A DNA stretch of 22,244 bases from a virus. The position numbers were made by a program, and so were the translations under genes. Each line of letters starts with the position of its first letter. Within the stretch, counting starts at the first letter, position 1. The notes beneath the pieces are model-generated. The model had not been told where the DNA came from. It saw only the letters and a list, made by a program, of their open reading frames with translations, and searched no databases. The DNA is taken from positions 32,981 to 55,224 of the IMG/VR virus record IMGVR_UViG_3300014819_000010; one strand, 5' to 3'. This document shows positions 1 through 22,244 of the stretch, in pieces.

Positions 1-624
1 AACAACATTAAAGATGTTCAGGATATCTTGTTGCGGAATTTTAATAAAAATTCCTCAGTTGTTTCAAAAGATGAAAACTGTGTAAGAATCAAATGTTATT
101 CTAGAGGAATTTTAAATTGGTTTAAGAACCATTTATATGATGCCGCTGAAAACAAATGTTATCCATGGGATTTGGATCGCATTTCAAAAAATGACTGTAT
201 AAATCTTCTTACCGGTCTAATAAGATCAGATGGTACATGGAATGAAAATGTATTTTCATTTTCAAATACAAATACTCATCTTATCTGGTTAGCAAAACAA
301 TTGTGCGCTAGATTAGGCTTGGCTGCTTCTATACATTATCGAGAACCAAGAATCGGTGGTACAATTGATATTCGTACAATTGTTGGCAAAAAACAAGAAT
401 GGACCATATCGGTTGGTGCAAAACTAGGTTCACTTTCTGTTAAAGATTACATAGAAAATGTAAATTGTGAAAATAGTAAATTTATTGAAAAAATGTACAT
501 TGATAATAATTTTATTTGTACTCATGTTCAAAAAATTGAACATGAAGAATATTCTGGAATTGTATATGATCTACAGGTAGAAGAAGATCATTCATTTACT
601 GGACCATTTTTAACAATACATAAT
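1..624 (+). other. Intein C-terminal part with LAGLIDADG endonuclease motif
   Basis: The splice junction is visible: the intein ends FLTIHN and the next residue is Cys (codon 625-627). That is the canonical penultimate His, terminal Asn and +1 Cys. Upstream, VYDLQVEEDHSFTG matches intein block F. At 208-234 the peptide LTGLIRSDG is a good LAGLIDADG copy that keeps the catalytic-position Asp before the final Gly, so this is probably the second motif of a DOD homing endonuclease. The N-terminal splicing blocks and first LAGLIDADG motif lie outside the window. Insertion inside an ATP-binding loop is typical, because inteins favour conserved active sites where imprecise loss is lethal. Nothing visible suggests inactivation. 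Confidence 0.93.
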
Positions 625-1089
625 TGCGGCGCAGGTATGGTTAACGTCTGCGTAATGCTTAACGGTGAGCCTGTATTGACGTTCTCTACTACAAAGAGCG
701 GTGATTGGATTGATCGTATGGCAGCAGTTGCTACCGGTCAAACTGACAGCATTGTGCAGGCTGAAAAGGAAGAGGGTGATTTCACCATCGGTCAACCTCA
801 TGATAATCAAATTCTTGCTGCGGTTTCAGCTTATTACGAACGTCTTATTGATTACACCACTAAGCAACTTGCCGCTGCTCTCTCTGACCACAAGGATCTT
901 CCAAAGTTTAAGGATCCTTTACCGGTTGTAATAGGTGGAGGTACCTCGCAAGCAAAAGGATTTGTAACTACATTTGCAAAAAAACTCGAAGCCAATGGTT
1001 TCCCTGTTGCGGTTAAAGAAGTAAGACATGCTTCAGAACCTCTTCATGCCGTCGCTAGAGGGTGTCTTATCGCTGCCTCTATATTGTGA
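1..1089 (+). CDS. Actin/Hsp70-fold ATPase, intein-interrupted, 5' truncated by window
   Basis: The frame is open from base 1, so the gene begins outside the window and only the 3' part is visible. Codons up to 624 are intein. The C-extein (625-1086, 154 residues) starts CGAGMVNVCVML, which fits the phosphate-2 loop of the actin/MreB/ParM/Hsp70 superfamily (consensus DxGxGxxxV; the Asp would be the last N-extein residue). It is followed by GDWIDRM, like the GD..D stretch of MreB-type proteins, and later PVVIGGGTSQAKGF, which fits the adenosine motif. The family binds ATP and polymerises or acts as a chaperone. A phage filament used in DNA positioning or segregation is possible, but the subfamily cannot be set without the N-terminus. 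The stop is followed by a small membrane ORF 10 bases on. The superfamily call is fairly secure; the role is inference. Confidence 0.85.
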   Translation, partial: NNIKDVQDILLRNFNKNSSVVSKDENCVRIKCYSRGILNWFKNHLYDAAENKCYPWDLDRISKNDCINLLTGLIRSDGTWNENVFSFSNTNTHLIWLAKQLCARLGLAASIHYREPRIGGTIDIRTIVGKKQEWTISVGAKLGSLSVKDYIENVNCENSKFIEKMYIDNNFICTHVQKIEHEEYSGIVYDLQVEEDHSFTGPFLTIHNCGAGMVNVCVMLNGEPVLTFSTTKSGDWIDRMAAVATGQTDSIVQAEKEEGDFTIGQPHDNQILAAVSAYYERLIDYTTKQLAAALSDHKDLPKFKDPLPVVIGGGTSQAKGFVTTFAKKLEANGFPVAVKEVRHASEPLHAVARGCLIAASIL

Positions 1090-1099
1090 TTTAAATGTC

Positions 1100-1195
1100 A
1101 TGTCGAATATTAAAGAACCAGAAGCAGATCCAATATGGGGAATAGTATTATTATTTTATCTTATGATGTTATACCTTTTAGGTTATCTTCATTAG
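1100..1195 (+). CDS. Small single-pass membrane peptide (31 aa)
   Basis: An ATG at 1100 opens a 31-residue frame in the gap between two clear genes. The N-terminus is polar and acidic (MSNIKEPEADPIW) and is followed by an almost unbroken hydrophobic run of about 17 residues (GIVLLFYLMMLYLLGYL) ending at LH-stop. This is the layout of a small phage inner-membrane protein. There is no good Shine-Dalgarno sequence; the start lies 10 bases after the ATPase stop, so coupled re-initiation is plausible. No family is recognised. The coding call rests on the hydrophobic pattern and otherwise unexplained space, so confidence is moderate. Confidence 0.5.
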   Translation: MSNIKEPEADPIWGIVLLFYLMMLYLLGYLH

Positions 1196-1222
1196 ACTAA
1201 GTTCAAGGAAAAGGAATCTGAA

Positions 1223-1531
1223 ATGTCTGAACAAACTACAACTACAGAAACAAATAGAAAACTTTATAAAGTAGATGATAATGTTATTGGTATGGTAAGA
1301 GAACTAGTTCAACTCTCTCTGTTGACTGGTACTAATATCATCGATCATCTTCGTGCACTTGTTCTAGAAGTTCATCCGGAAGATGGTCGATTTGTGACTG
1401 TATGTCCCGAATATGTTGAAGGATATAATCGTATGGTTGAATCTCTTAATAAACAAGCAGAAGAACAAATGAAGGAAGCTGAAAAGCAATTGTCTGCTAC
1501 AGACACTCCTACTCCTACTCTTCTTGATTGA
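1223..1531 (+). CDS. Hypothetical protein, acidic, helical C-terminus (102 aa)
   Basis: The start is supported by a purine-rich AAGGAAAAGGAA just upstream. The Thr-rich N-terminus (MSEQTTTTETN) precedes a compact region, residues about 14-68, with alternating hydrophobics (VIGMVRELVQLSLL, HLRALVLEV). A charged helix with coiled-coil character follows (ESLNKQAEEQMKEAEKQL), then a Thr/Pro tail. No family is recognised. A strong terminator lies 25 bases after the stop, so this is the last gene of its transcript. Soluble and cytoplasmic by composition. Confidence 0.85.
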   Translation: MSEQTTTTETNRKLYKVDDNVIGMVRELVQLSLLTGTNIIDHLRALVLEVHPEDGRFVTVCPEYVEGYNRMVESLNKQAEEQMKEAEKQLSATDTPTPTLLD

Positions 1532-1555
1532 TATTTTTTTCTCCTCTGTTGATTG

Positions 1556-1589
1556 AACCCCGGAATATTAGGATATTCCGGGGTTTTTT
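1556..1589 (+). terminator. Strong intrinsic terminator
   Basis: A perfect 13-bp stem (AACCCCGGAATAT, 1556-1568, pairing with 1573-1585) closes a TAGG loop and runs into a T-tract. It ends the transcript carrying the 1223-1531 gene and isolates the small genes that follow. Confidence 0.93.
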
Positions 1590-1594
1590 ATTAC

Positions 1595-1623
1595 TTTAAA
1601 ATCTATTTTTGTTTTGATATAGT
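1595..1623 (+). promoter_or_regulatory. Candidate sigma70-type promoter, leaderless geometry
   Basis: TTTAAA (1595-1600), a 17-base spacer and TATAGT (1618-1623) lie directly after the terminator. The ATG at 1631 is 7 bases beyond the -10 box, where transcription would be expected to start. No Shine-Dalgarno precedes that ATG. The -35 box is only a partial match, so the call depends on the position and on similar arrangements at 3444, 4415 and 13630. Confidence 0.5.
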
Positions 1624-1630
1624 TATATAT

Positions 1631-1777
1631 ATGAAGAATTACACAATCATTTATTCTTTCAATGGTCAAACTAAGTGGTATGGTCCGGTGAGAGCCGCTA
1701 ATCCCGCTGATGCTCGAAATATTTTCGAGCGACTCTTCTCCGGAAATTACATGCGTGTCATTGACGTATTTGTTTGA
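1631..1777 (+). CDS. Hypothetical protein (48 aa)
   Basis: The frame is open further upstream, but an earlier start (1553) would put the coding sequence across the terminator hairpin, so the ATG at 1631 is preferred. The 48-residue product (MKNYTIIYSFNGQTKWYG...) has a beta-strand-like start, an Ala/Asp/Arg helix (AANPADARNIFERLF) and a short terminal strand (MRVIDVFV). This is a compact alpha/beta arrangement like many small phage proteins. No family is recognised. There is no ribosome binding site, and translation probably starts on a leaderless message from the promoter just upstream. Confidence 0.75.
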   Translation: MKNYTIIYSFNGQTKWYGPVRAANPADARNIFERLFSGNYMRVIDVFV

Positions 1778-1807
1778 ATAGTCATATTAAACATTCGGAG
1801 GAATATT

Positions 1808-2008
1808 ATGGTTGGCGATCTTGAAAAGCTTTTGAATAAAGGTGACAAGTTTCACATGAACGTTCTCGGGAAGGTTTATGAAGTTGTTGTGAAGGATATT
1901 GACGTTTCAGAATATGAACGGCGATATCTCATTGCATTTTCAGATATTCCCGGTGATACAAAGTGGATCGGTAATAATATCGTCCGCTCATTTAGATACG
2001 CAAATTAA
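1808..2008 (+). CDS. Hypothetical protein (66 aa)
   Basis: A textbook Shine-Dalgarno (GGAGGA) sits 6 bases before the ATG. The product mixes charged and hydrophobic residues, with a KGDKFHMNVLGKVYEVVVKDI stretch split by short turns that looks beta-rich, and a C-terminal WIGNNIVRSF. No family is recognised. It follows the 48-aa gene by 30 bases and precedes the 72-aa gene by 28, so the three probably share a transcript. Confidence 0.82.
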   Translation: MVGDLEKLLNKGDKFHMNVLGKVYEVVVKDIDVSEYERRYLIAFSDIPGDTKWIGNNIVRSFRYAN

Positions 2009-2036
2009 TAAATAACATAGAAAGAAAAGGTAATAT

Positions 2037-2255
2037 ATGCGTCTAACATTTGCTGGTAAGCTTTTGGCGGCATCTCTTGCGGCTCGTGCAGCAGCAGCAG
2101 GATTGCGACATGTTGCAAATCATATGCCGGATGGTAATCAAACCGTTACACTATCCGAAGCACAAATTAGTGCCGCTAGAGCATATGCTAGCAGTCAGGG
2201 CATTAGTCTCCGTCAAGCCGTTTTGCAACTTTATAATCTCAATCTAATCGATTGA
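2037..2255 (+). CDS. Hypothetical protein (72 aa)
   Basis: AAAGGT stands a few bases before the ATG. The N-terminal 22 residues are Ala/Leu-rich with basic residues (MRLTFAGKLLAASLAARAAA), forming an amphipathic helix or a weak membrane-directed sequence. The remainder, residues about 36-70, looks like a small helical domain (LSEAQISAARAYAS, then ISLRQAVLQLYNL), reminiscent of ribbon-helix-helix or short HTH proteins but without a decisive motif. A frame shifted by one base also stays open across the gene, but it lacks the ribosome binding site and has poor composition. Confidence 0.78.
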   Translation: MRLTFAGKLLAASLAARAAAAGLRHVANHMPDGNQTVTLSEAQISAARAYASSQGISLRQAVLQLYNLNLID

Positions 2256-2271
2256 TATCATAATCGTCATA

Positions 2272-2619
2272 ATGTTTAATCATTTGGATCCGGACTATGT
2301 AATTAGTACCTGTATGTGGAAGCCCACGTCAGGAAAACTTTATAAATGTCTTGATCCAAATGGTTTTTTCATTAATGATAAACCCATTTCAACATATGAA
2401 GCTAGAGCCGGTTTTACTGGTTATGGTGGTGTAAGAAGTATCAATTATCTTAAATACGATTCTATTTTCATGTATATTGGTGGACCTGGGGGACAACAAA
2501 GGTGTCCAAATCATTATACTGCATTCCGTATTCTATTCGGTGAACAGATTAAGTGGTTGATATATCCGGAACGCTGGAGATATCGTGAACGAGCACCGAT
2601 CCCTCCCATTCGCCTTTAA
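2272..2619 (+). CDS. Hypothetical protein (115 aa)
   Basis: The ATG at 2272 lies 16 bases after the previous stop. No Shine-Dalgarno is visible; CATAAT at 2259-2264 sits 7 bases before the ATG, but no -35 box is evident, so coupling is an equal alternative. The product is rich in aromatic and Gly residues (FTGYGGVRSINYLKYDS, YIGGPGGQ) and ends in a basic stretch, RWRYRERAPIPPIRL. Two Cys plus a later Cys/His do not form a clear zinc site. No family is recognised. Confidence 0.78.
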   Translation: MFNHLDPDYVISTCMWKPTSGKLYKCLDPNGFFINDKPISTYEARAGFTGYGGVRSINYLKYDSIFMYIGGPGGQQRCPNHYTAFRILFGEQIKWLIYPERWRYRERAPIPPIRL

Positions 2620-2691
2620 GATTTTTGTACTTAAAAATCTATCTCTACCATGCTATGCTTTATATAGCTAAACGCACAATAGGAGATTAAA

Positions 2692-2901
2692 ATGCATTGT
2701 CAGAAGTGTTCGGGTGAGGGTCGTGTGATGGTGCAGGATGAAGGCAACCATTGGCATTGGGAAGCTTGTTCTGATTGCAATGGTTTCGATGATATGGAGC
2801 GTGCGTGTGCTCTCGGCAGCACTTTTGATAGTTATGGGACGGCAAGCACCGATATGCTGTCCGGCGTGGATGCCGATCTAAACGATGATTTTCTTTACTG
2901 A
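2692..2901 (+). CDS. Small CxxC zinc-binding protein (69 aa)
   Basis: AGGAG lies 9 bases before the ATG. The first 35 residues hold two CxxC pairs: CQKCSGEGRV (residues 3-6) and CSDCNGF (residues 27-30). The CxxCxGxG form resembles one unit of the DnaJ cysteine-rich domain, so a structural zinc site is likely. The C-terminal half is acidic (TDMLSGVDADLNDDF). Small phage proteins of this type often modulate host enzymes or bind nucleic acid, but no specific role is shown here. The gene runs directly into the cREC-like gene. Confidence 0.85.
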   Translation: MHCQKCSGEGRVMVQDEGNHWHWEACSDCNGFDDMERACALGSTFDSYGTASTDMLSGVDADLNDDFLY

Positions 2902-2908
2902 AAAGAAT

Positions 2909-3208
2909 ATGTGGAACCTTTACATTGATGATATTCGTTTTCCTCCTAGGGATCGGGATTGGCTTGTGTGCCGGTCCTCTCAGGAGGCTTTGGATCGGGT
3001 TACGGCTATGGGAATGCCGCAGTTTATCTCGTTTGATCATGATCTTGGAGAGGATGATACCACGATGGTATTTCTTCGCCGCCTTGTGAACGAAGTGTGG
3101 GATGGAGTTTCGTTGCCACCTGACTATCAGATCCACTCTGCAAATCCTGTTGGTGCCGAGAATATCCGTAGTTTTATGGATAGCTGGCGAAGGAGCATGA
3201 GCCTGTGA
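2909..3208 (+). CDS. cREC-type receiver-like domain protein (99 aa)
   Basis: The product resembles the family I know as the cyclic-phosphate-processing receiver domain (cREC). It shows LYIDDIRFPP at residues 4-13, FDHDLGEDD at 42-50 and IHSANPVGAENI at 75-86, with conserved acidic, His and Ser/Asn residues in a receiver-like fold. The family has been predicted from comparative genomics to act on cyclic phosphate ends of RNA or nucleotides; I know of no assay relevant to this protein. The ATG at 2909 is chosen because the domain starts immediately there. An in-frame ATG at 2885 would overlap the zinc-protein gene and also lacks a good ribosome site. The stop overlaps the next GTG start. Confidence 0.78.
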   Translation: MWNLYIDDIRFPPRDRDWLVCRSSQEALDRVTAMGMPQFISFDHDLGEDDTTMVFLRRLVNEVWDGVSLPPDYQIHSANPVGAENIRSFMDSWRRSMSL

Positions 3209-3438
3209 ATTTTAAGCCTGGGAATTTGGTAAGAATTCGCCAGGCTTTGCCTTTTGTTCGATGCGTTAATCTATATACCGCCGATTGGTATGATTTTAAG
3301 TCGGATGAAGTTGCTCTTTATCTATCATGGGGTGGTTCAAAGTTTAATGGTGCGGTTCAGGTTGCTCACGTTCTAATCGGTGATGTTAGGTGTGCAATCG
3401 ATGAAAGCGAAATTGAGCTTGTGCCAGTAGAAGAATAA
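3205..3438 (+). CDS. Hypothetical protein, GTG start (77 aa)
   Basis: The start is GTG, overlapping the upstream TGA (GTGA), with GAAGGAG upstream inside the preceding gene. The product begins MNFKPGNLVRIRQ, a pattern common in small SH3-like beta-barrel proteins. Strands (EVALYLSW, GAVQVAHVLIG) and an acidic end (IDESEIELVPVEE) follow. A small beta-barrel is likely from the pattern, but no function is shown. Coupling to the cREC-like gene suggests joint expression. Confidence 0.8.
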   Translation: MNFKPGNLVRIRQALPFVRCVNLYTADWYDFKSDEVALYLSWGGSKFNGAVQVAHVLIGDVRCAIDESEIELVPVEE

Positions 3439-3443
3439 AACAG

Positions 3444-3472
3444 TTTATATTCCTAACGAAATAGGATAAAAT
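3444..3472 (+). promoter_or_regulatory. Candidate promoter for uvsE-like gene, leaderless geometry
   Basis: TTTATA (3444-3449), a 17-base spacer and TAAAAT (3467-3472) precede the ATG at 3479 by six bases, so the predicted start site falls on or next to the A of ATG. No Shine-Dalgarno lies in front of the gene. The -35 box is weak. Confidence 0.5.
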
Positions 3473-3478
3473 AATAAT

Positions 3479-4405
3479 ATGCTAGGTTTGTGTTGCCAAT
3501 TCATCGAGCCGGTTCGTAAGCGCACCGGAAACGTTGTTTATAAGAATATCATTGAGGAAAAGACCTTGCAGCTAGGTGCATTCAAAGCTGGCAAGTATCC
3601 CCTTTCTCGTATTCGTTCTACATATCATCATAACGTTGATCAACATATTAAGCTTGTTCCTCGGCTAATAGAACTTGATATACGTTCATTTCGTCTGTCG
3701 TCGTGTTTGTTTCCATTGTGGGATCAAAATCATCATATGATTAAGGATGATGTTCTGCTAGCCACCAAACTAGCAAAATTGGGTAAACTTTTTATTGACA
3801 ATGGTATTCGTGTCACAACGCATCCCGGTCAGTTTACAGTGCTATCAAGTGATAGCACAAACGTCGTTAAAAATAGTATTATTGAACTTGAATATCATGC
3901 ATGGGTTTTTGATGCAATGGGTTTGCCCCTATCAAGCTATGCAGCTATCAATATTCATGGTGGCAAAGCTAATCGTTCAACTAATATCGTTAATGTTATT
4001 CGCTCTCTTCCTGATAATATTCGTACCCGTCTTACTCTAGAAAATGACGAAAAATGTTATAATGTCGATCAACTATTGGACATATATGATCGATGTACAG
4101 TACCGATAGTATTTGATAGTCATCATTTTACTTTTAATACCGGTAACATGTCGTTTGCTCAAGCTTTTGATGATACTCGTTCTACTTGGGGTAATATCAA
4201 GCCACTACAACATATTAGTAATACAGAGCCCGGTCATGAAAATGGTTCATTCAATGCAAGACGTGCTCATTCTCAGTATATTCATCATATTCCTGATATG
4301 CAACTAGAGGCTATGCGTGATGATATCATCGATGTAGATGTTGAAGCTAAACACAAGAACCTAGCCTTGTTAGATATTCGTAAAAAGTTCAATATTTCTC
4401 GCTAA
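3479..4405 (+). CDS. uvsE: UV-damage endonuclease (UvsE/UVDE family)
   Basis: UVDE enzymes are metal-dependent TIM-barrel endonucleases that nick DNA 5' to UV photoproducts and some abasic sites, starting photolyase-independent repair. The 308-residue product has the normal bacterial length and ordered motifs: GLCCQF at the start, FRLSSCLFP (71-79), THPGQFTVLSS (114-124), INIHGGK (158-163), LTLENDE (185-191) and VPIVFDSHH (208-216). The likely metal ligands are His115, His140, His160, Glu188 and the Asp/His group at 213-216. The gene stands alone, between its own weak promoter and a terminator. It may protect virion or intracellular phage DNA in sunlit settings; that role is inference. Confidence 0.95.
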   Translation: MLGLCCQFIEPVRKRTGNVVYKNIIEEKTLQLGAFKAGKYPLSRIRSTYHHNVDQHIKLVPRLIELDIRSFRLSSCLFPLWDQNHHMIKDDVLLATKLAKLGKLFIDNGIRVTTHPGQFTVLSSDSTNVVKNSIIELEYHAWVFDAMGLPLSSYAAINIHGGKANRSTNIVNVIRSLPDNIRTRLTLENDEKCYNVDQLLDIYDRCTVPIVFDSHHFTFNTGNMSFAQAFDDTRSTWGNIKPLQHISNTEPGHENGSFNARRAHSQYIHHIPDMQLEAMRDDIIDVDVEAKHKNLALLDIRKKFNISR

Positions 4406-4408
4406 TTT

Positions 4409-4435
4409 AAACCCTTGAGATATCAAGGGTTTTTT
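4409..4435 (+). terminator. Intrinsic terminator after uvsE
   Basis: A perfect 10-bp stem (AAACCCTTGA, 4409-4418, with 4423-4432), GATA loop and T-tract lie four bases after the stop. The hairpin also contains the -35 candidate of the next gene. Confidence 0.9.
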
Positions 4436-4443
4436 GCTACCAT
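4415..4443 (+). promoter_or_regulatory. Candidate promoter embedded in the terminator
   Basis: TTGAGA (4415-4420) in the terminator stem is followed by 17 bases and TACCAT (4438-4443). The ATG at 4450 comes six bases later, again with no Shine-Dalgarno. CATAAT at 4441-4446 is an alternative -10 but lacks a matching -35. Confidence 0.42.
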
Positions 4444-4449
4444 AATAAT

Positions 4450-5208
4450 ATGGTAAAGCGTACAATTATTGTGGGTGATATTCATGGATGCCTGGATGAG
4501 TTTCGGACACTTGTTGATCGTGTTGGATATCGCCAGGGTGAGGATCGTCTAATTTGCGCCGGGGATCTTGTAGACCGTGGACCGGATAGTGCTGGTGTCG
4601 TGCGTTATGCTATGAATATCGGTGCAGAGGCTATCCGGGGTAATCACGATGCGAAGCTTCTTCGTCGTCGTGGACATATGATGCGCTCGGCAATTAATCC
4701 TCAATATCGTAACCCGATGCATCCAGATCCGGATCAGGAGCATACTATTTCTCAGCTTTCTGATATGGAGGTTGCATGGCTTTCGGGTCTATCCTATTAT
4801 ATTGAACTTCCTGAGTTTAATACGGTAGTCGTTCATGCTGGATTTCTTCCCGGCAGGTCACTGATTAAACAGTCTCCAGAGACTATGACAATGGTTCGAT
4901 ACGTCCATCCGGTTGAATATCGTATGATGCCGCTTATTGTTCCCGGCTTTCGTAAACCAGAGGGAAGTGTGTTTTGGGCAGAAATTTGGGATGGTACGCA
5001 GGATGTCATCTTTGGTCATACCGTTGTTGGACGGGAGTGGATTAAGCATTGGAATGCGCCGAGTGGTGCACGATGCTACGGTATTGATACTGGTTGTGTA
5101 TTTGGTGGGCGTCTATCTGCGATGATTCTTGACATGAATATGCCTCATGGTCGTGAGGTAGTACAGATCAATGCTACCCGTGAGCATAGTCATTATGGTA
5201 GTGAATAA
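4450..5208 (+). CDS. PPP-family metallophosphatase (Ser/Thr phosphatase or ApaH-like)
   Basis: The signature blocks of the phosphoprotein phosphatase superfamily appear in order: VGDIHGC (8-14), AGDLVDRGPD (37-46), RGNHD (63-67), VVHAGF (127-132) and FGHT (188-191). They provide the two-metal site (Asp10, His12, Asp39, Asn65, His129, His190) and the general acid His66. The length of 252 residues fits lambda-type phosphatases and bacterial ApaH-like enzymes. Substrates may be phosphoproteins, dinucleoside polyphosphates or nucleic-acid ends; the sequence does not decide. Proximity to the cREC-like gene raises the possibility of an RNA-end or nucleotide role, but they are on separate transcripts. 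Confidence 0.93.
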   Translation: MVKRTIIVGDIHGCLDEFRTLVDRVGYRQGEDRLICAGDLVDRGPDSAGVVRYAMNIGAEAIRGNHDAKLLRRRGHMMRSAINPQYRNPMHPDPDQEHTISQLSDMEVAWLSGLSYYIELPEFNTVVVHAGFLPGRSLIKQSPETMTMVRYVHPVEYRMMPLIVPGFRKPEGSVFWAEIWDGTQDVIFGHTVVGREWIKHWNAPSGARCYGIDTGCVFGGRLSAMILDMNMPHGREVVQINATREHSHYGSE

Positions 5209-5238
5209 ATAAAATCTAAAACAAAAACTTTAATAAGC

Positions 5239-5268
5239 AAAAGGCGTTCTAGAAATAGAACGCCTTTT
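5239..5268. terminator. Bidirectional terminator
   Basis: A perfect 13-bp hairpin (5239-5251 with 5256-5268, GAAA loop) has A-rich and T-rich flanks, so it works in both directions between convergent genes. It slightly overlaps the last codons of the minus-strand gene ending at 5267. Confidence 0.92.
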
Positions 5269-5536
5269 ATATTAATTCAGCATGATATACGACTCGTGAA
5301 TCATTGACATTTGCGACCATGTAATTGTATACGTATATACCTTTATTCGCATCGCAAAAAAGCCATAACATGCGATAATAATGCGGATCCTCATGAATAT
5401 TTTGATATATTTTCATAGCTTGCGAGGCGATCTGCATAGTGTTAAATATTAAATTTTTTGCTTCTGAATTTTCTATAAGATTAAGTTCTGGTATTCTCCA
5501 CCATATCTTAATTTTTCTTTTATAAGAACGTTTCAT
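5267..5536 (-). CDS. Hypothetical protein downstream of methyltransferase (89 aa)
   Basis: The ATG overlaps the methyltransferase stop (ATGA), indicating translational coupling; no independent ribosome site is seen. The product has a basic N-terminus (MKRSYKRKIKIWW), a helical centre (SEAKNLIFNTMQIASQAMKI) and a Tyr-rich C-terminal half (DPHYYRMLWLF, GIYVYNYMV). No family is recognised. Coupling suggests a role related to the methyltransferase, possibly a partner subunit, but that is inference. Confidence 0.8.
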   Translation of the reverse strand: MKRSYKRKIKIWWRIPELNLIENSEAKNLIFNTMQIASQAMKIYQNIHEDPHYYRMLWLFCDANKGIYVYNYMVANVNDSRVVYHAELI

Positions 5537-6150
5537 GTAATATTGTCGATTGAAGTTCTCACGTCTTCGCCACCGGTAACGGCATTACCTATGGCATCCC
5601 AACCTGGAATTTGTTTTCTTGCAAACACTTCAATCATATTATAACCGGAACCAAAAGCCCTTTCAATTAACTGTCGAAATATTTCTGGTTTAGTAGAATG
5701 ACCTTCTCTTGGTGCTAAGACTACTTGAGGAAGGGCCTTATTTAGAAGTTTAATTGGCCGACCTGATTTTCTAGTGGTTGCAACTAATAAGAATTCTGTA
5801 GTGGGTTTACTATATGTTGGTGGAATTCCTTGTCCATGAATTATTCCGCCATCCTTACGGGTTTTAACCCAAATATGACCTACACCTCGGTAATGTAGTC
5901 CCCATGCCTTTATAGCTTCTATAGCAGCGTTTAAACGTGGTGTAGTAGCCCAGACGAAGACGTATGCATCTCGTTTTAAAATATTTTTTAGAGGCAAATG
6001 ATTTACATCATTATCGGTCATTAATTGATAATGTTTTGCTGCGGCTGCATCTTTGTTTGGATCGCCCCACATTTGCCACGGAGGATCAATGTAAAGAATA
6101 TCGTATCTTTTTCCTTTTAATGCTAAAGTTGGAGATAAATTTGTGGCCAT
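5533..6150 (-). CDS. MT-A70-family adenine-N6 methyltransferase
   Basis: DILYIDPPWQMWG (residues 17-29) carries the catalytic DPPW motif that defines MT-A70 enzymes, which methylate adenine N6 in DNA or RNA using S-adenosylmethionine. Other conserved blocks are FVWATTP (64-70), a HIWVKTRKDG segment and the C-terminal GWDAIGNAV ending often seen in phage members. At 205 residues it is a standalone catalytic domain. Phage versions are usually DNA methyltransferases that shield the genome from restriction. No Shine-Dalgarno precedes the start; upstream on the minus strand TTGAAC and TAAAAT are spaced 19 bases apart, a poor promoter candidate. No recognition site can be deduced. Confidence 0.93.
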   Translation of the reverse strand: MATNLSPTLALKGKRYDILYIDPPWQMWGDPNKDAAAAKHYQLMTDNDVNHLPLKNILKRDAYVFVWATTPRLNAAIEAIKAWGLHYRGVGHIWVKTRKDGGIIHGQGIPPTYSKPTTEFLLVATTRKSGRPIKLLNKALPQVVLAPREGHSTKPEIFRQLIERAFGSGYNMIEVFARKQIPGWDAIGNAVTGGEDVRTSIDNIT

Positions 6151-6275
6151 ATAGATAGTATTTTAGCACTAAAGCTCAGATAATGTTCAATGCATAGAGT
6201 ATCGTTTGCAGTATATAAAGAATATTAATAGATTAAACAATATTTATATGTACCAAAGGAAGAAGGTGATTTAAT

Positions 6276-6653
6276 ATGGGTCTAAGAAATAAAGTAACAG
6301 AAGATGGATTTGTAACAGAACTAGGCGCTACTGATGCTCAACTAGTTTTAAGTGTTAGTGATAGCGTGACAACTGCTACAGTTGGTGGAGTTGATTTACC
6401 AGTTGGTCCAGTAGTTTTACGTGTTGACAGTGCAAATAATGCACATATCGTTAAGTTAGCGGCTAATCACGTTGTATTAGGGAATACAGTAGTTGTTGTA
6501 AATGTTGATTCTGCACAATCCTGCGTGTTGCAACCTCCGTCTGGTGGAACCATATTAGGTGGAAATGAAACACTTGCTGCTGGTGCAGCAGTTAAAGTTG
6601 TTTGCGTTGATGCTACGTCCGGTGCCTCTGTTTGGGCTAAAATCAGTTCTTGA
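6276..6653 (+). CDS. Beta-strand-rich putative virion protein (125 aa)
   Basis: GGAAGAAGGTG lies upstream of the ATG. The product is almost free of helix-forming stretches and rich in Val, Ala, Gly and Thr, with repeated strands (QLVLSVSDSV, VVLRVDSANN, VVVVNVDSAQ, VKVVCVDATS). The segment SGGTILGGNETLAAGAAV is typical of phage surface or decoration proteins. It is a single-gene unit ending at a bidirectional terminator, which would suit a highly expressed virion component. No family is identified and the virion assignment is inference from composition. Confidence 0.85.
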   Translation: MGLRNKVTEDGFVTELGATDAQLVLSVSDSVTTATVGGVDLPVGPVVLRVDSANNAHIVKLAANHVVLGNTVVVVNVDSAQSCVLQPPSGGTILGGNETLAAGAAVKVVCVDATSGASVWAKISS

Positions 6654-6673
6654 ACAATAAGACATAGGATATA

Positions 6674-6705
6674 AAAAAGGGAAGGTCTTACGACCTTCCC
6701 TTTTT
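6674..6705. terminator. Bidirectional terminator
   Basis: A stem GGGAAGGTC / GACCTTCCC (6679-6687 with 6692-6700, TTAC loop) is extended by five A-T pairs each side, giving T-tracts on both strands between converging genes. Confidence 0.95.
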
Positions 6706-6726
6706 CCTTTATAACTTTTCAGATAA

Positions 6727-7377
6727 TCAAGGCATTTTCTTGCCACTAGGCAAACGGAATTCCGATTCGATCTTAAAATCAACATGAAAGCTTGGAATTC
6801 CAATGTGATTAATTACGTTGTGCTTAAGAGCTTCATTTGCATCAAGGAACCAATCGGCGTGTTTCTTTTGATGTACGAGATCGAGGAAATAATCTTCCTT
6901 GTGACCACAGTTTTTGGCCATCATCTTAAATATGACTTCATTCAAGCGATCTGTTTCAACGGCATTAGCCTTTACTTCTTCGTTCTTGCCCCAATTCATG
7001 CTGGATACTTCGTGAATCATGACGGTCGAAGAGGGCGCACAAAAACGATATCCTTCGGCGCCGCAAGTAAGAAGCACTGCACCACAAGACATTGCTTTAC
7101 CTTCTACAATGGTTGCGACCTTAACTTTGCAAGCATTAATCATATCGACCATGGCAAGAAGAGAATATACTTCTCCACCATAGCTATCGATTATAATCGG
7201 CAAAATATCTTGTTTTGCTCGAACACAATGATCTTCTGCTGCTTCTAATTCTTCACAGAATTTGTTTGCTGTTTGTTCGGTAAAAGCTCCTGAGAATTTG
7301 ATATAGATTGGCAAATAACAAGCCGATTCAATATCTTTAACTCTAAGGCGTTCATCAACATTTACTGTATATCTCAT
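6727..7377 (-). CDS. ClpP-like serine protease
   Basis: The 216-residue product fits the ClpP/crotonase fold. It has IIIDSYGGEVYS (61-72), the nucleophile block KAMSCGAVLLTCG (Ser97), MIHEVSS with His122, and ADWFLDANEA with Asp175 at the catalytic Asp position, so the triad is intact. ClpP enzymes form barrel oligomers. Phage versions may work with host Clp ATPases or act as prohead maturation proteases, but no scaffold or capsid gene adjoins here. It is coupled by ATGA to the exonuclease gene. The Cys next to the nucleophile is an unusual residue there. Several Cys are present, consistent with a cytoplasmic enzyme. Confidence 0.93.
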   Translation of the reverse strand: MRYTVNVDERLRVKDIESACYLPIYIKFSGAFTEQTANKFCEELEAAEDHCVRAKQDILPIIIDSYGGEVYSLLAMVDMINACKVKVATIVEGKAMSCGAVLLTCGAEGYRFCAPSSTVMIHEVSSMNWGKNEEVKANAVETDRLNEVIFKMMAKNCGHKEDYFLDLVHQKKHADWFLDANEALKHNVINHIGIPSFHVDFKIESEFRLPSGKKMP

Positions 7378-7955
7378 ATATTGGTTCCTTTGATTAGATT
7401 TATCATATTACGTAATACTTTCAATGTAATTTCTGTATCATATTTCGATTCATGTCTTTTATTTTCATCAAATTCAATCATTAATGCATGAGCCATTTCT
7501 GATAAACTATAGGATTTTAGTTTTGGTACTATTCCAGAAAGAGCAAGAAATTTTCCAATTGATGCAGTGTCAATATGGCGGCGATCAAAATAACGATCCC
7601 AATCTTCTAATAAATGTGTTTTTGTAAACTTTACGTCAAAACGAACATTATGACCAACTGGTGTTAATTTTTGATTATATGACCATCCACAAATATAATT
7701 CTTAAAACTATTTCTAACTTCTGATAATGGTCTTGCAACTTTTTCATGTTCCATAATATTAATATGATTAACATTAATACCTTGAGCACTTAAATGATAT
7801 ACGCCATCATCAGGTTTTATTTTTAAATCGATTGTATCTAATATATTTAATTGATCGTCAAGAATATAACCATAAAGTGTTAGAAGACTCATTTCTTTAC
7901 TGATTCCACCAGTTTCCGTATCAAATAAGAAATATTTAGGATTATCTAATGCCAT
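7374..7955 (-). CDS. DnaQ-like DEDDh 3'-5' exonuclease
   Basis: The three exonuclease blocks are complete: FDTETGG (Asp12, Glu14), GHNVRFDVKF (Asp107) and HESKYD with His168 and Asp173, the DEDDh form. The length (193 aa) suits a standalone proofreading or RNase T/oligoribonuclease-like enzyme. Because a family-C polymerase, which normally lacks its own proofreading domain, is encoded in the same window, this could supply epsilon-like proofreading; that is inference. The ATG lies two bases beyond a 21-bp palindrome. A GAGG sequence is present but is buried in that palindrome and too close to the start for normal initiation. Confidence 0.93.
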   Translation of the reverse strand: MALDNPKYFLFDTETGGISKEMSLLTLYGYILDDQLNILDTIDLKIKPDDGVYHLSAQGINVNHINIMEHEKVARPLSEVRNSFKNYICGWSYNQKLTPVGHNVRFDVKFTKTHLLEDWDRYFDRRHIDTASIGKFLALSGIVPKLKSYSLSEMAHALMIEFDENKRHESKYDTEITLKVLRNMINLIKGTNI

Positions 7956-7957
7956 AC

Positions 7958-7988
7958 CTCAATACTAGTAGTATTGAGTTAAATTATA
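7958..7988 (-). promoter_or_regulatory. TATAAT box plus 21-bp palindrome at exonuclease start
   Basis: On the minus strand a perfect TATAAT (plus coordinates 7983-7988) lies about seven bases before a palindrome, CTCAATACTA-G-TAGTATTGAG (7958-7978). The predicted transcript would start at the palindrome, making a 5' terminal hairpin that ends two bases before the ATG and contains the GAGG ribosome site. It may be a DNA operator or an RNA switch controlling the exonuclease-ClpP pair. No convincing -35 box was found. Confidence 0.65.
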
Positions 7989-8049
7989 AAACGTTTTTTG
8001 TTTTGTGGAAGGCTACCAATTAGAAGAGGAGATAATTAAGTTATAACTC

Positions 8050-9531
8050 ATGACCATCAAAAAAACAAATCTCCAAAAATTATTAGAAGCTATGATGATG
8101 AATAACGCCGGTCCTAACTTCTATGGCAATCCATCATTTGGTGGCACTGGCAATTATGGTATGGGTGGATATACTCAACTAGCTCATTTTGGTCTTAATC
8201 CTGCTACAGAAGCTATGGCAGAACAAGAACAAGAAGAACTTGAACAAAACATAGAAGATCAAGAGTGGATTAATAACAAATATCGTAGGGGATTTGGGTT
8301 TAATGCAGATGAAGATCCGATACCACATTGGAATGGTAGAAATGGAACGGTAGAAACTGTTGCTGAAAGTGCTCCATATGACAATTCAGTTTCTCGTATG
8401 AGAGATTTACCTGGATTTCCTGCTCCTAATACTCTCGTAGAGCCAAAACAATATACACCATTGAATGCGGGAGCAGATTACGAAAATCCAATTGATGGTC
8501 GAAAAGTAGAATATTTGGGTCCAACAATCAATGGAGTCGCCATGGATGATAATACCGGTAATTCTTCAGCTATGGCATTACAACTGTCTGAAAAAGAAGA
8601 GTTAATTGGCAAAAGAATTAAAAAACTTAAAAAGCCGATTACAAAAAAGTTGGACAAGCTTATTGGACCAGATCCAGATATATCATCAGCCACAGAACAT
8701 GAAACAGATACAAAAGATTTAATTTTATATGATTATATCAAAACGCTAGTTTCTGAATATCTTGAAGAAATATTAGGTGCGCCAAAAGCTACAACCCCAG
8801 ATCGTGTTGGTTGGAATAATACCAGAACAAATTCATTAGCTGCTTGGAGAAATCATATTAATCCAGAAGAACCACCAACCGAAACATGGCGTCCACAGTT
8901 TGGAGAAAATCCAGAACAAAATCCTCCAATGATATATGATCCTCCACAAAGAAGTCCATTAGGCGGATTTGGTTCAATCGGTTGGCCAAAACAATTTGTT
9001 CCAGCAGACTATGAAGCTACTCATGGTGGTGAAGAAGGTTTTGGTGAAGATTTATTAGGCGCAAGAAGATTAAGACAATCTCCTACAGATGATGATCGTG
9101 TTGGAGTTAATGCAAGTATAAGAGAGGCACGTATGAAACAATTAGAAGCCCTATTAGAATATCTTTTAAGTGAAGAAGCTTGTGATGAAGATATGGAAGA
9201 GAAGTTTGCTTCACAAGCACAACGACGTTTCTTCTATGCAAAAGCCGGAGAGGGCGGCAAAGAAGGAAAAAAATGGAAGCGTATGGCTCGTGAGTTTGAA
9301 CAAGAAACACCAAAAGGTGAAAAACTTCCGAAAAAAGTAAATGAAGCTTTAATTGAGGAAGTTTTAGAAGAGGGAGAGAATGAACCTACAAATAAAGCTC
9401 TATGGTCCAGGGCTCAAGCTTGGGCAAGATCAAAATATGATGTTCATCCCAGCGCCTATAGTAATTCCGCTGCGGCTAAATGGTATAAGAGTAAAGGTGG
9501 AGGCTGGCGTAAGAAAGGTAAGAAAAAATGA
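8050..9531 (+). CDS. Modular putative virion protein (493 aa)
   Basis: An in-frame stop just upstream fixes the start at or after the ATG at 8050, although AGGAG is about 18 bases away, too far for ordinary use. The product opens with an amphipathic MTIKKTNLQKLLEAMM, then a Gly/Asn-rich region, a long low-complexity Pro/Asn middle and two compact basic modules near the end. The first, about residues 390-425, has SQAQRRFFYAKAG and ETPKGEKLPKKV. The second, about 445-490, has LWSRAQAWARSKYD, HPSAYSN and AKWYKSKGGGW. I recall such modules in many unrelated phage proteins, without a known function. The next gene overlaps by ATGA, suggesting joint production. Virion location is inference. Confidence 0.88.
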   Translation: MTIKKTNLQKLLEAMMMNNAGPNFYGNPSFGGTGNYGMGGYTQLAHFGLNPATEAMAEQEQEELEQNIEDQEWINNKYRRGFGFNADEDPIPHWNGRNGTVETVAESAPYDNSVSRMRDLPGFPAPNTLVEPKQYTPLNAGADYENPIDGRKVEYLGPTINGVAMDDNTGNSSAMALQLSEKEELIGKRIKKLKKPITKKLDKLIGPDPDISSATEHETDTKDLILYDYIKTLVSEYLEEILGAPKATTPDRVGWNNTRTNSLAAWRNHINPEEPPTETWRPQFGENPEQNPPMIYDPPQRSPLGGFGSIGWPKQFVPADYEATHGGEEGFGEDLLGARRLRQSPTDDDRVGVNASIREARMKQLEALLEYLLSEEACDEDMEEKFASQAQRRFFYAKAGEGGKEGKKWKRMAREFEQETPKGEKLPKKVNEALIEEVLEEGENEPTNKALWSRAQAWARSKYDVHPSAYSNSAAAKWYKSKGGGWRKKGKKK

Positions 9532-10721
9532 ACGAAGACTTACGCAAATGGTTTAAAGAAAAGTGGAAGGATATTAGCCGTAAAGATAAAAGCGGTAAAC
9601 ATCCCCCATGTGGCGCTTCTGCTGATAAAGGTGTAAGAGCAAAGGATAGCTCACGTAAATATCCAAAATGTGTTCCAGCAAACAAGGCTAAAAATATGAG
9701 CAAAAAAGAAAAACAAAGTGCGGTAAGAAGAAAGCGCCGTGCTCCAAATGAGCCAGGTTCTCCAGATAACGTTAAAACTGATGTTAAAAAAGAAAACTGG
9801 GAAAAATGGCATCCTTCTAAAAAGGAAGTTTATCCAGAGGGAATTCCAAGTAACAATGCACCAGAAAATGAAAAACCTATGGGTGGCGCCGTTGCTTTCG
9901 AAAAAAATCGAAAAGAAGTGTTAAGTCACTTACAAGAAGTCATTAATGATATCGTCGAGTCTATTTTGCTTGAAACTACTGTAGCTCCTCGTAGGAGACA
10001 AAAGGTTGCAGCTTCTCAAACGCCATCGAATATCGATATCAATGCATTAAAATCTATACTCGATAAGGAAACACGAGATAACAATGATATTAATAATATA
10101 ATCGATTATATGCGAGGTAAAGATATTAATGCATTTAGTTCGGACTTTAAGAGTTTGTCAGATAAACAAATAGCCACGTTAGAAACTGTTATTGTTCAAA
10201 ATGTAAATCCGGAGTCTAAAATATATCCGGAATTATATAATAAAATTGAGTTTGCTATAGGTCAAAAACATTTAGCTAAATTAGCTGTTCAGGAAGTTCC
10301 TACAACTAAAGGATCACCAGCGCAAAAAAAACAAACATCAAAAGACGTGACAAAAACTGTTGAAATACTAAAATCTGAAGAAGTTAGAAAAGCAATTGAG
10401 GAATTGATGAGAAAGATGAAAGCTGCTGGATATTCTTCGATGGACATGTCAAAAAGACTAGCTGACTTGGGAGATTTTATTAACACAGATTTTGGTCCGG
10501 GAGCGGCTGCTTCACAAATTCGTGGTATTAATTTGGCAAATCTTGGAGCTCCACAAATATCACCAGCAGAAAAAAACATATTTGGAAAAGTTAAAAGTTT
10601 TTTTGGTTTAAATGAAAACGAAACAAAACAATTAATGGAAAAATATGAAATACATACAGAAAAAGATTTAGATATCTTGATAGAAGCGGTAGCTCAACTA
10701 GTTCTAAAGGAAGGTAAATGA
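9528..10721 (+). CDS. Putative virion protein with Cys-containing basic N-terminal module (397 aa)
   Basis: The start overlaps the previous stop (ATGA). Residues 1-75 form a strongly basic module: LRKWFKEKWKDISRK, HPPCGAS, KYPKCVPANKA and SAVRRKRRAP. It is a recurrent but functionally unknown phage module with two conserved Cys, possibly nucleic-acid-binding. An amphipathic helix follows (VLSHLQEVINDIVESILLE), then a long helical body with a Gln/Lys linker, KSEEVRKAIEELMRKMKAAG, and an acidic end (ILIEAVAQLVLKEG). No catalytic motif is visible. Shared features with the preceding protein suggest that both go into the same particle or assembly intermediate. Confidence 0.88.
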   Translation: MNEDLRKWFKEKWKDISRKDKSGKHPPCGASADKGVRAKDSSRKYPKCVPANKAKNMSKKEKQSAVRRKRRAPNEPGSPDNVKTDVKKENWEKWHPSKKEVYPEGIPSNNAPENEKPMGGAVAFEKNRKEVLSHLQEVINDIVESILLETTVAPRRRQKVAASQTPSNIDINALKSILDKETRDNNDINNIIDYMRGKDINAFSSDFKSLSDKQIATLETVIVQNVNPESKIYPELYNKIEFAIGQKHLAKLAVQEVPTTKGSPAQKKQTSKDVTKTVEILKSEEVRKAIEELMRKMKAAGYSSMDMSKRLADLGDFINTDFGPGAAASQIRGINLANLGAPQISPAEKNIFGKVKSFFGLNENETKQLMEKYEIHTEKDLDILIEAVAQLVLKEGK

Positions 10722-10722
10722 C

Positions 10723-11211
10723 ATGTCTGATGATTGGGAATCAAGGTATTGGGCCAAACGAGCTGAACAAATACGTCAACAACGATATCAACAACCTACA
10801 CGTACTCAAGTACCTGAAGTAGACGTAGCATCGGTCCTTATGCAAAGAGCTATGACCGGTCAACAAACTCAAAATGGTGGAGCACCAGTATATCTACGTG
10901 AAGGTACGAATTATTATCGTCAAATACAAAATAATGATGGATTTGGTACAACTACTCCCCTAATCAAAAGTATGGGACCATTAAATGGTGTTAATGGTAA
11001 AGAGTTTGCTATAATGGGAGAGATACGAGCCTACTGTGTAGACAACCTATCCACAATAGATTTATCTAAAATCAATCAGGAGCCAGAAAGAATGCTTGAT
11101 TTGGTAAGAGTCAGAGCACCATTCGTTGGAGATTTATTAGTTGAACGTACTGCTATTGTAAATGATGGAATTAATAGAACTTATGGTGGTAAAACATTAT
11201 TAAAAGGTTGA
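10723..11211 (+). CDS. Hypothetical protein (162 aa)
   Basis: The ATG lies one base after the preceding stop. The first 40 residues are Gln/Arg/Tyr-rich (YWAKRAEQIRQQRYQQP) and appear flexible. The rest looks folded, with YLREGTNYYRQI, GKEFAIMGEIRAY and VGDLLVERTAIV, suggesting beta structure. No family is recognised. Its place between virion-like genes and the phospholipase makes a late or structural role plausible, but nothing specific supports it. Confidence 0.85.
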   Translation: MSDDWESRYWAKRAEQIRQQRYQQPTRTQVPEVDVASVLMQRAMTGQQTQNGGAPVYLREGTNYYRQIQNNDGFGTTTPLIKSMGPLNGVNGKEFAIMGEIRAYCVDNLSTIDLSKINQEPERMLDLVRVRAPFVGDLLVERTAIVNDGINRTYGGKTLLKG

Positions 11212-11219
11212 GGTGATAT

Positions 11220-12116
11220 ATGATGAAGAGATCGCTTGTATTGTCTGGTGGAGGAAGTCGAGGAAGTTATCAAGTTGGTGCAATACAGGCATTATTAGAG
11301 GGTGGCAGAACATGGAATAGTATTCATGGTATATCTGTTGGTACTCTTAATGGATCTTGGTTAGCTATGCATTCACAATACGAGCAACCGCAATGTATAC
11401 ATGGATTATTAGATATCTGGAATAATATTAATAATACCGATGATATCTTTACACGTTGGAATCCAATTAAACCGGTTAATTATCTTTATTCAATGTGGAA
11501 GGGATCCTTACACAGTGGTCAACCCTTAGAACGGTTAGTTGATAAATTTTTAGATATATCTAGATTAAAAAATAGCGGTGTTAAATTTACTATAGGTTGC
11601 GTAAATCTAAATTCATCTGAATATGTTGTTTTAGATCAAACTAGCGAAAATATGAAAGCTTTTATATTAGCTAGCAGTCATTTGCCTCTTGTTTTTGAAC
11701 CAATCGATATATATGGAGAACGTTGGGTTGATGGAGGAATTCGACATCAAATACCGATATTGGAAGCACTTAAAGAACGGCCAGATGAAATTGATGTTAT
11801 TCTCACTTCTCCAATTACAACACGTGATCGTATATTGCCTGCTACCAACCTCACTAGCGCCCCCAGAGTGGCTTTAAGAGCTTCTGAAATAATGAGCGAT
11901 CAGATTTATCTTATGGATTGCTACACCGTCCTACGAGCCGCCAGAACGCTAGAAAACGTAAAGATTAATGTATATATACCAAGCATATCCCCAAATCAAA
12001 ACAGCATGGATTTTAATAAAGAAAATATCCAAGCCGGAATAAAGCTTGGATACGATGAAACGCTAGCTAAATTAATGCAAAAGATCGATATCGATGATTC
12101 AGATTTAGATTTTTAA
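11220..12116 (+). CDS. Patatin-like phospholipase
   Basis: GAGGTGATAT precedes two in-frame ATGs (11220 and 11223); either could be used. The product has the patatin oxyanion-hole loop SGGGSRGSYQVG (9-20), nucleophile elbow GISVG (Ser39) and catalytic Asp in VDGGIRHQIP (Asp171), giving the Ser-Asp dyad. Patatins hydrolyse acyl chains from membrane lipids. In a phage this might aid lysis, exit or membrane remodelling; alternatively it may be injected or carried in the virion, as its neighbours suggest. There is no signal peptide, so delivery would rely on the virion or holin. The gene closes the plus-strand operon. Confidence 0.93.
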   Translation: MMKRSLVLSGGGSRGSYQVGAIQALLEGGRTWNSIHGISVGTLNGSWLAMHSQYEQPQCIHGLLDIWNNINNTDDIFTRWNPIKPVNYLYSMWKGSLHSGQPLERLVDKFLDISRLKNSGVKFTIGCVNLNSSEYVVLDQTSENMKAFILASSHLPLVFEPIDIYGERWVDGGIRHQIPILEALKERPDEIDVILTSPITTRDRILPATNLTSAPRVALRASEIMSDQIYLMDCYTVLRAARTLENVKINVYIPSISPNQNSMDFNKENIQAGIKLGYDETLAKLMQKIDIDDSDLDF

Positions 12117-12120
12117 AACA

Positions 12121-12150
12121 AAAAACCCCGGCATGAGCCAGGGTTCTTTT
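12121..12150. terminator. Bidirectional terminator with one mismatch
   Basis: AACCCCGGC and GCCAGGGTT (12124-12132 with 12137-12145) pair around an ATGA loop, with one internal mismatch. A-tract and T-tract flanks serve both the phospholipase operon and the minus-strand gene ending at 12168. Confidence 0.85.
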
Positions 12151-12167
12151 ATATTGTTTTTTATCGA

Positions 12168-13241
12168 TCACAATCGCCAGCCACCACCATAATAAGCACG
12201 ACGCCGAATATTGGGATAGCGACGAGCCGTCGATTGACGATTGTAAAGACCTTCCGGAGTAGTAGCGGTACTATCCGTCTTACGAACCTCACCAAAGATA
12301 TTGCTAGCCCGAGCGATATCCAGAACCCGATCAAGCTGGGCGAGCGTGAAAGACCACGTGCGGTTAACCGCATCATAGCTACGCTCATTAGCCGGGATGG
12401 TCTTAAGCTGGGACATAAAGCCCATCATATTAGCATCCCGAACCCACGGAAACTTAACAACAAAATCCTGAGTGCGAACGGTAGCCACAAAGGCATGAAC
12501 CGGAGTGGTAGAAGCAGCCGCACGCTCCGCCAGCACCGGATTGCAGGCAACCCACGCAGCAGCCTCATTAGCAATGGCAACGATATCACCCTCATACATC
12601 GGCCAGAAACGGCGAACGTTGGCGAGAAAGGCAGTAGCCTCAGTAGCAGGGGCAGAGTAAGGCGAGCGATCACCACGATTACGGGGAGTAACGATACCGG
12701 GGATCTGGCGCATAGCAGCCCAACCCGACTTATTACCAAGCCCGCTCATGTACACCCGACCGTTTTCAAGCCAAACACGGCTGGGCGACGTAGAAGCCTG
12801 ACCGGAGATAACAGCCGCAAGACCGACGTAACCGCAAGCGTTGATAATATCAATCATAGTGTTACGGACAGAACGACCGGGATTAGCATACGAGCAGATA
12901 AGATCGCAAGCTCGAACAACCTCACGGAGATCCGCACCGGTTCTACGCATGATCGTGGCATCGTCGGTGAGGTTAGCAACTTTCTCAGCCGCCTTAAGAA
13001 GCCGCTTAAGAGCGGCTTTCCAATCCTGACGAACCTCCGATGCAAGATCAGTCTCAACGACGCTCATGGCACGGATGGTAGCAATACCAAAATTCGCCGC
13101 AATGGTCTTGGCATAAAGATGCGTGTCCTTACGACGACAAATTGGGCCGACGCCACATTCACGGCTAGCAGGATCAGTGAGTGAATCTCCACAACGAGAG
13201 CAGAAACGAGCGGTGTTATCGGTATGAAGTAGATTTCGCAT
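12168..13241 (-). CDS. Zinc-ribbon and HARP-like domain protein (357 aa)
   Basis: Residues 14-36 form a four-Cys site, FCSRCGDSLTDP then ECGVGPICRRK, like the phage zinc motif I associate with DUF6011. Near the end (about 260-312) lie FPWVRDANMMGFMSQLKTIP and YDAVNRTWSF, which resemble the HARP domain of SMARCAL1-type annealing helicases, a fold that recognises DNA forks; here there is no helicase domain. The middle is helical without motif. The end is Arg/Tyr-rich (YPNIRRRAYYGGGW). A DNA-structure-binding protein is a reasonable inference. The gene is much richer in GC than its surroundings and has no Shine-Dalgarno. A palindrome lies just upstream. Confidence 0.85.
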   Translation of the reverse strand: MRNLLHTDNTARFCSRCGDSLTDPASRECGVGPICRRKDTHLYAKTIAANFGIATIRAMSVVETDLASEVRQDWKAALKRLLKAAEKVANLTDDATIMRRTGADLREVVRACDLICSYANPGRSVRNTMIDIINACGYVGLAAVISGQASTSPSRVWLENGRVYMSGLGNKSGWAAMRQIPGIVTPRNRGDRSPYSAPATEATAFLANVRRFWPMYEGDIVAIANEAAAWVACNPVLAERAAASTTPVHAFVATVRTQDFVVKFPWVRDANMMGFMSQLKTIPANERSYDAVNRTWSFTLAQLDRVLDIARASNIFGEVRKTDSTATTPEGLYNRQSTARRYPNIRRRAYYGGGWRL

Positions 13242-13244
13242 TTG

Positions 13245-13258
13245 TTCTATTAATAGAA
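13245..13258 (-). promoter_or_regulatory. 14-bp palindrome at the promoter of the zinc/HARP gene
   Basis: TTCTATTAATAGAA is its own reverse complement and ends four bases before the ATG. On the minus strand TTGAAT, a 17-base spacer and TATTCT lie over it, so a repressor bound here would block initiation. Neither box is a full consensus match. Confidence 0.5.
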
Positions 13259-13288
13259 TAACAGTTCAATAGACAATATTCAAGTAAT

Positions 13289-13311
13289 AAAAAACCCCGG
13301 ATTACCGGGGT
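13289..13311 (-). terminator. Intrinsic terminator for the 13316-13624 gene
   Basis: On the minus strand ACCCCGG, a 4-base loop and CCGGGGT are followed by six T, only five bases after the stop at 13316. The same CCCCGG-type core recurs at 1556. Confidence 0.88.
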
Positions 13312-13315
13312 ATTT

Positions 13316-13624
13316 TCATCGTCTGCGAAGGGGTTGAACTTTTTGTTTCGCTTTCCAGAGATAACTAGCACAGGTTGCTGGTACTATGAATTCAATTTCT
13401 GGTTTTTCAGTTAAAGAAAAAATCCAAGCTTTATCTTCGCCTCGTGGGCCACCTTCAATGTCCCTAAGATACTGAATAAACGTACCATTTTCAATTCGTG
13501 TAACAGCATGGGAGGATCCTACTACCGGCATACAAGGCAAATAACGTACACCGGGAATATCATGCACGTTAACTTGACGTTGTTCCTTCCAGTAAAAGAT
13601 CGGCAATTCTGTTTGTTTAGCCAT
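13316..13624 (-). CDS. Hypothetical protein (102 aa)
   Basis: The ATG is directly downstream of a near-consensus promoter with only five bases between -10 box and start, and no Shine-Dalgarno is present, so a leaderless message is predicted. The product looks beta-rich (LPIFYWKEQRQVNV, RYLPCMPVVG, IEFIVPATCASYLW) and ends in a basic KAKQKVQPLRRR tail. No family is recognised. It forms its own unit with a promoter and a terminator. Confidence 0.85.
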   Translation of the reverse strand: MAKQTELPIFYWKEQRQVNVHDIPGVRYLPCMPVVGSSHAVTRIENGTFIQYLRDIEGGPRGEDKAWIFSLTEKPEIEFIVPATCASYLWKAKQKVQPLRRR

Positions 13625-13629
13625 AATTT

Positions 13630-13658
13630 ATTATAACACGTTATAACAATAATATCAA
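13630..13658 (-). promoter_or_regulatory. Near-consensus sigma70 promoter producing a leaderless mRNA
   Basis: On the minus strand TTGATA (13653-13658), a 17-base spacer and TATAAT (13630-13635) stand five bases before the ATG at 13624. The expected start site is the A of ATG. It is the best promoter in the window and lies in a 38-base gap. Confidence 0.82.
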
Positions 13659-13662
13659 GAGA

Positions 13663-14136
13663 TTAAGCTGTTGGTGGAGTGGCAGGAGCAGCCGGTGCTG
13701 GAGGCATAGCTGGTTGAGCGGCAGGAGTGGCGGGCGGGACTGCGGAAGCTTCTGGAGCGGCTTCTTGTTCATTGACATTAATAACGATTTTACCGATTTC
13801 AACGAGAAACGTTTCGATTGCTTGTTTTTGTTCATCGGTTTGTTTTTTGAAGAATGTTACGAGTTGACCATAGACTTCTGGGTCTGTAAATGATCTACCG
13901 CCACGAATAACATTAAGACGTTCAATCATGTCATCAACGGTAAATTCTTTTGGTTGTTCTTCTGGTGCTGATGGTGCAGATACATCAGCAGGAGGAGTCA
14001 TTGGTGCGGGCATACCTGCTGGAGCGGCTGGCGCTTCTTGTTCAGAAAGCAATTGTACAATTGCTTCGTTGATTAAATCATGAAGATATTTTTTTCTACG
14101 AGTTTCGTTTAATTCTTGACGAATTGATGTTGACAT
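13663..14136 (-). CDS. Putative virion protein with Pro/Ala-rich linkers (157 aa)
   Basis: CGAGGT precedes the ATG. The first 32 residues form an amphipathic helix (RRKKYLHDLINEAIVQLLSE) followed by an Ala/Pro-rich linker. A compact helical domain follows at about 65-120 (FTVDDMIERLNVIRGG, VYGQLVTFFKK, IETFLVEIGKIV), and a second long Ala/Pro tail ends the protein. The arrangement of helix, linker, small domain and linker resembles those encoded at 18810-20681. No catalytic residue pattern is visible. Virion association is inference. Confidence 0.88.
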   Translation of the reverse strand: MSTSIRQELNETRRKKYLHDLINEAIVQLLSEQEAPAAPAGMPAPMTPPADVSAPSAPEEQPKEFTVDDMIERLNVIRGGRSFTDPEVYGQLVTFFKKQTDEQKQAIETFLVEIGKIVINVNEQEAAPEASAVPPATPAAQPAMPPAPAAPATPPTA

Positions 14137-14163
14137 AAATTACCTCGAAATCTAATTAGTTGC

Positions 14164-14793
14164 TTAATATATTCTGACGCAAATCAGATTACAAATTGGA
14201 CGATTATTTTCAATTCGATAATTCATAGCTTTAATGCGATACATAAATTTGTTTTCATTGATAAGATTTACTTGAATATTGTTGAATTGTGTACGTCCAT
14301 ATAATCCAAGTATAACAACATCATTACGTTTAAGTTTTTTACGACGCCGGGGTCGTGTCCCCTTCGCCGCAAAAAGTTCTTTCCAAAGTTGCAAGCGCCG
14401 TTTTCTTTTTTGTTCTGAGCCATGTTTTTGATCAATAAAAAATGTTAACAACTTTAATAATTTGACCGGTGAGTCGGCGCTTACATTAATTTCTAATGTA
14501 TCACTTTCTGAATCCAAATTATTTGATTGAATATTGACGATATGACAATTCATGCTAAATTTAGCATTTGTTTGTGTTGCTTTAAGCTGCAAAGTATATC
14601 GGATACCATCTTCAACTAGTGATTTAGTTCGAAGAGATTGCGTAATTGATTTTTCTGATTCTTCCAATAAATCATCTAGCTCTTTTAGAGCCGCAATTCT
14701 TTTTGCTTTTTCATTATACGTATCTTCTGTGTCAATGAGACTTTTTGGGTCTAGAACTACATCAGGTACATCACTAGTTATTATATTACTCAT
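14164..14793 (-). CDS. Hypothetical protein (209 aa)
   Basis: The start overlaps the preceding stop (ATGA). The first 65 residues are acidic and helical (NEKAKRIAALKELDDLLEE). A beta-rich middle follows (YTLQLKATQTN, MNCHIVNIQS, TLEINVSA). A very basic patch lies near residue 150 (GTRPRRRKKLKRND), then a beta-rich C-terminus (VVILGLYGRT, CNLICVRIY). The basic patch suggests contact with nucleic acid or an acidic partner. No family is recognised; an assembly or baseplate-type role is possible but unsupported. Confidence 0.85.
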   Translation of the reverse strand: MSNIITSDVPDVVLDPKSLIDTEDTYNEKAKRIAALKELDDLLEESEKSITQSLRTKSLVEDGIRYTLQLKATQTNAKFSMNCHIVNIQSNNLDSESDTLEINVSADSPVKLLKLLTFFIDQKHGSEQKRKRRLQLWKELFAAKGTRPRRRKKLKRNDVVILGLYGRTQFNNIQVNLINENKFMYRIKAMNYRIENNRPICNLICVRIY

Positions 14794-15110
14794 TTTATTT
14801 CTATTTTCGAAAATATTTCTTCAATATTTAAGACTATTTTATAACATTCTTTAATATGTTGTTTACCATTTTCAGATTGAACTTTGCATGTAACATATGC
14901 AAAGTCTTCATCTTGTTTTTCTTCTAGAAAGATAAAGATATCATGACCATGTTTCATATTCAGTATATCAACAGTTAGATATCCATATTCTTCGGCCAAT
15001 ATTTTTATTGGCCGTCTAAAAACAAAAAGAACCGGACCTACCGCACGGGTAGACCAGTTCTCTGGAAATAATTTATATAGTGGATGATTTAGTAATTCTG
15101 GATCTGGCAT
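14790..15110 (-). CDS. Hypothetical protein (106 aa)
   Basis: A TTG two codons earlier is open, but the ATG at 15110 lies two bases after the upstream stop and is the better start. The product begins MPDPELLNHPLYKLFP and continues with strands (VGPVLFVFRRPIKI, YLTVDILNM, DIFIFLEEK, FAYVTCKVQ) and a final helix (CYKIVLNIEEIFSKI). It is likely a small alpha/beta fold. No family is recognised. Tight spacing with both neighbours indicates one operon with the sigma-like gene upstream. Confidence 0.82.
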   Translation of the reverse strand: MPDPELLNHPLYKLFPENWSTRAVGPVLFVFRRPIKILAEEYGYLTVDILNMKHGHDIFIFLEEKQDEDFAYVTCKVQSENGKQHIKECYKIVLNIEEIFSKIEIK

Positions 15111-15112
15111 AA

Positions 15113-15886
15113 TCAATTCTCATTCTTCCTAGGACGCCCACGCTTCTTACTTGGGTAAAGATGCTTGCTCAACATCGTTTGAAAACTCTTCATTCGATTA
15201 TTCTGCTTAAGGATATCTCCACGAAGATATGCAGAAATTTCTGTTGCATCTTGCTTCATGAGGAACTTAATCATTTCAAGTTCGCCTGTGGTCTTGATAT
15301 CATGCATTTCCAGTGGAGTAATCTGATATGCCTTCTGGATCGCATCTAGAAACATATTAATGTTATTACAGGAGATTAGAAGAGTCGCATATGCATCAGC
15401 GACAACTTGATGAGCGGCGCTAATACGATCCATGGCAGCATCCATGCCATCACGATGGCGACCGGTCATAAGCTGCATCTTGGCAGTTCCAGACGTTTCA
15501 AGCTTAAGTGCCATCATGGCAGTAATACCATGAAGTTCTTGTCCAATCTCTTTAAGAGATACATCGCCGGTATTATAGATTGCTTCCTTCTTGCCCTTTA
15601 CGGGCTTTGTTGGGCTTTCAAAATCGATCTGAGCGAAATCACTCTTAAGGGACTTCTTGATAGCCCAATCATCACATACGTCCGCAGGAGAAAGCGGGAA
15701 ACCACTACGGGGATCGGAAATATATGCCAAAACATTTTCAACAGAAACATTCGGATTATACCATGCGGTATTCTTTCGATTATCGTTGAAATAATAACTC
15801 ATAATCCACTCGCAAAGCTTCGTACGATCTCGAAGGCGAGCGAAAAGAGGATTGACATTATCCGGATTAATCTTCATGTTATTCAT
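15113..15886 (-). CDS. Sigma-region-4-like HTH protein with AT-hook
   Basis: A TTG is open one codon further out, but GGAG six bases before the ATG at 15886 favours that start (257 aa). Residues 108-135 read DVSLKEIGQELHGITAMMAL, which matches the helix-turn-helix of sigma70 region 4 (consensus LxEIGxxLxGIT, contacting the -35 box). The C-terminus, KKRGRPRKN, is an AT-hook that binds the DNA minor groove. No clear region 2 is visible; the N-terminal third (LCEWIMSYYFN) is unfamiliar. It could be a divergent phage sigma or a late-transcription adapter. A strong-looking promoter precedes it. The operon continues with three unknown or virion-like genes. Confidence 0.82.
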   Translation of the reverse strand: MNNMKINPDNVNPLFARLRDRTKLCEWIMSYYFNDNRKNTAWYNPNVSVENVLAYISDPRSGFPLSPADVCDDWAIKKSLKSDFAQIDFESPTKPVKGKKEAIYNTGDVSLKEIGQELHGITAMMALKLETSGTAKMQLMTGRHRDGMDAAMDRISAAHQVVADAYATLLISCNNINMFLDAIQKAYQITPLEMHDIKTTGELEMIKFLMKQDATEISAYLRGDILKQNNRMKSFQTMLSKHLYPSKKRGRPRKNEN

Positions 15887-15917
15887 CAATGACTCCAGGG
15901 TGACAACAATTAATATT

Positions 15918-15946
15918 ATTATCTCATATCAGGAGTTCAAATTCAA
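15918..15946 (-). promoter_or_regulatory. Promoter for the sigma-like gene operon
   Basis: On the minus strand TTGAAT (15941-15946), a 17-base spacer and GATAAT (15918-15923) give ideal spacing. The start would be near 15911, leaving about 25 bases of leader that include the GGAG ribosome site. Confidence 0.72.
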
Positions 15947-15968
15947 GGGATTAAAATTGCCACATTTT

Positions 15969-16853
15969 TCAGAAGAATTTGCGTACAAGAGAAGGTCTAC
16001 CGGCAGTTTCTTTTGCTCTTAATGCATCTGTGAAGCGAGCAATAACTGGAAGTTGTGAGCCACGAAGATATAATCTAATAAGTTCTGCTGCTGCTTCTTC
16101 TTCTGCACCTTCTTCAGCCATAGCTTGAAGGTCAACTAATAGTTCAATATCACGTTCTGTTGCTCTTGGCATTTTAAGAACGTCCATTACGAAATCTTCA
16201 ACGCCTTTTTCTGCAAGACGTTCAATAAACTGTTTAGCTGCTGGAACTGCCAAAGCTTTTAGACTTTCTTTTGATTCAAGACCTCCTCTAGATACGGCGG
16301 CTTTCTTAAAACGTTCCATAGCTTTCTTTTCTAGTTCTGCGGCTCTTTGTACAGATACACCAAGTTCTTTAGCAATATCTTCAAGAGATGCTCCACCTGT
16401 CATTCCTTTTGTTTGATATTTCTTACCAGTCTCTTCTTCCTCTACATCAGCTTCTTCTTTTTCTGATGGAGTTTCTTCACTACCAAGAGCTGCTTTTGTT
16501 GCACCAGTATTATTAATAAGATCCTTAAGCTTATTTGGAGTCATGGCAGAATAACCAAGAATTGATTTTCCATTAAGTCCATCAACATAAAATTTATCTA
16601 GAATAGTCTTTAAATCTTCTCTTGAAGTACGACCTTGAAGCATATTAAGATAACGTTTTTGATCTGGAGATATATCGCCTTCAGTTTGACGAGCTAACAT
16701 TTTAAGTACCGCTTCTGCATTCCTTAAATTTGTTGCAGAAATAAGAGCAGCAGCTTGTTCACGACGCTGGCTGCTACGTCCTTGTTGTGCTTTAATTTCT
16801 TCATTTGCAGCCTCTGCAATTAAACTTTTTAATTTTTTCATTGTTATTTTCAT
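15969..16853 (-). CDS. MKIT-type putative virion protein with sigma-like HTH (294 aa)
   Basis: The frame is open from a TTG at 16859, but the ATG at 16853, two bases after the upstream stop, gives the N-terminus MKITMKKLKSLIAEA, an amphipathic helix start that recurs in putative phage virion proteins. An Arg/Ala-rich helical region (about 25-110) and an acidic linker (125-142) follow. Residues 155-185 (ASLEDIAKELGVSVQRAAEL, then EKKAMERFKK) closely resemble sigma70 region 4. The C-terminal helices (FIERLAEKGVEDFV, ELLVDLQAMAEEGA) end in a basic tail (GRPSLVRKFF). No region 2 is seen. The combination suggests a packaged DNA-binding or transcription factor, but either half could mislead. Confidence 0.85.
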   Translation of the reverse strand: MKITMKKLKSLIAEAANEEIKAQQGRSSQRREQAAALISATNLRNAEAVLKMLARQTEGDISPDQKRYLNMLQGRTSREDLKTILDKFYVDGLNGKSILGYSAMTPNKLKDLINNTGATKAALGSEETPSEKEEADVEEEETGKKYQTKGMTGGASLEDIAKELGVSVQRAAELEKKAMERFKKAAVSRGGLESKESLKALAVPAAKQFIERLAEKGVEDFVMDVLKMPRATERDIELLVDLQAMAEEGAEEEAAAELIRLYLRGSQLPVIARFTDALRAKETAGRPSLVRKFF

Positions 16854-16855
16854 GA

Positions 16856-17131
16856 TCAATCTTCAGCTTTCTCTTCAGATGATGGGGGAGGAATTGATGG
16901 GGTACCCGAAGTATTGCCTTTTTCAGCCCATCTACGGCCAAAGTACAAAACCGTCAGTGGTGTTAGATAACTCATTGCTTCTGTGCCGGAAAATTCTCTT
17001 ATTTTCAATCCAAAAGCTTCTTCTACAATCGAAACAAGAAGCCATAAAGTTACCACAGCATATCCTATTACCATCATAGTAAATGAAGCAGATTTTTTTC
17101 CATCACTTTGTTTTAAAAGAGGTACTTGCAT
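16856..17131 (-). CDS. Small membrane protein, holin candidate (91 aa)
   Basis: AAAGGAT precedes the ATG. One clear membrane helix spans residues about 17-38 (FTMMVIGYAVVTLWLLVSIV) and a shorter hydrophobic segment at about 53-65 (AMSYLTPLTVLYFG) leads into RRWAEKG. The C-terminal tail is hydrophilic with Pro/Ser/Glu. Size, two hydrophobic segments and position next to the spanin-like genes suit a holin, which would permeabilise the inner membrane to start lysis. No endolysin is in the window, and other small membrane roles are possible. Confidence 0.8.
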   Translation of the reverse strand: MQVPLLKQSDGKKSASFTMMVIGYAVVTLWLLVSIVEEAFGLKIREFSGTEAMSYLTPLTVLYFGRRWAEKGNTSGTPSIPPPSSEEKAED

Positions 17132-17152
17132 ATCAATCCTTTTTATTAAGTA

Positions 17153-17728
17153 TTAATTTCCAGCAACAAATCCCATGAGGAAGCCACCAATAACTCCAAC
17201 TAGTAAACCACCAGCACCAACTAATACAGCAGCCCATGGAAATTCCGAGCCACGATTAACAATTGTTTCATTCATTCTCATTAATCTAGCGATCTCTGTA
17301 TCTCTTGCCTCTATAATAAGACGAAAACGAATGCGATCAGCATTAATTTGCAATCTCAAATCTTCCATCTCGGTTCTTAATCTTAAATCATAAGCAGTTC
17401 TCATGCTTTCCATGGATACTGCTACACGCTGTTGATAAGCTTCTAACTCAGCTATAATATAAGCTGCTTGTTCATTTGAAAAGAAAACACCTGGATATGG
17501 CGCCACAAATTCTTGATTTAACGTTAATGCAAATGGTGCTGGAGTAGGAGTTGGATTAGGCTCAATTGCGGGCACTACAACAGCTTCTATAGGCGCTAAC
17601 TCAATAGGAGGCATATCTGGGAAACCATGATCATCTACAGCGGTTGTAGAGCCTCCTGGGCGATTTGTTGTAGTACATCCAAACAATATGAAAATCATTA
17701 AAAAAGAAGATATTAGTTTTTTACTCAT
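17153..17728 (-). CDS. Lipoprotein with C-terminal membrane segment, spanin-like
   Basis: The N-terminus (MSKKLISSFLMIFILFGC) is a lipoprotein signal with acylated Cys18. A Pro/Ala-rich periplasmic stretch follows, then a long coiled coil (about 85-155, AELEAYQQRVAVSMESM and LRLQINADRIRFRL), and a final Gly-rich membrane helix (163-191, VLVGAGGLLVGVIGGFLMGF). Lipid anchor, coiled coil and C-terminal membrane helix together are the plan of a unimolecular spanin such as T1 gp11, which fuses outer and inner membranes at lysis. It is coupled by ATGA to an inner-membrane spanin-like gene, unexpected for a true u-spanin. It could alternatively be an outer spanin with an unusual tail. Confidence 0.83.
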   Translation of the reverse strand: MSKKLISSFLMIFILFGCTTTNRPGGSTTAVDDHGFPDMPPIELAPIEAVVVPAIEPNPTPTPAPFALTLNQEFVAPYPGVFFSNEQAAYIIAELEAYQQRVAVSMESMRTAYDLRLRTEMEDLRLQINADRIRFRLIIEARDTEIARLMRMNETIVNRGSEFPWAAVLVGAGGLLVGVIGGFLMGFVAGN

Positions 17729-18147
17729 GGTGTTGACCTTCCAAATCCGAATGTTCTGTTATAGCTATTAACCAATTCCGAAGGATTATTTACTAGTTCT
17801 GTTGTTCTAGCGCCACGATTTCTACGAATTCGATCTATTTGAGTTTGAAGATCAGAACGTATCTCTTCCATTCTTCTTTCATAATCATTTCTGAGAGCTT
17901 CACGGGCTTCTCTTTCATCATTAACAGTTTTATTTAAATTATCAATCGTCTCATGATTTGCTATGATAGCAGTATTTTGTTCTTTAATCAAAGTAGACAT
18001 AACAGAATTTGCTTTATCTATCTGATTTATTCTTTCATAAATAAAGAAACTGGCTACCGCCACTCCTACAATGAGTAGTAATGATAGCCAGTTATTCTCA
18101 AAAAATGATTTAATACCTTTGTTGGTGTTTATAACGTTATTTTCCAT
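17725..18147 (-). CDS. Inner-membrane coiled-coil protein, i-spanin-like (140 aa)
   Basis: One N-terminal membrane helix (residues about 20-37, WLSLLLIVGVAVASFFIY) is followed by a coiled coil of roughly 70 residues (IDNLNKTVNDEREAREALRN, then DYERRMEEIRSDLQTQIDRI) and a short polar tail. This is the topology of lambda Rz-type inner spanins: inner-membrane anchor with a periplasmic rod. The next gene overlaps by ATGA and encodes a lipoprotein, as in many Rz/Rz1 pairs. No sequence-level Rz identity is claimed; the call rests on topology and order. Confidence 0.8.
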   Translation of the reverse strand: MENNVINTNKGIKSFFENNWLSLLLIVGVAVASFFIYERINQIDKANSVMSTLIKEQNTAIIANHETIDNLNKTVNDEREAREALRNDYERRMEEIRSDLQTQIDRIRRNRGARTTELVNNPSELVNSYNRTFGFGRSTP

Positions 18148-18148
18148 A

Positions 18149-18505
18149 TCAATTTATATATTTTTTTTCTTTGGATGATTCTTCATCTTCAGATTCATCT
18201 TCATCTTTACGTATACTAGTTGCATTTAAATTTTCATATGCAAAAGCCATTTCTTCTAATGATGTATTAATTTCTCTTATTGCATCAGACTGTTTGCAAA
18301 CAATATTTGTTTGAATTTCAATTTTTTGTGCGAGAAAGGTAATAACTAATTCTAAATTTTCAATTTTTTCTAATAATACTTGATTATCAAACTGTTTTAA
18401 TCGATTTGTTAATTCTTCAGAATTTTCAGTGGTTACTGATAAGATTTTAACTGTTTCTTTTGTTTCTGATTTAACACCCAACCATTTTAACAAATTTTTA
18501 AACAT
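18149..18505 (-). CDS. Coiled-coil hypothetical protein (118 aa)
   Basis: GAGGAAG precedes the ATG. The basic N-terminus (MFKNLLKWLGVK) gives way to a long coiled coil (about 30-95, ELTNRLKQFDNQVLLEKIEN, then LELVITFLAQKIEIQTN) and an acidic tail (DEDESEDEESSKEKK). There is no signal peptide or strong membrane helix. The gene ends one base before the i-spanin-like gene, so it belongs to the same operon. No family is recognised; an accessory lysis or virion rod is possible but unproved. Confidence 0.82.
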   Translation of the reverse strand: MFKNLLKWLGVKSETKETVKILSVTTENSEELTNRLKQFDNQVLLEKIENLELVITFLAQKIEIQTNIVCKQSDAIREINTSLEEMAFAYENLNATSIRKDEDESEDEESSKEKKYIN

Positions 18506-18512
18506 AACTTCC

Positions 18513-18806
18513 TCATTTCTTAGATAATTCGTGAGCTATCATGCGATATAAAGTTTCAGCATCAACGTGTTCTTCTTTGCCCTCCAATATTCTTTGTTTT
18601 TTATATTCAGTAGCTTCTTGTAATATTTCTACCAATCTTTGATCATTAATCGATATTTGTTGAATGACATAACCCATAAATTGATGAGCAGTTAAACCAT
18701 GACGAAATAAGACCTTTTTTAAATTTAGCATTTCTTCCTGAGTAAATTGCAATTCTAATGCTTCTTTCGGAAGAATCTTTTTTGGTCGTCCTGGTCCACG
18801 TTTCAT
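18513..18806 (-). CDS. AT-hook protein (97 aa)
   Basis: The N-terminus MKRGPGRPKK is an AT-hook (GRP core), which binds the minor groove of AT-rich DNA. The remaining 80 residues are helical (QEEMLNLKKVLFRHGLTAHQ, EILQEATEYKKQRI, ETLYRMIAHELSKK) and include LTAHQFMGYVIQ, which resembles a ribbon-helix-helix or small HTH dimer unit. The ribosome site GGAGGAG lies inside the Gly-rich coding end of the upstream virion-like gene. Probable DNA-binding or regulatory protein; it might also coat DNA. Confidence 0.82.
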   Translation of the reverse strand: MKRGPGRPKKILPKEALELQFTQEEMLNLKKVLFRHGLTAHQFMGYVIQQISINDQRLVEILQEATEYKKQRILEGKEEHVDAETLYRMIAHELSKK

Positions 18807-18809
18807 TTT

Positions 18810-19685
18810 TCAATCTCCTCCACCTCCACCAAGCTGTCCTCCTTCGCCACCAGCATTATATGCATATGGAGTTGGGAATTCTCCTCCTCCAGCAGTAGAA
18901 GTGTATTCCGTGTTCGTAGGATGCAATCCATAATTTCGTTCCATAATCTGCAAAAACATTTTAGCAGTTCTTTCATCATAGTTTGTTCGCATATATTCTT
19001 CAACACGATTTAGTATAATTGAACGTGGATTTAGTAATGCATCGTAATTGTTAATTAATCGTGCAATGCTTCTAGTAAAATCATTTAAGTTAATTTTTGG
19101 TGTGTTAACTATCGGTGGTCCTTCTGGTGCAGTACCACCACCTGCATCTCCTGCATCATCTGTATCTCCACCCACATCACCACCCAGATCGGCTGCACCA
19201 GCATCTTCGGCAGGTTCTTCTGGCGGAGTTTCTTGTTCAAAGAGCAAGCTTTTTAGTTTAAGCAATTGCTTTTCTTCTAATGATGTTGGTGTAGATTGTT
19301 GAGCTAATGTTTCGGGGGCTGGAGATGCTGCTGGAGTAGGAGCAGGACCAGGCATACCAGTTTGCGGTATACTTTCACGCTCGTAACGAACGATATAACG
19401 ATCAATTACTTGATCTAGAGAAACGTTTTTTTGTGGAACCGGAGCAAAATCGGCCATTTGTTGTGGATATTGAGCTTGAACTACTTGTTCTTTTAAAACT
19501 AAATCCTTATTGCGAGCAACATATAATAGATTATTAATACGAACATATGAATGTTGTTTGTCAATAAGACGCACGTGCTCATATAGGGTTCCAGCAGGAA
19601 TACTTACAGGACGATTTGAACGTGTGGTATAACCAAGCTTGCCGCCGTGGCGAACCATTAATGCATTTGTTTTTAACTTTTTCAT
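18810..19685 (-). CDS. Putative virion protein with Pro/Gly-rich linkers (291 aa)
   Basis: GAGGATGATAT precedes the ATG. An N-terminal beta-rich domain (about 1-75, YTTRSNRPVSIPAGTLYEHV and HSYVRINNLLYV) is followed by a Pro/Ala linker. Then comes LLKLKSLLFEQETPPEEP, the same amphipathic helix plus LxEQE pattern as the 157-aa protein. A Gly/Asp-rich stretch and a helical C-terminal domain (FTRSIARLINNYDALLNP, MFLQIMERNYGL) follow, ending in Gly repeats. No catalytic motif is visible. Composition and layout suggest a virion component; the exact part is unknown. Confidence 0.87.
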   Translation of the reverse strand: MKKLKTNALMVRHGGKLGYTTRSNRPVSIPAGTLYEHVRLIDKQHSYVRINNLLYVARNKDLVLKEQVVQAQYPQQMADFAPVPQKNVSLDQVIDRYIVRYERESIPQTGMPGPAPTPAASPAPETLAQQSTPTSLEEKQLLKLKSLLFEQETPPEEPAEDAGAADLGGDVGGDTDDAGDAGGGTAPEGPPIVNTPKINLNDFTRSIARLINNYDALLNPRSIILNRVEEYMRTNYDERTAKMFLQIMERNYGLHPTNTEYTSTAGGGEFPTPYAYNAGGEGGQLGGGGGD

Positions 19686-19688
19686 ATA

Positions 19689-20681
19689 TCATCCTCTAGA
19701 TTGGACGCCAGGTGCTTGTGTTGCTGGAGCGGCGGGCGCCGATGGTGAAAGTGGAGTTGTTGCTTGATTACCTAAACCGGTTGTTAATGGTTTTTGTGCC
19801 GGAGGTTGTATTTGCGTAATTGGAACTGTTTCTGCTCTCTCAGCAGCAGAAAGCATTGAATCTGGTTTTGGATTATTCATAGGTTCAATTTTATATATCA
19901 AATCTAGATTACATTTTTCACATACCATCATACGAGCTTCAATAACATCCCAATTTAATTCTTTCATCATCGAAAAAAGATAAGCTTTTTTATCTGTCAT
20001 ATAATCTTTAAAATAAGCATGTTCCCACATGTCCATAACAATAACCGGTATACAGCCAACAGGAATGTTAGTGTCATGACTATCAATTGATACGTTCATA
20101 AAAACATTACGATAGGGTTCCCATACAGTTAATCCCCAACCATTACGAGAAGCCATACATGCTGCCATGAAATCTTCTTGCCAAGCTTCAAATGTACCCC
20201 AATCTCTTGATAGTCTCATGTATGGTAAACTATCAACTCGAATCTCACTATCGACATCTGAAATATTTGCGAAATATAATTCATGAAGTTTTACTCCATT
20301 GAAATTATATGTCTCATCTACTTTAAGAGAGCGATATGAACTGGCACTGCTTTTAACTTCATTTTTGTCCGCTGCAACAAGACCACTTGCAACTTTATTA
20401 AATGCTTCTACATATCCCTTATAAAGTTTATCATGAGAACTTTTTGTTCCATCAGATAATTTTTCAGTTTTCATTAAATGGGACTTGGGTATAAGTGTAA
20501 ACCCTTCTTTAAGGGTATTGATCAATTTTTTTGCCGCATTTGACAATATTGTAACCGGCTGTACAGCTTCTGATATTTTTTTAGGTTTCTCTGGTGCTAA
20601 TCCTTTGGCTTCAAGCGTATTCTTTACTGCTCTCTTCACTTCATCATCTAAAAGGGATTGCAATTCTTTTGTTAATTTCAT
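19689..20681 (-). CDS. Fe/Mn superoxide-dismutase-fold protein with extra termini (330 aa)
   Basis: Residues about 60-250 follow the Fe/Mn-SOD pattern. DMWEHAYFKDY (217-227) is the family signature with ligands Asp217 and His221; GTFEAWQEDF (162-171), GWGLTVW (181-187) and INW-like ELNWDV (241-246) also fit; KLHELYFANI gives a further ligand, His133. The first helical ligand seems lost: in SSHDKLYKGYVEAFN the usual His position aligns to Ser82, with His one residue later. Extras are an MKLTKELQSLLDDEVKRAVK helix, a VCEKC pair (253-257) and a Pro/Ala-rich tail. SODs convert superoxide to peroxide and oxygen; here a non-enzymatic or virion-bound role is equally likely. The neighbouring genes are virion-like. 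Confidence 0.88.
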   Translation of the reverse strand: MKLTKELQSLLDDEVKRAVKNTLEAKGLAPEKPKKISEAVQPVTILSNAAKKLINTLKEGFTLIPKSHLMKTEKLSDGTKSSHDKLYKGYVEAFNKVASGLVAADKNEVKSSASSYRSLKVDETYNFNGVKLHELYFANISDVDSEIRVDSLPYMRLSRDWGTFEAWQEDFMAACMASRNGWGLTVWEPYRNVFMNVSIDSHDTNIPVGCIPVIVMDMWEHAYFKDYMTDKKAYLFSMMKELNWDVIEARMMVCEKCNLDLIYKIEPMNNPKPDSMLSAAERAETVPITQIQPPAQKPLTTGLGNQATTPLSPSAPAAPATQAPGVQSRG

Positions 20682-20718
20682 GATTCTCTACCTTCATAAA
20701 GTTATAGTCTTAATTAGA

Positions 20719-20748
20719 TAAGGCCGGAAAGATATCTCTCCAGCCTTA
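20719..20748 (-). terminator. Imperfect hairpin, possible terminator
   Basis: TAAGGC and GCCTTA close a long stem (with GGA/TCC inside and single mismatches) after the gene ending at 20760. The T-tract is poor, so it may be a weak terminator or an RNA processing signal. Confidence 0.45.
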
Positions 20749-20759
20749 ATTCTTTGTCG

Positions 20760-21074
20760 TTATTCTGATTTTGTTTCTATCGGCAAAAAATATCTTTGCC
20801 ACTTTTCATCCGATATCGCAACCGTTTTCTCTTTATATAAACATATATGATATTCTGATGTTTTTTGCATATCCCAATTTAATGATATAAATGGACTAAC
20901 TAACTTTGCCACTTCTAACTTTAACACTATCCCTTCATAACTTATCTTAGTAATTGGATCTCTATTAGATATCCGCACCCATTTACCCTCATTGTTTTTT
21001 TCTACACAATGAGCCAACACACCTCTTATTGGATGCCCGCCAGGACTATAAAAGCTACAACGATATAATGTCAT
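20760..21074 (-). CDS. Hypothetical protein downstream of DnaE (104 aa)
   Basis: The ATG overlaps the polymerase stop (ATGA), so translation is coupled. The product begins MTLYRCSFYSPGGHPIRGVL and appears beta-rich (EGIVLKLEVAKLVSPFISL), with a charged C-terminus (DEKWQRYFLPIETKSE). No family is recognised. Coupling suggests an accessory to replication or simply use of the same promoter. Confidence 0.83.
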   Translation of the reverse strand: MTLYRCSFYSPGGHPIRGVLAHCVEKNNEGKWVRISNRDPITKISYEGIVLKLEVAKLVSPFISLNWDMQKTSEYHICLYKEKTVAISDEKWQRYFLPIETKSE

Positions 21075-22244
21075 TTGCTGATAATCTCCAAGGTTCCGAA
21101 GAATGTAGACAATCCAAAATCACTCTTCTTAAACCTTCCAAGTATAAGACTGTTCTCTGGAATAAGCTTATCCTTGCCACTCTTGAAGTTCCATACGAAG
21201 ACCTCCATATCGGTGCAGCTAGCCCCGTAAATCTTCATTCTCATGTAAGACTTGCCAGTCTTGGTCTTTGCTTCTCGGGCGTTTTTAACAATACACCAGA
21301 CCCATTGCTCGTCGTCCTCCCAATCATCAATAGAAGTGACGCCGCTGGTTCGGAAATACTCTGAAATCTCTGGCGTAACAATAAGATCAATATCTACGGT
21401 TCCAGATAGGGCACGACTAAACTCTACCTTCTCCTTCAAATCCCAATCCGGTAGCTCCTGTGCCTCTGCAATAATCCGAGCAAGATCCTCCCCATGGGTC
21501 TTCTTCTTCTTGCTTACTGCACGCTTAAGTTCATCGCCCTTATCTACCAATACGTGATGAAGCTGACGATAGTTCTTAAACATCTTGTCCTCTCCTACCA
21601 AACCCATGCTTCCAAAGGCTTCAAGCTTGATTAGAGTAGACATTGCACGCTTATTAAACTTTGAATGACGCCATGTGTCATTGACGTTAAACAACAAATC
21701 CTCAAGACTGTTATAAGGGCGATATTCATTAATCTCATTAAGAACAGACATACCAACGTGCTTAAGAGAAGCAAACGATGGAATAAGCTTCCCATCCCTA
21801 ATCGTATAATCCTTCTCAGATAGATTGATATCGGGCTTACCGATAGAGAAACCGAGTGCCTTAGCCTCAGATAGAGCAATAGCCTTTGGATCTTCCTTAC
21901 CAGCTTGCTTGCCCTTCTCTGTAGCACAGTAATCAATATACGTGGTAATCCATTCCTCTGGATAGTAGGTTAGGAACCATGCACATTGATACGAAGTAAT
22001 AGCGTAGGCAACAGCGTGGCTCTTATTGAACGAATAAGCTACGAACTTTTCCATTTCATCAAAGATGCTATAGCTGATTTCCTTAGCGATATTGTTTGTA
22101 GCAAGGCAGCGATTAGCAAAGTCTTCACGCATTGCCTCACGTTCCTTTGCAGCCTTTTCCTTATTGGATAGATCCTTCTTAGTGAATGCCTTACGAACAG
22201 CATCGGTATCTTCAAGAGGAACGCCGGCAAGCCGATGGTAGATT
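21071..22244 (-). CDS. dnaE: DNA polymerase III alpha subunit, C-terminal part (family C), truncated by window
   Basis: The frame stays open to the window edge, so only about the last 391 residues are visible. The sequence contains EKFVAYSFNKSHAVAYAITS, the hallmark of the bacterial replicative polymerase (FNKSHAxxYA), followed by helices and a helix-hairpin-helix region (GMSVLNEINEYRPYNSLEDL and NKRAMSTLIKLEAFGSMG). A C-terminal OB-fold (WVWCIVKNAREAKTKTGKSY) closes the protein. It copies phage DNA, using host or phage accessory factors. Active-site Asp residues lie outside. A phage-encoded family-C enzyme marks a large phage that is less reliant on the host replisome. It is coupled by ATGA to a small unknown gene. 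Confidence 0.95.
   Translation of the reverse strand, partial: IYHRLAGVPLEDTDAVRKAFTKKDLSNKEKAAKEREAMREDFANRCLATNNIAKEISYSIFDEMEKFVAYSFNKSHAVAYAITSYQCAWFLTYYPEEWITTYIDYCATEKGKQAGKEDPKAIALSEAKALGFSIGKPDINLSEKDYTIRDGKLIPSFASLKHVGMSVLNEINEYRPYNSLEDLLFNVNDTWRHSKFNKRAMSTLIKLEAFGSMGLVGEDKMFKNYRQLHHVLVDKGDELKRAVSKKKKTHGEDLARIIAEAQELPDWDLKEKVEFSRALSGTVDIDLIVTPEISEYFRTSGVTSIDDWEDDEQWVWCIVKNAREAKTKTGKSYMRMKIYGASCTDMEVFVWNFKSGKDKLIPENSLILGRFKKSDFGLSTFFGTLEIISK

Follow-up and report, generated by a model that had tools for sequence, protein, structure and literature searches.

Do the proteins encoded between 8.0 and 20.7 kb of this phage DNA carry a common signal, and does that signal direct them to the virus particle? 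The window, by which we mean the whole 22,244-nucleotide stretch analysed, comprises bases 32,981-55,224 of a 55,224-base virus record and represents part of an uncultured phage whose replication genes are of the T4 type. The record also encodes a single-strand DNA-binding protein, UvsX, a dUTPase and an exonuclease. The genes of the block are without assigned function, except for a Fe/Mn superoxide dismutase (SOD) domain in the protein starting at 20681. A preliminary description of this DNA had proposed that the proteins starting at 8050, 16853 and 20681 share a lysine-rich amphipathic N-terminus, that those starting at 14136, 19685 and 9528 hold internal L-x-E-Q/T sites, and that both represent a particle-targeting or T4-like processing signal; the six open reading frames and the sequences quoted from them are all present as given there (Table 1). 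We favor, with a probability of roughly three in four, the reading that the tags are capsid-targeting, protease-cut propeptides of the T4 kind, in which docking, cleavage, packaging and injection would proceed by analogy with T4.

Table 1. Predicted features of the window and of the adjoining part of the record; an arrow marks the predicted cut
Feature	Position	Strand	Evidence
493-aa protein, weak tag-like N-terminus MTIKKTNLQKLLE↓A	8050..9531	+	orthologues MTKKTNLQKLLEY
397-aa protein, internal ILLE149↓T	9528..10721	+	orthologues VLAE↓Q at equivalent place
157-aa protein, LINE↓A and LLSE32↓QE near N-terminus	13663..14136	-	orthologues ILSEQD, ILSEQE
294-aa protein, clearest N-terminal tag of the window, MKITMKKLKSLIAE↓A	15969..16853	-	profile score 17.0
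Tag of 16853 protein, residues 1-22, predicted targeting helix and E14 site	16788..16853	-	profile score, orthologues
291-aa protein, internal LLFE150↓QE between variable linkers and conserved C-terminal domain	18810..19685	-	7/7 homologues
LLFE↓QE site of 19685 protein, residues 142-152	19230..19262	-	conservation, motif count
330-aa Fe/Mn superoxide dismutase-like protein, predicted 59-residue N-terminal propeptide	19689..20681	-	PF02777, 1.1e-19
Predicted propeptide of 20681 protein, residues 1-59, ending LKE59↓G, ISE↓A inside	20505..20681	-	E59 invariance, model
Two tagged genes just outside the window	record 13410-13790, 14986-15333	-	MKIT(V/I)(K/G)QLKQLIREQVEE

Outside these features, the window holds two further reading frames that can be named by motif. 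That at 28-1089 resembles an intein with a homing endonuclease-like part (LTGLIRSDGTW, then an HNC junction) whose host gene may be an actin-like ATPase, and in G004 it has a single 707-aa version. That at 11220-12116, near the 9528 and 10723 genes, appears patatin-like (GGGSRGSYQVG, GISVG).

Among the N-termini of the window, that of the 16853 protein, MKITMKKLKSLIAEA, is a member of a large N-terminal tag family (MKITKRQLRRIIKEE...). When every N-terminus was scored with a 13-column profile built from tagged proteins of other phages only, it alone in the window was clearly significant (p about 1e-4), and its orthologues start MKISINELKSLIAE↓A and MKISMNELKTLIRE↓A. The N-termini at 8050 (score -0.4, p 0.013) and 20681 (score -3.7, p 0.035) were not significant after correction for 65 genes. 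The proposal of one shared N-terminal motif thus stands for 16853 and not for the other two, and a single tag common to all six window proteins is ruled out by the profile scores at 8050 and 20681. Two short genes that lie close beyond the window reach 31.4 and 26.9, and taken together the scores in and beside the window indicate that the tag family is real and has one sure member inside the window. In the clade to which the window belongs (G000, G001 and G047-G050), a dozen distinct small proteins carry MK(I/V)(T/S)xxQLK(Q/K/H)(L/I)IRE↓Q. The 16853 protein itself shows a weak match to sigma-70 region 4 (20.2 bits against a cut-off of 24.1); its predicted model, built from 4 sequences with a pLDDT of 51.8, was set aside as too poor. 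A homologue in G004 (9365-10528, L038) has tandem copies of the tag, at residue 1 and at about residue 36.

Resemblance between amphipathic helices could in principle arise by chance, and for the N-termini at 8050 and 20681, which are not significant alone, this may be partly true. For the tag family as a whole chance is refuted, and we give it hardly any weight: the reversed pattern has no matches in 30 records where the true pattern hits 12, the sites are conserved across relatives, and the tag is largely restricted to N-termini, occurring at 44 predicted N-termini and 4 internal places in the first nine records read (333,509 residues). The exact pattern yielded at least 120 matches in viral contigs, whereas bacterial and archaeal genomes totalling 257 Gb gave 8 matching stretches. 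Dozens of tagged genes are found in relatives of the window, and in two phages of ~300 kb the tagged proteins number about 33 and 44, with a function known for hardly any of them. In the literature searched we found none of six common tag forms, nor anything on tags of such a kind in uncultured phages.

Tandem runs of tagged genes (G009, 1-10 kb; G042c5, 184-193 kb) would also fit a single family by descent, in which the N-terminus is the slowly changing part of proteins that have otherwise diverged beyond recognition. We regard this as improbable, as the bodies behind the tag have different known folds, among them AAA/zeta-toxin-like kinases, an HD hydrolase, an exonuclease and a sigma-like domain. 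Tag conservation ends after about residue 22; across 86 tagged proteins mean column identity is 5%, with the consensus MKITKxQLRxIIxEE and nothing common beyond. Tags are moreover exchanged on related bodies. A second class, M(N/K)xLREYIRxLLxE↓A (class II), occurs in the same genomes as the MKIT-type class I, and homologous bodies are found with a class I tag, a class II tag or none; one small protein begins MKIT... in G008, G009, G010 and G025, but MKHLREYIRQILLE in G042c5. Likewise, an orthologue of the 19685 protein (L016) adjoins the SOD gene and starts with an MRIT tag, whereas the window copy has internal sites. Of the 375 genes of G042c5 we counted 35 with class I tags and about 9 with class II tags; for the 369 genes of G025 the counts are 27 and about 6. 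A few of the class II entries are membrane proteins with an accidental match, and a few of those in class I resemble class II. The contig G042c5 (NHDW01000006.1, G042 contig 5; 305,838 bases), binned with a Methylococcaceae genome, has the appearance of a large T4-type phage and encodes gp21.

The internal sites proposed for the other three proteins were borne out, both by their number and by their conservation. In the 8.0-20.7 kb block there are 10 matches to [LI][LI]xE[AGSQT] (2.0 expected), a total reached by none of 500 shuffles, and in the rest of the record there are 8, with 6.1 expected (p 0.27). Relatives keep the Glu and the preceding hydrophobic residues of LLFE↓Q, LLSE↓Q and ILLE↓T, with only Gln or Thr following, while the surrounding linkers vary. 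Thus LLFEQE of the 19685 protein is [LIF][LI][FSL]E-Q in 7/7 homologues, down to 32-37% identity, and SILLETT of the 9528 protein, whose N-terminal domain corresponds to PHROG 23735, is EVLAEQT in orthologues. The C-terminal domain of the 14136 protein is common to G008, G010, G017 and G042c5.

The SOD-like protein at 20681 presents a different case. It matches PDB 1coj (1.7e-35), and its predicted model, with a TM score of 0.90 to that structure, has a helix at residues 5-25, a low-confidence linker at about 30-59 and the SOD fold thereafter. The site LLDDE, suggested in the preliminary description, is rejected: the site conserved in 15 homologues is LKE59↓G. In their alignment E59 is the sole invariant residue among the first 70, always within (L/I/V)xE followed by A, G or S, and the stretch upstream differs greatly among them in both length and sequence. 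The window copy has retained, according to the alignment, the three His and one Asp metal ligands. Homologues in L019 (10001-10675), L020 (10001-10600) and L021 (10001-10762) have lost most or all of them, D-x-W-E-H reading SVQDR, RVDEI and DVSEG, respectively, which suggests that the SOD fold is retained there without the enzyme. The homologue in the distant phage PA5oct, annotated ESI-MS/MS, begins MNDSIKKYISIAE↓A; in that phage N-terminal LxE sites show a weak enrichment, short of significance, in mass-spectrometry-annotated proteins (13/93 against 20/263 others, p 0.09), the annotated set including metabolic enzymes.

Is the tag cut, or does it serve as a docking helix that stays in place? 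The tag is strongly basic and amphipathic, and cleavage is deduced from sequence, so that it might be an uncut docking helix or an address to somewhere else (DNA, a membrane, another phage compartment), with the LxE ends reflecting helix composition. We consider this unlikely on account of the specificity of the sites. Within the tag, residue 12 is Ile in 94%, Leu in 3% and Val in 2%, and residue 14 is Glu in 92%. Between residues 18 and 25, 51% of the tagged proteins have a second Leu/Ile-x-Glu, compared with 9.8% for control windows, a 5-fold enrichment in a set of 474 mechanically found reading frames, some possibly spurious, for whose selection the second site was not used. Only Glu is enriched there, Asp being no more frequent than elsewhere (5.9% against 11%); offset -2 is the strongest (51%, the next offset reaching 31%), and the following residue is A, G, Q or S in 45% of cases compared with 22% elsewhere. 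Composition of a helix that is never cut would equally leave unexplained why E59 of the SOD-like protein is conserved and its propeptide is not, and why the ends of capsid propeptides match the tag site.

The latter observation connects the tags, as putative propeptides, to head maturation. The prohead protease gp21 (PF03420, Peptidase_S77) is encoded in 14 of the 16 tagged records of at least 99 kb that the pattern scan yielded, and in all 11 tagged records above 150 kb. The converse does not hold: among phages with a related ribonucleotide reductase gp21 is often present without the MKIT tag. In G008, G009, G010, G014, G018 and G025 the propeptide of the capsid protein gp23 ends in (I/V)L(R/K)E↓A or ↓Q, which matches the T4 cut position LTE65↓A, and the LRE↓Q end fits the Gln after Glu at the sites of the window. 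In many phages the head module contains, shortly after gp21, a gene with the tag-like start MAK(V/M/I)xRxxLKxLVKECLxEILxE↓(A/G). Two large phages each have two tandem gp23 genes (G018, 139350-142938; G025, 176509-180120). A cultured relative, Flavobacterium phage immuto (L245), has L-x-E propeptides of its own on head genes and on small genes upstream (NFDLKKFLVENKLTTNSKILKE and others; positions 684-1154, 7131-8431 and 13078-16367), and none on the genes annotated as tail sheath, tube and fibre.

If the signal is addressed to the head, it ought to be more frequent there than in proteins outside the virion, and the counts agree with this. The tag occurs on none of 84 replication or metabolism homologues and none of 12 sheath homologues. 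N-terminal LxE[AGSQ] sites are found in 9/16 head proteins (portal, protease and capsid), in 1/96 replication, metabolism and sheath proteins and in 344/1832 others, which form the unassigned class; the single site, in a replication or metabolism homologue (1/84), is read as chance, and the tail control is small because it consists of sheath only (n=12).

The interpretation as a particle-targeting or T4-like processing signal is therefore supported in part, and almost all of the indirect tests agree with it. In its favor are the co-occurrence with gp21, the same site in gp23, the tagged gene near gp21 in the head module, the lack of tags on replication and metabolism proteins, and a homologue of the 20681 protein annotated by mass spectrometry. 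It is weakened since the three N-termini are not one motif, the site first named at 20681 differs from the conserved one, the PA5oct comparison gave p 0.09, and gp21, gp23 and portal genes are found neither in the record of the window nor in its closest relatives, all of which are fragments. On the capsid-targeting reading, a basic amphipathic helix, at the N-terminus or within a linker, would dock the protein onto the prohead core, and a gp21-type prohead protease would cut after Leu/Ile-x-Glu, with Ala, Gly, Ser or Gln next. This cut would free the body inside the head, where it would stay with the DNA and probably be delivered into the host.

The model for this route is T4. There, gp21 cuts after L/I-x-E, internal proteins bear propeptides of 10-19 residues, and Asp at the cut blocks processing and not targeting (PMC9026906). 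Three T4 internal proteins carry a capsid-targeting tag, and two were shown in 2025 to block distinct GmrSD defence enzymes, one having been known earlier (PMC12373910). Our tags resemble the propeptides of IPI, IPII, IPIII and Alt in being short and N-terminal and in ending in Leu/Ile-x-Glu followed by Ala, in standing before unrelated bodies, and in that tagged relatives encode a gp21-type protease and a gp23-type capsid. They differ in sequence, MKITKRQLRRIIKEE against MKTYQEFIAE in T4, and residue by residue the MKIT tag does not match that of T4 (score -19.9). They further differ in having two or more classes per genome, often with a second site at residues 18-25, and in the number of tagged proteins, which are few in T4. 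A second comparison is offered by giant phages of the SPN3US type, in which several head proteins likewise have propeptides removed by a prohead protease. In SPN3US, however, the protease (gp245) cuts after A-x-E, the propeptides mostly have 111-254 residues, and PMC10052503 describes no shared short tag; this kind of site is rejected for our tags by the composition of residue 12. With regard to putative cargo, the 20681 protein shares its fold and metal-ligand positions with the Aquifex pyrophilus Fe/Mn SOD (1coj). It differs from the latter by a predicted N-terminal propeptide and a C-terminal tail, and by the loss of metal ligands in some phage homologues. What is new compared with T4 capsid targeting is the scale and the exchangeable tag classes, in a group known here from environmental sequence only.

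Because the tag is most likely an address to the head, it marks out a set of candidates for injection into the host. The broader proposition, that a clade of uncultured phages of the T4 superfamily uses a few exchangeable N-terminal tags to load into the head as much as about a tenth of its proteins, making the particle an injector of effectors, we hold to be evenly balanced between true and false. If true, the cargo would include kinases, HD hydrolases, exonucleases, a superoxide dismutase and a sigma-like factor, amounting to dozens of effectors that could be read from sequence. With such a packaging rule, unnamed phage genes by the hundred would become candidate injected factors, acting in counter-defence or takeover.

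Follow-up and report, generated by a model that had tools for sequence, protein, structure and literature searches.

The internal proteins (Ips) of phage T4 are described as injected proteins that share no homology beyond their leader and are encoded at a genomic hotspot (PMC9026906; PMC12373910). IpII and IpIII start with MKTYQEFIAEA, and IpI starts with MKTFKEF. The first ten residues of IPIII are reported to suffice for packaging into the T4 head, also of foreign proteins fused to them (PMC9026906), and the internal-protein leaders are reported to be trimmed by gp21 (PMC9026906; PMC12373910). According to the same literature, Ip1, Ip2 and Ip3 are inhibitors of type IV restriction enzymes (PMC12373910), and the T4 head also receives Alt, a protein with host RNA polymerase as its target (PMC9026906).

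The stretch analyzed here (the window; 22,244 nucleotides) is the terminal part of a 55,224-base virus record. Its minus strand holds a genuine coding open reading frame (ORF) that runs from an ATG at 16853 to a stop at 15969 and encodes a protein of 294 amino acids, the target of this study; an alternative TTG start at 16859 would add two residues. The plus strand over 15969-16853 has many stops, and no RNA structure was found at the start codon (z 0.46). Genes were called with simple ORF scripts, not with a gene finder. The target protein begins with MKITMKKLKSLIAEAANEE and has the following features, in which ^ marks a putative cut:

15969 to 16853, minus strand: coding sequence of the 294-residue, leader-tagged protein with a plausible HTH, stop included (ORF and relatives)
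16794 to 16853, minus strand: residues 1-20, MKIT-type leader MKITMKKLKSLIAEAANEEI (leader family; core conserved in relatives)
16809 to 16820, minus strand: residues 12-15, I-A-E^A; a prohead protease may cut here after E14, whose codon ends at 16812 (judged from the leader family, gp23 propeptides and T4 leaders)
16407 to 16499, minus strand: residues 119-149, acidic linker in the expected place of sigma region 4.1 (sequence and model)
16305 to 16394, minus strand: residues 154-183, plausible HTH resembling sigma70 region 4.2 (profiles, PDB sequences, model and dN/dS)
15999 to 16268, minus strand: residues 196-285, predicted all-helical C-terminal domain (partial model, pLDDT about 70-88 over most of it)

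Queries with several whole-protein peptides found homologues of the target in five IMG/VR contigs at 72-85% identity, one of them an 88-residue fragment. Gene order around the target is kept across these relatives, and the target lies within a conserved minus-strand run. With the target as query, tblastn found nothing at E <= 0.1 in 50,697 phage records; profile A1 and a profile of the HTH plus C-terminal domain (A5) recovered only loci on the same contigs and no deeper relatives, and A1 matched no PDB sequence. Elsewhere in the window, the N-terminal part of the product of 9528-10721 (plus strand) matches phrog_23735 (E 5e-17), and 28-1089 (plus strand) reads by eye as an intein end (HNC junction) followed by ParM/StbA-like sequence. 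In the same gene run as the target, 18513-18806 (minus strand) holds an AT-hook-like motif, GRPKK, again by eye.

The first-pass annotation had linked the MKIT start with particle proteins. We searched IMG/VR in two scans with the pattern M-K-I-(S/T)-xxx-L-K-x-(L/I)-I-x-E, which fixes MKI, L8, K9, L/I11, I12 and E14 and leaves residues 15 onwards unforced. Together with other loci at hand, the scans yielded at least 298 leader carriers, at least 273 of them non-redundant, with bodies from at least 214 unrelated families, in a sample that is not random and excludes proteins shorter than 40 aa. The leader is amphipathic and modular, and its consensus form is MKITKxQLKQ(L/I)IKEEL. Near-consensus forms occur in at least 120 stretches of viral contigs versus none in 84,980 bacterial and archaeal genomes. 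A 20-residue leader query found nothing in the 50,697 phage records, perhaps because of a low-complexity filter, and neither did the same search with a tagged 280-aa protein (L105). We found no published account of the leader in the open PMC literature.

All six records of the target's family carry the leader, and its core, MKI-L-K-LI-E, is kept in all six sequences; two further genes in the target's own record start with it as well. Across five contigs of the target lineage, 12 tagged genes sit in three gaps at fixed places among conserved genes; they run antisense to these and have mostly different bodies. The target gene itself lies outside these variable gaps. Genes in such slots include 13410-13790 and 14986-15333 (minus strand) of L007, as well as others in L027, L042, L059 and L086, an arrangement that resembles a cargo hotspot. 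The sequence TAATATTTAA occurs in L007 at 13841 and 15367 (minus strand), 34-51 nt before the two slot genes, and in L008 at 12158 (plus strand), 15 nt before a gene homologous to one of the head region; five other copies of this 9-mer have no nearby ORF start. From these few cases it is a possible shared promoter. The T4 late promoter TATAAATA, allowing at most one mismatch, was found upstream of 41 of 398 leaders versus 62.6 in shuffles and is not enriched; internal stretches of the same tagged genes held it in 15 of 393 cases. One more gene in the window, 19689-20681 (minus strand), encodes a protein whose C-terminal domain is that of an iron/manganese superoxide dismutase (Pfam E 1.1e-19). 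This protein starts with MKLTKELQSLLDDEV, which is similar to a truncated leader and for the most part kept in L001, L002 and L005.

Do the leaders carry a protease site? We counted [LIM]xE motifs in one protein per body family (205 families among the matches listed, proteins shorter than 60 aa excluded). The motif peaked at E18 (25 families), E21 (26) and E22 (50), against 2.4 per position at residues 31-60. Among the matches listed, G, A, S or N followed 30 of the 50 LxE22 motifs versus 43 of 196 other LxE motifs at residues 31-84. Many leaders hold a second motif at residues 18-22, L-x-E^(G/A/S/N), which the search did not force and which resembles the site of the T4 prohead protease gp21. 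E14 is probably not the cut site in most leaders, since E rather than A, G or S follows it in 207 of the 273 listed. The target is without the second site and has LIAE^A at residues 11-15, so that MKITMKKLKSLIAE^A stands beside MKTYQEFIAE^A of T4. Its relatives vary here: the window and L001 read LIAE^A, L002 and L005 read LIRE^A, and L003 and L004 read LILE^T. Judged by sequence only, the gp21-type form (L/I)-x-E^(A/G/S) fits four of these six. The gp23 propeptide region of T4-related phages (a group that we take to be the one named "Far-T4") holds LL(R/K)E in 80 of 80 loci, followed by A in 58, S in 16, T in 4 and V in 2.

A different role for the leader would account for some of these properties. 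It may be a docking helix for a scaffold, a membrane or a replication structure, or one that stabilizes small accessory proteins, the tagged proteins never being packaged at all; its amphipathic and modular character fits such a role, and the L-x-E-G end could then be a plain helix cap, since L-x-E^G would be compatible with a helix end. Against a docking helix, all 80 gp23 loci show this kind of L-x-E^A/S sequence in the region of the propeptide. The position of the leader relative to gp21 was examined in two sets of loci.

In the large records of the I11 type, gp21 (Peptidase_S77) was present in 17 of 20, and relaxed leaders were present in all 20, at one to 19 copies each; the reversed pattern was found in none of them. 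In the 17 records with gp21, 108 of 109 leaders lie on the strand of gp21. Using a 16.5-kb radius that was picked post hoc, and taking records as circular for random shifts, we found 37 of 56 leaders near gp21 in the 14 records below 200 kb, against 17.0 when positions were shifted at random (this count was attained in 29 of 20,000 shifts). Over all 17 records, 42 of 109 leaders fell within 16.5 kb versus 23.6 expected, a count reached by 575 of 20,000 shifts. In two of the three records above 200 kb, and in two of the 14 below that size, every leader lies farther away than this. In the second set, gp21 was recognized by a regular expression in 25 of 83 loci, namely 80 gp23 loci plus L170, L171 and L173, the latter fetched because of their leaders. 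At these 25 loci, 5 of 74 gp21 neighbours carried a leader versus 2 of 365 other ORFs (Fisher p 0.002), and one of the two leaders away from gp21 came from L171. By a stricter count, restricted to the 80 gp23 loci, relaxed leaders occurred in only 5. One record (G006) has five MKIT-like genes within or adjoining its gp21-gp23 region.

This clustering and the five genes at the G006 head module argue against a docking helix. On its side are the tagged genes of T4-type genomes that sometimes lie far from gp21, and the large records with the target's own leader type (L11), most of which have no detected gp21: it was found in 4 of 14, and Gp23 in 5. In the window's record and in G001, G002, G004 and G005, all of which may be fragments, neither gp21 nor Gp23 was found. 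Seventeen further records, mostly small and possibly fragments too, also gave no gp21, and several of them carry MKITVKQLKQLIREQ, the leader of the target lineage. Weighing these points, we regard a docking helix as rather unlikely and conclude that the leader is probably a tag that sends proteins into the virus head. The modular leader, the protease-like motif and the clustering with gp21 in many large records lend indirect support to the proposed link between MKIT starts and particle proteins.

Three records of 242-289 kb (G036, G037 and G038, at L282, L319 and L269) hold 16-19 leaders each, many in tandem arrays, and in G036 and G038 all leaders are far from gp21. In addition, the gene after gp21 often starts with MKKxELKxxLKPLIKxCIKEVLFEEG, which is leader-like (L170, L171, L173, L187, L188 and L197), and it may encode a core protein like T4 gp67/gp68. 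Names for head-module ORFs (portal, terminase, scaffold (gp22) and core protein) were assigned by eye.

We then considered the body of the target, whose residues 155-185 had been read as sigma70 region 4. Pfam Sigma70_r4 (PF04545) matched residues 154-183 with E 4.2e-4 and 20.2 bits, below the curated cut-off of 24.1, when the whole protein was used, and the excised 41-residue piece reached the gathering score (24.5 bits, E 1.9e-5). The match covers only positions 20-49 of the 50 in the profile. Sigma region 4.1 was unmatched in Pfam; the stretch before the match is the acidic linker, and the full-length model, which is of low confidence, predicts no helix over residues 123-156. The earlier reading thus survives for the second half of region 4 (154-183), with the region 4.1 half missing and the whole-protein score below the cut-off. 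For region 2, the part of sigma70 factors that contacts core enzyme and -10 DNA, no family matched in Pfam at E <= 10, in a search whose HMMER filters drop most matches above about 0.1.

PDB chains similar in sequence were mostly sigma factors, the best being RpoH (8hkc_E, E 0.0027). In the alignment, the recognition helix of the target reads V-Q-R-A-A-E where RpoH reads A-E-R-V-R-Q, and we assume that some of these positions contact and read the -35 element. NCBIfam gave weak matches to sigma32, ECF and Tfx families. The HTH segment had the lowest dN/dS of seven stretches (0.071, against 0.156 for the whole gene; five full-length sequences). A partial model predicts a two-helix HTH with correct spacing (helices 157-164 and 168-188), which at a pLDDT of about 65 is evidence of moderate strength only. 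VIA-align placed these helices onto SigW 150-187 weakly (Z 3.6, rmsd 3.0, 38 residues); all VIA-align results had Z below 5 and neither show nor exclude the fold. The full-length predicted fold was poor (pLDDT 48.9), and Foldseek with the partial model returned nothing at E <= 0.001, for the C-terminal domain included.

Because region 4.1 is unmatched and the recognition-helix residues differ from those of RpoH, we read residues 154-183 as a plausible HTH rather than as part of a sigma factor. Membership of the sigma70 family was rejected, given that regions 2 and 4.1 are unmatched and the whole-protein score is below the Pfam cut-off. What, then, of the proposed -35-binding factor that redirects RNA polymerase? 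The same unmatched regions and the different recognition helix leave this claim unsupported. In favour of a sigma-like factor that travels in the head, binds -35 DNA and redirects the host's RNA polymerase once inside the cell, one can cite the region 4.2-like HTH, and T4, where packaged Alt is described as acting on host RNA polymerase (PMC9026906); with regions 2 and 4.1 unmatched and recognition-helix residues unlike those of RpoH, we consider it very improbable.

The HTH profile matches would suit an HTH protein that simply works inside the cell, as a regulator or in a nucleoid-like role, that is made during infection and whose N-terminal helix resembles the leader by chance or for structural reasons. 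So would the position of the gene, which lies in the conserved-order minus-strand run and not in the variable slots, and the downstream neighbour at 15113-15889 (minus strand), which ends in an AT-hook-like GRPRK (Pfam AT_hook E 0.015, below the cut-off). This reading has to set aside the leader core kept in all six family sequences and the two other genes of the same record with the same start, and we judge it quite improbable.

If the leader is a tag, what does it deliver? We ran Pfam and PHROGs on 118 sequences, comprising 117 representatives and the window protein (without its first Met), and on 68 of 157 I11-type representatives. In the 118 sequences, Pfam at E <= 0.01 matched 18 families in total, mostly by a single weak match; they include Sigma70_r4 (two members), DUF3293 (two) and HNH (one), and the second protein with Sigma70_r4 is, we infer, L003, a relative of the target. 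Among the 68 I11-type sequences, single members matched DUF6321, DUF6745, an acyl-carrier domain and a FliG C-terminal domain (E <= 0.001). Recognizable bodies of tagged proteins are thus few. One such body (L072) matches inside an 11-kb gene of Flavobacterium elemoviruses annotated as 'structural protein' with DUF3293, an annotation that hints that L072-type bodies may serve as virion components.

On balance we lean slightly towards the target being a head-packaged, protease-trimmed and injected internal protein, of core or ejection type and from an uncultivated phage, whose HTH binds DNA or a DNA-bound host target. The amphipathic leader, within the first 14-20 residues, would carry the target into the prohead core as the T4 CTS does, and the prohead protease would then cut after L-I-A-E, at residue 14. 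The mature part, made up of the acidic linker, the HTH and the helical C-terminal domain, would stay with the DNA in the head and enter the host at injection, where it would most likely bind DNA or a DNA-bound host target through the HTH. Packaging, cleavage, injection and DNA binding are each inferred here, and the target is a candidate packaged DNA-binding protein, not a sigma factor. What had been a 'sigma-like hypothetical protein' becomes a concrete claim: a protein trimmed after LIAE and held in the head with its HTH facing DNA.

More broadly, we suggest tentatively, and with somewhat less than even confidence, that uncultivated phages related to T4 may employ a roughly 20-residue leader, removed by their gp21-type protease, as an open delivery address for more than 200 unrelated families, at up to 19 copies per record, that are exchanged as injected cargo; the target would then be an HTH protein that is packaged, trimmed and bound to DNA as it enters the host. 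Should the leader indeed direct proteins to the head, a short pattern would list hundreds of uncharacterized phage proteins as probable injected effectors, which would be anti-defence or takeover proteins in uncultivated phages. Since T4 Ip1-Ip3 inhibit type IV restriction, the tagged cargo may therefore include undiscovered anti-defence proteins.

How does this arrangement compare with known systems? The closest is the capsid-targeting leader (CTS) of T4 IpI, IpII and IpIII: both leaders are short and N-terminal, start with MK, hold x-x-E^A and precede unrelated bodies. They differ in sequence (MKITKxQLKQ(L/I)IKEEL here, MKTYQEFIAEA in T4) and in the second L-x-E that is often present here at residues 18-22; the MKIT leader also stands on far more body families, at up to 19 copies per record, and is known from its sequence alone. 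It behaves like a diverged or convergent version of the T4 leader. T4 Alt, as described in PMC9026906, is a precedent for a head-packaged protein that acts on transcription; it is an ADP-ribosyltransferase, unlike the HTH target, and the likeness drawn here is one of role. In SPN3US and phiKZ, head proteins including ejection proteins are reported to have propeptides that are cut after glutamate by a gp21-like protease, with an A-x-E motif and mostly long propeptides in SPN3US (PMC5694885). The packaged transcription proteins described for these phages are RNA polymerase subunits, not HTH proteins. The sigma70 family resembles the target in the HTH half of region 4 (PF04545, positions 20-49 of 50, E 4e-4), and the target differs from it in having no region 2 or 4.1 match, a score below the cut-off and other recognition-helix residues. 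Pending proteomics, it is the leader family more than the HTH that is new, and the kind of system to which it would belong, T4 capsid targeting, is one already known.

Follow-up and report, generated by a model that had tools for sequence, protein, structure and literature searches.

The prohead protease gp21 of bacteriophage T4 cleaves at the consensus [LI]xE, and the cut site of the T4 capsid protein gp23 is FLTE/A (a slash marks the cut). The T4 internal proteins IPI–III and Alt are a highly variable cargo with a gp21-cut capsid-targeting sequence (CTS), a propeptide whose last residues are [LI]xE and which is followed by a small residue. The N-terminal propeptides of T4 act as capsid-targeting sequences that bring foreign enzymes into the head and onward into the cell (PMC9026906, PMC3012670), and cleavage after Glu is also used by giant phages (PMC10052503).

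Virus particles carrying a superoxide dismutase (SOD) have been described. Chlorovirus PBCV-1 encodes the Cu/Zn-SOD A245R and packages it in active form in the virion (PMC7019647). The vaccinia virion carries the non-functional SOD-like protein A45R which, like the leporipoxvirus SOD homologues, provides a precedent for a packaged pseudo-SOD (PMC9282662). Fe/Mn-type SODs are annotated in a few phages, among them PA5oct (EST35_0261) and Vibrio phage 2.275.O, both of which are T4-like, of jumbo size and equipped with gp21 and gp23. Searches of the open-access literature yielded no description of a phage head protein that is an Fe/Mn-SOD, nor of repeated erosion of such an enzyme.

A stretch of viral DNA of 22,244 nucleotides (the window; positions 32,981 to 55,224 of IMG/VR record IMGVR_UViG_3300014819_000010) was analysed for its relation to these systems. 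One of its genes is likely, in our judgement, to encode the precursor of a phage-head-internal SOD with a CTS-like extension, a gp21-type cut between Glu59 and Gly60, a complete metal site and an additional, non-catalytic function.

Domain organization of the window protein

The minus strand of the window contains an uninterrupted ORF of 330 codons from 20681 to 19689 (stop codon 19691–19689). A plus-strand reading of the same interval was rejected, as its frames are full of stops. The 330-residue precursor (19689–20681; all coordinates of the gene are on the minus strand) comprises a propeptide, an SOD domain and a Pro/Ala-rich tail. Residues 1–59 (20505–20681) form an N-terminal extension that lies outside the SOD fold in the structural match, has modelled helices at residues 5–25 and 48–56 (AlphaFold2) and is predicted to be a capsid-targeting propeptide. 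Residues 60–256 (19914–20504) are the Fe/Mn-SOD domain, as delimited by the model and its match to the Aquifex pyrophilus SOD (1coj), and residues 257–330 (19692–19913) are the tail, modelled with low confidence. Domain and tail together make up the predicted mature protein.

An earlier sequence-only reading had recognized Fe/Mn-SOD ancestry, and this was confirmed. Pfam Sod_Fe_C scored 70.8 bits on the middle of the ORF, where 20.9 is the cut-off (E 1.1e-19), HMMER matched the protein to 1coj with E 1.4e-28, and the DMWEHAYFKDY signature, His133, Asp217 and His221 are all present. The AlphaFold2 model, for which sequences from the window and related contigs alone served as input, had a pLDDT of about 92–98 across most of residues 61–250, with about 97 for the SOD domain. 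Its best structural match was also 1coj (Z 26.2, rmsd 1.6 Å, 204 residues aligned), with residues 60–265 of the model aligned to residues 2–212 of the chain; Foldseek also supported the SOD domain. By Pfam and structural match together, the Fe/Mn-SOD fold extends over the full domain. No PHROGs family matched the window protein. The protein shares with 1coj the fold, 31 % identity, the four metal ligands, a C-terminal water-coordinating His (HCterm) and the absence of the last His of HxxxHH. The phage family differs from 1coj in having a propeptide of 22–67 residues with a protease-type site, members with an eroded metal site, a first helix that is one residue shorter (shared with many cellular relatives) and, in the clade of the window protein, the Pro/Ala tail.

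A search for the same fusion in related phages, as proposed in the sequence-only reading, was successful: extension and SOD domain occur together in 109 distinct viral members, window included, and this set is the family sample used below; an ORF from L132 was left out because its frame was wrong. Among 50,697 phage records, no isolated phage with a protein of this family was found. The window protein belongs to the group with an intact metal site and falls inside a clade of six with a long Pro/Ala tail. Both the amphipathic N-terminus and the Pro/Ala tail that had been pointed out earlier are present, although the long tail (72–81 residues after Arg250) is limited to these 6 of the 109 members and the MKLT start is not what the relatives share. 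A CxxC pair, also pointed out, is confined to the window protein and L002, a near-copy of it (2 of 109), and for that reason carries no weight; a metal or redox site at this pair was rejected on the same count.

Metal ligands and metal preference

The alignment gives three His and one Asp as ligands: His83 (20433–20435), His133 (20283–20285; His81 of E. coli SodA), Asp217 (20031–20033; Asp167) and His221 (20019–20021; His171). The last three were assigned by alignment and conservation. The gateway residue Tyr34 corresponds to Tyr90 (20412–20414) and is kept in 84 of 90 intact members.

The assignment of His83 bears on the proposal, made in the sequence-only reading, that Ser82 replaces the first His ligand and that the protein has altered metal use or is a dead enzyme. 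An ungapped alignment does set Ser82 opposite His26, which provides the first His ligand in enzymes of the E. coli type. However, the HMMER alignment to 1coj prefers a one-residue gap that pairs His83 with the canonical His. None of the 109 members has His at residue 82 (Ala 66, Ser 22, Asn 15, others 6), while every one of the 90 members with the other three ligands has His83. Retention of His83 and His133 is coupled, with both present in 91 members, His83 only in 1, His133 only in 0 and neither in 17 (Fisher P=5e-19, a value that is too strong since the sequences share kinship). There is also cellular precedent. In 62 of the 76 resolvable nearest cellular SODs from a genome collection, the motif is H-x6-Y (HxxLYxGY), the same one-residue-shorter spacing as in the window protein, while the H-x7-Y form is kept in Aquifex, some deltaproteobacterial copies and PA5oct. 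The shorter first-ligand spacing is common in cellular SODs and is no phage invention. Since His83 is invariant in intact members and is lost along with the other ligands, it probably behaves as the first metal ligand, equivalent to His26 of E. coli SodA once a deletion of one residue is allowed for. The apparent replacement by Ser82 reads as an artefact of ungapped alignment, and replacement itself, with the altered or dead site that it would bring, is very improbable for the window protein. At the level of sequence, His83 completes the four-ligand site, the outcome that the earlier reading itself had named as contrary to its proposal. Because this site is complete, the window protein should dismutate superoxide, and the window copy is predicted to be active.

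In a survey of these enzymes (PMC10172142), HCterm and Val at XD-2, two residues before the Asp ligand, both accompany Fe preference, and most SodFM4 enzymes have a C-terminal His but no longer the final His of HxxxHH. The window protein has HCterm at His202 (20076–20078; kept in 89 of 90 intact members), Val at XD-2 (Val215; 86 of 90) and the string H83-D-K-L-Y, without the last His, and 1coj is its best match in both sequence and structure. These residues indicate that it is probably a SodFM4-like, Fe-using enzyme.

Repeated loss of the metal site

The metal site is broken in 19 of the 109 collected members, a proportion that is no population estimate, as one scan used eroded sequences as seeds. 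Seventeen of the 19 lack His83, His133 and His221 together, and these sequences also show decay of Tyr34, Trp169 and the water-coordinating His202. The idea of a dead scaffold, which was not supported for the window protein, fits these members. When the ligand columns were left out of the tree, parsimony gave five independent losses, with at least three forced by starred branches. Two apparent intermediates of site decay (L158, H/N/D/N; L161, H/H/D/T) grouped together on the tree and are useful for ordering the ligand losses.

The eroded members are not decaying pseudogenes and are under purifying selection. They have uninterrupted ORFs and an unchanged gene order, and their pN of 0.06–0.19 contrasts with a pS of 0.76–0.92 (only this contrast is given, and no dN/dS, because synonymous sites are saturated). 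Their Pfam Sod_Fe_C scores are 45–54 bits, the model of the eroded member L020 retains the SOD fold (Z 25.6 to 1coj), and the cleavage motif described below is kept in 19 of 19. The persistence of fold, motif and purifying selection indicates that the SOD gene has a role that outlasts catalysis.

These losses of the whole site on several branches, under strong purifying selection and with the fold kept, could also be explained by a purely structural virion protein, part of the head core or a decoration, for which the SOD fold would serve as a scaffold and catalysis would not matter even in members that keep the ligands. SOD-fold subunits do occur in other assemblies, and plastid RNA polymerase chains were among the matches. 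However, the 90 intact members show no variation in the four ligands and hardly any in His202 and Trp219, which requires selection on the metal site and makes a structural role by itself improbable. So strongly constrained a site indicates that these 90 members depend on catalysis, or on metal binding at the least.

A cleavage-type site ahead of the SOD domain

Residues 57–60 of the window protein (L-K-E/G; 20502–20513) form a predicted prohead-protease site with Glu59 at P1, as judged from conservation across the 109 members and from the start of the domain. Directly ahead of the SOD domain, P1 is Glu in 109 of 109 members, P3 is L/I/V/M in 108 and P1' is a small residue in all (Ala 67, Ser 35, Gly 5, Asn 2). 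The extension upstream of the motif is variable in sequence and rich in Lys, Leu, Glu and Ile. The structural match to solved SODs starts right after the motif Glu, at residue 60 in the window protein and at residue 29, after Glu28, in the eroded L020. The candidate site thus has the form of a T4 gp21 prohead-protease site, and its position ahead of the mature domain is that of [LI]xE in T4-type capsid-targeted proteins. The family differs from the T4 internal proteins in that its cargo is a folded SOD, its propeptide is longer and its packaging is proposed from these features.

An [LIVM]xE motif is no proof by itself, because some enzymes keep one inside their core, as at residue 89 of thymidine kinase and residue 87 of the DHH protein. 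The density of [LI]xE near N-termini is raised about 1.4–1.7-fold genome-wide, which is too blunt a measure to serve as proof.

The SOD of PA5oct shares the SodFM domain with the window family and begins with MNDSIKKYISIAE/AASS, a CTS-like N-terminus (IAE/AA); that of Vibrio phage 2.275.O is without one. These PA5oct-type SODs differ from the window family in their low identity (about 22 %), canonical His26 spacing and gene neighbourhood. The PA5oct record bears an ESI-MS/MS flag which is only suggestive, because the same flag marks enzymes such as thymidylate synthase and FtsH and is not virion-specific.

Protease, capsid and gene neighbourhood

A gp21-type protease (PF03420) was found in all 19 searched relative contigs of at least 160 kb and in 2 of 4 contigs of 113–147 kb. 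The gp23-type capsid proteins of 22 phages with these SODs or their kin have L-x-E followed by A/S/Q/T/V at the place of the T4 gp23 cut, where x is R or K with a single exception. Profile searches of the window's own 55-kb contig and those of its nearest relatives, all fragments, did not find gp21 or gp23, and both were also absent from the closest long relative contig (L007, 128,872 bases); fragment status may perhaps explain their absence from window-type contigs. On the contig of L159 (G028), positions 41105–45647 hold a tandem pair of gp23-type capsid genes with open frames of 833 and 695 aa.

The SOD gene lies outside the capsid module. In the window it is followed by a gene for a Pro/Ala/Gly/Asp-rich protein of 291 aa (18810–19685, minus strand), whose near-copy in L002 belongs to the +1 family, and by one for a small protein of 97 aa at +2 (18513–18806, minus strand), whose family occurs in 76 loci and at +2 in 73. 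Gene content around SOD is conserved. The acidic +1 family adjoins SOD in 92 of 108 loci and the −1 family in 91 of 108, and small coiled-coil, membrane and lipoprotein genes form a run after the SOD neighbourhood across the 108 loci. A conserved N-terminal [LIVM]xE was found in 96 % of the −2 family, 80 % of −1, 97 % of +1 and 72 % of a family at about +4 to +8, compared with no more than 24 % in a comparison set of two enzyme families from the neighbourhood.

Further N-termini of this kind were observed. In the window, a neighbour at 15969–16859 (minus strand) has an IAE/A-like N-terminal site (MKITMKKLKSLIAEAANEE...), and another at 13663–14136 (minus strand) has an LLSE/Q-like site (...INEAIVQLLSEQEAP...) together with a Pro/Ala-rich tail. 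On the window's contig (L041), small proteins at 13413–13790 and 14989–15333 start with MKITVKQLKQLIREQ and MKITIGQLKQLIREQ, CTS-like N-termini ending in LIRE/Q, and G008 has similar starts (MKITKRHLRKIIKE/A). To judge from these starts, the small proteins of L041 and G008 may be further head-targeted proteins.

In relatives, SOD is also found near genes of nucleotide metabolism (thymidine kinase, dCMP deaminase, DHH phosphoesterase and DnaE). The family of DnaE upstream of SOD (38 sequences) includes several fragments with intein-like ends (TYDLEV...HQ.YL..G.L.SNSHA). Such a neighbourhood, together with a metal site that is intact in most members, would suit an ordinary auxiliary SOD acting in the cytoplasm of the infected cell, with the extension serving for membrane or partner binding or the like. 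This would leave unexplained why an invariant Glu, with Leu/Ile/Val at P3 and Ala/Ser at P1', stands at the domain boundary, and why the same motif is found on gp23, on the neighbours and in catalytically dead members, and we regard a cytoplasmic role as unlikely. The suggestion in the sequence-only reading that the SOD is a particle component is supported, short of proof, by the invariant site at the domain start, the gp21 and gp23 of relatives and the N-termini of neighbours. A large uncultured group of giant phages appears to carry an Fe/Mn SOD that is tagged, packaged into the head and trimmed there.

Proposed pathway and implications

For this packaged SOD we infer the following course. 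The protein would be translated as a precursor, and residues 1–59 would act like a T4 capsid-targeting sequence to take it into the prohead core. During head maturation a gp21-type prohead protease would cut after Glu59 (TLKE/GF), leaving a mature SodFM4-like SOD of residues 60–330 inside the filled capsid beside the DNA, to be ejected along with it. Removal of superoxide, probably with iron, might guard the packaged DNA or the freshly infected cell. Because relatives have repeatedly lost the metal site and yet keep the fold and the cleavage site, a second, non-catalytic role of the packaged fold is proposed, either as a head core component or as a binder of a host or phage partner. A broader version is put forward only tentatively, as we would give it slightly less than an even chance. 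In it, a wide clade of uncultured jumbo phages related to T4 would use the SOD fold as a standard head-internal and probably ejected protein whose main job is non-catalytic; enzyme activity would be optional, lost several times while fold, packaging and cleavage persist, and intact copies would do both jobs.

If the proposal holds, these phages load a detoxifying enzyme into the head by the tag-and-cut route that T4 uses for internal proteins, and they would make it possible to test directly whether superoxide matters when a cell is infected or while virions are stored. The larger finding is a widespread, probably head-packaged SOD lineage that has repeatedly been converted to pseudo-enzymes. 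A syntenic gene that has turned several times from enzyme into pseudo-enzyme would be a natural experiment, in which comparison of intact and eroded members may reveal the second function. Chloroviruses, with an active SOD in the particle, and poxviruses, with a dead one, would offer a parallel in an unrelated fold. A245R has that Cu/Zn fold, belongs to a eukaryotic virus and has no described protease propeptide; A45R and the leporipoxvirus homologues likewise have the Cu/Zn fold, and the resemblance is convergent, not homologous.

Other genes in the window

Three plus-strand regions of the window were also noted. Positions 28–1089 encode the C-terminal part of an intein (Intein_splicing, with LAGLIDADG traces) and, after it, the last part of an actin homologue of the Volactin type (PF25216, E 3e-30), and by these matches the region is identified as an intein-interrupted actin-like phage gene. 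By inspection, the product of 11220–12116 has the look of a patatin-type phospholipase, with the motifs GGGSRGSYQVG ... GISVGTLNG, and that of 3479–4405 resembles a UV-damage endonuclease (UvdE).
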